Below are positions 1 through 64,000 of a DNA stretch of 64,000 nucleotides, in pieces. The stretch spans positions 2,593,001 through 2,657,000 of the forward strand of contig NZ_CP046242.1 in NCBI RefSeq assembly GCF_023205095.1, written 5' to 3'. Below the pieces are notes generated by a model. That model did no database searches. It saw nothing but the letters and a program-made list of their open reading frames with translations, and was not told where the DNA came from. Each line of letters opens with the position of its first letter. Within the stretch, counting starts at the first letter, position 1. Origin of the DNA: Bizionia sp. M204. GTDB taxonomy: Bacteria > Bacteroidota > Bacteroidia > Flavobacteriales > Flavobacteriaceae. A program made the position numbers and the translations under genes.

Positions 1-877
1 CAATAATTTTACTGCCATCACTAAATGATATAACGGTATAGTCCGTAATATCCGGTTTAATATAAATATCCGTTTTTTTAGATTTCAACTTCATATCGTT
101 AATGGTCCGATAATTATTAATTTGAAGTATAATATCTGGAGCAGAGCGCAATTCTTCGCGCGTTGCTAAATCATCCTGAACATCCACACCAATAATAATA
201 TCCATGCCTTTAGCTTTTAACTCATCAATGGGATAATTATTTACCACACCACCATCTATTAATATTTGGTCGTCTATAATTACCGGTTGAAATAAAGATG
301 GAAAAGCTCCACTGGCCACAATGGATTGCGCTAAACTTCCTTTATCTAAAACTACGGCTTGTCCTGTTTCTACATTGGTTGCAATACAGAAAAATGGTAT
401 TGGCAATTTACTGAAGTCTTCTACATCACTTACATGCAAGGTTAGTTTTGATAGTAAACTTAATGTATTTTGACCTCTAGATAAGGCAGATGGTAATTTT
501 AATTTAAATTTATCAAAAGGTAAAGTAAGGGCGTATTTTTCAGAATTATCACGCTCATAAAATGTTTTAGCGGCTCGCGGCAAATTATCATTAATAATCT
601 TATCAAAATCCACATCCCGGAAAATTGTATCTATTTGCTTTCCTGAATACCCAGCGGCATATAAGGATCCAATAATAGCTCCCATACTAGTTCCTGCCAC
701 ATAATCTATACGAATCCCTAAACTATCTATCACTTTTAAAACACCAATATGTGCCAAGCCTTTGGCTCCACCACCACTTAAAACCAAACCGACTTTAGGG
801 TCTACCGTGGAATCCTGATTTTGTGAAAAACCGGTTATGAAGATGAAAAAACAAAAGACTATTAATGTATACTTCAT
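1..877 (-). CDS. Patatin-like phospholipase, C-terminus cut by window edge
   Basis: About 292 residues are visible and the reading frame runs off the left edge. A signal peptide (residues 1-18, ending GFSQ) is followed by the patatin hallmarks: the oxyanion loop GGGAKG (35-40), the nucleophile elbow GTSMG with Ser64, and the dyad motif DGG with Asp208. This predicts a secreted serine acyl-hydrolase of the RssA/patatin type acting on lipids in the envelope. In Bacteroidota such proteins often continue into a C-terminal outer-membrane barrel, but that part is not visible here. Its ATG overlaps the uvrC stop by 4 bp (ATGA), so the two are probably translationally coupled. The family call is firm; the substrate is unknown. 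Confidence 0.9.
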   Translation of the reverse strand, partial: MKYTLIVFCFFIFITGFSQNQDSTVDPKVGLVLSGGGAKGLAHIGVLKVIDSLGIRIDYVAGTSMGAIIGSLYAAGYSGKQIDTIFRDVDFDKIINDNLPRAAKTFYERDNSEKYALTLPFDKFKLKLPSALSRGQNTLSLLSKLTLHVSDVEDFSKLPIPFFCIATNVETGQAVVLDKGSLAQSIVASGAFPSLFQPVIIDDQILIDGGVVNNYPIDELKAKGMDIIIGVDVQDDLATREELRSAPDIILQINNYRTINDMKLKSKKTDIYIKPDITDYTVISFSDGSKII

Positions 878-2667
878 AAGTTGTGATAATAATTATAAAT
901 TTTGCTGGCACGTGCCACACCAACCAAAGCTTCCAATTCTTGTTTTGTTGCTTCTGAAACCCGTTTAACTGATTTAAAATGTTTTAATAAATCTACAATT
1001 GTTTTTTCGCCAATACCCGGAATCGTTTCTAACTCGGTATTTAACGCTGTTTTACTCCGTTTATTTCTGTGATGTTCAATTCCAAAACGGTGTGCTTCAT
1101 TTCGTAATTGCTGAATAATTTTCAGGGTTTCACTTTTTTTATCTAAATATAAGGGAATTGGGTCATCCGGATAGAATAATTCTTCCAAACGCTTCGCAAT
1201 TCCGATTATCGCAATTTTTCCTCGTAAATTTAAAGCATCCAAACTTTTTAAAGCAGATGATAATTGCCCCTTACCTCCATCAATTATAATAAGCTGTGGC
1301 AAGGATTGATCTTCATCTAGCAGACGTTTGTAGCGCCTAAAAACCACTTCTTCCATAGATGCGAAATCATCTGGACCTTCAACGGTTTTAATATTAAAAT
1401 GTCTGTAATCCTTTTTGCTAGGTTTTCCATTTTTAAAAACCACACAAGCGGCAACAGGATGCGTTCCTTGAATATTGGAGTTGTCAAAACATTCGATATG
1501 CCTAGGTTCTTCAGTTAAGCGTAAATCAGATTTCATTTGCGCCATAATACGATTTACATGTCTATCAGGATCGGTTATTTTTACTTGCTTAAAGCGTTCC
1601 ATGCGGTAATATTTCGCATTCCGAAGCGATAAATCTAATATATGCTTTTTATCGCCTAATTTAGGAATAGTTATTTTTAATTCTTCACCTAAATCAACGT
1701 TAAATGGCACGTAAAGTTCTTTGGAATTGGAATTAAAACGTTGACGAATTTCGGTAATTGCCAATTCTAACAACTCCTTATCAGTTTCATCCAATTTCTT
1801 CTTAATTTCTAATGTATGCGAGCGAATAATGGAACCATAAGAAATCTGCAAAAAATTAATATAACCATAACCTTCATCACTCATAATTGAAAAGACATCC
1901 ACATTGCTAATTTTTGGGTTTACAATGGTGGATTTGGCTTGGTAATTTTCAAGCACATTTATTTTCTCTTTAATTATTTGGGCCTCTTCAAATTGCATGT
2001 TGGCCGCCAATTCCTTCATTTGACTTTTAAATTGCACCAGAGAGGTTTTAAAATTTCCTTTCAGAATTTCCTTTATGGACGCAATATTATCTTGATATGA
2101 GGCTTCCGTTTGAAGGCCTTCACAGGGCCCTTTACAATTTCCTAAATGGTATTCTAAACAGACTTTATATTTTCCGGCGCTTATTTTTTCAGGTGATAAA
2201 TCGTAAGTACAGGTTCGTAATAAAAACAATCCACGAATTAAATCCAATAAGGTTGAAACCGTTTTCATACTGGTATATGGCCCAAAATATTCCGAACCAT
2301 CTTTAATAACCCGTCTGGTAGAAAATACACGTGGAAAACGTTCGTTTTTGATACAAATCCAAGGATACGATTTATCATCTTTCAGCAATACATTATAACG
2401 TGGCCGGTACTTTTTTATCAGATTGTTTTCCAACAATAAGGCATCCGTTTCGGTATTAACAACTATATGCTTAATACTCGCAATTTTTTTTACCAAAACG
2501 CGTGTTTTACCACTATCATGCGTTTTGGTAAAATATGAACTCACGCGTTTTTTTAAATTCTTTGCTTTACCTACATATAAAATCTTACCTTCGCTATCAT
2601 AATATTGATAAACACCAGGCTCATTTGGTAAGGTTTTTAATTGTATTTCTAAAGCAGTTTTAGGCAT
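874..2667 (-). CDS. uvrC: Excinuclease ABC subunit C
   Basis: A 597-residue UvrC, the dual nuclease that makes both incisions in nucleotide excision repair with UvrA and UvrB. The order is an N-terminal GIY-YIG domain (EPGVYQYYD, then ILYVGKAKNLKKR), a UVR helix pair for UvrB contact (MQFEEAQIIKEKI), the RNase H-like nuclease core (IECFDNSNIQG; LIIIDGGKGQL) and a C-terminal helix-hairpin-helix (LETIPGIGEKT). The frame stays open 47 codons further upstream, but that extension is low-complexity and not UvrC-like. MPKTALEIQ fits the family, and a promoter element sits just ahead of this ATG. It is followed by the patatin gene with a 4-bp overlap. Confidence 0.97.
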   Translation of the reverse strand: MPKTALEIQLKTLPNEPGVYQYYDSEGKILYVGKAKNLKKRVSSYFTKTHDSGKTRVLVKKIASIKHIVVNTETDALLLENNLIKKYRPRYNVLLKDDKSYPWICIKNERFPRVFSTRRVIKDGSEYFGPYTSMKTVSTLLDLIRGLFLLRTCTYDLSPEKISAGKYKVCLEYHLGNCKGPCEGLQTEASYQDNIASIKEILKGNFKTSLVQFKSQMKELAANMQFEEAQIIKEKINVLENYQAKSTIVNPKISNVDVFSIMSDEGYGYINFLQISYGSIIRSHTLEIKKKLDETDKELLELAITEIRQRFNSNSKELYVPFNVDLGEELKITIPKLGDKKHILDLSLRNAKYYRMERFKQVKITDPDRHVNRIMAQMKSDLRLTEEPRHIECFDNSNIQGTHPVAACVVFKNGKPSKKDYRHFNIKTVEGPDDFASMEEVVFRRYKRLLDEDQSLPQLIIIDGGKGQLSSALKSLDALNLRGKIAIIGIAKRLEELFYPDDPIPLYLDKKSETLKIIQQLRNEAHRFGIEHHRNKRSKTALNTELETIPGIGEKTIVDLLKHFKSVKRVSEATKQELEALVGVARASKIYNYYHNL

Positions 2668-2672
2668 ATCTT

Positions 2673-2680
2673 CAAAGGTA
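2673..2680 (-). promoter_or_regulatory. Promoter -7 element of uvrC
   Basis: TACCTTTG on the minus strand matches the Bacteroidota -7 consensus TAnnTTTG exactly. It ends 5 bp before the chosen uvrC ATG, so the transcript would be leaderless or nearly so. No clear TTTG at -33 was found. Its position supports the shorter uvrC start over the open extension upstream. Confidence 0.55.
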
Positions 2681-2801
2681 CTTATTTCTATATTTTTTAA
2701 GTTATATTCGATTAATAAAAACCTAATAATTTTTAAATATAAAATGTATTGAAAAAATGACCATTTCACTAACTTGTGCCACTTTTTTAAAAAATTGAAA
2801 C

Positions 2802-3227
2802 ATGACAAAACAACTCATAGGAAGGGTTGATAAAATAGACTTTCCATTACTTAATTTATTTGAAATTGATGCTAAAATAGATACAGGTGCATACACATCT
2901 GCTATTCATTGTTCTAAAATAGTTGAGGAAAATAACACCTTGCGTTGTAAATTTTACAGCAAGGGCCATCCAAACTTTAGTGGTAAGGAAGTGGTATTTA
3001 CAGAGTACACCCAAACGGATGTAAAAAGTAGTAATGGGTATAAGGAAAATAGATTCAAAATTAAATCTGAAGTCATATTCTTTGGAAAAACATATAAGAT
3101 TAACTTAACTTTAAGCACGCGAGATGATATGCGATTTCCCGTATTAATTGGCAGACAATTTTTAGCTAAAAAATTTCTGGTGGACGTGGACTTGCAAAAT
3201 CTATCATTTAATAAAAAACAATCATGA
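2802..3227 (+). CDS. RimB-like retropepsin-fold putative zinc protease
   Basis: A 141-residue protein of the family annotated as 'ATP-dependent zinc protease' (PF05618/COG4067), which has an aspartic-protease-like fold. The active-site signature [12 protein letters not shown] is at residues 26-37 and a second conserved strand reads [10 protein letters not shown] near residue 107. In Pseudomonas the RimB member is encoded beside rimK and influences RimK activity. Here it overlaps rimK by 4 bp (ATGA), which strongly suggests a joint role. No signal peptide is present, so it is cytoplasmic. Whether it is an active peptidase cannot be told from the sequence. Confidence 0.85.
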
Positions 3228-4099
3228 ACATAGTTATCCTATCTAGGAACCCACATTTATATTCAACACAACGTTTGGTTGAGGAAGCAAAAAAACGCGA
3301 TCATCGCGTTGAAGTTATCGACCCATTAAAGTGCGATATCATTATAGAAAAAGAAAAACCAACCATATATTATAAAGACCGTTATCTGGATTATGTGGAT
3401 GCTATTATTCCAAGAATTGGTGCGTCTATTACCTTTTATGGTTGTGCCGTTGTAAGACAATTTGAAATGATGGGCGCATTCTCTATCGTTTCGTCTGGTT
3501 CTATTTTACGTTCTCGCGACAAGCTAAAAAGTCTACAACTTTTAAGTAAAGCTGGAATTGGCATGCCAAAAACTGTTTTTACAAACTACTCACGTGATGC
3601 CAAAGAAGTGCTTGCTCATGTTGGTGGTGCGCCAGTAATTATAAAGTTATTAGAAGGAACACAAGGTTTGGGTGTGGTTTTAGCTGAAACTAAAAATGCA
3701 GCCGAATCTGTGTTAGAAGCATTCAATGGCTTGGAGGCGCGCGTTATTGTTCAAGAATTTATAAAAGAAGCCAAAGGTGCTGATTTACGTGCATTGGTCG
3801 TAGATGGCCAAGTAGTTGGCGCCATGAAACGACAAGGTAAAGAAGGCGAGTTTCGTTCTAATTTACACAGAGGTGGTTCAGCCAATATTATCAAATTAAG
3901 CGAAGACGAATTGCGTTTAGCTATGGAATCTGCTCGTGCTTTAAAATTACCGGTTTGTGGTGTGGATATGCTACAATCATCTAGAGGCCCTTTATTATTG
4001 GAAGTAAACTCGACGCCAGGATTGGAAGGTATTGAAGATGCAACGGGAAAGAACATTGCCAAAGCGATTATTTCGTTTATTGAGCGAAACAAAAAATAA
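3224..4099 (+). CDS. rimK: RimK family alpha-L-glutamate ligase
   Basis: A 291-residue ATP-grasp ligase, close to the length of E. coli RimK (300). RimK adds glutamate residues to the C-terminus of ribosomal protein S6. Visible signatures are the N-terminal [16 protein letters not shown], the ATP-grasp motifs [15 protein letters not shown] and VQEFI, and the metal-binding end [15 protein letters not shown]. It lies between the retropepsin-like gene (4-bp overlap) and the M14 deacylase gene (2-bp gap), a tight three-gene unit. The family is clear; whether S6 is the target in this organism is inferred. Confidence 0.93.
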
Positions 4100-4101
4100 A
4101 T

Positions 4102-5100
4102 ATGTCGCAAAAAATCATAACCATTTTGGGTGAAAACATTGAGCCAGGCAAAAGCTACGAGCTTAATTTTGATGTGGCTAAACTACACACAGCATCCTCT
4201 ATTGATGTTCCTATAATTATTGAGCGTGCTAAAAAAACAGGGCCAACCGTTCTACTTACGGCTGGTATTCATGGAGACGAGTTAAATGGTATTGAAATTG
4301 TGCGTCAACTCATTGCAAAAGGCATCAATAAACCAAAATGTGGAACAATTATTTGCATACCTATTATTAATATTTTTGGGTTTATAAATTTAAGTCGAGA
4401 GTTTCCTGATGGTCGCGATTTAAATCGGGTTTTTCCTGGTTTAAAAAACGGATCTTTAGCCAGTCGGGTTGCTTATAAACTAGTAAATGAAGTGCTTAAT
4501 CAAGCCGATTATGTCCTTGATTTTCATACGGGAGGCGCTGGTCGTTTTAATGCACCGCAAGTACGTATTGCTAAAAACAGCAACAGACTAGACGCTTTAG
4601 CAAAAACCTTTGGAGCACCCTTTGTTTTGTATTCTAAAAACTTAAAAAAATCATTTAGAGAAACGGCTTATAAAGCTGGAATTGCTACCTTATTATTTGA
4701 AGGCGGAAAATCACATCACATAGATGTAAATATTACTAATACAGGCGTAAATGGTGCCAAACGGGTTTTACATAGTTTGGGCATGCTGGGTTCTAAATTT
4801 AAAGTAACCGAACCCAAACAAAAACCTGTGTTTATTATGGCTAGTAAATGGCAACGCGCCAATTATTCGGGGATGTTTAAAGCTTCGGTTGCTACGGGGA
4901 CCAAAGTAAAAAAAGATGATATACTTGGAAATATTACCGATCCTTACGGCAAGTTTAATCATTTTGTACGTGCTAATAGTTCGGGATATATAATTAATGT
5001 GAACGAATCGCCATTGGTTTATCAAGGTGATGCCTTATTTCATATTACAGCTCGTTTAAAGCAGCATCATGTTAAACAGGTTGAAAATGACGAAGTCTGA
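4102..5100 (+). CDS. Succinylglutamate desuccinylase/aspartoacylase family M14 metalloenzyme
   Basis: A 332-residue member of the AstE/AspA family (PF04952), zinc-dependent amidohydrolases with a carboxypeptidase fold. Predicted zinc ligands are His57 and Glu60 in AGIHGDE and His142 in LDFHTGG. The C-terminal part (about 240-325) is a biotinyl-lipoyl-like beta domain (GTKVKKDDILGNITDPYG), as in other bacterial members. It follows rimK by 2 bp. A deacylase that releases an N-acyl or glutamyl group beside a glutamate ligase suggests an opposing or processing role, but that is inference; the natural substrate is unknown. Confidence 0.85.
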   Translation: MSQKIITILGENIEPGKSYELNFDVAKLHTASSIDVPIIIERAKKTGPTVLLTAGIHGDELNGIEIVRQLIAKGINKPKCGTIICIPIINIFGFINLSREFPDGRDLNRVFPGLKNGSLASRVAYKLVNEVLNQADYVLDFHTGGAGRFNAPQVRIAKNSNRLDALAKTFGAPFVLYSKNLKKSFRETAYKAGIATLLFEGGKSHHIDVNITNTGVNGAKRVLHSLGMLGSKFKVTEPKQKPVFIMASKWQRANYSGMFKASVATGTKVKKDDILGNITDPYGKFNHFVRANSSGYIINVNESPLVYQGDALFHITARLKQHHVKQVENDEV

Positions 5101-5650
5101 ATTACGAAAAATCTACAAACAAAAGCGGCAAGCACTTTCATTAGAAACGATTGACGATTTAAGCCTTCAAATTGCAAACAATCTTTTAGAAATGCCAATT
5201 TGGGAGCGTTTATACTACCATATATTTCTGTCTATTACCGAACAAAAAGAAATTAACACAGATTATATTATAAGTATTCTTTCGGGAAAAGATAAACATA
5301 CAATCATTTCAAAAAGTGATTTTCAAACCACTGAATTATCGCATTATTTATTGACCGATGCTACAATTATTAAAAAAAACGCCTATAACATTCCAGAACC
5401 TGTTAATGGAATTCCGATAGCTTCCCGTGTTATAGATGTCGTGTTTATTCCGTTATTAGCATTTGATAAACAAGGCCATCGTGTAGGTTACGGAAAAGGT
5501 TTTTATGATGGTTTTCTGAAAGATTGCAAACCCGAAACGATTAAAATAGGGCTTTCTTTTTTTGAAGCCGAAAACCAGATTGAAGGCATTTTTGAAAACG
5601 ATGTGCCACTGGATTTTTGTGTCACACCAACTAAAACCTATCAGTTTTAG
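5087..5650 (+). CDS. 5-formyltetrahydrofolate cyclo-ligase
   Basis: A 187-residue 5-FCL (YgfA/MTHFS family), converting 5-formyl-THF to 5,10-methenyl-THF with ATP. The family's C-terminal signature VGYGKGFYDGFL is intact, and the N-terminus MTKSELRKIYKQKRQAL is typical. An ATG six codons further upstream exists but gives an atypical extension. The chosen start overlaps the end of the M14 gene by 14 bp, so translation is probably coupled. It appears to be a housekeeping passenger of the rim-type operon rather than part of its function. Confidence 0.92.
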   Translation: MTKSELRKIYKQKRQALSLETIDDLSLQIANNLLEMPIWERLYYHIFLSITEQKEINTDYIISILSGKDKHTIISKSDFQTTELSHYLLTDATIIKKNAYNIPEPVNGIPIASRVIDVVFIPLLAFDKQGHRVGYGKGFYDGFLKDCKPETIKIGLSFFEAENQIEGIFENDVPLDFCVTPTKTYQF

Positions 5651-5652
5651 CC

Positions 5653-6468
5653 TTATAACCGTTTATATTCTGTTTTTTCTGTTAGAAATTGAATAGGTTG
5701 ATTATCACTAATCTTGAATTTAGTTTCCAGTGTTTTTCTGCCTTTTAAGGTTTGAATAAATACAACAAAATGTAAATGGGGTCCTGTAGACCAACCTACA
5801 TTTCCACTTTCAGCAATAAACTGATTTTTTTCAACAACATCACCTTTCTTAACTTTAGCGCCTTTCTGTTTTATATGTGTATATTCAGCAAAAGTACCAT
5901 CGTCATGGTAAATAATAACTTTGTTATTAAACTCCTTGCAGTCTTGGGTTGTACAATTTTTACTAAATTTATCTACAACCTCAACAACCAAACCACCACG
6001 CGCCGCAAGAATTGGAGTGCCAATTGGCATGGAAAAGTCTAAAGCATTTTCATTAGCATGAGATGATTTACCATTATATCCTTGAGAAAGCATGTAAGCT
6101 TCACCTTTATTGAAGGGCAAAACATATGGATACTCTTTTTCATAATCCTTTAAATAATGATCACCATAATTATAGGTGGTACTTCCACTAACACCATATT
6201 TACCTTTTTTAATTTGTGTTAAGGTTGTTAGCTTAATGTTTTTTGTATTTGCGGGTAGCAGGAATATTTTATCATTCCCTTCGGAAGATTTTAAATTTTT
6301 TAATTTAAAACTAACTTGAATTGAGACGGGAAAGGGTTCATTATTATCAACATAAAATTCATACCCGTTTTCTATATTTTCATAACGGGATGCCACATCT
6401 AACTGTGCAAATAAGCCTGCTGGAATAAGACACGTCCAGATGAAGTAACTAACTTTTAATAAATTCAT
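5653..6468 (-). CDS. Secreted M23 (lysostaphin-like) peptidase
   Basis: A 271-residue exported protein with a signal peptide (cleavage probably after LFAQ near residue 22). The M23 zinc site is complete: His137 and Asp144 (SHANENALDFSMP), and His231/His233 in GPHLHF. M23 enzymes cut peptide cross-bridges in peptidoglycan or act as zinc-dependent envelope proteases. There is no LysM or coiled-coil domain, so it is not an EnvC/NlpD-type activator. It ends 2 bp after the convergent 5-FCL stop and lies 49 bp after lspA, so it may be the last gene of the ileS-lspA run. Confidence 0.9.
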   Translation of the reverse strand: MNLLKVSYFIWTCLIPAGLFAQLDVASRYENIENGYEFYVDNNEPFPVSIQVSFKLKNLKSSEGNDKIFLLPANTKNIKLTTLTQIKKGKYGVSGSTTYNYGDHYLKDYEKEYPYVLPFNKGEAYMLSQGYNGKSSHANENALDFSMPIGTPILAARGGLVVEVVDKFSKNCTTQDCKEFNNKVIIYHDDGTFAEYTHIKQKGAKVKKGDVVEKNQFIAESGNVGWSTGPHLHFVVFIQTLKGRKTLETKFKISDNQPIQFLTEKTEYKRL

Positions 6469-6517
6469 GTTTTAAGTTTTTAAATAGATTTTTTTCTACA
6501 GTATCGAATAAACACAA

Positions 6518-7135
6518 TTAAGCAAACGCGCGTTTATTAAACACAATTAGCAACCCAAAACCTGTACTAATTGCCATATCAGCTACATTGAAAACGGGTT
6601 CAAAGAATGTGAAATATTCACCACCATAAAAAGGTAACCAATCTGGCAAATAGCCTTTCCATAAAGGAAAATACAACATGTCTACTACTTTACCATGCAA
6701 AAGGCTATCATAGCCACCAGAAGCAGGCATAAAGCTGGCTACTTGGCCATAACTATCATCAAATATTACACCGTAAAATACGGAATCGATTATATTACCC
6801 ATGGCACCAGCAAAAATAAGTGCCACTGCCCAAATTAGTATTTGTGACTGCTGCTTTTTTGTTGCATCATACAACCAGTAGCCAATTCCAAAAATAGCGA
6901 CTATCCGAAATAACGTTAAAGAAATTTTTGCTGTTCTGTCTGAAATAAAACTGACAAAATCACTAATCTTGGTTCCCCAAGCCATACCATCATTTTCAAT
7001 GAAATAGATTTTAAACCAGCTAAAAACAGTAATATCTTCACCTAAAACAAAATGGGTTTTGATATATATTTTACTCACTTGATCTATGAGTAATATGAGA
7101 ATAATAAAAAGAATGGATTTTTTTAAAGACATCAT
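6518..7135 (-). CDS. lspA: Lipoprotein signal peptidase (signal peptidase II)
   Basis: A 205-residue inner-membrane aspartyl protease that cleaves prolipoproteins after lipidation. Conserved blocks are LLIDQVSKI in TM1, NDGMAWG, AGAMGNIIDS with the first catalytic Asp, and FNVADMAIS with the second. Four membrane helices are visible. The stretch between the two aspartates is longer than in E. coli LspA, as is usual in Bacteroidota. Two adjacent ATG codons (7135 and 7132) are possible starts. The window encodes several lipobox proteins that would be its substrates. Confidence 0.96.
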   Translation of the reverse strand: MMSLKKSILFIILILLIDQVSKIYIKTHFVLGEDITVFSWFKIYFIENDGMAWGTKISDFVSFISDRTAKISLTLFRIVAIFGIGYWLYDATKKQQSQILIWAVALIFAGAMGNIIDSVFYGVIFDDSYGQVASFMPASGGYDSLLHGKVVDMLYFPLWKGYLPDWLPFYGGEYFTFFEPVFNVADMAISTGFGLLIVFNKRAFA

Positions 7136-7187
7136 GTTTTCTAGTTCTGAAAAACTAATTTGAAATTGAAGGACAAAAATAGCACTA

Positions 7188-7811
7188 TTATTGGGTTTTT
7201 GTTACGCTAATATTTCCGTTTATGGTATGCAATGATATTTGATTTGATCCTAAAGGTGTTTTATCTTGCTTAATACTGCCTTTCTTCGTGTTTAAATCTA
7301 AAAGTCCTGAATAGGTTTCCACTTCTATATTGCCATGTAAGGTATCCACTTGCAAATTACCCACATATTTATGGGCTAAAAAATGACCATTTAATAATTC
7401 AGACGTTAGAAATTTAAAATTCCCATTAGCAAAAACCGAAGCAATATCACTAGTAATAATGACGGTTAGATTTTCAGGGATTTCCAATGTTAGCTCAATA
7501 GATATTTTTTTATGAGCCGCCAGTTTATCATCAGGCTTTACAAATAAGGGTTGGTACGCACTTCCAATAAAAAGGGTTTGATTTTCTTGTCGCGTTTGTA
7601 ATACAATTTGTTCATTATTTTCCCCTTCAACCTGTAAACCCATTGAAATAACTTGCACTGGTTTTGCAGATATTTTTATTTTAAACATGGTATTACCTGC
7701 AATATCAATGGTTGAAATTTTAGAGGCGTCGACAACCCGTTGCATTCCTTTTTGACCAAAGACGGGCGCAGAAAGCAAAATTAAAAGGAGGAATGTGGAT
7801 AGGATTTTCAT
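7188..7811 (-). CDS. Secreted beta-rich protein of unknown function
   Basis: A 207-residue protein with a clear signal peptide (MKILSTFLLLILLSAPVFGQ). The mature part is made of short regular beta-strand repeats such as NLQVDTLHGNIEVETYSGLLDLNTKKGS, resembling DUF4097-type beta-helix proteins; the similarity is by pattern only. No catalytic motif was seen. It sits between the DksA-like gene (59-bp gap) and lspA (52-bp gap) on the same strand, so it is probably co-transcribed with ileS. Function unknown. Confidence 0.7.
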   Translation of the reverse strand: MKILSTFLLLILLSAPVFGQKGMQRVVDASKISTIDIAGNTMFKIKISAKPVQVISMGLQVEGENNEQIVLQTRQENQTLFIGSAYQPLFVKPDDKLAAHKKISIELTLEIPENLTVIITSDIASVFANGNFKFLTSELLNGHFLAHKYVGNLQVDTLHGNIEVETYSGLLDLNTKKGSIKQDKTPLGSNQISLHTINGNISVTKTQ

Positions 7812-7870
7812 AAAACTAAAAACGCTCCAATAGACATTGAAGCGTTTATTTATGTTTAAACACGTAAATT

Positions 7871-8254
7871 TTATTGTTGCATATTTTTTGCTTCAATACT
7901 TAAGGTAGCATGAGGCACCAATTTTAAACGCTCTTTGGCAATTAATTTATTGGTTACACGACACACACCATAGGTTTTATTCTCAATACGAATTAAAGCA
8001 TTTTTTAAATCGCGAATAAACTTTTCCTGACGAATAGCTAATTGTGCATTCGCTTCCTTGCTCATGGTTTCGCTACCTTCTTCAAACGCTTTAAATGTTG
8101 GCGATGTATCATCGGTTCCATTATTTAAATCGTTCATGTAAGCACTTTTTATAAGCTCTAAATCATGTGTTGCTTTTTCTATTTTCTCTTGAATAAGCGT
8201 TTTGAATTCAGCTAAATCTTTATCTGAATATCTAACATTGATATCTTCTCCCAT
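7871..8254 (-). CDS. DksA/TraR-family regulator with degenerate zinc finger
   Basis: A 127-residue protein with the DksA layout: a long helical hairpin (about residues 10-90) and a C-terminal globular tail (YGVCRVTNKLIAKERLKLVP). DksA binds in the RNA polymerase secondary channel and modulates initiation with ppGpp. Of the four zinc cysteines of classical DksA only Cys98 remains, and it is the only cysteine in the protein, so no zinc finger can form. The upstream open frame overlaps ileS; the MGEDINVRY start gives the normal length and leaves a 4-bp gap after the ileS stop, which points to an operon. Confidence 0.88.
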   Translation of the reverse strand: MGEDINVRYSDKDLAEFKTLIQEKIEKATHDLELIKSAYMNDLNNGTDDTSPTFKAFEEGSETMSKEANAQLAIRQEKFIRDLKNALIRIENKTYGVCRVTNKLIAKERLKLVPHATLSIEAKNMQQ

Positions 8255-8258
8255 ATTC

Positions 8259-11200
8259 TTAATGTTTATTAATGGACAATCTGGTTGTAATTGCATCAAA
8301 CGCAATTTCTATACCATCTTCAATTTTATCTTTTAATTCTAATGTTTCGGTTAAGGTTTCTGCTTTAATATACGCTAAATTTTCAGAAACTGCCTCTAAA
8401 ATTTCATCATGCTTTTGAATAGAAACACTAATTCTATCCGTTACTTCAAAACCTGAATCTTTTCGTAAATTTTGAATGCGGTTAACTAGCTCACGAGCTA
8501 TACCTTCATAACGCAATTCTTCAGAAATTGTTACATCTAAAGCAACTGTTAAGGTACCTTCATTTGCTACTAACCAACCTTCAATATCTTGAGAGGTAAT
8601 TTCCACATCTGCGCGTTCTAAAGTAATGATTTTTCCGTTAATTTCAACATCAATTTCACCCTTTTGCTCAATAATTTTAATATGATTTGCATCAAACTGC
8701 TGTATGCTTTTCGCTATCAACTTCATGTCTTTACCAAAACGAGGCCCTAATGTTTTGAAGTTTGGTTTGATTTGCTTCACCAAAATTTCAGATGCATCTT
8801 CTAAAATTTCAATTTCCTTAATGTTAACTTCATGTTTGATAAGATTTGCAACCGCTAGAATTTCTTCCTTTTGTTGTTCATTATCCACTGGAATCATGAT
8901 TTTCTGCAAAGGTTGACGCACTTTAATCTTCTCTTTGGCACGCAAGGACAACACTAAAGATGAAATGGTTTGAGCAGCCTCCATTTTTCGCTCTAAAGAT
9001 TTATCAACGAAACGCTCATCAAACTTTGGAAAGTTGGATAAATGCACACTTTCAAAGGTCTCTTTATTGGTAACTGCATTTAAATCCATATACAACCTAT
9101 CCATAAAAAATGGCGCAATTGGAGCTCCTAGTTTAGCAATAGTTACCATACAGGTATAAAGTGTTTGATAAGCCGATATTTTATCCGTTTGGTAGTCGCC
9201 TTTCCAGAAACGTCTTCTACTTAAACGAACATACCAGTTACTCACATAATCTTGCGTGAAATCGGAAATGGCACGAGCCGCTCTTGTTGGCTCATATTCT
9301 GCGTAAAATGCATCTACTTTTTGAATAAGTGTATGTAATTCCGAAAGGATCCATCGGTCTAATTCTGGACGTTCTTCTAATGGAATTTCCGCTTCTTCGT
9401 AAGTGAATTTATCTAAATTAGTATATAAACTGAAAAACGAATAGGTATTGTAAAGTGTTCCGAAAAATTTACGTTTCACCTCTTCTATACCTTCTAAATC
9501 AAATTTTAAATTATCCCACGGATTGGCATTCGCAATCATATACCAACGTGTGGCATCTGCTCCGTAAGTAGATAAGGTTTCAAATGGATCTGCAGCATTA
9601 CCCAAACGTTTGGACATTTTCTGACCATTTTTATCTAAAACGAGTCCGTTAGAAACGACATTTTTATAAGCAACCGAATCGAACACCATGGTGCCAATAG
9701 CATGAAGCGTATAAAACCAACCTCTTGTTTGATCCACACCTTCCGCAATAAAATCGGCTGGAAAAGATTCGTTGTTATCAATTTTCGCTTTATTCTCAAA
9801 TGGATAATGCCATTGTGCATAAGGCATGGAGCCCGAATCGAACCAAACATCAATTAAATCGGCTTCCCGATTCATAGGTTTTCCGGATGGTGACACCAAA
9901 ATAATATCATCAACAATATTTTTATGTAAATCTATTTTCGCATAATTTTCATCCGAATTGTTTCCGACTTCAAAATCTTCAAAAATAGCTTTTGCAAGTA
10001 CACCGGCATCAACAGCTTTTGCCATTTCAGCTTTTAATTCTTCCACCGAACCAATACAAATTTCTTCTTTTCCATCTTCTGTACGCCAGATTGGTAATGG
10101 AATTCCCCAATACCGGGAACGGGATAAATTCCAATCGTTTGCATTTGCTAACCAATTTCCAAAACGACCTGTTCCAGTAGATTTTGGTTTCCAATTAATG
10201 GTTTCGTTCAATTCGAACATTCTGTCCTTAACATCGGTAACTTTTATGAACCAAGAATCTAATGGATAGTATAAAATGGGTTTATCCGTACGCCAGCAAT
10301 TTGGGTAACTGTGTTTATATTTTTCAACCTTAAAGGCTTTGTTTTCTTCTTTTAGTTTAATGGCTAGTTCCACGTCAATAGACCGTTCTGGTGCTTCACC
10401 ATCGGTATAATATTCATTTTTTACATATTTACCGGCATATTCACCCATTTCTGGACGGAATTTACCTTGTAAATCCACCAATGGTACTAAATTTCCATTC
10501 TCATCTTTCACTAATAATGGTGGAACTTCTGGTGTGGCTTGTTTAGCTACCAAGGCATCATCTGCTCCAAAGGTTGGTGCAGTGTGTACAATTCCGGTTC
10601 CATCTTCTGTAGTTACAAAATCGCCAGAGATAATACGGAATGCGTTTTCAGGATTATCATTTGGTAAGGCATACGGCAATAATTGCTCATAGGTAATACC
10701 TACTAAATCGGTTCCTTTAAATTCTTTAACTACAAAATATGGAATCTTTTTATCGCCAGATTTATAATCTAATAATTCCGGTTTTGTTTCAACACGTTTA
10801 AATTTCCCATCAAATTGATTGTTAACTAGAGGTTTTGCCAATACCACATTTATAGGCTCAAACGTATATTGGTTATAAGTTTCAACTAAAACATAATCAA
10901 TTTTTGGTCCAACCGTTAAGGCCGTGTTACTTGGCAATGTCCAAGGTGTCGTTGTCCAAGCTAGAAAGTAAATATCACCTTCATCCTTTAAGAAATCTGG
11001 TAATGAGTTTTCATTTGCTTTAAACTGTGCTACAACTGTTGTATCTGTAACATCTTGATACGTTCCTGGTTGGTTTAACTCATGCGAGCTCAAGCCTGTT
11101 CCTGCTTTAGGCGAATAGGGCTGAATGGTATACCCTTTATAAATTAAGTTTTTATTATAAATTTCCTTTAATAACCACCAAACGGATTCCATATATTTTG

Positions 11201-11663
11201 GGTCGTAAGTTACATACGGATTGTCCATATCCACCCAGTAGCCCATTTTTTCAGTCAGATCGTTCCAAACGTCTGTATACCGCATAACCGCTTTACGGCA
11301 GGCTGCATTGTAATCTTCCACTGAAATAGTTTTACCAATATCTTCTTTGGTAATACCTAATTCCTTTTCAACACCCAACTCAATAGGCAAACCATGTGTA
11401 TCCCATCCAGCTTTACGTTTAACTTGATAGCCTTTCATGGTTTTATAACGTGGAAAAATATCTTTAATAGCACGCGCTAAAACGTGATGTACACCTGGTA
11501 ACCCGTTTGCTGAAGGTGGTCCTTCAAAAAACACAAATGGTTCCGCTCCTTCACGTGTGGTAACACTTTTTTCAAATACGTTATGTTGCTTCCAATAATC
11601 AAGAATATTACTTGCTACTTGTGGCAAGTCAAGTCCTTTGTATTCAGGGAATTTATTACTCAT
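8259..11663 (-). CDS. ileS: Isoleucyl-tRNA synthetase
   Basis: A 1134-residue class I synthetase that charges tRNA-Ile. It has the HIGH-type motif (GVHHVLA near residue 60), a large editing domain, the KMSKS equivalent KMSKR (QKMSKRLGN) and a C-terminal anticodon-binding domain. Its length and motifs fit the longer, eukaryote-like IleS clade rather than the ~940-residue E. coli type; that clade includes mupirocin-tolerant enzymes, so resistance is possible but cannot be concluded. The start MSNKFPEYKG is preferred over an ATG four codons upstream by family resemblance. It heads the run to the DksA-like gene and lspA. Confidence 0.97.
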   Translation of the reverse strand: MSNKFPEYKGLDLPQVASNILDYWKQHNVFEKSVTTREGAEPFVFFEGPPSANGLPGVHHVLARAIKDIFPRYKTMKGYQVKRKAGWDTHGLPIELGVEKELGITKEDIGKTISVEDYNAACRKAVMRYTDVWNDLTEKMGYWVDMDNPYVTYDPKYMESVWWLLKEIYNKNLIYKGYTIQPYSPKAGTGLSSHELNQPGTYQDVTDTTVVAQFKANENSLPDFLKDEGDIYFLAWTTTPWTLPSNTALTVGPKIDYVLVETYNQYTFEPINVVLAKPLVNNQFDGKFKRVETKPELLDYKSGDKKIPYFVVKEFKGTDLVGITYEQLLPYALPNDNPENAFRIISGDFVTTEDGTGIVHTAPTFGADDALVAKQATPEVPPLLVKDENGNLVPLVDLQGKFRPEMGEYAGKYVKNEYYTDGEAPERSIDVELAIKLKEENKAFKVEKYKHSYPNCWRTDKPILYYPLDSWFIKVTDVKDRMFELNETINWKPKSTGTGRFGNWLANANDWNLSRSRYWGIPLPIWRTEDGKEEICIGSVEELKAEMAKAVDAGVLAKAIFEDFEVGNNSDENYAKIDLHKNIVDDIILVSPSGKPMNREADLIDVWFDSGSMPYAQWHYPFENKAKIDNNESFPADFIAEGVDQTRGWFYTLHAIGTMVFDSVAYKNVVSNGLVLDKNGQKMSKRLGNAADPFETLSTYGADATRWYMIANANPWDNLKFDLEGIEEVKRKFFGTLYNTYSFFSLYTNLDKFTYEEAEIPLEERPELDRWILSELHTLIQKVDAFYAEYEPTRAARAISDFTQDYVSNWYVRLSRRRFWKGDYQTDKISAYQTLYTCMVTIAKLGAPIAPFFMDRLYMDLNAVTNKETFESVHLSNFPKFDERFVDKSLERKMEAAQTISSLVLSLRAKEKIKVRQPLQKIMIPVDNEQQKEEILAVANLIKHEVNIKEIEILEDASEILVKQIKPNFKTLGPRFGKDMKLIAKSIQQFDANHIKIIEQKGEIDVEINGKIITLERADVEITSQDIEGWLVANEGTLTVALDVTISEELRYEGIARELVNRIQNLRKDSGFEVTDRISVSIQKHDEILEAVSENLAYIKAETLTETLELKDKIEDGIEIAFDAITTRLSINKH

Positions 11664-11750
11664 AATTTCGTTCATTCGTTTCGACCCGCGAAATTAATGA
11701 TTTTTAGATAAATACCTGTTGAATTTAAAGCGAAATAGGGAAGAAAATGC

Positions 11751-12362
11751 TTAAAGTGTTATTATGGGTAAAAACTTTGGCCCTAAAACTAAAAACCAAA
11801 GTGCAAAACTCACAATTGAAGCGGGAAGTGCAATTATTAAAATTTGCTTCTGCATGTATTTGTTACAAATGTTGAAAAATAGCACAAAAGCTATAATTAA
11901 AATTGCCATATTCTTCAGAAAACTTATCCATTCAGGTAGCGTTTCTATTGCGACATATTTAGCAATTAAAATATAATCTAGCAGCCGTTCTAGCGTATCA
12001 AATAATTGGAAAGAAAAAACGGCTAACAAAATCCAATCAATAAGCTTGAAATCCTGTTTGTCACGGATGCGTTTGAATAAAATTACTGAAGCAACAACTG
12101 AAAAAATATAAATAAAGTAAAATACAACCGAATGAAAAAACTCAAATCGGTCACCTAAAACTTTTTGAGTCTCCAAAATTTCTTGACAGCCTATTAAATA
12201 TCCTAAATAATTGTAGGTATAAATGTCTGATATAGTTCCTGAATGTAAAATAGCATCCGAAACTATATAAATTAAATTATAGAACTGGGTTTTAATAGGA
12301 AAAAAGAGCAAAAACAAACACAAAACAAACACATGCGATTTTGAAATTTGAAACGCTTTCAT
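11751..12362 (-). CDS. Multi-pass membrane protein, unknown function
   Basis: A 203-residue hydrophobic protein with about five predicted membrane segments (near residues 10-30, 75-95, 105-125, 145-165 and 172-192) and no recognised domain. An earlier in-frame ATG would overlap the radA coding end; the MKAFQISKSH start leaves an 11-bp gap after the radA stop. Its position as third gene after the esterase-fold gene and radA suggests co-transcription only. I do not recognise the family. Confidence 0.6.
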   Translation of the reverse strand: MKAFQISKSHVFVLCLFLLFFPIKTQFYNLIYIVSDAILHSGTISDIYTYNYLGYLIGCQEILETQKVLGDRFEFFHSVVFYFIYIFSVVASVILFKRIRDKQDFKLIDWILLAVFSFQLFDTLERLLDYILIAKYVAIETLPEWISFLKNMAILIIAFVLFFNICNKYMQKQILIIALPASIVSFALWFLVLGPKFLPIITL

Positions 12363-12372
12363 AAAAATATTG

Positions 12373-13734
12373 TTACACAATAAACCCAACCAAATCTTCA
12401 ATTTTAGAAATCAATTGGATTTTTATGGTCATATTTTTTAAGGAAATCTTATTGTATTTAGACACAAATATGGTTGAAAACCCTAATTTTTCAGCTTCTA
12501 AAATGCGCTGTTCCACACGTTGCACTGGTCGGATTTCTCCAGACAGTCCAACTTCGGCAGCAAAACAATAATCTCTTGGCAAAGATACATCTTCATTAGA
12601 GGATAAAATAGCGGCAACCACCGCTAAATCGATAGCAGGATCATCTACAGTTATACCACCTGTAATATTCAAAAACACATCTTTAGCTCCTAAACGAAAA
12701 CCGGCTCGTTTTTCTAAAACAGCCAATAACATGTTTAATCGTTTGGCGTTAAAGCCTGTTGCACTCCGTTGTGGTGTTCCATAAACCGCTGTACTGACCA
12801 AAGCCTGAACTTCAATCATGAGCGGGCGCATACCTTCTAAGGTTGCTGAAATAGCATTACCTGATAAATCTTCGTCCTTTTTAGAGATAAGAATTTCCGA
12901 AGGGTTTGAAACTTCACGCAACCCAGACCCTTGCATTTCATAAATACCGAGTTCGTTGGTGGAACCAAATCGATTTTTGTTAGCCCGTAAAATGCGAAAA
13001 ACATGATTCCGATCGCCTTCAAATTGCAAAACCGTATCCACCATGTGTTCCAAAATTTTAGGACCGGCAATATTTCCGTCTTTGGTAATATGACCAATTA
13101 AAACAACAGGTGTGGCGGTTTCTTTAGCAAATTTTATCAGTTCTGTTGTACATTCCTTAATTTGCGAGATACTTCCGGACGAGGATTCGATATAATCACT
13201 ATGCAAGGTTTGAATAGAATCTACCACCACAATATCGGGTTCTAGCTCTTCGATTTGCTTAAAGATATTTTGCGTTTTTGTTTCGGTTAGAATGTAGCAA
13301 TTATTACTGTTTGGATTAATACGTTCGGCACGCATTTTTATTTGTTTCTGGCTTTCTTCACCAGAAATATACAATGTTTTATAAGGCAATTTTAAAGCTA
13401 TCTGCAGCAACAAGGTGCTTTTTCCAATTCCGGGTTCACCACCTAAAAGGGTTAAAGATCCTGGTACAATGCCACCACCTAGAACGCGGTTAAATTCGGC
13501 GTCGCCTGTTTGCATTCGAGCTTCTTGTGATGCATCAATCTCATTAATTAATAAGGGCTTGGAAACGCGTTTTTTATTTGTAGATGTTGGTGTTTTCCAA
13601 TCACTTTTTTCCGGTTTCTGAAGAACTTCTTCCGCAATGGTATTCCACTCCTTACAAGCCGTACATTGCCCTTGCCATTTGCTGTATTGTGAACCACAAT
13701 TCTGACAAAAAAATGTTGTTTTTACTTTAGCCAT
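12373..13734 (-). CDS. radA: DNA repair protein RadA (Sms)
   Basis: A 453-residue RadA, a RecA-like branch-migration helicase that works with RecA in recombinational repair. It has an N-terminal C4 zinc finger (Cys10, 13, 24, 27), a Walker A motif GGEPGIGKST, the RadA-specific KNRFG motif (NKNRFGSTNE) and a C-terminal Lon-protease-like domain (LNITGGITVDDPAIDLA) without catalytic activity. It follows the esterase-fold gene by 39 bp and precedes the membrane protein by 11 bp. Confidence 0.97.
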   Translation of the reverse strand: MAKVKTTFFCQNCGSQYSKWQGQCTACKEWNTIAEEVLQKPEKSDWKTPTSTNKKRVSKPLLINEIDASQEARMQTGDAEFNRVLGGGIVPGSLTLLGGEPGIGKSTLLLQIALKLPYKTLYISGEESQKQIKMRAERINPNSNNCYILTETKTQNIFKQIEELEPDIVVVDSIQTLHSDYIESSSGSISQIKECTTELIKFAKETATPVVLIGHITKDGNIAGPKILEHMVDTVLQFEGDRNHVFRILRANKNRFGSTNELGIYEMQGSGLREVSNPSEILISKKDEDLSGNAISATLEGMRPLMIEVQALVSTAVYGTPQRSATGFNAKRLNMLLAVLEKRAGFRLGAKDVFLNITGGITVDDPAIDLAVVAAILSSNEDVSLPRDYCFAAEVGLSGEIRPVQRVEQRILEAEKLGFSTIFVSKYNKISLKNMTIKIQLISKIEDLVGFIV

Positions 13735-13773
13735 ATTTATTTCCTATAAAAATCGGAATCTTTTCTATTGCGT

Positions 13774-14922
13774 TTAATACCCGAAATCCGCTTTAATAGC
13801 ATCTGCACGACGTAACATTTCATCTTTCGTTATACCACCAATTTCTTGCAAAACAAATGCTGTTTGATAGGCTTTCATAGCGCGCTTCGGCTCGCCTGTT
13901 TCTTCATAAAAACGGGCTATATAATAGTTTCCTAAAAGCGTGTCTGGATATTCTTTACGGGCTATCTTCCCTAATTCTTCGAAATATTCAAATTTTTCAG
14001 ATTTGTTGATAGCGGCTTCAATGGCATTAAAATCGTTTATTAAAATAGGCTTATCAATATCAAATAAATCCTGAATGGCTTGATATTTCTCTGTTAAATA
14101 CGTGACTGGCGACCCTTCTAACTTAAGAATGGTATCCTTATATTCCGTTTTGCTGATAGGTTGGAATACAAAGAAAATATCTTCTAAAGCATTTGGTATA
14201 GCATGAGCTGGTAACGCGTAATGAGATGCTTTGTCAAACGAATCAAAAGAATATAAGAAGTTTTTATTTTCTACTCCTGAAATAGCGGTATTTAAGGCGT
14301 CTGTGCTTTCTTTAAGTTTCGCAATATCATTAGCCGAAGTTGCTAAATAATAAAATATTTTGGTTTCAATCTTCGGTAGTTTCTCGGTTAAATAGGCTTG
14401 CATATCTGGTGCTAAATCTGGGCTAATAGCTATGTAAGCTTGAAATAAAGGTTGCCCTTTTAATAGAAAATAATTCATAAAATTTGCTGTGCGATCATGA
14501 CCAATAATCACACGAAAATTAACGGTTCGATAGGTATCATTAATATAAGATAACAATTCCATACCTAGAAACTCATAGAATGCAGCACCTGTTTCAATTG
14601 GCAGGGAGTTTTGTTCCGAATACAAAACATCAGCAGAGCGCGTACTGACCTGATTGACACCAACTACAATACTTTCTGGCATATCCTCCCAATAGGAATA
14701 ATAGTCTACATTTCCGGCTACGGCTTCAAACATATAATCGCCATCCAAGACCACAATTACAGGGTAAGATTTATCGGTATTTGCATCATAACCACGTGGC
14801 AATTGCACTTTAATTTCACGCGTTTCTCCTAATTTAGAAGATTGAAGCGGATGATAAATGACTTGCGACTGTATAGTAGAAATACTAAAAAAAAGGACAA
14901 ATAGGAAGGCTAGTTTTTTCAT
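13774..14922 (-). CDS. Secreted alpha/beta-hydrolase-fold protein lacking the serine nucleophile, with C-terminal TPR
   Basis: A 382-residue exported protein (signal peptide to about residue 20, STIQSQ). Residues about 25-280 match the putative esterase family PF00756 (siderophore esterase IroE type): VIVVLDGDYMF, then SIVVGV, then the strand leading to the elbow. The elbow reads IIGHDRTANF, so Asp143 replaces the expected serine of GHSxGG; the downstream AYIAISPDL block is conserved. The C-terminus (about 300-370) looks like TPR helices (LGNYYIARFYEETGEPKRAMKAYQ). It may bind rather than hydrolyse its ligand. The start was chosen at the signal peptide, 19 codons inside the longest frame. The function is not known. 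Confidence 0.75.
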   Translation of the reverse strand: MKKLAFLFVLFFSISTIQSQVIYHPLQSSKLGETREIKVQLPRGYDANTDKSYPVIVVLDGDYMFEAVAGNVDYYSYWEDMPESIVVGVNQVSTRSADVLYSEQNSLPIETGAAFYEFLGMELLSYINDTYRTVNFRVIIGHDRTANFMNYFLLKGQPLFQAYIAISPDLAPDMQAYLTEKLPKIETKIFYYLATSANDIAKLKESTDALNTAISGVENKNFLYSFDSFDKASHYALPAHAIPNALEDIFFVFQPISKTEYKDTILKLEGSPVTYLTEKYQAIQDLFDIDKPILINDFNAIEAAINKSEKFEYFEELGKIARKEYPDTLLGNYYIARFYEETGEPKRAMKAYQTAFVLQEIGGITKDEMLRRADAIKADFGY

Positions 14923-15095
14923 GTGTATATTTTTATTATTTTTTTTAATTGTCACATGCTTTTCGCTATTAATTGGCATCTAAGTTGATAAACCGTTTAG
15001 CATGCTTGTTTCATAATAAAGCATTAAAATATTTAGGGCAAGTTATGAAAATAAGCCTAAATAATTAATCCGATTAAAAAGAAAATAATAATGAC

Positions 15096-16076
15096 CTAGT
15101 CCTTGGAATCTATTTGGTGTGGCACCTTATTTCTATTGAAAATAGGCAAGTATAATAAGGATAAGCCACCAAATAAAATGATGAGTAAGGTTTGGGAGGT
15201 CCAAATAATCCACCCAAAAGCAATACTTGGTGCTTCGGGAATAGCAAAAATTGAAAATGCCGCATAAATAGCAATTGGGTAAGAGCCAATGCCACCATTG
15301 GTAGCTGCAATACTGAAGGTAGCAGAAATAAAACCAATTAAAATAGCGCCAAGCGTTATACCATTTAAAGCTTCAACCGAAAATGAAGTAGTATAAAACA
15401 TCAGCACATACATAGACCAAATGAAAACGGTATGGAATAAAAATGCCCATTTCTTTTTCATTTTAAAAATACTCAATGCGCCTTCTGCGAGACCTTTTAC
15501 AAAGTTTTTTATTTTTAATCCGAAACCAGTTTTGCTTTTTCGGATATAAAAAATAAAAACCCCTAAAAGCAAAATAGCCAATAAAAGATAAATAAGTAAG
15601 TTTTTAGGATTAAAACGCTCTATAAAAAAGGCTACGATATAATCGAATTGCAAAAACAGGGTGATTCCAATGATGATTAACAGCATAATTAAATCTGCAA
15701 AACGTTCGGCTACAATGGAACCAAAACCTTTTTCAAATGGAACACCTTCATAGGTTGTTAATATAGACGCTCTAGCAACTTCACCTGCGCGAGGAATGGT
15801 ATAATTGATAAGATAAGCCGAAAAAACAGCCATAAAACTATTAGCAAACCGCACTTTATAACCCATAGGCTCTAGCTGAAATAACCAACGATAGGATCGA
15901 GACAGGTGACTTAAAAGTCCGAAAAACATACCCAACGTTATATAAAAGTAGTTGGCATTTTTAAAATAATCTAGCAATTGGGACAGCGGCACTTTGGATA
16001 AAGAATACCATATTAAAAAAACTCCCAACAGAATTGGGAGTATAATTTTAAGATATTTTTTTAGTGCAGGGTTCAC
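15096..16076 (-). CDS. Flippase-like membrane protein (LPG synthase TM / UPF0104)
   Basis: A 326-residue integral membrane protein of the PF03706 (AglD/MprF flippase-domain) family with about eight membrane helices. Family features are RSYRWLFQLEPMGYKV, the conserved INYTIPRAGEVARASIL segment and VAERFADLIM. Members are thought to move or help modify lipid-linked substrates, but no substrate can be assigned here. It begins 3 bp after the panD stop, so it is transcribed with panC-panD, a recurrent but unexplained arrangement in this group. Confidence 0.85.
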   Translation of the reverse strand: MNPALKKYLKIILPILLGVFLIWYSLSKVPLSQLLDYFKNANYFYITLGMFFGLLSHLSRSYRWLFQLEPMGYKVRFANSFMAVFSAYLINYTIPRAGEVARASILTTYEGVPFEKGFGSIVAERFADLIMLLIIIGITLFLQFDYIVAFFIERFNPKNLLIYLLLAILLLGVFIFYIRKSKTGFGLKIKNFVKGLAEGALSIFKMKKKWAFLFHTVFIWSMYVLMFYTTSFSVEALNGITLGAILIGFISATFSIAATNGGIGSYPIAIYAAFSIFAIPEAPSIAFGWIIWTSQTLLIILFGGLSLLYLPIFNRNKVPHQIDSKD

Positions 16077-16079
16077 TAC

Positions 16080-16430
16080 TTATTGCAATAGATTATTGTC
16101 TTCATTAGGGAAAACTAAAGATGGTTTAAATACTTTAGCTTCTTCAATATCCATAAAAGCGTAGGTAATTAGAATTAAAATATCACCTGGAGATACTTTT
16201 CGCGCTGCAGCACCATTAAGGGTGATTTCACCACTATTTCGTGGCCCAGGGATACAATAGGTTTCTAAACGTTCGCCATTATTGTTATTCACAATTTGTA
16301 CTTTTTCACCTTGAATAATATTGGCAGCTTCCATTAAATCTTCGTCAATGGTAATACTACCAATATAATGAAGTTCGGCACCTGTACATTTTACGCGGTG
16401 AATTTTAGATTTTACGACTTGAATTTGCAT
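16080..16430 (-). CDS. panD: Aspartate 1-decarboxylase
   Basis: A 116-residue PanD, the pyruvoyl-dependent enzyme producing beta-alanine for pantothenate. The self-processing site Gly24-Ser25 is intact in YIGSITID, as are [11 protein letters not shown] and [22 protein letters not shown]. The protein is cleaved between Gly24 and Ser25 to form the pyruvoyl cofactor. It lies 13 bp after panC and 3 bp before the flippase-like gene. Confidence 0.97.
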
Positions 16431-16443
16431 ATGGCAAAGATAA

Positions 16444-17292
16444 TTAATTTAATGCGATATTATCAATTAGTCTAATATCGTCCGCATAGACCGCTATAAA
16501 GGCTCTATACGTTTTGGTTTTTGATTTTCTTGAAACTGGTTTCAGCGTTTCTTCGTCCGCAATTATAAAATACTCTAATTGTAATAAGTTATGATTACTA
16601 AACGCGTTTTCAACCCACTCCGTAACATATTTAGCACTTTTTGTGCCAAACTGTTTTTTGGCAGATTTTAGCGTTTTATAGATAAATGGTGCTGCTATTT
16701 TATACTCTGGTTTTAAGCGTTCGTTTCTGGAGCTTAATGCCAAACCATCTGCACCTCTAAGAATTGGACATCCGTGTATAGTAACAGGAATTTGATGTTT
16801 TTCAACCAATTTTTTGATAATTGCTAATTGCTGAAAATCCTTTTGTCCAAAATAGGCATGATCTGGTTTAACTATTTCAAATAAGCGCTTAACAATGGTA
16901 CCAACCCCATCAAAATGGCCTTCGCGAAAACGCCCTTCCATTTCAAATTCCAAACCGTCAAAGCTAAAATGTTCTGCTTTGGTTTCTGTTTCATAAATAT
17001 CAGAAACTTCAGGCGCATAAATTATAATTTGGTTTGAAACTGTTTTTAAAAGTTCGGTGTCGCGCGCTAATGTTCGCGGGTAATTATTTAAGTCGGTTGC
17101 ATTATCAAACTGCGTAGGATTCACAAAAATACTGACAACTACAAAGTAATTTTCCTCGAGCGCCTTTGAAACCAAAGACAAATGTCCTTGGTGCAATGCT
17201 CCCATGGTTGGTACAAAACCAATACTAAACTGCTGGTCTTTTAGACCTTGCAAATGTTTTTCAACTTGCCTCTTTTCTGTAAAAACAATCAC
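16444..17292 (-). CDS. panC: Pantothenate synthetase
   Basis: A 282-residue PanC that ligates pantoate and beta-alanine with ATP. Motifs are [15 protein letters not shown] (HIGH-like), [12 protein letters not shown], the [12 protein letters not shown] block and LALSSRN (KMSKS-like). It is the first gene of a panC-panD-flippase operon. A -7 element on the minus strand lies 22 bp upstream, and a divergent promoter drives the glycogen-synthase-like gene. Confidence 0.97.
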
Positions 17293-17313
17293 TTAATAAA
17301 AATTTAACGCGTG

Positions 17314-17321
17314 CAAACTTA
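17314..17321 (-). promoter_or_regulatory. Promoter -7 element of panC operon
   Basis: TAAGTTTG on the minus strand matches TAnnTTTG exactly and lies 22 bp before the panC ATG. No convincing TTTG was found at -33. It is 31 bp from the divergent -7 element on the plus strand, so the two promoters overlap and may interfere. Confidence 0.5.
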
Positions 17322-17352
17322 ATATTTTACGGGCAATTAGCATAAAATTTTG

Positions 17353-17360
17353 TAATTTTG
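17353..17360 (+). promoter_or_regulatory. Promoter -7 element of the glgA-like operon
   Basis: TAATTTTG matches TAnnTTTG exactly and lies 40 bp before the ATG at 17400. It argues against the longer open frame that would start inside this element. The operon it would drive includes the DUF4270 gene and glmS. Confidence 0.55.
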
Positions 17361-17399
17361 CGTGTTTTTTATTTTGAACTTCAAAAGCTATTTAATATT

Positions 17400-18209
17400 A
17401 TGAAAGATAAGAGGATATTATATGTATCATCTGAAGTAGTTCCGTATTTACCCGAAACTGAAATTTCATCCATGTCATTTGAAACACCGCGAATGGTGAA
17501 TCAATTGGGTGGACAAATTAGAATTTTCATGCCACGATACGGTAATATTAATGAACGCAGACATCAATTACACGAAGTTATAAGACTTTCTGGAATCAAT
17601 TTAGTTATTAATGATTTGGATATGCCACTCATTATTAAAGTTGCTTCCATCCCTAAAGAGCGCATTCAAGTTTACTTTATAGATAATGATGAATACTTTA
17701 AGCGTAAAGCCACACTCACTGATGAAGAAGGAAATTTATTTCCGGATAATGATGAGCGTGCTATATTTTTTGCAAAAGGGGTTATTGAAACCGTTAAAAA
17801 ATTAAATTGGGCACCAGATATTATTCATGTTCATGGTTGGTTAGCATCCCTATTACCCGTTTACTTAAAAGAGTATTACAAAGACGAACCTTTATTTAAC
17901 GATAGTAAAATAGTAACGTCTGTATACAATCAAAGCTTTGATGGTTCGTTAAACAAGGACATGTTTAACAAAATAAAATTTGATAACATCAGTGAAGATG
18001 CTATAAAAACCCTTAAAGATCCAACCTATAATAACGTAATGAAGGTTGCAATTGATTATTCAGACGCCTTAATTATTGGATCAGAGGATCTTCCAGAAGA
18101 TTTAACAAAACATTTAAAAGATTCTAAAAAACCTGTTTTAGATTACAAGCCCAAAGACGAGTTTGGTGAAGCCTATGCTGAATTTTATAATTCAGAGGTG
18201 TTAAGCTAA
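17400..18209 (+). CDS. Glycogen/starch synthase catalytic-domain protein, N-terminal half only
   Basis: A 269-residue protein matching only the N-terminal (GT5) half of glycogen synthase: ILYVSSEVVPY, the GGQIRIFMPRYG block, VYFIDNDEYFKR and DIIHVHGWLASLLPVYL. Full GlgA enzymes have about 470 residues, and the C-terminal GT-B domain that binds ADP-glucose is absent without any sign of a frameshift. The short form appears to be a conserved protein in this group, adjacent to panC and upstream of glmS. It may bind a sugar nucleotide or have a regulatory role; synthase activity is unlikely. Confidence 0.8.
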   Translation: MKDKRILYVSSEVVPYLPETEISSMSFETPRMVNQLGGQIRIFMPRYGNINERRHQLHEVIRLSGINLVINDLDMPLIIKVASIPKERIQVYFIDNDEYFKRKATLTDEEGNLFPDNDERAIFFAKGVIETVKKLNWAPDIIHVHGWLASLLPVYLKEYYKDEPLFNDSKIVTSVYNQSFDGSLNKDMFNKIKFDNISEDAIKTLKDPTYNNVMKVAIDYSDALIIGSEDLPEDLTKHLKDSKKPVLDYKPKDEFGEAYAEFYNSEVLS

Positions 18210-18232
18210 ATTATTTGCGCTAAATATTTACT

Positions 18233-19876
18233 ATGAAAAAAACAATAAACCTGTATAAAACAATAGCAGCTGTTGGCTGTTTATTACTAACAGTTGTCGC
18301 TTGCGAAAAGGATTTCTCAACGATTGAAAGTGAAATTGAAGGCATTAAAGACTTTACCACAGCCGGAAAGGTTTTCCCTACCGTAATGTATGATAAAAAG
18401 CTAGAACCCGTTCAAACAAACAATTTGACATCTAATTTATTAGGTATTTATACCGATGAAACTTACGGTAAAACAACAGCCAATGTTGTTTCACAAGTTA
18501 TTCCGAATAATTTTAGTTTTGATTTTGGAGAGGATCCAAAAGTAGAGTCCGTGTATTTAACCGTTCCTTACTATTCTCGAATTGTTGGAACTGATGCTAA
18601 TGGAAATAGTATTTATGCTCTAGATTCTATATTTGGAGCAAATCAAAATATCAAATTATCTATTTATGAAAACACCTATTTCTTGCGAGATTTTGACCCG
18701 GGAACGGATTTAACAGAAGCTCAAAAATTTTATTCAAATGCCAATCAAACTATAAATTTTGATAATTATCAAGGAGAGCTGTTGTATACTTCGGAAAGTT
18801 TTTTACCTGATAATTCACCTACTATAATTCGGGCAATTAATCAAGAAACAGGCCAATTAGAAGAGGTGGGTAGAGGTGCACCAGCCATGTATCTTGAGCT
18901 TGAAAATGATAATGAGTACTGGGATAATTTATTTTTCTTTAATAGTTTAAATCCAGAAGCACAACCAGAATTAAGTAATGCCAATAATTTTAAAAATTAC
19001 TTTAGAGGGTTATATTTTAAAGTAGAAGAACCATCTGCAGGAGGTAGTCAAGGAAATTTATCTATGTTGAACTTTTCCCAAGCTAACATTGTCATAACTT
19101 ATAGTTCAATCACAAGAATTGTTATAGACGATTCTGGTAACACTGAAGAAGTTCGTGATAATGCCGAAATCATATTAAATTTTTCAGGAAATCGTTTAAA
19201 TACAATCGAAAACTCTAACGATGTAAAAAATATTATAAACACGGCTACATCAAATACCGATTTAGAAAATGGTGATACAAATGTATATTTAAAAGGTGGC
19301 GAAGGAAGCTATGGAGTAATTGATCTATTTTCAGGAAATATGATTGATGACAATGGCAATAGTGTTTCCACTGTAGACTACTTTAAAAGTAAAAAAGGAA
19401 AATGGCTTATAAACGAGGCAAATTTAACGGTTTATGTTAACCAAAGTGAGGTCAATAATTCTGATCAAGAGCCTGAACGTGTTATTATCTACGATTTAAA
19501 AAATAATACACCAATTGTTGATTATTATTTAGATCCAACAATAAGCACTACGGATCCACTAAATTCTCGAATTAATTATTCAGAAAAACTGAAACGCGAC
19601 AGCAATGATAACGGTGTAAGGTATAAATTTCGATTGACAGAACATGTCAGTAATATTCTTTTACGAGATTCAACAAATTTAAAATTGGGGGTTTTTGTAA
19701 CAACTAACATAAATTTAACTCAAAATGCGAGTGTACTTAATGTACCAGATGAAAAAGTACCAACTGGATCTGTTTTATCGCCTAGAGGAACTGTATTACA
19801 CGGCAGCAATCCAAGCGTTCCAGACACTAAAAAAATGAAATTCGAAATTTTTTATACCGAACCAACTAACAACTAA
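18233..19876 (+). CDS. DUF4270 lipoprotein
   Basis: A 547-residue outer-envelope lipoprotein: the signal peptide ends in a lipobox, TVVAC, with Cys24 as the lipidated residue. The rest is beta-rich and matches the DUF4270 family by its opening (KDFSTIESEIEG, then the domain with AINQETG and NLTVYVNQSEV). It lies 23 bp after the glgA-like gene and 3 bp before glmS. This order is typical of Flavobacteriaceae and hints at a role in envelope polysaccharide or peptidoglycan supply, which remains unproven. Confidence 0.8.
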   Translation: MKKTINLYKTIAAVGCLLLTVVACEKDFSTIESEIEGIKDFTTAGKVFPTVMYDKKLEPVQTNNLTSNLLGIYTDETYGKTTANVVSQVIPNNFSFDFGEDPKVESVYLTVPYYSRIVGTDANGNSIYALDSIFGANQNIKLSIYENTYFLRDFDPGTDLTEAQKFYSNANQTINFDNYQGELLYTSESFLPDNSPTIIRAINQETGQLEEVGRGAPAMYLELENDNEYWDNLFFFNSLNPEAQPELSNANNFKNYFRGLYFKVEEPSAGGSQGNLSMLNFSQANIVITYSSITRIVIDDSGNTEEVRDNAEIILNFSGNRLNTIENSNDVKNIINTATSNTDLENGDTNVYLKGGEGSYGVIDLFSGNMIDDNGNSVSTVDYFKSKKGKWLINEANLTVYVNQSEVNNSDQEPERVIIYDLKNNTPIVDYYLDPTISTTDPLNSRINYSEKLKRDSNDNGVRYKFRLTEHVSNILLRDSTNLKLGVFVTTNINLTQNASVLNVPDEKVPTGSVLSPRGTVLHGSNPSVPDTKKMKFEIFYTEPTNN

Positions 19877-19879
19877 ATT

Positions 19880-21727
19880 ATGTGTGGTATTGTAGGATAT
19901 ATAGGTCATCGTGAAGCCTATCCAATAGTAATTCAAGGACTTAAGCGTTTAGAATATAGAGGTTATGACAGCGCAGGTGTTGCCCTTTTTGATGGTACCG
20001 AATTAAAGGTTTGCAAAACAAAAGGTAAAGTAGCTGATTTAGAAAAACTAGCCGCAACAGAAATGACTACAAACGGTAATATAGCCATTGGTCATACACG
20101 TTGGGCAACACATGGTGTGCCTAATGATGTTAATGCGCATCCACATTACTCTAATTCTGGCGAATTAGTCATTATTCACAATGGTATTATTGAAAACTAC
20201 GATTCACTTCGAAAAGAATTAACATCTAGAGGTTATACGTTTCAATCAGATACAGATACGGAAGTATTAATTAATCTAATTGAAGACGTAAAAAAGAAAG
20301 AAAATGTAAAATTAGGTAAAGCTGTTCAAATTGCATTAAACCAAGTAATTGGCGCTTATGCTATTGCTGTTTTCGACAAAAATAAACCAGACGAAATCGT
20401 TATTGCAAGACTTGGAAGCCCATTAGCCGTTGGTATTGGCGAAAATGAATTCTTTATAGCTAGTGATGCTTCACCATTTTTAGAATATACAAAAAATGCT
20501 GTGTATTTGGAAGATGAAGAAATGGCCATCATTCGTTTAGGCAAAGGTATTAAAGTTAGAAAAATTAAAGATGATTCTTTAGTAGTACCATATGTTCAAG
20601 AATTACAAATGAATTTAGAGCAAATTGAAAAAGGTGGTTATCCACATTTCATGCTAAAAGAAATATTTGAACAACCAAATGCCATTAGAGACACCTATAG
20701 AGGTCGATTATTAGTTAATGAAGGCATTATCAGAATGGCTGGAATTGATGATAATCTTGAGCGTTTTTTAAATGCTAATCGTATAATTATAGTAGCCTGT
20801 GGTACATCATGGCACGCTGGATTAGTAGCTGAATATATTTTTGAGGATTTAGCAAGAATTCCTGTTGAAGTAGAATATGCTTCGGAATTCAGATACCGAA
20901 ATCCCGTTATTACCGATCAAGATGTGGTAATTGCTATTTCACAATCTGGTGAAACCGCGGATACACTTGCAGCTATTAAATTAGCCAAATCGCATGGTGC
21001 ATTTGTATTTGGAGTTTGCAACGTTGTGGGTTCTTCTATTGCAAGAGAAACTCATGCAGGAGCTTATACGCATGCCGGACCAGAGATTGGTGTAGCATCC
21101 ACAAAAGCGTTTACAACACAAATTACGTTACTTACTTTAATTGCCTTAAAGTTGGCAAAAAATAAAGGAACAATTTCTAAATCGGATTTTCACTACCACC
21201 TTCAAGAATTAGAATTAATTCCGGAGAAAGTTTCAAAAGCCTTACAATCTGACGAGCATATTAAAGCCGTTGCTGCCATTTATAAAAATGCCAAAAACTG
21301 TTTATATTTAGGAAGAGGTTATAATTTCCCTGTAGCCTTAGAAGGCGCTTTAAAGCTTAAAGAAATTTCATATATTCATGCAGAAGGCTATCCTGCTGCA
21401 GAAATGAAACACGGACCAATAGCTTTAATTGATGAACAAATGCCTATTGTAGTTATTGCAACAAAAAAAGGGCATTATGAAAAAGTAGTTAGTAATATTG
21501 AAGAAATCAAAGCTAGAAAAGGTAAAATAATTGGTATTGTTACAGAAGGTGACACCAATGTAAAACAATTAGCCGATCATGTTATTGAAGTTCCAGAAAC
21601 TTTAGAGTGTTTATCTCCACTATTAACAACTATTCCATTACAGTTATTATCTTACCATATAGCTGTCATGCTAGGAAAAAATGTGGATCAACCTAGAAAT
21701 TTAGCCAAGTCTGTAACCGTTGAATAA
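19880..21727 (+). CDS. glmS: Glutamine-fructose-6-phosphate aminotransferase (isomerizing)
   Basis: A 615-residue GlmS that makes glucosamine-6-phosphate, the first committed step to UDP-GlcNAc. The N-terminal glutaminase domain starts MCGIVGYIG with nucleophile Cys2 and contains GHTRWATHG. Two SIS domains follow (ACGTSWHAG; ISQSGETADT; LGRGYNFPVALEGALKLKE), and the C-terminus ends in the conserved QPRNLAKSVTVE. It lies 3 bp after the DUF4270 gene. No glmS ribozyme was seen upstream. Confidence 0.98.
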   Translation: MCGIVGYIGHREAYPIVIQGLKRLEYRGYDSAGVALFDGTELKVCKTKGKVADLEKLAATEMTTNGNIAIGHTRWATHGVPNDVNAHPHYSNSGELVIIHNGIIENYDSLRKELTSRGYTFQSDTDTEVLINLIEDVKKKENVKLGKAVQIALNQVIGAYAIAVFDKNKPDEIVIARLGSPLAVGIGENEFFIASDASPFLEYTKNAVYLEDEEMAIIRLGKGIKVRKIKDDSLVVPYVQELQMNLEQIEKGGYPHFMLKEIFEQPNAIRDTYRGRLLVNEGIIRMAGIDDNLERFLNANRIIIVACGTSWHAGLVAEYIFEDLARIPVEVEYASEFRYRNPVITDQDVVIAISQSGETADTLAAIKLAKSHGAFVFGVCNVVGSSIARETHAGAYTHAGPEIGVASTKAFTTQITLLTLIALKLAKNKGTISKSDFHYHLQELELIPEKVSKALQSDEHIKAVAAIYKNAKNCLYLGRGYNFPVALEGALKLKEISYIHAEGYPAAEMKHGPIALIDEQMPIVVIATKKGHYEKVVSNIEEIKARKGKIIGIVTEGDTNVKQLADHVIEVPETLECLSPLLTTIPLQLLSYHIAVMLGKNVDQPRNLAKSVTVE

Positions 21728-21883
21728 TCCTCTTTATTAAGGGTATCTCATTCAGGTTTATTAAGTTAGTATCATATTAGAATGACTAATTTTTACTATG
21801 CTTGCATAAAATTTTAGAATTTTTTATTAAGTTTTGTTATAATTATCTATATTGCTACTATAATAACTAACTTAAACGAAAAA

Positions 21884-24610
21884 ATGAGATCAATTCTTTC
21901 AATTTTATTGTTGTTTTCCTGTGCGATAACCTTTGCACAAACAACAATTTCAGGAACAGTTGTGGATGGAAGTGAACAACCAATTCCGGGCGCAAATGTT
22001 ATAGTAGTAGGAACCGCAACCGGTACAATTACTGATTTTGACGGTGTTTTTACCCTTACAGTATCCCAAGTTCCTCCATTTACAATTCAAGCAAGTAGTG
22101 TTGGATTCGAATCTGCTTCAGTAGAAGTGACTTCAAGTAGCGACTCTGTTAAACTCGTGCTTTCTGAAGGAACTGCTTTGGATGAAGTCGTTATTTCAGC
22201 TTCGAGAACACCAGAACGTATTTTTGAATCTCCGGTAACTGTTGAACGTTTCGGGTTGAAAGAAATTAAAAACACGGCTTCTGCCGATTTTTATGGTGGT
22301 TTAGAAAACTTGAAAGGTGTTGATGTTAACACAAACAGTTTAACCTTTAAATCTATTAATACAAGAGGTTTTGCTGCCTTTTCAAATACCCGATTTATGC
22401 AGTTAGTAGATGGCATGGATAATTCCACACCTGCCTTAAACTTCCCAATTGGAAATTTAGTGGGTATGACTGAAACAGATATATTAAGCGTTGAATTACT
22501 ACCTGGTGCCGCTTCTGCTCTTTATGGTGCTAACGCATTTAATGGTATCTTATTCATGCGTAGTAAAAACCCATTTGATCATGCTGGTATTAGCGGTTAT
22601 GTAAAACAAGGTATTACATCGCAAGACGCGGGTGGTGACAACAGCTATACCGATGTTGGTATCCGGATGGCTTATAAATTTTCAGATAAATTTGCCGCTA
22701 AAGTTAATTTTGGCTGGTTAAGCGGAACGGATTGGGTGGCCAATAATTATGTAGGAAAACCAGGCACTGGTGCTACAAGAGCTGCTGTTGATTATGACGG
22801 TTACAATATATATGGTGATGAAGTTTCTACAAACATTAGAGCTGCTTCGGGTGGTTTAGGTATCATACCAAATGTTGTAGTAAGTAGAACAGGTTACGAA
22901 GAGCGTGAACTTACAGATTATAACGCGGAAAGTATTAAAGCAGACTGGGGATTATACTACAGACCTTGGGCTAATGATTTTGAAATTGCCTATGTGGGTA
23001 AAATAGGTACAGGTTCTACTATCTATCAGGGTACTAACCGTTATAATATTGACAACTTTACACAACAACAACACAAAATAGAAGTTAGAAATGATAATTT
23101 CTTTGTAAGAGGTTATGTAGTTGCAGATAAGGCAGGTGACTCTTACGATATGGTTTTCACCGGTATTAACATCAACCGCTCTTGGAAGAGTGATGAAGAT
23201 TGGTTTGGAGATTATATTAACACCTTCGCTGGTGCAACTTTGGGAGGAGCCACAGAAGCTCAAGCTCATGCAGCCGCAAGACTTGTAGCAGATGATGGCC
23301 GTTTAGAGCCTGGATCAGATGCCTTTAAGAGAGCATTTGATGCGGTTATTGCAAATCCAGATTTATCAGTAGGATCTCGTTTCCAGGATGCATCTAAATA
23401 TTATCATTCAGATGCTAACTATAACTTTAGTCATTTAATCGATTTTGCAGAAATTCAAGTTGGTGGTTCGTTTAGACAATACGACTTAAATTCTTCAGGT
23501 ACCATTTACACGGATTTTGACGGACCAATTCAGTATTCTGAATTTGGTATCTATACTCAAATCCAAAAAGAATTAGACTTAAACGAAAGTTTAAAGTTGA
23601 AATTAACAGGTTCGTTACGTTATGATAAATCAGAGTTATTTGAAGGGTTCCTTTCTCCTAGAATCTCAGCTGGTTTTACAGTTAACGAAGACCACAACAT
23701 TAGAGGGTCTTTCCAAACAGGATTTAGAAATCCATCAACACAAGATTTATTTATCGGTTTAGATGCCGGCCGCGCTGTATTAGTAGGTTCAGCTGAATCT
23801 AATTTAGATCGCGATGTTAGAACATACCCTATAAGTACAGCTGGTCAAATTGCTGGCCAAGGTATTACGTCAGTAGTTACGGGACGTATGGCTTATGAGA
23901 ACTCTTTTACTCTAAACTCCGTTCAAAATGGTGCACCTGTTGCTTCAGATGTAGATATCGTTAAGCCAGAGCAAGTAACATCTATTGAAGTAGGATATCG
24001 TGGTAAAGTAAAGCGATTAATTATTGATGCTAGTGTTTATTTCAACTCGTATTCAGATTTTATTTCAAATGAAACAGTTGTTGTTCCTTTATACGGAACA
24101 GTTGGAGACAATACCTTATCATTATTAGCACTGCAAAATGGTGACTTTGAAGCATACCAGACATATACAAATTCTGATGCGAATATTGAATCTTATGGAG
24201 CTGCCATTGGTTTATCAACCAAAATTTTTGGGAATTATGATTTAGGCGCAAACTATACGTTTACAAAACAAGAGTTTGACCAAGCTCAATATCCAGATTT
24301 CAGAACAAGCTTTAACACACCAGAGCACAAAGTGAAAATGTCTATCGGCAACACAAATGTTATTAAAAATTTAGGTTTTAATTTAGCATGGAGATGGAGT
24401 GATTCTTATTTCTGGCAAGCAACTTTTGGCGATGGTGATATTCCATCATACCATACAATAGACGCTCAATTAAGCTATACCCTTCCTAAATTTAAATCTG
24501 TAATTAAAGTAGGTGCTACCAATTTATTAGGTGACGAATATTACACAGCCATTGGTACTGGTAATATAGGATCTATGTATTACGCCTCAATAGTAATTAA
24601 CAACTTATAA
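21884..24610 (+). CDS. TonB-dependent receptor with carboxypeptidase-like N-terminal domain
   Basis: A 908-residue outer-membrane receptor: signal peptide (to ITFAQ), a CarboxypepD_reg-like domain (TISGTVVDGSEQPIPGANV, to about residue 105), a plug (DEVVISASRTPERIFESPVTVE; GAASALYGANAFNGILFMR) and a long beta-barrel. It lacks a SusC-type signature. The following gene, 4 bp downstream, encodes an SGNH-type lipoprotein, so the pair probably acts together on one substrate, perhaps a lipid or ester. The substrate cannot be told from sequence. Confidence 0.9.
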   Translation: MRSILSILLLFSCAITFAQTTISGTVVDGSEQPIPGANVIVVGTATGTITDFDGVFTLTVSQVPPFTIQASSVGFESASVEVTSSSDSVKLVLSEGTALDEVVISASRTPERIFESPVTVERFGLKEIKNTASADFYGGLENLKGVDVNTNSLTFKSINTRGFAAFSNTRFMQLVDGMDNSTPALNFPIGNLVGMTETDILSVELLPGAASALYGANAFNGILFMRSKNPFDHAGISGYVKQGITSQDAGGDNSYTDVGIRMAYKFSDKFAAKVNFGWLSGTDWVANNYVGKPGTGATRAAVDYDGYNIYGDEVSTNIRAASGGLGIIPNVVVSRTGYEERELTDYNAESIKADWGLYYRPWANDFEIAYVGKIGTGSTIYQGTNRYNIDNFTQQQHKIEVRNDNFFVRGYVVADKAGDSYDMVFTGININRSWKSDEDWFGDYINTFAGATLGGATEAQAHAAARLVADDGRLEPGSDAFKRAFDAVIANPDLSVGSRFQDASKYYHSDANYNFSHLIDFAEIQVGGSFRQYDLNSSGTIYTDFDGPIQYSEFGIYTQIQKELDLNESLKLKLTGSLRYDKSELFEGFLSPRISAGFTVNEDHNIRGSFQTGFRNPSTQDLFIGLDAGRAVLVGSAESNLDRDVRTYPISTAGQIAGQGITSVVTGRMAYENSFTLNSVQNGAPVASDVDIVKPEQVTSIEVGYRGKVKRLIIDASVYFNSYSDFISNETVVVPLYGTVGDNTLSLLALQNGDFEAYQTYTNSDANIESYGAAIGLSTKIFGNYDLGANYTFTKQEFDQAQYPDFRTSFNTPEHKVKMSIGNTNVIKNLGFNLAWRWSDSYFWQATFGDGDIPSYHTIDAQLSYTLPKFKSVIKVGATNLLGDEYYTAIGTGNIGSMYYASIVINNL

Positions 24611-24614
24611 AATT

Positions 24615-26261
24615 ATGAAAAAGATAACACGAGATATCAAATATATTTGTCTACTAGCAGCAACCATTACCTTATCTGCTTGTAGTAGTGATGATGATGC
24701 TGCATCCGACGCAACAATTCAGTATCCTGCATTAGTTACTGGCGATGCCGACTTTTCTAAATACGTAGCTGTGGGCGCATCCTTTTCAGCTGGTTTTACC
24801 GACAATGCCTTGTTTGCTGCTGCGCAGAACAATTCTTTTCCAAACATGCTCTCGCAAAAATTTGCTTTAGCAGGAGGTGGCTCATTTAGTCAACCTTTAA
24901 TGGCCGATAATATTGGCGGCTTATTATTTAATGGAATGCCTTTTTTTGATGCCGATGGTAATAGGCAATTTGGACCTAGACTGTTCTTTGACGGATCAGG
25001 ACCAACACCTTTAAACGCCATGTCAACTACAGAAGCTACAAATGTACTTTCTGGTCCGTTTAACAACTATGGTGTTCCCGGCCTTAAAAGTTTTCATTTA
25101 GGCGTAGCAGGATATGGTTTTGCTAACCCTTACTTTGGCAGAATGGCCTCTAATCCAATGGCCACAGTACTTGGTGATGCTGCCGCTCAAGCTCCAACAT
25201 TTTTTAGCTTATCAGAAATTGGCGGTAATGATGTTTTAAGTTATGCTATATCTGGGGGAACAGGTGTAGACCAAACAGGAAATTTCGACCCATCAACTTA
25301 TGGTCCTAATGATATTACAGATCCGAATGTGTTTTCAGGTTCTTTTACTGCAGCTGTTAATGCCTTAATTGGGGCCAACAATGCAAAAGGTGTTGTTACT
25401 AACGTACCTTATATAACTACGTTAGCGCACTTTACAACGGTACCTTATAACCCATTAGATCCTTCAGAAAACGATGATTTTGCTGCTCAAGTTCCAACAT
25501 TAAACAATGTGTTTGGCGCTTTGAACCCAATTTTTAACGCTGTAGACCCAAGCCGTGCTATAGTTTTTTCTGAAACAGAACCAAGTCCTGTAGTAATTAA
25601 AGATGAATCGCTTACAGATATTTCATCTATAATAACCACACAATTACTAGCAAGCCCAACATTCCCTGCATTTATAGCACAATTTGGTTTACCGCCTGCA
25701 GCGGCACCACTTGTAGCTGGTTTATTAGGTCAAACATATGGTCAATCAAGACAAGCAACTCCAGCTGATTTATTCGTGCTACCAAGTAGTAGTATTATAG
25801 GTCAGGTAAATGAAACTTATGCTGGTTTTTTAATTGGACAAGGTTTATCAGCTACGGTAGCTGGTCAATTTTCTGTAGAAGGTGTAACCTTGCCATTAGC
25901 AGACAAATGGGTTCTTATTCCTAGTGAGCAAGCAGCTATTACGGCAGCTACCGATGCATACAACGCTTCTATTCAAACTATAGCATCAGATAATGGTTTG
26001 GCTCTTGTGGACTTCAAAGGTATTTTAGAACAGGCTGCTACAACAGGTTATCCTTCAGGGGACTTTATTTACAATACAGCTTTAGTTAGAGGTGGTTTAG
26101 TAAGTTTAGATGGTGTGCATCTAACAGCTAGAGGCTATGCCATAATAGCAAACGAAATGATGAAAGCTATTGATGCCACCTATGGTAGTAATTTTGAAGC
26201 TTCTGGAAATTTAATTGATCCAGGAACAAAGCCAACAAATTACCCACCAACATTACGTTAA
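24615..26261 (+). CDS. SGNH/GDSL-like surface lipoprotein
   Basis: A 548-residue lipoprotein (lipobox LSAC, Cys23) with SGNH-hydrolase blocks: block I KYVAVGASFSAGF with Ser56, block III GGNDVL and block V DGVHLTARGYAII with the Asp/His pair. Block I reads GAS instead of the usual G(D/N)S, but the serine remains, so esterase activity is possible. The protein is much longer than simple GDSL esterases because of an insertion between blocks III and V. It is cotranscribed with the TonB receptor (4-bp gap) and is probably its surface-exposed partner. Confidence 0.8.
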   Translation: MKKITRDIKYICLLAATITLSACSSDDDAASDATIQYPALVTGDADFSKYVAVGASFSAGFTDNALFAAAQNNSFPNMLSQKFALAGGGSFSQPLMADNIGGLLFNGMPFFDADGNRQFGPRLFFDGSGPTPLNAMSTTEATNVLSGPFNNYGVPGLKSFHLGVAGYGFANPYFGRMASNPMATVLGDAAAQAPTFFSLSEIGGNDVLSYAISGGTGVDQTGNFDPSTYGPNDITDPNVFSGSFTAAVNALIGANNAKGVVTNVPYITTLAHFTTVPYNPLDPSENDDFAAQVPTLNNVFGALNPIFNAVDPSRAIVFSETEPSPVVIKDESLTDISSIITTQLLASPTFPAFIAQFGLPPAAAPLVAGLLGQTYGQSRQATPADLFVLPSSSIIGQVNETYAGFLIGQGLSATVAGQFSVEGVTLPLADKWVLIPSEQAAITAATDAYNASIQTIASDNGLALVDFKGILEQAATTGYPSGDFIYNTALVRGGLVSLDGVHLTARGYAIIANEMMKAIDATYGSNFEASGNLIDPGTKPTNYPPTLR

Positions 26262-26286
26262 AAACAATCTTTTTTATATAAATAGG

Positions 26287-26312
26287 AAAGCCCTCAAATA
26301 GAGGGCTTTTTT
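26287..26312 (+). terminator. Intrinsic terminator after the receptor/lipoprotein pair
   Basis: A perfect 9-bp stem (AAAGCCCTC / GAGGGCTTT) with a 5-nt loop (AAATA), followed by a run of T. It lies 26 bp after the lipoprotein stop and ahead of the atpD promoter. Confidence 0.85.
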
Positions 26313-26362
26313 AATGTCAAAAAAAGCCATAATTTTTAATACGGTTTTTAAATTAAAACCCA

Positions 26363-26370
26363 TATATTTG
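26363..26370 (+). promoter_or_regulatory. Promoter -7 element of atpD
   Basis: TATATTTG matches TAnnTTTG exactly, 61 bp before the atpD ATG and downstream of a terminator, so atpD-atpC forms its own transcription unit. No good -33 TTTG was found. Confidence 0.6.
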
Positions 26371-26428
26371 CAGCGCGAAAACAGTAGGTGTTTTCATTGA
26401 ATTAAATTGCATAATATTAAACACATAA

Positions 26429-27940
<1,512 letters not shown>

Positions 27941-27950
27941 ATCTAGTATG

Positions 27951-28007
27951 CAGTTTGCAGTAGCAGTTTGCAGTAGCAACTGATTGCTGAATCCTGAATA
28001 CTGAATA
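27951..28007 (+). repeat. Short tandem repeats in the atpD-atpC spacer
   Basis: The spacer between atpD and atpC holds two perfect tandem copies of CAGTTTGCAGTAG (27951-27963 and 27964-27976) and three copies of CTGAATA/C (27987-27993, 27994-28000, 28001-28007), joined by CAACTGATTG. It is non-coding. Similar CAGTTTGCAGT/CTGAATACTGAATA stretches occur between genes in other Flavobacteriaceae from memory, so it may be a dispersed intergenic element. Confidence 0.8.
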
Positions 28008-28017
28008 CTTATAAAAT

Positions 28018-28311
28018 ATGTATTTAGAAATTGTATCGCCAGAGGCAACGATATTTAGTTCGGAAGTGGACTCTGTAACAGCACCAGGTGTTGATGGTGA
28101 ATTCCAAATGTTAAACAATCACGCACCTATTGTATCTATTTTAACTGAAGGTACTATTAGAATTAATACCCACACACAAAGCCATTTGGTTTTTGATGAG
28201 TTACACGGTTCTATTATTCCTCATAAAGACGATAAGAAGGTCCTGACAGTTGCAATCAATTCTGGAACCCTTGAAATGAAAGATAATAAAGTGATTATTT
28301 TAGCAGATTAA
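28018..28311 (+). CDS. atpC: F1 ATP synthase subunit epsilon, short form
   Basis: A 97-residue epsilon subunit covering only the N-terminal beta-sandwich (MYLEIVSPEATIF; GVDGEFQMLNNHAPIVSIL; INSGTLEMKDNKVIILAD). The C-terminal two-helix domain, which in E. coli (about 138 residues) can inhibit ATP hydrolysis, is missing. Short epsilon subunits are usual in Bacteroidota. It lies 77 bp after atpD and is followed by a strong terminator. Confidence 0.93.
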   Translation: MYLEIVSPEATIFSSEVDSVTAPGVDGEFQMLNNHAPIVSILTEGTIRINTHTQSHLVFDELHGSIIPHKDDKKVLTVAINSGTLEMKDNKVIILAD

Positions 28312-28336
28312 TTGCTAATTAAAGATTATAAATAAT

Positions 28337-28367
28337 AAAAAGACCTTACTTCCCGTAAGGTCTTTTT
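28337..28367 (+). terminator. Intrinsic terminator after atpC
   Basis: A perfect 13-bp stem (AAAAAGACCTTAC / GTAAGGTCTTTTT) with a 5-nt loop (TTCCC), 25 bp after the atpC stop. The A-rich left arm and T-rich right arm allow it to work in both directions, which suits the convergent symporter gene. Confidence 0.9.
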
Positions 28368-28502
28368 ATATTGCACCTAAAGGTAAATAGTGTTCATTTA
28401 TAGCTTATTTTAAATCTATTATTCTAGGTACCACTCTCCAATTTTCCTCTTTAAATTCAACGTTTTCATAAGTACTTATTAACTTAAATAATCCATTGTA
28501 AA

Positions 28503-30314
28503 TTAAAGCACATTCACTTTAATCTTCTTCCATAACTTAACGAGCATAAATCCAAAAATAATTGAGGCGCCTGTTAGCAAAAGGGCATGGAGATAATCCC
28601 CATAAATAAAATAGCCTGTTGCAAACATGACACTATAAATCATGGCACAGCCTACTAACATAGCTAAAATGCCTGATGGTACACTCCACCCTTCTTTCGT
28701 ATTTACTAGTTCCACATTATCAGCACGTGCTTCATGAACCACTTTATTCCAACCTGGACCGCCTGGTTGAATTTTCTTATAAAATTTCTGCAATACTGTT
28801 TTGCTTTCTGCTTGCGTTAAGAATGTTACCGCAACCCATACGATAGTCGTTACTAAAACAATTATGGGGAATTTTGCCCATCCTGGCATGAGTGCATCAT
28901 CACCAAAACAATAGGTTCCCAAATCTGTAAAATTCAAAATAATAGAGACAAATCCAGATACAAACATAGCCGAAATTTCGCTCCATGCGTTTATGCGCCA
29001 CCAAAACCAGCGCAAAATAAAAATCAAACCAGTTCCTGCTCCAAACATTAAAATAATATCAAACAGTTGTAAGGCATTTGTAAGAACCAATGCTAATAAC
29101 GCACTACAAACCATTAAAACAATAGTCGCAATTCGTCCTACAGCAACCAATTGCTTTTCCGAAGCATCTGGCTTAACTTGCTGTTTGTAATAATCGTTTA
29201 CTATATAGGACGCGCCCCAATTTAGGTGTGTTGAAATGGTACTCATATAAGCCGCAACCAACGATGCTAATACCAAACCTAGTAAACCACTTGGCAACTT
29301 GGTAAGCATAGCCGAATACGCTAAATCGTGACCTAATTTATCCTCTGCTACTAAAGGAAAGGCTTCATGAATACTCGCAATATCTGGAAAAACCACTAAT
29401 GACGCCAAAGCCACAATAATCCATGGCCAAGGACGCAGCGCATAATGCATAATGTTAAAAAAGAAAGTCGCGCCAATGGCATGATTTTCATTTTTTGCGG
29501 CCAACATACGTTGCGCAATATAGCCACCACCTCCAGGTTCCGCTCCTGGATACCAAGAGCTCCACCATTGTACCGCTAATGGAATAATTAATAAAGTAAT
29601 TAAGGCTTCAGTATTGGTAAAATCTGGTAGGATATTTAATTTATCCGCTACATTTTCATGCTGCAACATGGCTTCCAATCCACCTACTTCAGGCAAACCT
29701 ACTAAATAATAAGCAGCACCTAAAGCACCAGCCATAGCCGTAAAGAATAAAATAAAATCTGTGTAAACCACACCTTTAAAACCACCCAAAGCACTAAAAA
29801 TAACGGTTATGGTCCCAGCATATATTACCGTTTCCCAAGGTTGTAAACCCAACATAATAGCACCAATTTTTATAGCTGCTAATGTAACGGCAGACATGGC
29901 TAAAATATTAAAAATAATGCCTAAATAAATGGCGCGAAACGCTCTTAAAAAACGCGCTGGTTTTCCACCATAGCGCAATTCATAAAACTCGATATCTGTG
30001 TTGACTTCCGATTTTCGCCACAACTTCGCATATACAAATACGGTTAATAAACCTGTTAGCAGAAACGCCCACCAAACCCAGTTTCCAGAAACCCCATTGG
30101 TTCTCACAATATCGGTTACTAAATTGGGCGTATCAGTAGAAAACGTAGTTGCTACCATAGAAACTCCTAACAACCACCAAGGCATATTTCGACCTGATAA
30201 AAAATACTCGGAAGCCGATTTTCCGGATTGTTTGGAAACGTAAATTCCTATAAAAAGCGTAATTGCAAAAAATGAAATAATTAGAGAGACATCAAGTACA
30301 GATAATTCTACCAT
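28503..30314 (-). CDS. Sodium:solute symporter family transporter
   Basis: A 603-residue integral membrane protein of the SSS (SLC5-like) family with roughly 14 membrane helices. N-terminal features are the helix LDVSLIISFFAITLF, SASEYFLSGRNMPWWLLG and STDTPNLVTDIVR; the mid-region WWSSWYPGAEPGGGGYIAQRM is typical of a Bacteroidota subgroup. The substrate is unknown; sugars, amino acids and carboxylates are all possible within the family. No catabolic gene lies next to it. Its 3' end lies about 135 bp from the atpC terminator. Confidence 0.9.
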   Translation of the reverse strand: MVELSVLDVSLIISFFAITLFIGIYVSKQSGKSASEYFLSGRNMPWWLLGVSMVATTFSTDTPNLVTDIVRTNGVSGNWVWWAFLLTGLLTVFVYAKLWRKSEVNTDIEFYELRYGGKPARFLRAFRAIYLGIIFNILAMSAVTLAAIKIGAIMLGLQPWETVIYAGTITVIFSALGGFKGVVYTDFILFFTAMAGALGAAYYLVGLPEVGGLEAMLQHENVADKLNILPDFTNTEALITLLIIPLAVQWWSSWYPGAEPGGGGYIAQRMLAAKNENHAIGATFFFNIMHYALRPWPWIIVALASLVVFPDIASIHEAFPLVAEDKLGHDLAYSAMLTKLPSGLLGLVLASLVAAYMSTISTHLNWGASYIVNDYYKQQVKPDASEKQLVAVGRIATIVLMVCSALLALVLTNALQLFDIILMFGAGTGLIFILRWFWWRINAWSEISAMFVSGFVSIILNFTDLGTYCFGDDALMPGWAKFPIIVLVTTIVWVAVTFLTQAESKTVLQKFYKKIQPGGPGWNKVVHEARADNVELVNTKEGWSVPSGILAMLVGCAMIYSVMFATGYFIYGDYLHALLLTGASIIFGFMLVKLWKKIKVNVL

Positions 30315-30352
30315 AAATAGTAACCGTTTTTCTTTGGAATAGTTAGGCTAAC

Positions 30353-30793
30353 TTACACTTTTTTAATCACATTGGTAACAATACCCCAAATAACAAAATC
30401 GTTTTCTTCCGTAATTTTTATGGGTTGATACATGGCATTTTCTGGTTGTAACCAAACACCATCTTTTTCAACGCGTAGACGTTTCACCGTAAATTCACCA
30501 TCTAAAAAACAAACAGCAATACGGTTATTAATAGGCTCTAAACTTCTATCTATAACTAATAAATCATTATCATCTAAACCAGCATCAATCATACTCTGCC
30601 CTGAAACGCGCGCATAGAATGTGGTCATTTTATTTTTAACCAACATGTTGTCTAATGACAAACGTTCTTCATTAAAATCTTCAACTGGCGCAGGAAATCC
30701 TGCTGATATTCCAGTATCAACAAAAACAGCTCCTGTATTCACAGATAAATCAGGTGTAAAGAAAGTCAAGGGATTGGCGGTTTGAAGTCTCAT
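30353..30793 (-). CDS. umuD: UmuD-like S24 peptidase
   Basis: A 146-residue LexA/UmuD-type self-cleaving protein. The cleavage site is Ala31-Gly32 (SAGFPAP), the catalytic serine is Ser67 (VSGQSMIDAG) and the lysine is Lys104 (FTVKRL); all three are offset by exactly 7 from E. coli UmuD. It has no DNA-binding domain, so it is the UmuD type rather than LexA. No umuC/polymerase V gene is beside it, although umuC usually follows. It is likely induced by DNA damage and may serve a distant polymerase. Confidence 0.9.
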   Translation of the reverse strand: MRLQTANPLTFFTPDLSVNTGAVFVDTGISAGFPAPVEDFNEERLSLDNMLVKNKMTTFYARVSGQSMIDAGLDDNDLLVIDRSLEPINNRIAVCFLDGEFTVKRLRVEKDGVWLQPENAMYQPIKITEENDFVIWGIVTNVIKKV

Positions 30794-30859
30794 GGTTTTG
30801 GTTTTGAATTATTTATGTCATGCAATAATTTGAATTTGATATGTGAAGGAATCATGTAC

Positions 30860-30948
30860 TAGATTTCATCAAAATAATGCCATTCAAGTGTCTGCGGTAT
30901 AAATCTAATAATAAATTCTGAAATGAGACGATAACTAGGTGAAATCTA
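30860..30948. repeat. Separated inverted repeat between umuD and the DUF2007 gene
   Basis: TAGATTTCA (30860-30868) is repeated as TGAAATCTA (30940-30948), a perfect 9-bp inverted repeat with 71 bp between. It sits in the 202-bp divergent region where both promoters must lie. It could mark binding sites for one regulator on both sides, but a match of this length can arise by chance in AT-rich DNA. Nothing else was recognised in the region. Confidence 0.4.
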
Positions 30949-30995
30949 AAGAATTTATATTTTAAAGGAAAATTCTTTCCGTATTTTTACATGCT

Positions 30996-31409
30996 ATGGA
31001 AGACACCTTTAAAACCATTACTGTATTTCAATACACCACTGAAGCCGAAATTATAAAAGGCAGACTAGAAGCCGAAGGCATCGAGGTATTTTTAACGGAC
31101 TACACAACAATTGACACCAACCCAATTGTCAGTAACGCTATTGGAGGCGTAAAACTGAAAGTATATGCCGAACAGGAAGCTGAAGCTATTGCCATTTTAA
31201 AATCTATTTCTAGTTACTCCTTGGATGATGATGGTCATGCCATTCATTGCCCAAATTGCCAAGAAACTAAAATAGAACTATTTTCGACTATTAAAGATTT
31301 AAAATCCTTTATGGCATTTTTAGTTGGCTTTGTTTTTGGCACATTGCCGTTTCACACACGGTATAATTACCGTTGTGAGCATTGTAAAACAGAATTCCCT
31401 TTAGAATAA
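30996..31409 (+). CDS. DUF2007 protein with C-terminal two-CxxC zinc-ribbon-like motif
   Basis: A 137-residue protein whose first 70 residues match the 'putative signal transducing protein' DUF2007 (TITVFQYTTEAEIIKGRLEAEGI ... GGVKLKVYAEQEAEAIAIL), a ferredoxin-like fold. The C-terminus carries CPNC and CEHC, probably one zinc site, with a short hydrophobic stretch between them (FMAFLVGFVFGTLPF). The function of the family is unknown. It is divergent from umuD and convergent with the MocR gene (10-bp gap). Confidence 0.8.
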   Translation: MEDTFKTITVFQYTTEAEIIKGRLEAEGIEVFLTDYTTIDTNPIVSNAIGGVKLKVYAEQEAEAIAILKSISSYSLDDDGHAIHCPNCQETKIELFSTIKDLKSFMAFLVGFVFGTLPFHTRYNYRCEHCKTEFPLE

Positions 31410-31419
31410 ATTGCGCGTT

Positions 31420-32925
31420 TTAATCACCCTTTTGGCTAACCACAGCATCATAGCTTGTTTTTAGTTTTTGGACAACTACGCCAATATCGGCTTCATTTAA
31501 ATGGCCAAATCCAAGTCTAATAGCGCAAATATCTTTATTTTGATAGAGAATGGTTTTAGGTAAAAACAAATCGTTTTCTTTGGCTTTTTTAGCCAATTCA
31601 ACAAGCGAAATCCGCGGTTCTAATCGCAACCAAATAGCCAAACCGCCTGCAGGTAGTTCCCAAGTGGCACGCGATTTAAAATGTTCTTTTAGTTGTTCGA
31701 TCAAATAATCACGTCTTTGCTTATAAACAGTAATATTCTTTTTAATTAACCGATGAATTTCGCCTTCCGAAATAAGTTCAGAAAGCATTTGTTTCTGGAT
31801 TAAATCGCCTTGTTTATCTAATATTTGTAGATAGTTTTTCGCTTCGTTTATAATCGTCTCTGGCGCAACGACAAATCCGATTTGAAAACTCGGAAAAAAC
31901 GACTGCCCTAATTTCCCTAAATAGATCACAACACCATGCGCATCCGAACTTGCCATAGGCAACATGGCAGAGCCTTCAAATTGAAAATCATAATCAAAAT
32001 CGTCTTCAATAATCGCAAATTGATAGGCTTTTGCTAATTGCAATAATTTTAAACGTCTTTCAGCACTCAACGTTACAGTTGTTGGATAATGTCTGTGCGC
32101 ACAAACATACACACACCTGATGCTGCGCTTGGTAAAATGCGTTTTAATATAATCCACATCAATCCCATGCTCGTCCACCGGAATGGTGATAATATTGGCA
32201 CCTGCTTGTTGAAAAATCATATTCGATTTATAGTGACTTAAATCCGCTACCAAAACTACATCGGCTTGTTTTATTAAAAGTTGCGACACGATATACAAAC
32301 TCATTTCCGTACTTCGTGTGCTCATGATATTTTGCGGTTTGATATGAAAACCACGTGTTGCGTTTAAATAATTACCTAAGTGTAAATTAAAGGTAGTTGC
32401 TGATTGTTCATTCGTCTGATTCCATTTAGAAATTAGTGACGCGCGTTTCATAGATGCACTATACCACCGAGAAAATTGATGCGTTGGATGCAGCCTTAAA
32501 TCAGGTTGACCATCATTAATCACATAATTAGTAACCGATATTTCCAGGGTTGACGCTAAATTAAACGACGATTGAAATGGAAATCCGGTTGTATTTGGAT
32601 AATCACGCAACTTTTCTAAACCTTGAGATGTAGCTTTTATACTTGCCGTTTTTTGTTCCGGCATCAAGACAAAAGTCCCCTTATTTGGCATGATTTCCAC
32701 CCAACCTTGAGATGCTAATTCTTCATAAACAGCCACAGCTGTATTTCTATTAATGGAAAGTATGTCACTTAAAATACGTGTGCCTGGCAAAGCGGTTCCT
32801 TCAATTAAATAACTTCGTTGAATGGCATTAATAATTTGCTGCGCAATTTGAATATACACCGCCGTTACTTGCGATTTTTCGAAGTGAATTAATTTTTTTA
32901 ATAAATCATTAACCGGACTATTCAT
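31420..32925 (-). CDS. MocR-type transcriptional regulator (GntR HTH fused to aminotransferase domain)
   Basis: A 501-residue regulator: GntR-type winged helix (about 22-88: ALPGTRILSDILSINRNTAVAVYEELASQGW) joined to a fold-type I aminotransferase domain that binds PLP. PLP residues are visible: EDDFDYDF (307-314) and Lys338 in YLGKLGQSFFPSFQIGF. MocR proteins such as GabR, TauR and PdxR sense amines or PLP and regulate neighbours. Here the divergent neighbour is a TonB receptor 80 bp away, and CxGGACTA direct repeats occur in and beside its own start codon, which suggests autoregulation plus control of the receptor. Confidence 0.93.
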   Translation of the reverse strand: MNSPVNDLLKKLIHFEKSQVTAVYIQIAQQIINAIQRSYLIEGTALPGTRILSDILSINRNTAVAVYEELASQGWVEIMPNKGTFVLMPEQKTASIKATSQGLEKLRDYPNTTGFPFQSSFNLASTLEISVTNYVINDGQPDLRLHPTHQFSRWYSASMKRASLISKWNQTNEQSATTFNLHLGNYLNATRGFHIKPQNIMSTRSTEMSLYIVSQLLIKQADVVLVADLSHYKSNMIFQQAGANIITIPVDEHGIDVDYIKTHFTKRSIRCVYVCAHRHYPTTVTLSAERRLKLLQLAKAYQFAIIEDDFDYDFQFEGSAMLPMASSDAHGVVIYLGKLGQSFFPSFQIGFVVAPETIINEAKNYLQILDKQGDLIQKQMLSELISEGEIHRLIKKNITVYKQRRDYLIEQLKEHFKSRATWELPAGGLAIWLRLEPRISLVELAKKAKENDLFLPKTILYQNKDICAIRLGFGHLNEADIGVVVQKLKTSYDAVVSQKGD

Positions 32926-32943
32926 ATGTTTAAAACTGGACTA
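32913..32943 (+). promoter_or_regulatory. Candidate MocR operator: direct repeats CxGGACTA
   Basis: CCGGACTA (32913-32920) and CTGGACTA (32936-32943) form a direct repeat with 23 bp between starts, about two helical turns. This resembles operators described for MocR proteins (TauR and PdxR sites contain TGGAC-type direct repeats). The first copy lies within the first codons of the MocR gene and the second in the divergent region. The match is to remembered consensus patterns, so it is a candidate only. Confidence 0.5.
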
Positions 32944-33005
32944 GTTTAGTGATCCGGAAAGTTACGACTTTTGCCATCTTATAAAAAACACGAATTACCA
33001 TTCTT

Positions 33006-34820
33006 ATGAAATTATTTCCGTTAGTTGCCTTATTGCTTATTTTTTCGTTTAAAGGAAACGCCCAAGAATCACCACAGCAGGCTCTAGATTCCGTTGTTAT
33101 CACGTCCAGCCGAATTGATTTACCTTTTAAAGAAAACTCTAGAACCATTTCCATTATAACAAGTGCCGATATAAAAAACAGTGCTACCACTAATGTTGCC
33201 GATTTATTACAACAAGTTGCAGGTGTTGATGTAAGGCGTCGTGGAGCCGATGGTACCCAAGCCGATTTATACATTCGTGGTGGTAGTTTTGACCAAACCT
33301 TATTGCTTATTGATGGCATGAAACTAGAAGATGCACAAACAGGGCATCACACCCTAAATATGGCATTGCCTTTAGAAGTTATTGAGCGCATTGAAGTTAT
33401 AAAAGGTCCTGCAGCGCGCGTGTTTGGCCAGAATGCCTTTACAGGTGCTATTAATATTGTCACAAAAAAACAAACAGATAATATGGTATCGCTTGGTGTA
33501 CAAGTTGGTTCTTTCGGTCAGAAAAATGCGGATATTACAGTTGGAAGCAACTTGGAAAATTCGTCTCATATTATTAATGTCTCTCGCAATCTATCTGATG
33601 GTTACCGTTACAATACGGATTATGATAATCAAAGTTACTTTATTAAAAGTATGTTTAATAAGAATAAACTGCCCATTTCATTTATTGCTAATTACCAAGA
33701 ACGCAAATTTGGTGCTAATGGTTTTTATGCATCACCAGCTGCAAAAGATCAATATGAAGAAACCCAAACCAGTTTGGTTGGTTTTTCAACAGAAATAAAA
33801 TCGGAAAAATTTACCTGGAAGCCACGTTTATATTGGCGAAGAAACCAAGATATGTATGTGTTTATTCGGGATAATCCATCGGTTTATAGAAATTTACATC
33901 AAACCAATAAAATTGCAGCTGAAGTCAATGCATCCTATAAATCAGCATTAGGAATTACGGGTTTTGGTGTCGATTTATCACAAACCTATATTGCAAGTAA
34001 TAATTTAGGCAACCATAACCGTTTTGCCACCAACCTATTTTTAGAGCATCGGTTTACGTTTTTAAATGATGCACTTTCAATAACACCGGGAATTGCGGTT
34101 AGTTATTTTTCTGACTTTAAATTTCATGCTTTTCCAGGTGTGGATATCGGTTATAAAGTATCGGATAATTTTCAATTGTATGGAAACATCGGTTACACCT
34201 ATCGGGTTCCAACCTACACGGATTTGTATTATTCAAGCCCAACAGAATTGGGTAATGACAATTTAGATCCGGAAGAAGCCATTTCGGAAGAATTTGGCAT
34301 AAAGTTTCATCATAAAGGATTCCGTATTTCTGGCGCATTTTTTAACAGAGATTCTAAAAAATTAATCGACTATATAAAGGACGATGTTGCAGATCCATGG
34401 CAAGCCACTAATATAGCGGAATTGAATGCTATGGGCTTTGAAGCCCAAACAGATTACACCTTTTTTATGGCCAATTTTACGCAGAACATGAGTTTTGGCT
34501 ACACCTTTTTAGAAGACGATTTAAAAGATGTATCATCTAACTTTTCACGCTATTCAATAAACTCGTTAAAGCATCAATTTGTGGCAACGTTTAGGAGTCA
34601 ATTTTTCAAAAACCTATCACAATCCATCGTATATCGTTATGCTGAACGGACTATTGGTGACAGTTACAATGTGTATGATGCTAGTATTAATTACGAATTC
34701 AACGCCTTTCAGTTTTCAGTAACCGCTAATAATATTTTGCAAGCAGACTATACAGAAACCAATTTAGTACCTGCTGTAAAAGGGCTTGTTTTGTTCGGAT
34801 TAAAATACAACTTTAAGTAG
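33006..34820 (+). CDS. TonB-dependent receptor, BtuB-like
   Basis: A 604-residue outer-membrane receptor with a signal peptide (to GNAQ), no carboxypeptidase-like domain, a plug (LDSVVITSSRIDLPFKENSR; VDVRRRGADGTQADLYIRGG; GPAARVFGQNAFTGAINIVTKK) and a 22-strand-type barrel. Its size is like BtuB (about 600), but substrate cannot be assigned. The divergent PLP-binding MocR regulator suggests uptake of an amine, amino-acid derivative or B6-related compound. No B12 riboswitch was seen in the 80-bp upstream region. Confidence 0.88.
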   Translation: MKLFPLVALLLIFSFKGNAQESPQQALDSVVITSSRIDLPFKENSRTISIITSADIKNSATTNVADLLQQVAGVDVRRRGADGTQADLYIRGGSFDQTLLLIDGMKLEDAQTGHHTLNMALPLEVIERIEVIKGPAARVFGQNAFTGAINIVTKKQTDNMVSLGVQVGSFGQKNADITVGSNLENSSHIINVSRNLSDGYRYNTDYDNQSYFIKSMFNKNKLPISFIANYQERKFGANGFYASPAAKDQYEETQTSLVGFSTEIKSEKFTWKPRLYWRRNQDMYVFIRDNPSVYRNLHQTNKIAAEVNASYKSALGITGFGVDLSQTYIASNNLGNHNRFATNLFLEHRFTFLNDALSITPGIAVSYFSDFKFHAFPGVDIGYKVSDNFQLYGNIGYTYRVPTYTDLYYSSPTELGNDNLDPEEAISEEFGIKFHHKGFRISGAFFNRDSKKLIDYIKDDVADPWQATNIAELNAMGFEAQTDYTFFMANFTQNMSFGYTFLEDDLKDVSSNFSRYSINSLKHQFVATFRSQFFKNLSQSIVYRYAERTIGDSYNVYDASINYEFNAFQFSVTANNILQADYTETNLVPAVKGLVLFGLKYNFK

Positions 34821-34840
34821 GAAGCTATTGAATTGTTCTA

Positions 34841-34873
34841 AATCTAACAGGTTTTAAAAAGCCTGTTAGGTTT
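34841..34873 (+). terminator. Hairpin, probable terminator of the BtuB-like receptor gene
   Basis: Perfect 8-bp arms CTAACAGG (34844-34851) and CCTGTTAG (34862-34869), extendable to about 12 bp with one G-U pair, 24 bp after the receptor stop. The T-tract is weak, so termination is less certain than at the other hairpins here. Confidence 0.5.
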
Positions 34874-34996
34874 GCATAGGTCTGGGCTCGTTTTGTAACA
34901 AAAATCTATTTAAAGCTACTTATATAATAAATTCTTTAAATGCATTGTAGGAATGCCTTAAAGGTTTATATTTAAAACTTATAATCTGTACATGTT

Positions 34997-35566
34997 ATGA
35001 TGGAGTGGTTTTCAGCTTTAGAATTATTTGCGAAATTTTATTGGGCAATAGCATTAATTGGTTCGCTTTTCTTTTTATTTATCATCATTACAACCTTTAT
35101 GGGTGCTGATGGCGGCGAAGATATTGATGATATTAACGCAGAAGCTGGTATTGAATTTCAATTTATCACCTTTAAAAACCTCGTCGGTTTCTTCACCATT
35201 TTTGGCTGGAGTGGAATTGCCTGTTTAGATGCTGGCCTTTCAAAACCTGTAACCGTTATTATTTCATTCATTAGTGGTTTATTAATGATGACCATTATGG
35301 CGGCCATGTTTCACTACATGAAAAAATTAACTTCTAGTGGTACCTTAGATTATAAAAATGCTATTAATGCGGTTGGCGAAGTATATTTAACTATAGGCGC
35401 TAATCGGTCCAAAATTGGTAAAGTCAGTGTTAATATCCAAGGATCGCTTCGTGAATTAGATGCTTTAACCGATTGTAAAACCGCCCTTAAGTATGGAACC
35501 GTTATTACTGTTTTAGACGTAACTTCTAATGGTATTTTAATAGTTGATACGCATAAAACCACATAA
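34997..35566 (+). CDS. NfeD-like membrane protein paired with flotillin
   Basis: A 189-residue protein with two or three membrane helices in the first 110 residues (YWAIALIGSLFFLFIIITTF; FTIFGWSGIACLDAGL; VTVIISFISGLLMMTIMAAMF) and a C-terminal OB-fold-like domain (GEVYLTIGANRSKIGKVSVNIQG). This is the YuaF/YqiJ-type short NfeD architecture without the serine protease domain. Such proteins are encoded with flotillins, and here a flotillin follows by 18 bp. ATG codons at 34997 and 35000 are both possible starts. Confidence 0.8.
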   Translation: MMEWFSALELFAKFYWAIALIGSLFFLFIIITTFMGADGGEDIDDINAEAGIEFQFITFKNLVGFFTIFGWSGIACLDAGLSKPVTVIISFISGLLMMTIMAAMFHYMKKLTSSGTLDYKNAINAVGEVYLTIGANRSKIGKVSVNIQGSLRELDALTDCKTALKYGTVITVLDVTSNGILIVDTHKTT

Positions 35567-35584
35567 ATCTAACACCTTAACCTT

Positions 35585-36997
35585 ATGACATTTCTTTTTA
35601 CCCAAGCTTTTAATTTAGGATTTCCTATTGCCATAGTTGCAGCCATTCTATTTGTTTTTGTTTTCATAGTTGTACTTATCAGGCGCTATAAAAGGTGTCC
35701 TTCTGACAGGATTTTAGTTGTTTATGGAAAAGTAGGCGGTGGTCAATCGGCCAAATGTATTCATGGTGGTGCTGCATTTATTCTCCCTGTAATTCAAGAT
35801 TATGAATTCTTGGAATTAACTCCTATTTCCATTGAAGTGAATTTGGTTAACGCCTTATCAAAACAAAATATCCGTGTTAACGTACCATCTCGTTTCACCA
35901 TTGGTGTGTCAACAGAACCTGGTGTGATGCAAAATGCTGCGGAACGTTTATTAGGTTTAGGGCAAAATGAAATTCAGGATTTAGCTCAAGAAATTATATT
36001 TGGTCAGTTACGTTTAGTAGTGGCATCTATGGATATTGAAGAAATAAATAATGATCGCGATAAATTTTTAACTAACATTTCAGAAAGTGTAGAAACCGAA
36101 TTAAAGAAAGTAGGTTTAAAATTAATCAACGTAAACATTACAGATATTGTTGACGAGTCTGGTTATATTGAAGCACTTGGTAAAGAAGCTGCTGCACATG
36201 CTATTAATGCCGCGCGTAAATCGGTTGCCGAGAAAACAAGAGATGGATCTATTGGAGAAGCCAATGCGGTTCAAGATGAAAGAAGTCAAGTTGCTGCTGC
36301 CAATGCACAAGCTGTAGAAGGTGAAAATACCGCAAAAATTGCCGTTGCAAATTCAGATTCTTTACGTCGTCAACGTGAAGCTGAAGCAGAACGTATTGCC
36401 AATGCATCGGAAAAAGTTCAAGCAGCAAAAGCATTAGAAGAATCGTATGCAGCCGAGCAATTGGCAGAAACGGCAAGAGCCGAACGTGAGCGTTCTTCTC
36501 AGCTAGCGGATGTTATTGTACCTGCAGAAATTGATAAACGAAAAGTTGAAATTGATGCTGAAGCCGAAGCTGAGCGTATTCGAAGACTTGCTAAAGGTGA
36601 AGCAGATGCTATTTTATTTAAAGCTCAAGCTGAAGCTCAAGGTTTATATGAAGTACTAACCAAACAAGCAGCTGGTTTAGATGAGATTGTAAAAGCTGCT
36701 GGTAACAACTCCAAAGACGCCGTATTACTACTTATTGCTGATAAATTACCAGAATTGGTGAAAATGCAAGCGGAAGCTATTAAAAATATTAAGATTGATA
36801 AAGTAACCGTTTGGGAAAATGGTGGTGGAAAAGATGGGAAAACCTCAACTGCCAATTTCCTTTCAGGTATGTACAAATCAGTTCCGCCACTACAAGAAAT
36901 GTTTAACATGGCCGGAATGGAATTACCAGAATATTTAAAAGGTAAAGATATTCCGGAAGCAGAAGTTACGGACAAAACAAAATCAGACAACAAATAA
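35585..36997 (+). CDS. Flotillin family protein
   Basis: A 470-residue SPFH/flotillin-type scaffold: an N-terminal membrane helix (IAIVAAILFVFVFIVVLI), the SPFH domain (about 40-230; RILVVYGKVGGGQSAKCIHGG) and a long Ala/Glu-rich coiled coil (about 235-380, with EANAVQDERSQVAAANAQAVE). Flotillins organise membrane microdomains. It is paired with the NfeD-like protein as in the yuaFGI and yqiJK operons. The C-terminus includes a short acidic tail. Confidence 0.93.
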   Translation: MTFLFTQAFNLGFPIAIVAAILFVFVFIVVLIRRYKRCPSDRILVVYGKVGGGQSAKCIHGGAAFILPVIQDYEFLELTPISIEVNLVNALSKQNIRVNVPSRFTIGVSTEPGVMQNAAERLLGLGQNEIQDLAQEIIFGQLRLVVASMDIEEINNDRDKFLTNISESVETELKKVGLKLINVNITDIVDESGYIEALGKEAAAHAINAARKSVAEKTRDGSIGEANAVQDERSQVAAANAQAVEGENTAKIAVANSDSLRRQREAEAERIANASEKVQAAKALEESYAAEQLAETARAERERSSQLADVIVPAEIDKRKVEIDAEAEAERIRRLAKGEADAILFKAQAEAQGLYEVLTKQAAGLDEIVKAAGNNSKDAVLLLIADKLPELVKMQAEAIKNIKIDKVTVWENGGGKDGKTSTANFLSGMYKSVPPLQEMFNMAGMELPEYLKGKDIPEAEVTDKTKSDNK

Positions 36998-37076
36998 TTC
37001 AAATTGTTTCTTAAGGGTTCAAATTTTAGAAATAAATTGAACGGTAGTTTCACCATTTTGTTTGCTTACAATTCCT

Positions 37077-37084
37077 TAACTTTG
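37077..37084 (+). promoter_or_regulatory. Promoter -7 element of the cupin-like gene
   Basis: TAACTTTG matches TAnnTTTG exactly, 21 bp before the ATG at 37106. Two TTTG motifs lie upstream (37057-37060 and 37061-37064), at spacings of 16 and 12 bp, shorter than the usual 19. Confidence 0.55.
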
Positions 37085-37105
37085 ATGTTCTAAAAGTTTT
37101 GAGCA

Positions 37106-37960
37106 TTGACATGGAACCTACAGACAATTCCGCGCGTAAAAACAATTACTAAAGCGGATTTTATAAAGCATTATTTTAAGCCGCAAAAACCTGTGGTTAT
37201 TGAACAATTTATTGAAGATTGGCCAGCCTATACCAAATGGAATCTAGATTATATAAATCAGGTTGCAGGTGATAAAGTGGTACCGCTGTATGATGACAGA
37301 CCTGTAGATTATAAGGATGGTTTTAACGAACCGCATGCCAAAATGAAAATGAGCGAATACATTGATTTGCTTAAAAAAGAACCGACTAAATACCGCATTT
37401 TTCTTTGGAATATTTTAAAAGAGGTTCCGGAACTTCAAAATGATTTTTCCTATCCCGATTTTGGCTTAAAACTTATGAAAGCTATGCCTATGCTGTTTTT
37501 TGGCGGTAAGGATTCACACACTTTTATGCATTATGATATTGATTTAGCCAATATATTTCACTTTCATTTTCAAGGCGAAAAGGAAATTATTTTATTCGAT
37601 CAAAATCAGAATGAGTACCTCTACAAAATTCCGCACGCTTTAATAACACATGAAGCTATTGATTTTTCGAACCCTGATTTTGAAAAATGGCCAGCATTAA
37701 AGAATGCTAAAGGCTTTAAAACAAATTTGAAACATGGCGAAATTTTATACATGCCTGAAGGTTATTGGCATTATATGAAATACTTAACACCCGGTTTTTC
37801 TATGAGTCTGCGTGCCATTCCCCGAAATCCTAAAAATTTTGGAAAGGCAATCTATAATCTATTTATCATGCGAAATTTTGATAATTTAATGCGCCGAATA
37901 CGCGGGCAAAAATGGATTAATTGGAAAAACGAACAAGCCGTAATTCGCACGAACAAATAG
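37106..37960 (+). CDS. JmjC-like cupin (Cupin_8) putative 2OG-Fe(II) oxygenase
   Basis: A 284-residue cytoplasmic protein of the Cupin_8/JmjC-type family. The iron-binding triad is visible: His142 and Asp144 in FMHYDIDL, and distal His222 in MPEGYWHYM. FRIFLWN-like residues and KEIILF support the double-stranded beta-helix fold. Relatives hydroxylate proteins, for example ribosomal proteins (YcfD) or asparaginyl targets (FIH), so a protein or small-molecule hydroxylase is likely. It stands alone with its own promoter. Confidence 0.85.
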   Translation: MTWNLQTIPRVKTITKADFIKHYFKPQKPVVIEQFIEDWPAYTKWNLDYINQVAGDKVVPLYDDRPVDYKDGFNEPHAKMKMSEYIDLLKKEPTKYRIFLWNILKEVPELQNDFSYPDFGLKLMKAMPMLFFGGKDSHTFMHYDIDLANIFHFHFQGEKEIILFDQNQNEYLYKIPHALITHEAIDFSNPDFEKWPALKNAKGFKTNLKHGEILYMPEGYWHYMKYLTPGFSMSLRAIPRNPKNFGKAIYNLFIMRNFDNLMRRIRGQKWINWKNEQAVIRTNK

Positions 37961-38072
37961 AGTTATTTCACAATTGGTAAAGAGCCAATAAAGAGTTGTT
38001 CGTTAAAAATAATTTGCGCACTACACCTTTTATTTTAAATCAATTACAGCAACACTTCATTAAAATTATTAA

Positions 38073-38080
38073 TATCTTTG
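38073..38080 (+). promoter_or_regulatory. Promoter -7 element of the small outer-membrane protein gene
   Basis: TATCTTTG matches TAnnTTTG exactly, 24 bp before the ATG at 38105. An in-frame TTG inside this element is not a plausible start. Confidence 0.6.
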
Positions 38081-38104
38081 CAAACTAATTTTAAAAATAA
38101 TATC

Positions 38105-38635
38105 ATGAAAAAATTACTGGTTGTTGCAGCTATTTTAACCGTTTCATTTGCAAATGCACAAGCATTTTCAGGTAAAGGTGACCAAAAATTTCAAGTAGGT
38201 GCTAATTTTCAATCACATGCTACAGGACTTAATGTAAGTTATGACTATGGATTAGGCGAAAATATTTCAGTTGGTATTAGCTCTAGCTATGCATTAAGTG
38301 TTTCTGGAGACTTACAAGATGGTGTAAAAGATCCGTTTGGAAATACGCTAGTAAAAAAAGCTGGTTTTGATGATCGTTTTGATTTAAAAGCCCGTTTTAA
38401 TGCAAACATTGGAAACGTTTTAAAAATTGATGAGAATTTTGATTTATACCCAGGTTTAAGCTTTAGTATGAAGAATTTTGGTGGCCATGTTGGCGCCCGT
38501 TATTTCTTTACTTCTGGTTTTGGTGTGTATACAGAAGCCCAATTTCCTATTGCTAAATATAAAGACAATTTAACGCCTGCTCAAGAATTAAATAATCAGT
38601 TTTCTATGAATTTAGGAGCTGTTTTTAATCTTTAA
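38105..38635 (+). CDS. Small outer-membrane beta-barrel protein
   Basis: A 176-residue protein with a signal peptide (MKKLLVVAAILTVSFANAQA) and alternating beta-strands typical of a small barrel (FQVGANFQSHATGLNVSYDYGLGENISVGISSSYALSV, and a C-terminal phenylalanine-containing strand). It resembles the DUF6646-type family common in Flavobacteriaceae. No function is known. It has its own promoter and a strong terminator. Confidence 0.75.
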   Translation: MKKLLVVAAILTVSFANAQAFSGKGDQKFQVGANFQSHATGLNVSYDYGLGENISVGISSSYALSVSGDLQDGVKDPFGNTLVKKAGFDDRFDLKARFNANIGNVLKIDENFDLYPGLSFSMKNFGGHVGARYFFTSGFGVYTEAQFPIAKYKDNLTPAQELNNQFSMNLGAVFNL

Positions 38636-38656
38636 TACGCATTAACATTATATTAC

Positions 38657-38688
38657 AAAGCCTTTCAGTTTTAATTGAAAGGCTTTTT
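38657..38688. terminator. Bidirectional terminator between the barrel gene and recX
   Basis: An 11-bp stem (AAAGCCTTTCA / TGAAAGGCTTT) with an 8-nt loop and a T-tract. The recX stop codon overlaps its end, so it probably serves both convergent genes. Confidence 0.88.
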
Positions 38689-39163
38689 ATGGAATTAATT
38701 CAGCTGCTTTAGCATACACCAAATGACTTTCCCAACCGCGATACAGCAAATAATCGGCTAGTTTTTTACGTTTTTTCCATTTGTCTGTTTCCCTTTCAAT
38801 AGACTTCAGTCTTTTTTCAGCAAGTTCGTTAAACGTTCCCAAATAATCGGACTCTGAAATTTCTTTCATGGCCAAATCGATATTGTATTTACCAATATCC
38901 CGTTTTTTTAGCTCCAGTTTTAAGCGCTGACGTCCCCACTTTTTAATATTGAATTTCCCACGCACATAACTTTGTGCAAATCGCGTTTCGTTTAAAAAAT
39001 CGTGTTCAAGCAAATGCACAATAATCACATCAATGGCATCTGGAATCATGCGCATGGTGTACAACTTATTAGTAACTTCCTGATGGCATCGCTCTTGATA
39101 CGCGCAATAGCGCTCAATAGTACGCTTGGCTTCTTCAACAGTATAGGTTTTTACGTGATTCAT
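38687..39163 (-). CDS. recX: Regulatory protein RecX
   Basis: A 158-residue RecX, which modulates RecA filaments. It is built of three-helix repeats (ERYCAYQERCHQEVTNKL; FLNETRFAQSYVRGKFNIKKWGRQRLKLELKKR), with the conserved LNE-RFA-YVR-K block. The ATG at 39163 is preferred, since the frame could otherwise only start at a TTG three codons upstream. It ends in the bidirectional terminator. Confidence 0.92.
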   Translation of the reverse strand: MNHVKTYTVEEAKRTIERYCAYQERCHQEVTNKLYTMRMIPDAIDVIIVHLLEHDFLNETRFAQSYVRGKFNIKKWGRQRLKLELKKRDIGKYNIDLAMKEISESDYLGTFNELAEKRLKSIERETDKWKKRKKLADYLLYRGWESHLVYAKAAELIP

Positions 39164-39212
39164 AAGAGGCAAGATAATAACAATTTGTTAATAATTAGGA
39201 AACTGTAAATCC

Positions 39213-39242
39213 TTGTTTTACAGAGACTTTAATGTATATTTG
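39213..39242 (+). promoter_or_regulatory. Full promoter of the giant T9SS cargo gene
   Basis: TTG (39213-39215), 19 bp, then TATATTTG (39235-39242), 37 bp before the ATG. This fits the Bacteroidota -33/-7 consensus. Confidence 0.65.
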
Positions 39243-39279
39243 ATTCCTTAAATTATTTAATAATAGCAAGATTACGTTT

Positions 39280-42200
39280 ATGAAACATAAATACTCCCTC
39301 ATATTTATTACTTTTTTGTGTGCTGTTTTGTCTGGGTTTGGGCAGGTAATTAATAGTAGTTTGGAATCTTGGACAAATTCAACAAGTCCTACTTCTTGGA
39401 CAAAAGCTGAAAATGTAACTCAAGAATCTACTCCTGCTAATGTCCATAGTGGATCTTATTCTGCACAACAAACTGGTGGGACTAGTGATTTAGGTCAAAC
39501 AATAGGTGGAATAATTCCTGGAGAAGATTATGAATTATCATTTTGGTATAAAGTCATAGCAAATGACGGAACTGACGCTCGAATTTGGTCTTATTGGAAA
39601 AATGGATCACTTAACTTAGATAATAATGACTATGATACTGAAGATGCTATTAGAGGTCCTAACAATTTGTATCTACCTAATAATTCAGGAAATTGGACGC
39701 AATATGCTGTAACAATTACTGCCCCTCCCACATCTGATCGTTTTTATTTAGAAGTTAGGACATACTCTGGAGCAACTGTTTACTGGGATGACTTTGTGTT
39801 TAGTCAGGTAACGACTTGCACAGCTCCAGCAGATCCAATTGGAACAATTACAGGAACAACACCTGCATGTACCAATACAACATTAACCTATTCTGGAACA
39901 ACAATACCAGGTACTATTGATTATTGGCAAACTACGCCCACAGGAACTTCTACTGCTAATAACGCTAGTGGCACTTTTAATGCAACCGCCACAGGAACAT
40001 ATTATGTAAGAACATTTTTAACAGCAACTTCTTGTTGGTCTGCAGGAACCGTAAGTTACGCTGTTGTAATAAATTCTGTACCAAATATATCAACACAACC
40101 AGCTAATGCAACTAGAGTCATTCCTAACAACGCCACGTTTTCTATAACGGCAACAGGAACACCAACGCCCACATACCAATGGCAAGTCTCAACAAATGGC
40201 GGCACCACATGGAATAACGTAACAGGAGGCTCCGGCGCAACTACAAATACGTATACAACGGGAGCAACTTCGGCGCCAATGAATGGTAATCAATACCGAT
40301 GTGTTGTTACTAATAGTTGTGGCGCTGTAAATTCTAATGCAGCGACGTTGAATGTTACAAATGCTTCACCAAATAACGCTTTGCAATTAAAGTCATGTAT
40401 TGCCAATGATCAACTTTCTTTAAGTTGGAATGCATCTTCAACAGCAGGCGTAACCGGTTATATTGTTTTTGCTCAACCCAACACAACAATCCCAAGAATG
40501 ACTGCGGCTTTAGCAGGAAATGCTACTGGATTTGTAGCGAATTCTAATTATACAGCAGCAACATCTTATACTACTTTAGGAAAAGCAGTTTATAAAGGTG
40601 CTGGAACGACAGCTACTATAACTGGTTTAACCAATGCTTCGCAATACACTTTTAAAGTGGTTGCTTACACTGGTGAAACAGCTACAGGTTGGGCGTATGC
40701 TCTTAATGATAACTCAGCTGCTTCATCATATACACAAACATATACTATTGATGTTCCAGAAGTTACCAGTTTAGCCGCTTCAATTAATCCTACAACATCT
40801 ACAGTGTCGTGGAATGTGGTGCCAGATTCTGCTGGATGTTACGAATATATGGTGGTTGCAAATGCAGGTGCTGTTACGCTTACACCAACAGGAAACGGTT
40901 CGGCTTACACCGCAAATCCTGTTTATGCAGGAGCAAATCAAGTAGTTTATAAAGGAACAGGTAACAGTATCATTGTTACTGGTTTAACAGATGCTGTTGA
41001 ATATTGTTATACCGTTTTTGTAAGAGAGGTTAATAGTGGTAATCAATGGAGTGATGGTATTTCGGTTTGCCAAACTACTGGTGTTAGTTATTGTACAAAT
41101 TCAAGTAATAATACAGGAGAAAATGGTATTACTAATGTCACTTTAAATACCATTGATAATTCATCAGTTGCAACTCCTTCTTATACTGATTTTACTTCAG
41201 TTCCTACAACTTTAAATAAAGGAGAAAGTTATAATTTATCTGTAAGAGTAAAAACATTTGGTTCTAGTACAAGCTATATAAAAGCATGGATTGATTGGAA
41301 TAGAAACGGAACTTTTGATAGCAATGAAGAATATGATTTAGGAACAGCAGTAAGTGTAACAGATGGCCTTACTACAAATTCTCCGCTTAATATTACTGTG
41401 CCAACAACTGCTACTTTAGGAAACACTAGAATGCGTGTAATTAGTAAGCAAAATTCAGCTCCAACAGCATGTACAGCTTTTGATTATGGAGAAGTAGAAG
41501 ACTATACGATTAATGTTGTACAACCTGTAAATGCCGAAATTAATGTAAAAGGAGGAGCTATTTCTATTCCTAATGGTTTTGATGCACCTTACGGATTAAA
41601 CAATACGTTGTTTGCTAGCACACCTTTAAACACAGATTCTGTTGAGAAAGAATTTACTATAGAAAATATTGGTTTAGCAAATTTACTATTAACAGGTTCG
41701 CCTATTATTCAATTAGAAGGTACAAACCCAACAGATTTTATTGTAACACAACAAGCAACAACACCAGTTGTAAATGGTACAAACGCAACTTTTAAAATTA
41801 AATTTCACCCAACCGTTGCCGGTACGAGAACAGCAAAAGTGAGAATTGAAAATAATGATTCTGATGAAAATCCTTATCTTTTCACCATAGAAGGTGAAGG
41901 TAATTGTACAACTGCTCCAACTGTTGCTACTTTTCCAACATCTGGTCCAGCAAATACATTGGTCACTTTTACTTCTGCAACAAGCAATCTTACAGGAGCC
42001 ACAATTACATATAATAATATAGCAGTTCCTACTGTTTCTAATACATCAGACACTATAGAAGTATTGATTCCTTCAGATGCTAATGATGGTAATTTTGTTA
42101 TTCAACTAGCAACAGGTTGTAGTGCTACACAATTTTTCGATGTAATTGATACAGACCTTACTGCATGCGATACTGCAGTTGGTGGTGGTGATGCAACCGA

Positions 42201-44802
42201 TTTAATTATCTACGAAGCGTATGATGAAAATGGCGGATCTGGTGGTGTAATAACCATATATAACAACACAGGAGCTTCTGTAAATTTAAGTGGGTATAGC
42301 ATTCAAAGAGCTGGAGATTATGGAGGTACTTATTCAACTTATGCAAATTTAAGTGGTACACTTGCAGCAAATGCAGTCGCCATTATTTCTGTATCTAGCT
42401 CATCTTGTGGTTACACACCTACAGGAAATGGAAGTTTAGGTTCGGCCGGTTTTAATGCAAATGATGGTTTGAGATTAATGAATGGTACTACGGTTATTGA
42501 TGATGTACATGCACCAAATTATGTAGGGTATTATTTAAAAAGAAAGAATACAAATTTTTATCCAAATACCACTTATACTGCTACCGAATGGACAACTCAA
42601 AGTTTATCCGACGATGAATGTTTAGCAGGCGTTGGTACTGTACCGCTTGTTAAAGTGCCACCTGTGGTAATAACTCACCCACAATATGTGGCAGATTGTT
42701 CAATAACGGGTACATCTTTAACAGTTGCAGGATCCGAAGGCGTTTCGGGTGGATTGGGACTTGCTTATCAATGGTATGTTTTAGGAACTTCTGGTAACTG
42801 GACAGCTGTGTCAAATGGCGGAATATATTCCGGTTCTACAACGTCAACATTAGATATTTCGGATCTTGCTGGTTTAGACGATTATCAATATTATTGTCAA
42901 ATTAGAGAAAACACTGCTACATGTTACGCAGCGAGTAATGCTGTAAAAATAGAATACATAGCTGCTGTTTGGGATGGCACAGCTTGGTCATCACCTCCTA
43001 CCTCTAGTAAAATTGCGATTATAAATGGAGATTACGATACAAGTACAAATGTTAACGGAGAAACAAGTTTTGAGGCTTGTCAATTATTTGTAGCTGCTGG
43101 AAGCCTGCTTACGGTTTCTGAAGGTGATTATGTTGAAGTTATAAACAACGTTGTTGTTAACGGAAATGGATCAAATTTAGATGGTGTATTAGTTGAAGAC
43201 AAAGGTAGTTTTGTACAACGTGGTAATGGTATTAATGCAGGAACATATACATTGAATACAAATGCTAGAACCCAAGTCAACAAGAAAACAGCTCCTTTGA
43301 ATAATTATTATGAATATACCTATTGGAGTTCACCGGTTTCGAATGAAAAAATTGGCTATGGATTAGATGAAGCACATCCAACCAGACGTTATTGGTATAA
43401 TGGCCAAAATTACCTAGATAGCACGGCTGAAGTAGGTAATAATAACGGAACTATTGCTGGACAAGATGATGTAGATGATAACGGTGATGATTGGCAACCT
43501 ACAAGCAATTCTGATATTATGATTCCTGGAGTTGGTTATGCCGCCATGCATGATCCAATTGGATTTACTGTAATTGGCGGAAATTATGAATACACCTTTA
43601 ATGGTAGCTTAAACACAGGCGATTTTACGGTTCCTATTTATAGAAATGATTCCGAAATGGCCGATAATAACTGGAATTTCATTGGAAATCCATATCCTTC
43701 AGCTATTGATGCCGATCTATTTCTTTCAGCCAACGCGCTAATTGACCAAAATGTTACAGAATATCCGCAACCAACTGGAGTAACGAATGGTGCCATATTT
43801 TTATGGTCGCAAAATTCAGCACCATCAAATACCAATAACGGAAATGAGGTGTTAAATTTTGCACAGTCAGATTATGCTGTAATAAACGGCACCGGACAAA
43901 CAGCTGGTGGTGACGGGGTTATGCCTAGCCGATTTATTCCTTCTGGACAAGGCTTTTTTATTACATTATCTGATGCCGCGACGGTTTCAACTGTTTCTGG
44001 AGACATAAAAACTGCAGATGTTATTTTTCAAAATAATATGCGTGTTACAGGGAATAATAATCAATTTTTCAGGAACACAAATGAAAATCAAAATGAAAAA
44101 TTATGGCTTAATTTCACCTCAGACATGGGTGTTTTCAACCAAATTTTAATTGGTTATGTTCCAGGCGCAACCAATGGTAACGATGATATGTATTTTGATG
44201 CTCCAAAGAATTTGTCTTCAGACTCCTACGTGTATTTCTATTCCCTTATAGAAGCAGAATCGGATAAAGATAAAGTCGCTATACAAGGAAAGGCACCTGA
44301 AAGCTTAAACATGGATGAAACAATTTCGTTAGGTTTTAGTACAACCGTTAATCAAGCTACGATTTACACAATAAGTATTGCACAAATAGAGGGTGATTTT
44401 TTAAGTACACATACTATTTACTTAAAAGATAAATTATTAAATGTCATCCACAACTTATCGAATACGAATTATAATTTTACATCTACAGTTGGCGAATTCA
44501 ACGACCGTTTTGAAATTGTATTTAGAGATAGTGCTTTATCGGTTGATGATTATGTAATTAGTAACACCAATTTATCTATTATTGAATTGATGGATAATAA
44601 CGTTAAATTTAGTATTGGGTCTAACCAAGCAACCATTAAATCGGTTGAAATAATTGATATGTTGGGCAGAACATTATACAGGTTTAAAGGGTCAACTAAT
44701 AAGGAAACGTATAATTTATCTAACTTAAGTAGTGCCACATATATTGCTAAAGTAACCTTGTCTAATAATCAGGTGTTAGTTAAGAAAGCGGTGAAGAAAT
44801 AG
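39280..44802 (+). CDS. Giant multidomain secreted adhesin-like protein with T9SS sorting domain
   Basis: An 1840-residue secreted protein. Visible order: signal peptide (to about residue 22, GFGQ), a carbohydrate-binding-like jelly-roll (to about 180), an Ig-like domain (about 265-360, GTPTPTYQWQVSTNGG), two fibronectin-III-like domains (370-595), a GEVED domain (about 600-750, ending YGEVEDYTINV), a choice-of-anchor D domain (about 750-880), a lamin-tail domain (about 970-1100) and a type A T9SS C-terminal sorting domain (about 1765-1840, VEIIDMLGRTLYRFKG). It is probably cell-surface or released and involved in adhesion or polymer binding. No catalytic domain was recognised. Confidence 0.88.
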   Translation: MKHKYSLIFITFLCAVLSGFGQVINSSLESWTNSTSPTSWTKAENVTQESTPANVHSGSYSAQQTGGTSDLGQTIGGIIPGEDYELSFWYKVIANDGTDARIWSYWKNGSLNLDNNDYDTEDAIRGPNNLYLPNNSGNWTQYAVTITAPPTSDRFYLEVRTYSGATVYWDDFVFSQVTTCTAPADPIGTITGTTPACTNTTLTYSGTTIPGTIDYWQTTPTGTSTANNASGTFNATATGTYYVRTFLTATSCWSAGTVSYAVVINSVPNISTQPANATRVIPNNATFSITATGTPTPTYQWQVSTNGGTTWNNVTGGSGATTNTYTTGATSAPMNGNQYRCVVTNSCGAVNSNAATLNVTNASPNNALQLKSCIANDQLSLSWNASSTAGVTGYIVFAQPNTTIPRMTAALAGNATGFVANSNYTAATSYTTLGKAVYKGAGTTATITGLTNASQYTFKVVAYTGETATGWAYALNDNSAASSYTQTYTIDVPEVTSLAASINPTTSTVSWNVVPDSAGCYEYMVVANAGAVTLTPTGNGSAYTANPVYAGANQVVYKGTGNSIIVTGLTDAVEYCYTVFVREVNSGNQWSDGISVCQTTGVSYCTNSSNNTGENGITNVTLNTIDNSSVATPSYTDFTSVPTTLNKGESYNLSVRVKTFGSSTSYIKAWIDWNRNGTFDSNEEYDLGTAVSVTDGLTTNSPLNITVPTTATLGNTRMRVISKQNSAPTACTAFDYGEVEDYTINVVQPVNAEINVKGGAISIPNGFDAPYGLNNTLFASTPLNTDSVEKEFTIENIGLANLLLTGSPIIQLEGTNPTDFIVTQQATTPVVNGTNATFKIKFHPTVAGTRTAKVRIENNDSDENPYLFTIEGEGNCTTAPTVATFPTSGPANTLVTFTSATSNLTGATITYNNIAVPTVSNTSDTIEVLIPSDANDGNFVIQLATGCSATQFFDVIDTDLTACDTAVGGGDATDLIIYEAYDENGGSGGVITIYNNTGASVNLSGYSIQRAGDYGGTYSTYANLSGTLAANAVAIISVSSSSCGYTPTGNGSLGSAGFNANDGLRLMNGTTVIDDVHAPNYVGYYLKRKNTNFYPNTTYTATEWTTQSLSDDECLAGVGTVPLVKVPPVVITHPQYVADCSITGTSLTVAGSEGVSGGLGLAYQWYVLGTSGNWTAVSNGGIYSGSTTSTLDISDLAGLDDYQYYCQIRENTATCYAASNAVKIEYIAAVWDGTAWSSPPTSSKIAIINGDYDTSTNVNGETSFEACQLFVAAGSLLTVSEGDYVEVINNVVVNGNGSNLDGVLVEDKGSFVQRGNGINAGTYTLNTNARTQVNKKTAPLNNYYEYTYWSSPVSNEKIGYGLDEAHPTRRYWYNGQNYLDSTAEVGNNNGTIAGQDDVDDNGDDWQPTSNSDIMIPGVGYAAMHDPIGFTVIGGNYEYTFNGSLNTGDFTVPIYRNDSEMADNNWNFIGNPYPSAIDADLFLSANALIDQNVTEYPQPTGVTNGAIFLWSQNSAPSNTNNGNEVLNFAQSDYAVINGTGQTAGGDGVMPSRFIPSGQGFFITLSDAATVSTVSGDIKTADVIFQNNMRVTGNNNQFFRNTNENQNEKLWLNFTSDMGVFNQILIGYVPGATNGNDDMYFDAPKNLSSDSYVYFYSLIEAESDKDKVAIQGKAPESLNMDETISLGFSTTVNQATIYTISIAQIEGDFLSTHTIYLKDKLLNVIHNLSNTNYNFTSTVGEFNDRFEIVFRDSALSVDDYVISNTNLSIIELMDNNVKFSIGSNQATIKSVEIIDMLGRTLYRFKGSTNKETYNLSNLSSATYIAKVTLSNNQVLVKKAVKK

Positions 44803-44822
44803 AACCTTTTTTAATAAGTATG

Positions 44823-44857
44823 AAAGCGGTTGCATTTAAAATTCAACCGCTTTTTTT
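44823..44857. terminator. Bidirectional terminator after the T9SS cargo gene
   Basis: A 10-bp stem (AAAGCGGTTG / CAACCGCTTT) with an 11-nt loop and seven T. It lies between two convergent genes and overlaps the stop of the minus-strand receptor gene. Confidence 0.88.
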
Positions 44858-47255
44858 ATAGCGTATAATGTAATGACACCACAAAATTTCTTCCAGGAGA
44901 TGCAATTCCGGAGGAATAGGTTTTATACCGTTGATCCGTAACATTTTCCAATCCTGCTGTAACGGCAATACCGTCCTTAAATTGATAATGCGTTCGGACA
45001 TTCAAGGTGTACCACGAAGGTGAAAAAGGATTTCCATTGGAATCTTTGGCATATAAATAATCTTTAGCCTGTTCTGAAGGTGCTAATTGTTGGTATGATA
45101 ATTCGCCATTAAAATTCACAAACCCATCAATTTTAAAACGTTGCTTTTGCCATACTACATGCGCATTACCAAAGCGTGGCGCAACATGACGAATAGGAAC
45201 TTCTATCCCGTCATCTTCTTCCGTGCCTCCTATAATATTGTACTGTGATAAGAATTTAACCGATTTTGAAAAATTGATATTTAGCCCCACTTCAAAACCA
45301 TAAATCCATGCTTTTGATGCATTTTGAATAGCTTGAACCGTACTCATTTCACCATCATATAAAATTTCAGCTGCACCGTTTATGGTATAATCTCTTCGAA
45401 CTAAAGCATTATCTAGAAATGTGTAATACGTGGCTAAATCTAAAATTACCACATCACTAAAGTTTAAGAGTAAACCCAATTCACCACCATAAGCATATTC
45501 CGATTTCAAATTATTATTGGGCACCACAACACTGCCTGGTTCAGAATCGAAAACCTTACCAATATCATCAACATTTGGCGCTCTAAAAGCGGTTGACGCA
45601 TTCAATTTCCATTGTATCATGTTGCTAGGCATCCAGCTAATACCAGCTGTTCCCGTAAAGGCACCCGAATTAATTTCAGCTGTATTAAAAGGCAAGTTTA
45701 AATAGGCATTGTTTTCTGTGAAATCAGCTTTTGTTAAAACCTGATTATAGCGGATACCGGTTTGAAAAATAAGCTCGGAAGTCGGCTTGTATTTCAAACT
45801 CGTATAAGCAGCTAATGATTGCCAAGTAGCACCATCTGGATATCTAGAAACCGTTGGAATGCTAATTCCTGTGCTAATATCCTCTTCGTTACCACTAGAG
45901 TTTACCAAATTATACACATATTCGGCGCCATAAAAAAGGGCTGTTTTAGGGCTTAATTGTTTCTCCAAATCCAAGTTTGCCGAAAAAGCATTTACTTGCT
46001 CTTCCCTATTGTTTTTTATAACAGATTGAAAATCCCGATCATGACGACTTTCCTTAAAGTGTTGAAATGCAAATGTAGCTTGAGCTTTATCATATAACAT
46101 AGATTTGCTATTGGACTGCGTAACTTGCAAATTAGTCATAAACCATGCTTGCGGACCATAGTACCATTCGGCCGCTCTTAAGTTTCCATTTTTATATCGG
46201 ATCAGTCTATCATAACGCGGATAATCTGACGTGGTAGAATAATAGGCTCCAAAATCTACAAGCAGGTCATCGTCAGCTTCAAACCGGACTTTTTGCATGG
46301 CATGAAATTGATTGAAACCGGTTGGTTTTTGAATTTTAGAATTTTCATTTATAATCACCTCATCTATACCGTTGACGGTTTGTACGTATTCTGGGCGTAA
46401 ATAGTCTGTTGGGCCATGACTTCCCATTCGTAAATCGTCAAAATCACTATAACTAATACTGGTTAAAAACGCCCATTTTTTTAGTCCAAAATTAATATCT
46501 ACATGACCTGTTTTTTCATTGTTGGCTGTTGCATATCGCGCTAAAGCATGACCTTTAATATAAATCTCATCTTTATAGGATAACTGTGGTTTTTTGGTGT
46601 AGAAACCCATTACGCCTCCTATGGCATCACTACCATAAACTACAGAACCTGCTCCTAACGTAATTTCCGTGTTTTGAATACTTAAGGGATCTATAGAAAT
46701 AACATTTTGAAGGTTTCCACCTCTAAAAATGGCATTATTCATCCGAACACCATCAACGGTAATTAAAAGTCTGTTAGTTGAAAATCCACGAATCATTGGG
46801 CTTCCACCTCCTAACTGACTTTTTTGAATATAGACATTTCCAGTTTCCTGCAGTAAATCAGCACTTGTTTGTGGGTTATCAAATTGGATTTCTTTAGCTG
46901 AAATATTGACAATCTTTTGAGGAATATCGCGTTTACTTTGCTCGAATTTTGAAGCTGAAATTACAACCTCATCTAGTCCAACACGACCTTTTAATGTGAT
47001 GACATTATTCTGAATTTGATTTTTGGGCAACTCTAAAAGATGGTAATTATCAGCTTGAAATTCTAGGATATCTTGACTAGAAAACGCATCCAAATGGGCC
47101 TCACCATTTAGATTTGTGATTACAGATTCAGTCGTATTTGAAATGATAACACCAGGAATTGGTAAGTTGGTATCTGTTTCTAAAACTGTTATTTGCTGGG
47201 CTTGACTAAAAAACACGCAAAGCAAACACAAACTGAAAACAAATTGAACTTTCAT
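44856..47255 (-). CDS. TonB-dependent receptor, haem/haemoglobin type
   Basis: A 799-residue outer-membrane receptor: signal peptide (to FSQAQ), a CarboxypepD_reg-like domain (to about 95), a plug (GLDEVVISASKFEQSKRDIPQ) and barrel. The plug segment SPMIRGFSTNRLLITVDGVRMNN and the ITLGAGSVVYGSDAIGG block resemble haemoglobin/transferrin-type receptors, so haem or iron uptake is the likely role, by family only. It lies 21 bp after recO on the same strand. No haem-binding lipoprotein or iron regulator site was seen nearby. Confidence 0.85.
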   Translation of the reverse strand: MKVQFVFSLCLLCVFFSQAQQITVLETDTNLPIPGVIISNTTESVITNLNGEAHLDAFSSQDILEFQADNYHLLELPKNQIQNNVITLKGRVGLDEVVISASKFEQSKRDIPQKIVNISAKEIQFDNPQTSADLLQETGNVYIQKSQLGGGSPMIRGFSTNRLLITVDGVRMNNAIFRGGNLQNVISIDPLSIQNTEITLGAGSVVYGSDAIGGVMGFYTKKPQLSYKDEIYIKGHALARYATANNEKTGHVDINFGLKKWAFLTSISYSDFDDLRMGSHGPTDYLRPEYVQTVNGIDEVIINENSKIQKPTGFNQFHAMQKVRFEADDDLLVDFGAYYSTTSDYPRYDRLIRYKNGNLRAAEWYYGPQAWFMTNLQVTQSNSKSMLYDKAQATFAFQHFKESRHDRDFQSVIKNNREEQVNAFSANLDLEKQLSPKTALFYGAEYVYNLVNSSGNEEDISTGISIPTVSRYPDGATWQSLAAYTSLKYKPTSELIFQTGIRYNQVLTKADFTENNAYLNLPFNTAEINSGAFTGTAGISWMPSNMIQWKLNASTAFRAPNVDDIGKVFDSEPGSVVVPNNNLKSEYAYGGELGLLLNFSDVVILDLATYYTFLDNALVRRDYTINGAAEILYDGEMSTVQAIQNASKAWIYGFEVGLNINFSKSVKFLSQYNIIGGTEEDDGIEVPIRHVAPRFGNAHVVWQKQRFKIDGFVNFNGELSYQQLAPSEQAKDYLYAKDSNGNPFSPSWYTLNVRTHYQFKDGIAVTAGLENVTDQRYKTYSSGIASPGRNFVVSLHYTL

Positions 47256-47276
47256 AAAATGAGGGTTAATTGGTAT

Positions 47277-47993
47277 TTATCTAAAAACTTGATTAAATAT
47301 TTGCAGAGATTTTGGTTTTCTAAAATACCCCAAGTGTAACTCATAATATTGCATAAGCATATTAAGGAAAGCTTGGCGTTGTTCTGCTTGTAATTTAACC
47401 GTATTTAAGGCATCAAAATTCATGCCTAACAACTCTTTTAATAAGGTATTGTTTTCAGCTGAAACCGCATATATATGGGTTTTACTCGGTTCAAAATATC
47501 CCGATTGCAAATTAAAAACACCTGTTTCTACATGATCAGTATCTGGATAAAAACCCAAATATTTAGTGAGCTTTAAAAGAAATAACAAATGAAAATTAGC
47601 ATAATTGGGTTCAGAGTCCAACCATTGTAAAGCGGTTTCCAAATAATCGAAAAGTAGATTATTCTGTTCTTCCTCTTTTAACACATTGGCTAATACTTCT
47701 GATAAAAATAACACGATACTACTCTTTATAACGTTGGTGTGAAGTGTGTTATAAATAAAACTCGATTTCACTTCTTTTATATAATGAAGCGACTGATTGG
47801 GCTTATAGGTTTCTACAATTTCAATCTGCGACAATAACTGGTAATAGGCAATGGATCCAGAGCGCTTACTTTTAAACGCACCGCGGATTAAATAACTAGA
47901 CAAGCCTCTGTGTTGCGTATAGCAGTTGACAATTAAATCATTATCACGATATTTGATTTTTGATAGTACAATGGCTTTTTCTGATGCAGACAT
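47277..47993 (-). CDS. recO: DNA repair protein RecO
   Basis: A 238-residue RecO, which helps load RecA in the RecFOR pathway. The N-terminal OB-fold (EKAIVLSKIKYRDNDLIVNCYTQ; GLSSYLIRGAFKSK) and helical C-terminus are typical. The zinc finger found in some RecO proteins is not obvious here. It overlaps porZ by one base (TAATG), so translation is coupled to a type IX secretion gene, a common arrangement in Flavobacteriaceae. Confidence 0.92.
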   Translation of the reverse strand: MSASEKAIVLSKIKYRDNDLIVNCYTQHRGLSSYLIRGAFKSKRSGSIAYYQLLSQIEIVETYKPNQSLHYIKEVKSSFIYNTLHTNVIKSSIVLFLSEVLANVLKEEEQNNLLFDYLETALQWLDSEPNYANFHLLFLLKLTKYLGFYPDTDHVETGVFNLQSGYFEPSKTHIYAVSAENNTLLKELLGMNFDALNTVKLQAEQRQAFLNMLMQYYELHLGYFRKPKSLQIFNQVFR

Positions 47994-50368
47994 TAGCGCA
48001 CAACCATTACTTTAATAACCTTTGTTTCAAAGGTATCCAAATCGGAAAGCATTACTAGATAAACACCTGTTTTTACAACATTATTTGCTAGGTTATTACC
48101 ATTCCAATACGCAATTCCACCATCAATTTCTAAATTGTAACCTTTGTATCTTGAGTTGGTTCTGGATTGGGCTTCAGCCACCAAATTCCCTTCAATATCG
48201 GTAATTTTAATATTGACGTTTTCAGAAATATCTTTAATTTTTACTTTTTCTTCTGTGATATTAAATGTTGGTCGCACAGGGTTTGGATATACATAGGCAT
48301 TTGCCAAGGTTTGTTGGGTTTCTGAACTACCAGAACCGAAGGATACCAGACCATTACGCGTAGCAAAATACACATCACCATTTATCTCGTCTATTGAAAT
48401 ATCCGTAATGTCATTACTTGGTAACGGTGAATTATCTTTTGTAAAATGACGAATGGTATTTTGACCATCAGCTGAAAAATAAAAAACCCCCGAACCAATG
48501 GCGGCAATCCATTTGTTATTAGCACCATCCACTTCAATATCGGATACAAACTGCTGATATAATAATTCTTTTGGGACACCATCTTCCAAAATGATAATAT
48601 CTTGAACCTGCGGATTACTTTCCGAAAAGAAACTAGTAGTATTATATATAACACGTAAACCATTACTGGTTCCTATCCATACTTGATTGTTTTTATCCAT
48701 GGCTACAGATGTCACATAGGGTGTTGGCATGTTTTGACTGTCTTCCACTATGTTTTTAAATTCGCCGTTTCCACTTAGGTTTAACCCAATTATCCCAGCA
48801 CTATACGAACCAAAAAATACGTTCCCCGATCGATCAAAAACAATATCTGAAAACCCTAAATTACTAGTGGGTGAATTTATTATATTTGTTAGATCATATG
48901 ATGTCCAGGAACCATCTTTAAATCTATTTAAAGGGCTTTCAACACGTCCGTTGGTAACCCACAAGGCACCTTCTCGATCGTAATCTGCCGTCAGTGTCAA
49001 ACATAGTTCGGCTGCAAAAGGGACAATGGTGCTATTGTTTTCGTCGTATATACCCATAATTTCATTATTTTGAATATCCAATAATCCCGAATAATATGAG
49101 CTGATATAAACTTGTTCAGGATTAAAAGGGTTAATGGCTATATCAGATAAATAAAAAGGAATTTGTACAGCTGCTAAAATAGAATCGTAAGGTTTATTAA
49201 TCCATTGTTCATTTTTATAATTACTTAAACCAGTTCTAGCAATGCCCCCTGCAAAACTAAAAGAAGCTGAAAAGCCTCCAAATGTGCACCAAAGATTACT
49301 GTTTTCAATTTCGACAGAAAAAACTGTGTTTAACAATGGTCCATCTGGATGGATTTCATTAAAATTTGTTAAATCGTTTAAATTAGTTTCTAAAATTCCA
49401 AAACCAGGTTTTCCTTGATTTAAAATATTTTTGGTCCCAATATAAAGTTGATTGTCATTAAAAATTGTAGCACATGAAAATTCAGTTGGATAGTCTGCAG
49501 TGGGATTTACGACAGCTATTTCACTAAATTCATTATCGTAAATGAACGCTTTATTCTTTTCAGTAACCAATAGTTTATTATCTACGCTCGTCATATCATT
49601 TGGTAATGTATTATACCTAATTAAAACAGAAAACAGATTATCTTCACCAATCCTATATAGATAATGGTCATTTCTTATTGTGTACAAATTATTTTCAACT
49701 TCTTGAATAAACCGATAATTTCCTGCTCGGATCCTATTCCACTCCTGAAAATCAATTAAATCTGGACTTGATATTAAAGCCTTTCTAACACCTCCATTAT
49801 CATAACATGCTGCGTAAATAAAATCATTGTAAACAGCGGTTTGGTTAACCTGTATTTGAGAACCACCGTCTCCTATAAAATAGGTGTCACCAAATTCCAA
49901 ATTCTCTAAATCGTACACTGAAATACCATAATCCGTGGACACATATACGAGATTATTTACCACATTAAAATGATTAATTCTTTTACTATCTGGCGGAATA
50001 TTTTGCTTGTCTTTAATATCTACAATACTTAAAATATCAACATCATCTTCAAAAAATAGTTCCATTAATCCATTCTCAAAACCAACAAGCACTAAACCAT
50101 AAGCCTCACTGTAATAAATTGTGGTGATTAGCTCCCCAGATAACCCATTAATGGTAGTAATTTGTTCCATTTCTCGCGAAACAGTATCAAAACTAAAGAT
50201 GGCATTATCTGATGCGACATACATTTTAGTTTCACCTCTTGAAACACTCTGAATATTTAGAAATGAGAAATGCCCTTTCCAATCTGCTGAATAATCTTGG
50301 CTAAAAACCATATTAGACACTAGAAAAAGTGCTAAAATAAAAAATAGCTTGTTTTGAATTATCTTCAT
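47993..50368 (-). CDS. porZ: Type IX secretion system protein PorZ
   Basis: A 791-residue secreted protein with a signal peptide (to MVFSQ), two beta-propeller-type regions built of kelch/YVTN-like repeats (ITTIYYSEAYGLVLVGFENG; NNLVYVSTDYGISVYDLENL; VWIGTSNGLRVIYN) and a C-terminal T9SS sorting domain (AYVYPNPVRPTFNI ... TDIEGNLVAEAQSR). PorZ is a component of the T9SS attachment complex involved in presenting anionic lipopolysaccharide. Its position upstream of recO supports the assignment. It needs the T9SS for its own export, so it links to the giant cargo protein in this window. Confidence 0.85.
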   Translation of the reverse strand: MKIIQNKLFFILALFLVSNMVFSQDYSADWKGHFSFLNIQSVSRGETKMYVASDNAIFSFDTVSREMEQITTINGLSGELITTIYYSEAYGLVLVGFENGLMELFFEDDVDILSIVDIKDKQNIPPDSKRINHFNVVNNLVYVSTDYGISVYDLENLEFGDTYFIGDGGSQIQVNQTAVYNDFIYAACYDNGGVRKALISSPDLIDFQEWNRIRAGNYRFIQEVENNLYTIRNDHYLYRIGEDNLFSVLIRYNTLPNDMTSVDNKLLVTEKNKAFIYDNEFSEIAVVNPTADYPTEFSCATIFNDNQLYIGTKNILNQGKPGFGILETNLNDLTNFNEIHPDGPLLNTVFSVEIENSNLWCTFGGFSASFSFAGGIARTGLSNYKNEQWINKPYDSILAAVQIPFYLSDIAINPFNPEQVYISSYYSGLLDIQNNEIMGIYDENNSTIVPFAAELCLTLTADYDREGALWVTNGRVESPLNRFKDGSWTSYDLTNIINSPTSNLGFSDIVFDRSGNVFFGSYSAGIIGLNLSGNGEFKNIVEDSQNMPTPYVTSVAMDKNNQVWIGTSNGLRVIYNTTSFFSESNPQVQDIIILEDGVPKELLYQQFVSDIEVDGANNKWIAAIGSGVFYFSADGQNTIRHFTKDNSPLPSNDITDISIDEINGDVYFATRNGLVSFGSGSSETQQTLANAYVYPNPVRPTFNITEEKVKIKDISENVNIKITDIEGNLVAEAQSRTNSRYKGYNLEIDGGIAYWNGNNLANNVVKTGVYLVMLSDLDTFETKVIKVMVVR

Positions 50369-50400
50369 TAAAGTTCGGTGTTTTTTAAAGCGTATAGTTT

Positions 50401-50437
50401 AAACCAAAAATACTATATTTTATTGTATTTTTGGTTT
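50401..50437. promoter_or_regulatory. Symmetric divergent promoter: two -7 elements in a perfect inverted repeat
   Basis: AAACCAAAAATAC (50401-50413) and GTATTTTTGGTTT (50425-50437) form a perfect 13-bp inverted repeat with an 11-bp centre. Each arm contains a TAnnTTTG element: TATTTTTG on plus at 50426-50433 (for the MBOAT gene) and on minus at 50412-50405 (for porZ). Both -7 elements thus lie in one palindrome. Confidence 0.6.
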
Positions 50438-50456
50438 TATTAACTAGGCTTATTTA

Positions 50457-51881
50457 ATGTTATTTAGCAGTCCTATATTTTTATTTTTATTTCTTCCGCT
50501 TGTATTGTTTGTCTATTTTTTAACACCTAAAAAATTTAAAAACTTTACACTTTTAGCTTTTAGCCTTGTTTTTTATACGTGGGGAGAAAAAGAATTAGTC
50601 CTGCTAATCCTACTATCAGCGGCTGTAGATTACATTAGCGGTTTAATTATCAGCAAAGGAAAAAGGAAACTTGGTTTATATATTTCTATTACATTTAATA
50701 TATCCATTCTACTCTATTTTAAGTATGCCAATTTTATTTCCAGTAACCTAATTAGCCTTTTAGAAGGTTTTAATATGAGTCCAGAGGGTGCTTTAAATTT
50801 CTCCAATATTGCGCTGCCAATAGGTATTAGTTTTTACACCTTCCAAACCATGTCTTATACCATTGATGTCTATCGCGGTCAGGTAAAAGCATGTAAAAAT
50901 TTTATTGATTTCGCAACTTATGTCACTTTATTTCCACAACTCATTGCTGGTCCAATTGTAAGGTATGCTGTAATTGAAAAAGAGTTAAAAAGTAGAACGG
51001 TAACTACATCGCTTTTCTATGAAGGCGTAGAACGTTTTATAATTGGTCTTTCTAAAAAAATGATTATCGCCAATAATTGTGCGGTTTTGGCAGACGCCAT
51101 TTTTAATTTACCACCATCTGAATCTTCTATGCTCATTGCTTGGCTGGGAACTATAGTTTATAGTTTTCAAATTTATTTCGATTTTTCAGGATATTCTGAT
51201 ATGGCAATAGGATTAGGCAAAATGTTTGGTTTTAATTTTCCCGAAAACTTTAATTACCCCTATATTTCTAAATCCATCAGAGAATTTTGGAGACGTTGGC
51301 ATATAACACTTTCAAATTGGTTTAAAGATTATTTATATATTTCCCTTGGAGGAAGTCGAGAAGGCAAATGGCGCACCTACACCAATTTAATTATTGTATT
51401 CTTTGTTACAGGCTTATGGCATGGTGCTAATTGGACTTTTATATTTTGGGGACTTTTCCATGGTTTATTTATCATCATTGAATGGAATTTTAAAGACACG
51501 GATTCAAAGCGCCCGGCGTTTTTATCGCATTTATATTTTCTTTTCGTTTTAAATATTTCTTGGGTGTTTTTTAGAAATGACACCATGACTGATGCGTTCC
51601 ATTATTTGATGACCATGTTCAATTTCTCACTTGAAACCAATACAGCTTTTTTAAACTTTTATTTAACCAAAGAAATGTTAATTGTACTATTTGCCGCACT
51701 TTTACTATCCACACCAATTTATAAAAAGATAGTTTCTGGTGTTTTTAACTCCAACCTAACATCGGGCACTAAAAACATATTTTTTCCATTAAAATTAATC
51801 GGTCTTTTTATTCTCTTATTTATATGTTTCACTTACATAGCAACCGATTCTTATAACCCGTTTATATATTTCCGCTTTTAA
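50457..51881 (+). CDS. MBOAT family O-acyltransferase (AlgI/DltB-like)
   Basis: A 474-residue integral membrane protein with about 10 or more helices. Family features are SNIALPIGISFYTFQTMSY, FPQLIAGPIVRY, the FDFSGYSDMAIGLGKMFGF block and the catalytic His322 in TGLWHGANW. AlgI-type enzymes move acetyl groups across the membrane to a periplasmic partner that acetylates polysaccharides. The next gene, overlapping by one base (TAATG), is an AlgX/AlgJ-like protein, so this is a two-gene O-acetylation module. The polymer is unknown, since no glycosyltransferases are adjacent. Confidence 0.92.
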   Translation: MLFSSPIFLFLFLPLVLFVYFLTPKKFKNFTLLAFSLVFYTWGEKELVLLILLSAAVDYISGLIISKGKRKLGLYISITFNISILLYFKYANFISSNLISLLEGFNMSPEGALNFSNIALPIGISFYTFQTMSYTIDVYRGQVKACKNFIDFATYVTLFPQLIAGPIVRYAVIEKELKSRTVTTSLFYEGVERFIIGLSKKMIIANNCAVLADAIFNLPPSESSMLIAWLGTIVYSFQIYFDFSGYSDMAIGLGKMFGFNFPENFNYPYISKSIREFWRRWHITLSNWFKDYLYISLGGSREGKWRTYTNLIIVFFVTGLWHGANWTFIFWGLFHGLFIIIEWNFKDTDSKRPAFLSHLYFLFVLNISWVFFRNDTMTDAFHYLMTMFNFSLETNTAFLNFYLTKEMLIVLFAALLLSTPIYKKIVSGVFNSNLTSGTKNIFFPLKLIGLFILLFICFTYIATDSYNPFIYFRF

Positions 51882-52945
51882 TGAAAAACAGACAAAACAT
51901 ATTACATTGGCTTTTTATTATCATTTTTATAATGATGATAGTAGCACCTAATGTGGTTATGTTTTTCAAATTGGAAACAACGGAAAATAATGAAAATAGA
52001 GTTTTTCAAGAAGTACCAAATTTTGATTTAAACCAACCAATCCATTCCCTTACTGAATTTAAAAATTACTACACAGAAAACTTCGGATTAAAAACCACAT
52101 TGGTAAACAACTATATTGATTTTAAATCTCATACGATTCAAGAAACTCCTATGCCAAATAAAGTGGTAAAAGGTTTAAATGGCTGGTATTTTTTAGGAAA
52201 CAGCTATAACAATTCACTTAATAATGCCTTTGGAAACAATACTTTTAATACAGAAGAACTCCAAGAAATTAGTAGAAGAATTTTAGAACTTAAAACCTAT
52301 TTAAACAACCATAATATTGCATTTTATATCGTTGTGCCACCTAATAAAAACACGGTTTACAGGGAACATTTACCATACCAATTTAAGGTCTATGAATCCA
52401 ATTTAAGTGTCTTAAAAAATTATTTAAAAGCACAAATAAATTTCGAAATCATAGATTTAACCAGGTCAATGATAGCCGAGAAAAACACCAATCAATTATA
52501 CTTAAAAACAGATTCCCACTGGAATGAATTTGGTGCATTTATTGGTTATCAAGAAACCATGAAGACTATAAATAAAGATTATGCGATTCCAACTGTTACC
52601 CTAGAAGATTATAAGATTCAAGTTAAGCCCGTTAAGCAAGGTGATATTATAAAAATGATTAATCTGAATATAGAAGAAACTGCGCCAACACTTACAAAAA
52701 AAGCATCATCAATTAATGCTGCTAAAAACAACCATGCTAACCCGAAGCTTTTTATGCATTATGATTCATTCTCTTATAATTGGATGCCCTATTTTAATGA
52801 AAGTTTCGACGCTATTAATTATGTGAAAAATTACACTGTAAATAAAAAACAGATTGAAGAAGAAAAACCTGATATCGTAATTTTCGAAATTGTTGAACGA
52901 AATATAGATGTTCTGTTTAAGAAAAAAAGCCTCCTAGAAAAATAG
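51881..52945 (+). CDS. AlgX/AlgJ-like SGNH acetyltransferase partner
   Basis: A 354-residue protein with one N-terminal membrane helix (about 10-30) and a periplasmic SGNH-like domain. The AlgX/AlgJ motif is TDSHWNEFGA (Asp211, His213), and the nucleophile block reads MHYDSFSYNWMPY with Ser296, where Tyr replaces the usual Gly of GDSF. AlgX/AlgJ proteins transfer acetyl groups supplied by AlgI. It overlaps the MBOAT gene by one base. A hairpin lies over its stop codon. Confidence 0.85.
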   Translation: MKNRQNILHWLFIIIFIMMIVAPNVVMFFKLETTENNENRVFQEVPNFDLNQPIHSLTEFKNYYTENFGLKTTLVNNYIDFKSHTIQETPMPNKVVKGLNGWYFLGNSYNNSLNNAFGNNTFNTEELQEISRRILELKTYLNNHNIAFYIVVPPNKNTVYREHLPYQFKVYESNLSVLKNYLKAQINFEIIDLTRSMIAEKNTNQLYLKTDSHWNEFGAFIGYQETMKTINKDYAIPTVTLEDYKIQVKPVKQGDIIKMINLNIEETAPTLTKKASSINAAKNNHANPKLFMHYDSFSYNWMPYFNESFDAINYVKNYTVNKKQIEEEKPDIVIFEIVERNIDVLFKKKSLLEK

Positions 52946-52948
52946 GAG
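52922..52948 (-). terminator. Terminator of gdhA
   Basis: On the minus strand CTCCTA / TAGGAG (6-bp stem, 6-nt loop) is followed by GC and seven T. It overlaps the 3' end of the AlgX-like gene on the other strand. The T-run on the minus strand suggests it mainly serves gdhA. Confidence 0.6.
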
Positions 52949-52976
52949 ACCCTTTATATCCAAGTGTTTCATTAAT

Positions 52977-54320
<1,344 letters not shown>

Positions 54321-54366
54321 TTATGTTTTACTTTAAAAAATCTTATAATAATTAGTTATATAGCTA

Positions 54367-54374
54367 CAAATATA
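54367..54374 (-). promoter_or_regulatory. Promoter -7 element of gdhA
   Basis: TATATTTG on the minus strand (plus CAAATATA) lies 46 bp upstream of the gdhA ATG. The surrounding 237-bp divergent region is extremely AT-rich. No clear -33 TTTG was seen. Confidence 0.55.
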
Positions 54375-54491
54375 CATTATCTTTAAAAAACATTGCTTAT
54401 TTTTTTATTATTCATAATTGTAACATCTTTAAAATAATTTGTTTTTTTATGAGTTAATTACATACATTTATACTCGTAATTGCGAAATAAA

Positions 54492-54522
54492 TTTGGGTAG
54501 TTACGTCTATTTTATATATTTG
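54492..54522 (+). promoter_or_regulatory. Full consensus promoter upstream of the 54558 gene
   Basis: TTTG (54492-54495), exactly 19 bp, then TATATTTG (54515-54522), 35 bp before the ATG. This is the best match to the -33/-7 consensus in the window. Confidence 0.75.
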
Positions 54523-54557
54523 TTAGTAATTTGCTCTAAACACATGAGAATCAGACT

Positions 54558-55358
54558 ATGCTCAAATTGAAACTATTACCTGTTTTTATACTCCTGTTTG
54601 CTGGTTTGCATTCTGGATATTCGCAATTAGGATTTTCACATGAAATAGGTGCCATTGTTGGACCTGTTCAGTTTAGATCGGATTTTGGTGTTCGTAATCA
54701 TGAAGGCACCAACTACGGAAACTCCGGTTTTGGTATTGGTATTGTTCACTATATAAATTTTGCCTACAGAGCAGATTGTAACTGTTATTCTACAGACACC
54801 TATTTTAATGATCACTTTAAATTACGAAGTGAAATATCTTTCAATAAAACAAAATTAGATCACCATGGCCAATGGGCAGAAGGTAGTGGCGAAAATGCAG
54901 AAAAACTACGAAGACATACTGGTGAAGCAAATAATTTTGACATTGGTATGCAACTGGAATATTTCCCGTTGAGCATTAGAGAGTTTCAATCTTTTAGTTA
55001 CCGATTAGCGCCATTTATAAGTCTTGGTGCTCACTATACCTCGTATAACCCTAAAGCCTATACTACATATGTTGATCCCGCCACTGGCATAGCAGATAAC
55101 AATATTCTTAATGCTAATAATTTTTGGGACGCTTGGGAGCCAGGCTCTATCAATCCCTCTTCAGGAAGTACTTGGTCCATGGTAACGAGTGTTGGTGTGC
55201 GTTACAAATTAACCACATTATCAGATTTAATGCTAGATTTACGACTACAAACGTATTTTAGTGACTGGATAGATGGTTTAAATCACCAATTAGAATCCAA
55301 TAAAAACAACGATTATTTGCTTTGGCTTAACGTTGGATACATTTATTATTTAGATTAA
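54558..55358 (+). CDS. Outer-membrane-barrel-like protein (THC0290_0291 family)
   Basis: A 266-residue protein with a signal peptide (to GYSQ) and the opening LGFSHEIGAIVGPVQFRSDFGVRNH, which I recognise from a flavobacterial family named THC0290_0291. Beta-strands end in an aromatic residue pattern (NDYLLWLNVGYIYYLD), typical of an outer-membrane barrel. Two cysteines lie in CNC. Function unknown; it has a strong promoter. Confidence 0.7.
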   Translation: MLKLKLLPVFILLFAGLHSGYSQLGFSHEIGAIVGPVQFRSDFGVRNHEGTNYGNSGFGIGIVHYINFAYRADCNCYSTDTYFNDHFKLRSEISFNKTKLDHHGQWAEGSGENAEKLRRHTGEANNFDIGMQLEYFPLSIREFQSFSYRLAPFISLGAHYTSYNPKAYTTYVDPATGIADNNILNANNFWDAWEPGSINPSSGSTWSMVTSVGVRYKLTTLSDLMLDLRLQTYFSDWIDGLNHQLESNKNNDYLLWLNVGYIYYLD

Positions 55359-55525
55359 AAAAGAAACCTTCCACCGTCTAAAAAAGCTACCTAAAAGTGT
55401 CCAGGTATAGCTAAACACTATCAAAGTTTTTAAATTTTGAAACCCTAATATTTCAACTGCGCTTAATGTGACATTTAAAGTAAAATTTGACATTTTAGAT
55501 AGCCAATTTCTTTTCTTCTGATTCG

Positions 55526-56665
55526 TTAACCGATAGCCTGTTTTAAATCGGCAATTAAATCGTCTATATCTTCAATCCCAACACTCAACCTTATTAAGGA
55601 GTCCACAACACCTGTTTTTTCACGTTCTTCTTTCGGAACACTCGCATGGGTCATACTAGCCGGATGTCCAGCCAAGGATTCCACACCACCTAAAGATTCC
55701 GCTAAAGTGAAAATTTTCAACTTTTCCACAATTTTTATAGCGTCTTCATAATTATTCCCTTTCGTGGTAAATGAAATCATAGCGCCAAAATCTTTCATTT
55801 GTGTTTTGGCAATCACATGGTTTGGATGATTTTCAAATCCTGGCCAATACACGTTTTCTATTTTAGCATGTGTGCTTAAATATTCAGCAACCGCACGACC
55901 ATTTTCACAATGACGTTGCATTCTAATATGCAATGTTTTGATACCTCTTAAAACTAAAAAACTATCCTGCGGACCACAAACAGCACCACTGGCATTTTGA
56001 ATAAAGTATAATTTATCAGCAAGTTCTTTATCTTTTACAGCCAAAACACCCAATACCACATCACTATGACCACCCAAATATTTGGTTGCAGAATGCATAA
56101 CAATGTCAGCTCCTAATTCCAATGGCTGCTGTAAATAAGGTGTAGCAAAGGTATTATCTACTGCTAATAACAAATTATGCTTTTTGGAAATGGCCGCACA
56201 CGCCTTAATATCAATAATATTCATCATTGGGTTGGTTGGTGTTTCTAACCAAAGCAGTTTTGTGTTGGCATTCACATAGTTTTCAATTGTATTGGCATTT
56301 TTCATATCAACAAAATGAAAAGTAATACCGAATTTTTTAAATATAGATGTAAACAATCGATATGACCCACCATATAAATCGTTTGAAGAAATAACCTCAT
56401 CACCCGGCTCCAACAACTTGATTACGGCATCAATTGCTGCTAATCCCGAACCAAAAGCCATTCCGTAATTACCATTCTCAATACTAGCAACGGCATTTTC
56501 TAATGCGCTTCGGGTTGGATTCTTACTTCGTGAATATTCAAATCCCTTATGTCCTCCAGGCGTACTTTGTGCATAAGTTGTTGTTTGGTAAATTGGTGGC
56601 ATCACCGCACCATAAGCTGGATCTAGTTTTTGACCACCGTGAATTGTTTTGGTATTGAATTTCAT
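55526..56665 (-). CDS. Cystathionine gamma-synthase/gamma-lyase family enzyme
   Basis: A 379-residue Cys/Met-metabolism PLP enzyme. Features are YEYSR-like FEYSRSKNPTR, GSGLAAIDA, SSNDLYGGSYRLF, and the PLP lysine Lys195 in HSATKYLGGHSD. It makes cystathionine from an O-acyl-homoserine and cysteine, or acts as a lyase; sequence alone does not decide. No other Met genes are adjacent. Confidence 0.93.
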   Translation of the reverse strand: MKFNTKTIHGGQKLDPAYGAVMPPIYQTTTYAQSTPGGHKGFEYSRSKNPTRSALENAVASIENGNYGMAFGSGLAAIDAVIKLLEPGDEVISSNDLYGGSYRLFTSIFKKFGITFHFVDMKNANTIENYVNANTKLLWLETPTNPMMNIIDIKACAAISKKHNLLLAVDNTFATPYLQQPLELGADIVMHSATKYLGGHSDVVLGVLAVKDKELADKLYFIQNASGAVCGPQDSFLVLRGIKTLHIRMQRHCENGRAVAEYLSTHAKIENVYWPGFENHPNHVIAKTQMKDFGAMISFTTKGNNYEDAIKIVEKLKIFTLAESLGGVESLAGHPASMTHASVPKEEREKTGVVDSLIRLSVGIEDIDDLIADLKQAIG

Positions 56666-56806
56666 CTTTATTTTTTTCTTTACATAGTTTTATTATATCA
56701 AAAAAACTTCATGTATGATTAAATAATATTTTCATAAAGTTAGGGTTTAATTCGGTGTATTCAAATGCAATAATTATCTTTAATAATTAATTAACGCACT
56801 ATTTTT

Positions 56807-57520
56807 ATGCAACGTTCAATTGTACTCTTATCTCTTATTTTTCTTATTTTTTCGTGTGAAGATGAAGAAACAAAAATCACATTTTCAGAAAAAAACTTTA
56901 CTACCAATCAAAACAAGATTGTAGAAATAAATATACCACAAGCAGAAGGGATTGAAGCTGTAAAAAACAACATCAATACATCTATAGAAGCTATGGTTAG
57001 TGCGAGTTTAAATTTGGATGAAGATTCGGTTGCTAAAAGCATGTCCGTTTCAGAAAGCATTGACAAATTTAATTCAGAATACGCAAGTTTTAAATCTGAA
57101 TTTCCTGAAAGTGCTTTAGAATGGGAAGCACAAATTGATGGTGAAATTATGTATCAATCTGAAGCCGTTATTTCCGTTGTCATCACCAATTATCTCAATA
57201 CAGGAGGTGCTCATGGCAGCTTGGTTGTATCGTTTTTAAATTTTGATGCCTTAACAGGTCAATTACTAAAAAACGAACAATTATTCAACGATATGAACGC
57301 CTTTAAAACAGTGGCAGAGGATTATTTTAACGATCAAATAGCGGACAAAAAAGAACTCTATTTTGAACCTGATAACTTTGTCCTCCCTCAAAATATAGGC
57401 TTTAATGATACCGGCGTTATTCTACTTTACAACAGTTATGAAGTAGCGCCATATTCCACAGGTTTAACCGAATTCACCATTCCTTTTGATGATTTAGTGC
57501 CATATTTAAATTTTATGTAA
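56807..57520 (+). CDS. DUF3298/RsiV-like lipoprotein
   Basis: A 237-residue lipoprotein (lipobox IFSC, Cys17). The C-terminal DUF3298 domain is clear: NYLNTGGAHGSLVVSFLNFD and the terminal block LLYNSYEVAPYSTGLTEFTIPFDDLVPYL. The DUF4163-like N-terminal part precedes it. Members bind lysozyme in the RsiV case, but no sigma factor gene is beside it. Function unknown. Confidence 0.8.
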   Translation: MQRSIVLLSLIFLIFSCEDEETKITFSEKNFTTNQNKIVEINIPQAEGIEAVKNNINTSIEAMVSASLNLDEDSVAKSMSVSESIDKFNSEYASFKSEFPESALEWEAQIDGEIMYQSEAVISVVITNYLNTGGAHGSLVVSFLNFDALTGQLLKNEQLFNDMNAFKTVAEDYFNDQIADKKELYFEPDNFVLPQNIGFNDTGVILLYNSYEVAPYSTGLTEFTIPFDDLVPYLNFM

Positions 57521-57636
57521 TAAAAGGCTAGATTCACTTTCACCTTTACACCCAAATAAAGCGACTGGCTATAATCTTGTTTTTTTCTATAAATGGGATT
57601 ACTTTGTGCCGTATTCTTAAAACAGCCTTTATATTT

Positions 57637-57990
57637 ATGAAAAAAGTTTACTTTCTAAAAACCTGCAATACCTGTACACGTATAATTAATAGCATCAATT
57701 GGCCTTCTGGCTTTGAGTTTCAAGATATAAAACAGGACGCTATAACGGTAAAACAGCTTGAAGCCATACAGAAACTATCTGGTAGTTATGAAGCACTTTT
57801 TAGCAAGCGTGCAAAACTGTATAGCGAAATGGATTTAAAAAATGCTAACTTAACGGAAGCTGATTATAAACAATATATTTTAGAACACTATACCTTTTTA
57901 AGCCGACCAGTTGTTATTTTTAATGATCAGATTTTTATAGGGAACTCCAAAAAGACAATAGAAAATTTAAAGGCAGCTTTAATTGAATAA
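57637..57990 (+). CDS. ArsC/Spx-family (arsenate reductase-like) thioredoxin-fold protein
   Basis: A 117-residue protein with the active-site motif KTCNTCTR (Cys-x2-Cys near residues 9-12, followed by Arg) and the conserved LSRPVVIFNDQIFIGN block seen in ArsC/Spx-like proteins. It may reduce arsenate or serve as a redox/regulatory thioredoxin-fold protein. The start MKKVYFLKT is chosen over a longer open frame. It runs directly into a decayed transporter gene. Confidence 0.8.
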   Translation: MKKVYFLKTCNTCTRIINSINWPSGFEFQDIKQDAITVKQLEAIQKLSGSYEALFSKRAKLYSEMDLKNANLTEADYKQYILEHYTFLSRPVVIFNDQIFIGNSKKTIENLKAALIE

Positions 57991-58276
57991 CACGCGGGTT
58001 ATTGCGCTTATTGCCGTTTTCTTGATTCAGGTTATTTATGGTTTTAACTTCACCTTTACAAAATGATGTCCTAGATGCAGACCATATAAAACCCTATTTT
58101 CCCTGCACCATTTAAAGGCATCTGTAGTTAGTGCGTTTTTGTATACGCAACCTATTATTGCTTGAAATTTAGCCCTATTAATAGGCAGTAACACCATGAT
58201 GGTAAAACTTGTAGCTGCAGGATTTATAATTACTAGTGTTTATTTAGTAACTAAAAAACCAAAATTAAATATTTAA
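57983..58276 (+). pseudogene. Decayed EamA/DMT-family transporter
   Basis: Translation gives two recognisable ends of an EamA transporter. From 57983: NNTRVIALIAVFLIQVIYGF, then FTFTK, then a stop; after a +1 shift the frame continues DVLDADHIKPY. A second block from about 58105 reads LKASVVSAFLYTQPIIA, an in-frame TGA, then NLALLIGS...VAAGFIITSVYLVTKKP. Intact members have about 290-300 residues, so roughly 200 residues are missing between these blocks. There are at least three lesions: a frameshift, a large internal deletion and a nonsense codon. The tail overlaps the convergent thioesterase gene by 12 bp. Confidence 0.85.
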
Positions 58277-58744
58277 ATGCACGGGCTTTTTGCTTCCTAC
58301 GCGTGTGTCTTCTTTTGTTAAATACTTGAAATTTTTTGTCTTCGGAAACGTCTCGGCTTGCTCTAATAATTCCGCAGGTAAATCGACTAATTTTCGTGTT
58401 TTTAAATCCATCCAAGCACCAAGCATTTCACAATGTGCTATATTTTCGCCTTTATGGTTGTAGAAATTATGGTCGAATTTAAAAAACATACCATCTTCAC
58501 TCAATCCAGAAACTTCCAAACTTACCGTTAATGGTTTCCCCATAAACACTTCTTTAAAATAATACATGTGTTCATAAAAAACCACTGGACCAATATTAAA
58601 ATGTGCAAGCTCCTTCATAGAAAACCCTTTTTCAATTAAAAAAGCCATTCGCGTGTGACTCATAAAATTGGTATATGCACTATTTGCTAAATGTCTGTTG
58701 GCATCCACATCGCTCCAACGAATTTCGAATTGTTTGGTATACAT
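58265..58744 (-). CDS. Acyl-CoA thioesterase, 4HBT (YbgC/FadM) type
   Basis: A 159-residue hot-dog-fold protein. The catalytic segment is IRWSDVDANRHLANSAYTNFM, with the Asp and His typical of the YbgC/4-hydroxybenzoyl-CoA thioesterase group. It probably hydrolyses short or medium acyl-CoAs. Its stop codon region overlaps the end of the decayed transporter. Confidence 0.9.
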   Translation of the reverse strand: MYTKQFEIRWSDVDANRHLANSAYTNFMSHTRMAFLIEKGFSMKELAHFNIGPVVFYEHMYYFKEVFMGKPLTVSLEVSGLSEDGMFFKFDHNFYNHKGENIAHCEMLGAWMDLKTRKLVDLPAELLEQAETFPKTKNFKYLTKEDTRVGSKKPVHLNI

Positions 58745-58832
58745 TTTTATAAAAAATTTAGTTACAAAATTACATAAATCTACTTGCTACGCATAATATT
58801 CGCTCACAGTTTTCTAAACCTTCAGTTTTAAT

Positions 58833-58840
58833 TACCTTTG
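58833..58840 (+). promoter_or_regulatory. Promoter -7 element of the yicC-gmk-nadD operon
   Basis: TACCTTTG matches TAnnTTTG exactly, 20 bp before the ATG at 58861. A longer open frame begins at this element and is therefore rejected. Confidence 0.55.
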
Positions 58841-58860
58841 TGCAACTTTATTTAAGAATT

Positions 58861-59718
58861 ATGATACATTCAATGACTGGTTATGGGAAATCTGTTTTAC
58901 AGTTACCAACCAAAAAAGTAACGATTGAAGTAAAATCGTTAAATAGTAAAAACCTAGATTTGAATGCCAGAATGCCTTCAATTTACAGAGAAAAAGAATT
59001 GAGTTTACGCAAGTTAATTGGTAATCAATTAGAACGTGGTAAGATTGATTTCTCTATTTATGTGGAAATGACTGGCGAAGAAACCAGCACACAAATTAAC
59101 AAACCAGCTGTAAAACACTATATGAAGCAGCTCAAAGAATTGGTGGATGGTGATGATACGGAACTGCTAAAAATGGCTGTACGTTTTCCAGATGCGTTAA
59201 ATACCGAACGTGAAGAAATTGATGAAAACGAATGGAACCTTATTTTAAATGAAGTAAAAATAGCTTTACAAAATATTGACACCTATCGTTTGGATGAAGG
59301 GAAAGCTCTAGAATTGGATTTTAGGAATCGTGTTCAAAATATCGCTGATATTTTAGAAGACATTATTGCCATGGATCCAGACCGTATTGAAGGTGTTCGT
59401 GAGCGTTTACGCAAAGGTGTTGAAGAATTGAAAGAAAAAGTGGACGAAAATAGATTTGAGCAGGAACTAGTTTTCTACATCGAAAAATTTGATATCACAG
59501 AAGAAAAAGTGCGCCTAAAAAACCATTTAGATTATTTTCTGCAGGCCTTAAATTCTGCCGATTCAAACGGTAAAAAATTAGGATTTATTGGTCAGGAAAT
59601 GGGTCGTGAAATCAATACCATTGGATCCAAAAGTAATTATGCACCTATGCAAAAATTAGTCGTGCAAATGAAAGATGAATTGGAGAAAATAAAAGAACAA
59701 CTCTTAAACGTACTATAA
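58861..59718 (+). CDS. YicC/YloC family endoribonuclease
   Basis: A 285-residue YicC-family protein. Features are the N-terminal MIHSMTGYGKS, VEVKSLNSKNLDLNARMP-type block (IEVKSLNSKNLDLN) and the C-terminal GREINTIGSKSN, typical of the family (YicC_N plus DUF1732). E. coli YicC is an endoribonuclease. It is cotranscribed with gmk (40-bp gap) and nadD, an order found widely. Confidence 0.95.
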   Translation: MIHSMTGYGKSVLQLPTKKVTIEVKSLNSKNLDLNARMPSIYREKELSLRKLIGNQLERGKIDFSIYVEMTGEETSTQINKPAVKHYMKQLKELVDGDDTELLKMAVRFPDALNTEREEIDENEWNLILNEVKIALQNIDTYRLDEGKALELDFRNRVQNIADILEDIIAMDPDRIEGVRERLRKGVEELKEKVDENRFEQELVFYIEKFDITEEKVRLKNHLDYFLQALNSADSNGKKLGFIGQEMGREINTIGSKSNYAPMQKLVVQMKDELEKIKEQLLNVL

Positions 59719-59758
59719 TAGATAATCCATTTCTATTTGTTTTTAAAATAAAATTACT

Positions 59759-60349
59759 TTGACACAACAAACCAACAACCTTACAGGTAAACTTATTGTA
59801 TTCTCTGCTCCTTCAGGATCTGGAAAAACCACTATTGTCCGTCATCTTTTAGGGTTAGACGCTTTAAATTTGGAGTTTTCTATTTCTGCTACCTCTCGTG
59901 AAAAACGCGGTGACGAAATAGACGCTAAAGACTATTATTTTCTGTCGGCTCAAGAGTTTAAAAACAAAATTAAAGCGGATGAATTTCTTGAATGGGAAGA
60001 GGTATATCGTGATAATTTTTATGGCACTTTAAAAACGGAAGTGGAACGTATTTGGGCGCAAGGCAAACATGTGATTTTTGATATTGACGTCTCTGGCGGT
60101 TTACGTATTAAGCGGAAATTCCCAAAGGAAACTCTCGCTGTTTTTGTAAAACCACCCAGCATTGACGAATTAAAAATTCGACTAAAAAAGCGTAAAACAG
60201 AAACAGACGATAAAATAAATATGCGGATTGCTAAAGCATCTGCAGAATTAGCAACAGCACCCCTTTTTGATGTTATTATTGAAAATGATAACTTGGAAAA
60301 AGCATTGGTAGAAGCCGAAAGTTTGGTTTCTAATTTTTTAAAATCTTAA
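59759..60349 (+). CDS. gmk: Guanylate kinase, with a TTG start codon
   Basis: A 196-residue GMP kinase: P-loop FSAPSGSGKTTIV, the SATSREKRGDE GMP-binding block, and FLEWEEVYRDNFYGT. There is no ATG or GTG upstream of the P-loop; an in-frame stop lies at 59744-59746 and the only usual start in between is TTG at 59759, preceded by an A-rich AAAATAAAAT tract. The protein is otherwise complete, so this is a non-ATG start rather than a broken gene. nadD follows 9 bp later. Confidence 0.94.
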   Translation: MTQQTNNLTGKLIVFSAPSGSGKTTIVRHLLGLDALNLEFSISATSREKRGDEIDAKDYYFLSAQEFKNKIKADEFLEWEEVYRDNFYGTLKTEVERIWAQGKHVIFDIDVSGGLRIKRKFPKETLAVFVKPPSIDELKIRLKKRKTETDDKINMRIAKASAELATAPLFDVIIENDNLEKALVEAESLVSNFLKS

Positions 60350-60358
60350 ATAAAACCC

Positions 60359-60937
60359 ATGAAAATAGGCTTATACTTCGGAACCTTTAACCCTATTCAT
60401 ATTGGACATATTATTATTGCCAATCAGCTTGCTGAACAAAGTGATTTGGATCAAATTTGGTTAGTTGTTACACCACAAAGTCCGTTTAAAAAGAAACAAT
60501 CCTTATTAGATAATTACCAACGTTTGGAAATGGTTTTTCGCGCCACCGAAGAGTATGACAAACTCCAACCAAGCGATATTGAATTTGCATTGCCACAACC
60601 CAATTACACGGTAAATACTTTGGCACATTTACAGGAAAAATATCCTCATCATGAATTTTCCTTAATTATGGGTGAAGACAATTTAAAAAGCTTTCACAAG
60701 TGGAAAAACTACCAAGTTATTTTGGATAATCATGATATTTACGTCTATCCTAGAATTTCTGAAGGCACCATTGAAACCCAATTTGATGGCCATAAACGCA
60801 TTCATCATATAAATGCGCCTATTATAGAACTATCTTCTACATTTATCAGGCAATCTATAAAAGACGGAATCAACGTTAAACCCATGTTGCCTCAAACCGT
60901 TTGGCAGTATATTGACGAGATGAATTTTTATAAATAA
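60359..60937 (+). CDS. nadD: Nicotinate-mononucleotide adenylyltransferase
   Basis: A 192-residue NadD. The nucleotidyl-transferase motif is FGTFNPIHIGHIIIAN and the C-terminal signature SSTFIRQSIKDG. It converts nicotinate mononucleotide to deamido-NAD. It is the third gene after yicC and gmk (9-bp gap). Confidence 0.97.
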   Translation: MKIGLYFGTFNPIHIGHIIIANQLAEQSDLDQIWLVVTPQSPFKKKQSLLDNYQRLEMVFRATEEYDKLQPSDIEFALPQPNYTVNTLAHLQEKYPHHEFSLIMGEDNLKSFHKWKNYQVILDNHDIYVYPRISEGTIETQFDGHKRIHHINAPIIELSSTFIRQSIKDGINVKPMLPQTVWQYIDEMNFYK

Positions 60938-60951
60938 ATCCCTTCAGCCAA

Positions 60952-62751
60952 CTATAAAACAGGAATTTCAATACTATTTATAGCCTGCTCATAAACCATA
61001 ATATCAGCTTGAATTACAGTTGTATTTGGCTCCATCGTTTCCTTAAACAGCTTTTGATAATAGCCCACACCTTCTAATAAATTAGCTTTAAAGGTTGTCC
61101 ATTTTTTAATTTGCTTCGCGGATAAATCATCTGTAAACGTGGCTATGTCATTCTTTAAATAATCCACATACATTTTCAGCTCTTTTACAAACATATTCGG
61201 TCTGTAAGTATCCGATAAAACGGATGTTTTTCCATAAATATGCTTAACCATTTGTGCCAATGAAACCTCTTTATCAAAATAAGCTAAATTGGGTCCCGGA
61301 CAAATTACCACACCTTGCTGTTGCCCTTTTATAGGCATATCATTTTCCAGATAAGATGCATTGGCAAGACCAACACAAAGACAGGCTTTTTCAGTAATTT
61401 TGTTTTTTGTCATTTCAAAAACAGTAGCCGTCAACGTTTCTTTTTTCGCCTCCAATTCCTCCAATTTTACATCCTGATATTTTTTGGATGCCGTACAAAT
61501 ACCTTCTGGCCCAAACTCTTTACTCAAGGCTAAAAACTTTTTAGGACAGGAACTTCCCGCTTTGTTGTTATCAATACGGGTTTGCTTATAAAACTCGTTA
61601 GAGGTTCCCTTAATGGTATTAAAAGGCACGCCTAATGGCGAAATACCGCTTAAATACAAATCGGATTCTTTAGCTTCTGCCAATAACTTACGTGTTTCGA
61701 TATCCACAGATGTAGCTTCTGGAACTAATAAAAATGGACTGCCCCAACCTACAGAATCCACTTGATAATTGTCAATTAAAAAATCGTGTTCCGCAGCCGT
61801 ACCAACACCACCTTGAACGGTTATTTTTATATCTAATGGTTTTTCTGGGATATACAAGGCTTTATCTGTTAATGCTTTTACAAAAACGCTATGTGTGTCT
61901 TGTATTAGTTCTGATTTTTTGCTTTTAAATTCTTCCAAAATGGGTCCCAACAAATGCCCGTCTGTAGCAAAGGCATGACCACCACAATTTAAACCAGATT
62001 CAATTCGGTATTCAGACACCCAAAGACCCTTTTTAGCTAAAAATTTCCCCTGAATTATAGCAGAACGGAAATCGCTTACTTTTAAAATAATTTTCTTTTT
62101 AATCTGATTTTTGGCATTGGGATAAAAATCGATGAAATTTTCAAAATAGCTATATAATCTTGGGTTCATACCTGCCGAAAGCACCACAGACGAACTTAAA
62201 TTACTATTAGCAAAACCGCGAAGTGATGCATGTGCATCATTAAATTCTACTGGTAATTTTTCCGATTTAATAAAGTTTTCTTTATCAATTTTGGTCATGA
62301 TATTCACATCAATTTCACCAGCCGATAAATGAGAGTCTACATAGTTTTTAATGCTATCTTTAAGCATCAAACCTTCATCTAACAAATTTGAAAGTCCTTG
62401 TTTGATGTTGGACTTATTGGGAAGCATATCTATAAAATTCTCTAAAGCCGATTTACTTTCTGAAATTTCTTCTTTAAATTTTACAAACTTATTTTTAACA
62501 ATGGTATCAACCAAGTTTAAATATGCTGTAATACGTTTAGCACGATAATCGTCCACCTTTTTAGAAATTTCCTGATAAGGCAGACTAAATTTTTCACTAT
62601 AAAAAGCGTTCATACGTTCTAAAAGCTCATCGTCAATAATTGAAATTACAGACGAAATCCCGTATTGCGCCACACGAATAGGGCTATCTATGGTATAGGC
62701 TAAACCCATAACAGGAATATGGAAATTATGTGTGTGGTTGGATGCTCTCAT
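60952..62751 (-). CDS. Uncharacterised 599-residue protein with FMN TIM-barrel (nitronate-monooxygenase/FabK-like) features and extra cysteines
   Basis: No characterised family was recognised. The opening (FHIPVMGLAYTIDSPIRVAQ, then GISSVISI) resembles the start of NPD/FabK-type FMN barrels. ESGLNCGGHAF (251-261) parallels the EAGGH motif, and QGGVGTAAEH (313-322) with VDSVGWGSPFLLVPEAT (331-347) parallels the phosphate-binding end of those barrels. Six cysteines (256, 402, 419, 457, 459, 484) could form an Fe-S or disulfide site. A helical insertion (about 45-165) precedes the core. It ends 14 bp after nadD on the opposite strand. Upstream lie two Crp/Fnr-type palindromes. An oxidoreductase is plausible; the substrate is unknown. 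Confidence 0.75.
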   Translation of the reverse strand: MRASNHTHNFHIPVMGLAYTIDSPIRVAQYGISSVISIIDDELLERMNAFYSEKFSLPYQEISKKVDDYRAKRITAYLNLVDTIVKNKFVKFKEEISESKSALENFIDMLPNKSNIKQGLSNLLDEGLMLKDSIKNYVDSHLSAGEIDVNIMTKIDKENFIKSEKLPVEFNDAHASLRGFANSNLSSSVVLSAGMNPRLYSYFENFIDFYPNAKNQIKKKIILKVSDFRSAIIQGKFLAKKGLWVSEYRIESGLNCGGHAFATDGHLLGPILEEFKSKKSELIQDTHSVFVKALTDKALYIPEKPLDIKITVQGGVGTAAEHDFLIDNYQVDSVGWGSPFLLVPEATSVDIETRKLLAEAKESDLYLSGISPLGVPFNTIKGTSNEFYKQTRIDNNKAGSSCPKKFLALSKEFGPEGICTASKKYQDVKLEELEAKKETLTATVFEMTKNKITEKACLCVGLANASYLENDMPIKGQQQGVVICPGPNLAYFDKEVSLAQMVKHIYGKTSVLSDTYRPNMFVKELKMYVDYLKNDIATFTDDLSAKQIKKWTTFKANLLEGVGYYQKLFKETMEPNTTVIQADIMVYEQAINSIEIPVL

Positions 62752-62803
62752 GATGTGTATTTTAAAAAATAATTAAGCCGCAAAAGCGCTAAATGTAAAC
62801 TTC

Positions 62804-62887
62804 CTAAAAGATGATAAATATCATACCTTTTAGTCTTTTATTATTTTAGATTAGAAAATTTTAAAAACAATTGTTGATATACGTCAA
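62804..62887. promoter_or_regulatory. Two Crp/Fnr-type palindromes in the divergent region
   Basis: ATGAT-AAAT-ATCAT (62811-62824) is a perfect palindrome nested in a larger imperfect one with arms CTAAAAG (62804-62810) and CTTTTAG (62827-62833). TTGAT-ATAC-GTCAA (62874-62887) fits the Fnr/Dnr-type consensus TTGAT-N4-(A/G)TCAA. They lie 60 and 123 bp upstream of the 599-residue protein's ATG. The regulator is unknown. The 263-bp region between that gene and the truncated kinase-fold gene otherwise shows only AT-rich DNA. Confidence 0.5.
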
Positions 62888-63014
62888 GCCTTTACCTTTC
62901 TGCATTTATCTTTCAGAAGAAATATGTACACCAATAGGTTTTAATTATTACTTTTAAAAACTGTAACATGTACCTATCTATTTCATGTTCTGCAATCTGC
63001 CATAAAACCACCGC

Positions 63015-63494
63015 ATGACTACCTTCCCTGTTTCTGCCTCAACTCTCTCTGAAACCGCTTTAGGCAACTTCATAAAAGACACGTATCAACTAGCGGCAAA
63101 TTTTAGCTGTAAGTTATACCGAACAGGTTTAAACCATACCTACTTTATTACAGATGGGCAAACCACTTATGTTATTCGGGTTTACTGCTATAACTGGCGA
63201 ACAAAAACGGAAATTCAGGAAGAATTACGTTTATTAAACCAACTTAAAAACAACAACCTTTCGGTTTCATTTCCTATTGCTGACAAAAATGGGATCGTAA
63301 TTCAAGACGTTCAAGCACCAGAAGGACTGCGCCATGTGGTACTTTTTTCCTTTGCTAAAGGTGACAAAATTCGCGTTATGAAACCAGACACCTGTTTTGC
63401 TATTGGCGAAATTATGGCCAAAATTCATAATGAAACCGAAGGACAGAATTATGAACTGTACAACCCAAACTTTGATTTTAAAAATAGTGGGTAA
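63015..63494 (+). pseudogene. Truncated phosphotransferase (APH/choline-kinase fold), N-terminal half
   Basis: A 159-residue frame covering only the N-lobe of an aminoglycoside-phosphotransferase-type kinase: CKLYRTGLNHTYFITDG, YVIRVYCYNWRTKTEIQEEL, and VLFSFAKGDKIR, ending NFDFKNSG. The catalytic C-lobe (HGDxxxxN and the DFDxxG metal site) is absent; intact relatives have about 320-340 residues. The next 205 bp hold no recognisable continuation. It is therefore probably a remnant cut by a deletion or insertion next to the mobile gene downstream. An expressed short protein cannot be excluded. Confidence 0.75.
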
Positions 63495-63513
63495 GATTTT
63501 CGTTCCGAAAATC
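63495..63513. repeat. Perfect hairpin directly after the truncated gene
   Basis: GATTTTCG (63495-63502) and CGAAAATC (63506-63513) form an 8-bp perfect stem with a 3-nt loop, starting at the base after the stop codon. There is no T-tract, so it is not a typical terminator. It may mark the junction where the kinase-fold gene was cut. Confidence 0.5.
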
Positions 63514-63578
63514 CGCTAACAAAAACCCGCACTTGTCATTCACAAAACCATTGGATTAAATTTAACAGAACCATTAAA

Positions 63579-63696
63579 AAGTAAACCTAATTGTTTACTT
63601 TTTTTATTTATTGTAAACATATAAGATTACTTTTTTATATATTTGTAAATGCATATGTTTACAATTATATTGTTTTGTAAACTTAAAGCTTTACAA
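63579..63696 (+). promoter_or_regulatory. Array of four phased palindromic operators, 32-bp period
   Basis: Four 22-bp sites start at 63579, 63611, 63643 and 63675, each with 7-bp arms around an 8-bp centre. Left arms are AAGTAAA, TTGTAAA, TTGTAAA, TTGTAAA; right arms are TTTACTT, ATTACTT, TTTACAA, TTTACAA. Sites 1, 3 and 4 are perfect palindromes in their arms; site 2 is imperfect. The core is GTAAA-N8-(T/A)TTAC. The 10-bp gaps are T- or AT-rich. The last site ends 3 bp before the ATG of the helix-turn-helix gene, and site 3 overlaps a TATATTTG element (63638-63645). This fits autorepression by that protein. Confidence 0.75.
63638..63645 (+). promoter_or_regulatory. Promoter -7 element inside the operator array
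   Basis: TATATTTG matches TAnnTTTG exactly, 54 bp before the ATG at 63700. It overlaps the first three bases of the third palindrome's left arm, so a protein bound there would block RNA polymerase. Confidence 0.55.
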
Positions 63697-63699
63697 AAA

Positions 63700-64000
63700 A
63701 TGAGAAATAAGCACAAACTTTTAATTGAGCAGTTAGACCAAAAGCTTCATCCATTCGCTGAAACCCGAAAGATCTTGGTTCCACAACGTGGATGGATAAA
63801 TACAATTAGAACATCACTCAATATGACAATGGCACAACTTGGCGCCAAATTAAATATTACACGACAAGGTGTAAAAAGAATTGAAGAAAGTGAGGCTAAT
63901 GGTTCCATAACGCTCAAATCTTTAAAAGATGTAGCCCATGCACTGGATTTAAAATTAATATATGCACTAGTGCCAATAAATGGGACCATCAACGATTTAG
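63700..64000 (+). CDS. Mobile mystery protein A (HTH), C-terminus beyond the window
   Basis: The 100 visible residues match the 'mobile mystery protein A' family (TIGR02612): the N-terminal LLIEQLDQKLHPFAETRK, RGWINTIRTSLNMTMAQLG, LNITRQGVKRIEESEA, GSITLKSLKDVAHALDLKLIYALVP. Residues about 34-85 form a Cro/C1-type helix-turn-helix. The family is normally about 150 residues and is encoded directly upstream of a Fic-domain partner (protein B), usually in mobile DNA. The partner would lie just past the right edge. The four palindromes upstream are the likely operator. Function of the pair is not established; a toxin-antitoxin-like role is an inference. Confidence 0.82.
   Translation, partial: MRNKHKLLIEQLDQKLHPFAETRKILVPQRGWINTIRTSLNMTMAQLGAKLNITRQGVKRIEESEANGSITLKSLKDVAHALDLKLIYALVPINGTINDL

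Follow-up and report, generated by a model that had tools for sequence, protein, structure and literature searches.

A conserved, evenly phased putative operator array in front of the mmpA-mmpB gene pair

Four palindromes stand in front of mmpA in the window, a stretch of 64,000 nucleotides from Bizionia sp. M204, and they form a real, evenly phased putative operator array. Such an array is a trait of the mmpA family, in which the spacing and the closeness to the start codon persist while the letters differ. From the sequence comparisons described here, the four palindromes are very probably the autoregulatory operator of the mmpA-mmpB operon, read by dimers of MmpA, with MmpB as the probable toxin.

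Four palindromes and the genes behind them

The features of the window discussed below are the following, the palindromes having no strand.
63579..63600, no strand: predicted operator site 1, AAGTAAACCTAATTGTTTACTT, dyad axis between 63589 and 63590.
63611..63632, no strand: predicted operator site 2, TTGTAAACATATAAGATTACTT, imperfect, dyad axis between 63621 and 63622.
63638..63645, + strand: putative Bacteroidota -7 promoter element, TATATTTG, from a consensus match.
63643..63664, no strand: predicted operator site 3, TTGTAAATGCATATGTTTACAA, dyad axis between 63653 and 63654.
63675..63696, no strand: predicted operator site 4, TTGTAAACTTAAAGCTTTACAA, dyad axis between 63685 and 63686, 14 bp before the start codon.
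63700..64000, + strand: mmpA (TIGR02612, HTH_3) from profile matches, cut by the window end and running to window-equivalent position 64161 (L007:1700-2161).
63862..63897, + strand: codons of the MmpA recognition helix, residues 55-66, with residue 57 at 63868-63870.
64152-64748, window-equivalent and outside the window (L007:2152-2748): mmpB (TIGR02613, Fic, PF02661) from profile matches.

As the initial annotation had read from the letters, the sites begin at 63579, 63611, 63643 and 63675 and share GTAAA-N8-(T/A)TTAC. Each is 22 bp long with an even dyad axis, the gaps are 10 bp, the step is exactly 32 bp and, as was also claimed, the last site ends at 63696, three bases before the mmpA ATG at 63700. 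The description of all four as palindromes with 7-bp arms holds for sites 1, 3 and 4, the arms of which are perfectly complementary, but not fully for site 2, which is mismatched at the two outermost pairs and at the innermost pair. The best core, GTAAAC-N6-GTTTAC, is matched perfectly by site 1 only. Exact matches to GTAAA-N8-WTTAC in the 64-kb window were confined to the array, and simulated sequence (300 × 20 kb with the local composition and 100 × 64 kb with the window composition) contained no two matches 18-60 bp apart, as compared with the chain of four at one step in the window.

Sites 3 and 4 have identical arms, as previously stated, while the centres and gaps vary between the copies. 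The array could be a tandem duplication without a selected function, and its equal spacing is what such an origin would give. The differing centres and gaps argue against it, as the initial annotation had pointed out, and so does the retention of the spacing across families with different letters. Furthermore, in seven close flavobacterial arrays (three sites), identity was 86% in the arms, 77% in the gaps and 60% in the centres. We give this explanation hardly any weight.

The putative promoter element TATATTTG was assigned on the basis of TAnnTTTG, which we take to be the consensus of the Bacteroidota -7 element. It overlaps the 22-bp site 3 by three bases, the last of the element and the first of the site; sites 1 and 2 precede the element, and most of the distance left to the start codon is taken up by site 4. 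No clear -33 element was seen upstream of mmpA in the window. TAnnTTTG occurred in 66 of 104 homologous upstream regions and in 5 control stretches (from the same loci, at most 104 controls), with the operator arms supplying part of the excess; a sigma-70 scan gave 4 matches as against 1.3 expected, which was not decisive.

The position of site 4, three bases before the ATG, would also suit repeats that work at the RNA level, forming hairpins about the start codon that control translation, and in some relatives (for example L032, L043 and L047) the last arm runs into the ATG. However, the folding of 63648-63720 was no better than that of shuffled sequences (z -0.07), and sites 1 and 2, which precede the putative -7 element, would not be part of the expected transcript. 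We consider translational control by hairpins very improbable. An in-frame ATG is present also at 63649, inside site 3; the family alignment favours 63700 as the start.

A point absent from the initial annotation is that mmpA is the first gene of a pair with a gene for a Fic-domain protein. MmpA scored 148.1 bits against TIGR02612 (curated cut-off 122.6) and the product of the adjoining gene, MmpB, scored 232.8 bits against TIGR02613 (curated cut-off 124.4), which makes both of them members of their families. The end of mmpA and the start of mmpB are overlapping reading frames, with the DNA-binding partner first, as in type II toxin-antitoxin pairs. Among the 136 homologous loci with enough sequence, mmpB lay downstream of mmpA in 129 and was adjacent to it in 125.

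The MmpB motif reads HCFPNGNGR here and departs from the canonical Fic AMP-transferase motif, given as HxFx(D/E)GNGRxxR in the excerpted text of PMC4257102. The asparagine of HxFxNGNGR was present in 116 of 117 matched sequences, while 12 of 129 MmpB proteins had no motif match. This residue in place of Asp/Glu may indicate a chemistry other than AMP transfer. MmpB was also matched by the PADLOC models PDC-S04 (candidate defence) and SoFic. In a structure model of MmpA, residues 55-66 fall in a single helix (mean pLDDT 85.7, pTM 0.59) and a further helical region follows at the C-terminus; a structure search with this model returned weak matches at the level of the helix-turn-helix (HTH), none of them at E <= 0.001.

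In the literature, a TIGR02612-like protein encoded next to Fic within a cas locus has been proposed to be an antitoxin (PMC3936711, in excerpt), and mll2066, annotated as mobile mystery protein b, appears in a heat-shock response table with a value of 4.02 (PMC3989490, in excerpt). The passages naming 'mobile mystery' or its families, in a corpus that covers subscription literature thinly, described no operator for mmpA/mmpB.

The array in homologous loci

We collected 159 homologous loci by protein and not by array. A start codon was obtained for 157 of them, the other 2 being without a usable MmpA start, and 137 non-redundant loci remained after leaving out 2 with short upstream sequence and 18 that were more than 85% identical upstream. 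Self-similarity was measured over the 130 bp before the start, with two control stretches from the same loci. The top self-similarity shift was 32 or 33 bp in 117 of the 137 upstream regions, as compared with 6 of 133 and 4 of 132 control stretches, and z exceeded 3 at one of these shifts in 99 of 137 (controls, 0 of 133 and 1 of 132). The preferred step was 33 bp in 87 loci and 32 bp in 32. Site calling by half-site coherence placed 94 of 137 loci above the 99th percentile of the control. The averaged even-dyad score peaked at -12 and -45 from the start; it was raised also at -78, by a narrow margin, since the score at -51 exceeds it and several other positions come close.

Arrays were called at a score of at least 0.722 together with an even axis, which gave a set of 104 loci (104/135) for the comparison with protein columns. 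The number of copies per array was two in 5 loci, three in 64, four in 31 and five in 4, and the steps between sites were 33 bp (163 times), 32 bp (76) and 31 bp (3). In 60 of the 104 loci the start-proximal axis lay at -12 to -14.

The array accompanies mmpA in Bacteroidota, Chlorobiaceae and Pseudomonadota; a top shift of 32 or 33 bp was found in 10 of the 11 pseudomonadotal loci (ten plasmids and one metagenome-assembled genome). For the collection scan, a distant alignment (A1) was dropped as it had no sufficiently conserved stretch, and a narrower one (A2) was used instead; it retained 80 of the 216 relatives, and almost all of these were from Bacteroidota or Chlorobiaceae. Matches were found in 233 plasmid records, 10 of which were taken in, and the phage records contained no relative at E 1e-5.

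Neither array criterion was passed by 12 of the 137 loci. These include misplaced starts (L046 and L128) and a truncated gene (L049), and two or three sites are visible by eye in L078, L090 and L140. These 12 loci are the outcome of a search for homologues with similar helices but no sites, which the initial annotation had named as refuting. Its proposed check on the upstream regions of homologues was upheld well beyond the clade of the window; GTAAA-N8-TTTAC proved to be only the version of the window's lineage.

The initial annotation had also held that equal phasing places all sites on one face of the DNA. DNA has about 10.5 bp per helical turn. At this pitch, a 32-bp step departs from three turns by about 17 degrees and a 33-bp step by about 51 degrees, so that the one-face placement is good in the window but rough in most relatives. 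With 33 bp as the more frequent step, strict one-face placement is not conserved, and only bending or re-twisting of the bound DNA would make the placement better than rough in the 33-bp relatives.

Several observations concern the setting of the gene pair. In flavobacteria, some mmpAB units are flanked by an inverted pair of repeats that resembles the edges of a cassette, with GTTGGCTTTAA on the upstream side and CTAAAGCCAAC directly behind mmpB; with up to 2 mismatches allowed, both were present in 8 of 133 loci (L016, L017, L145, L146, L150, L154, L155 and L156). The mmpAB copy of the window had no significant match to the edge repeat at either edge, and the closest feature is the following.
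63548..63565, + strand: perhaps a degenerate remnant of the GTTGGCTTTAATTTAA edge repeat, not significant alone.
An integron integrase was sought, and the matches were all below the family cut-off and occurred likewise in all 14 control genomes, which leaves the idea of a cassette without integrase support. The reading frame at 63015-63494 (159 aa), which ends just before the array, matched roughly the first half of the phosphotransferase (APH) profile marginally (23.4 bits, cut-off 23.2); it looks truncated, perhaps by the arrival of the mmpAB unit. Neighbours of the plasmid copies include Qat and type I restriction genes (L060), a DUF4297 anti-phage-associated gene (L061) and a tyrosine-type integrase (L058). 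No mmpA was found at E 1e-15 in two other genomes of the same genus as G000, which indicates that the pair is patchy.

Operator letters and the MmpA recognition helix

The half-site consensus is GTAAAC in the window's clade and GTCAAG, GTCAGG, TAAGG, ATCAGC, GTATCT, GTATAC or AACAAT elsewhere. The AACAAT half-site belongs to L026, the helix of which reads SQQAL; this combination presumably resembles the 434 repressor and its ACAAT half-site. We compared the operator letters with the columns of MmpA; at offset 7 the array-calling rule itself requires T. Residue 57 was the top column for offset 4 among the columns scored (mutual information 0.79; corrected 0.37, next 0.13). Residue and base were concordant, Ser/Thr going with G and Gly/Ala/Asn with A, in 85 of 92 classifiable loci: 49 had Gly/Ala/Asn with A, 36 Ser/Thr with G, 7 Ser with A and none Gly/Ala/Asn with G. 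On a tree built without the HTH, residue 57 and the base changed on the same branch 6 times, as compared with 1.0 expected and a maximum of 5 in 5000 draws. Among near pairs (distance <= 0.5), the base differed in 8 of 11 when residue 57 differed and in 3 of 36 when it was the same.

For the other offsets, Q56 and K59 led at offsets 5 and 6, and R55 was third at offset 8. R60 had the highest raw value of the eight columns listed for offset 3 and was sixth after correction. The best corrected columns lay outside the helix for offset 8 (Q118 and L108) and offset 3 (T43 and T22).

We applied the residue-57 rule to new loci, with the rule and its thresholds of 70% and 80% fixed in advance. The 36 matches (29 + 7) yielded 32 loci, of which 29 remained after 3 near duplicates had been dropped; they are distinct sequences related to the first set and not independent lineages. 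The top shift was 32 or 33 bp in 25 of the 29, and arrays were called in 24, of which 18 were concordant with the rule, 3 discordant and 3 unclassifiable (18/21), so that both preset thresholds were passed. The exceptions, 7 in the first set and 3 in the new loci, all have Ser with A, and one of them, L068, shares its helix letters with loci that have G. Thus, Ser permits rather than dictates G.

These results bear on the possibility that the sites are bound by another, host-encoded regulator and not by MmpA. Scattered single sites do occur in the genome, and half-site similarity follows overall relatedness: the Mantel correlation was 0.32 with the helix, 0.40 with the HTH and 0.39 with the C-domain, and the partial correlation was 0.08 (p 0.07) for the helix given the C-domain and 0.24 for the C-domain given the helix. 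Whole half-site similarity tracks general relatedness as well as the helix, and the Mantel analysis does not separate the two. On the other hand, the array goes with mmpA through Bacteroidota, Chlorobiaceae and Pseudomonadota, the operator letters change with residue 57 of MmpA, and genome-wide the GTAAA-type motif showed no excess over the reversed pattern used as control, in keeping with a regulator that acts only locally. A host-encoded regulator therefore appears improbable to us, and we strongly infer from these comparisons that MmpA would repress its own synthesis through the conserved phased array.

The sites also have a polarity. At offset 6, C in the left arm with A in the right arm was found in 123 sites, and the opposite in 14 (56 and 6 of the 104 loci); the counts in the new loci were 27 and 5 sites. 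Polar sites occur in L085, L069, L071 and many other 33-bp arrays. This polarity hints that the array has a direction.

Likeness to known operators and a proposed mechanism

The closest likeness is to HipB of Escherichia coli, an autorepressing HTH antitoxin with four 18-bp operator palindromes, TATCC-N8-GGATA (PMC3376134 and PMC3920265, both in excerpt). As with HipB-HipA, an HTH protein goes with four 18-bp palindromes with 8-bp centres before its own operon, and the weak matches from the fold search with the MmpA model include HipB entries (E 0.1 and above). The differences are several. The steps are 28, 39 and 28 bp in the one hipBA promoter compared, in contrast to the uniform 32 or 33 bp of the MmpA arrays, and the gap between the cores of a close pair is 10 bp (in an oligonucleotide given in the excerpt of PMC3376134), as compared with 14-15 bp. 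The window array has no TATCC-N8-GGATA sites at HipB spacing, HipA is a kinase whereas MmpB is a Fic protein (PF02661), and MmpA differs from HipB in its further helical C-terminal region. Our best reading by analogy is that the MmpA array may be a HipB-like operator set with a uniform 32/33-bp step.

Other systems share single points with the MmpA arrays. The DNA-binding domain of AbiEi and Rv2827c differs from that of MmpA, and Phd is not known to be an HTH_3 protein. In the type IV pairs of AbiEi and Rv2827c, the antitoxin likewise represses itself through several inverted repeats, but these are 23 bp long with gaps of 3, 13 and 4 bp, and Rv2827c shows negative cooperativity (PMC7319586, in excerpt). 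Phd-Doc of P1 has a Fic-fold toxin and palindromic operators near the start codon, but Doc has a motif ending in NKR, which the HxFxNGNGR of MmpB does not (PMC4257102, in excerpt). CccR of Yersinia pseudotuberculosis combines Fic and HTH with autorepression, but as one fused protein with one protected palindrome that has a 26-bp centre (PMC9755527, in excerpt). In this antitoxin-operator literature (HipB, AbiEi, Phd-Doc, CccR and others), available in part and thinly covered for subscription journals, no 32/33-bp array of the mmpA family appeared.

We propose that a dimer of MmpA (HTH_3) would read each 18-bp site through the recognition helix, residues 55-66, and that dimers at 32-bp steps, perhaps bound cooperatively as the initial annotation had expected, would occupy the promoter region as far as the start codon, exclude RNA polymerase and keep the operon off. 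MmpB, the Fic partner encoded by the overlapping downstream gene, would be the most likely toxin of a toxin-antitoxin pair. As the 14-15 bp between the 18-bp cores is wider than in the close pairs of HipB, contacts between dimers would need either MmpB, which may associate with MmpA dimers or link them over the 14-bp gaps, or the helical C-terminal region of MmpA.

As a variant within this proposal, the repressing species could be an MmpA-MmpB complex, relieved at excess MmpB by conditional cooperativity. Gene order and overlap are in keeping with it, and conditional cooperativity is described for other type II pairs (PMC4803016, in excerpt); the covariation, however, concerns MmpA alone, and we hold this variant to be possible but rather doubtful. 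A broader suggestion is put forward tentatively: the MmpA family might be a conserved, directional repressor scaffold, in which head-to-tail dimers, possibly bridged by the Fic partner, sit on a 32/33-bp ruler while the letters are rewritten by a few residues of the recognition helix, chiefly residue 57. Related mobile pairs that share a cell would in this way be insulated from one another.

These results offer a regulatory logic, checkable with a 118-bp probe, for a widespread gene pair still named 'mobile mystery'. The family would constitute a natural series of repressors that share an architecture and differ in the letters they recognise. Should the code hold, operators would be readable from the protein sequence, and cross-talk between coexisting pairs would be predictable.
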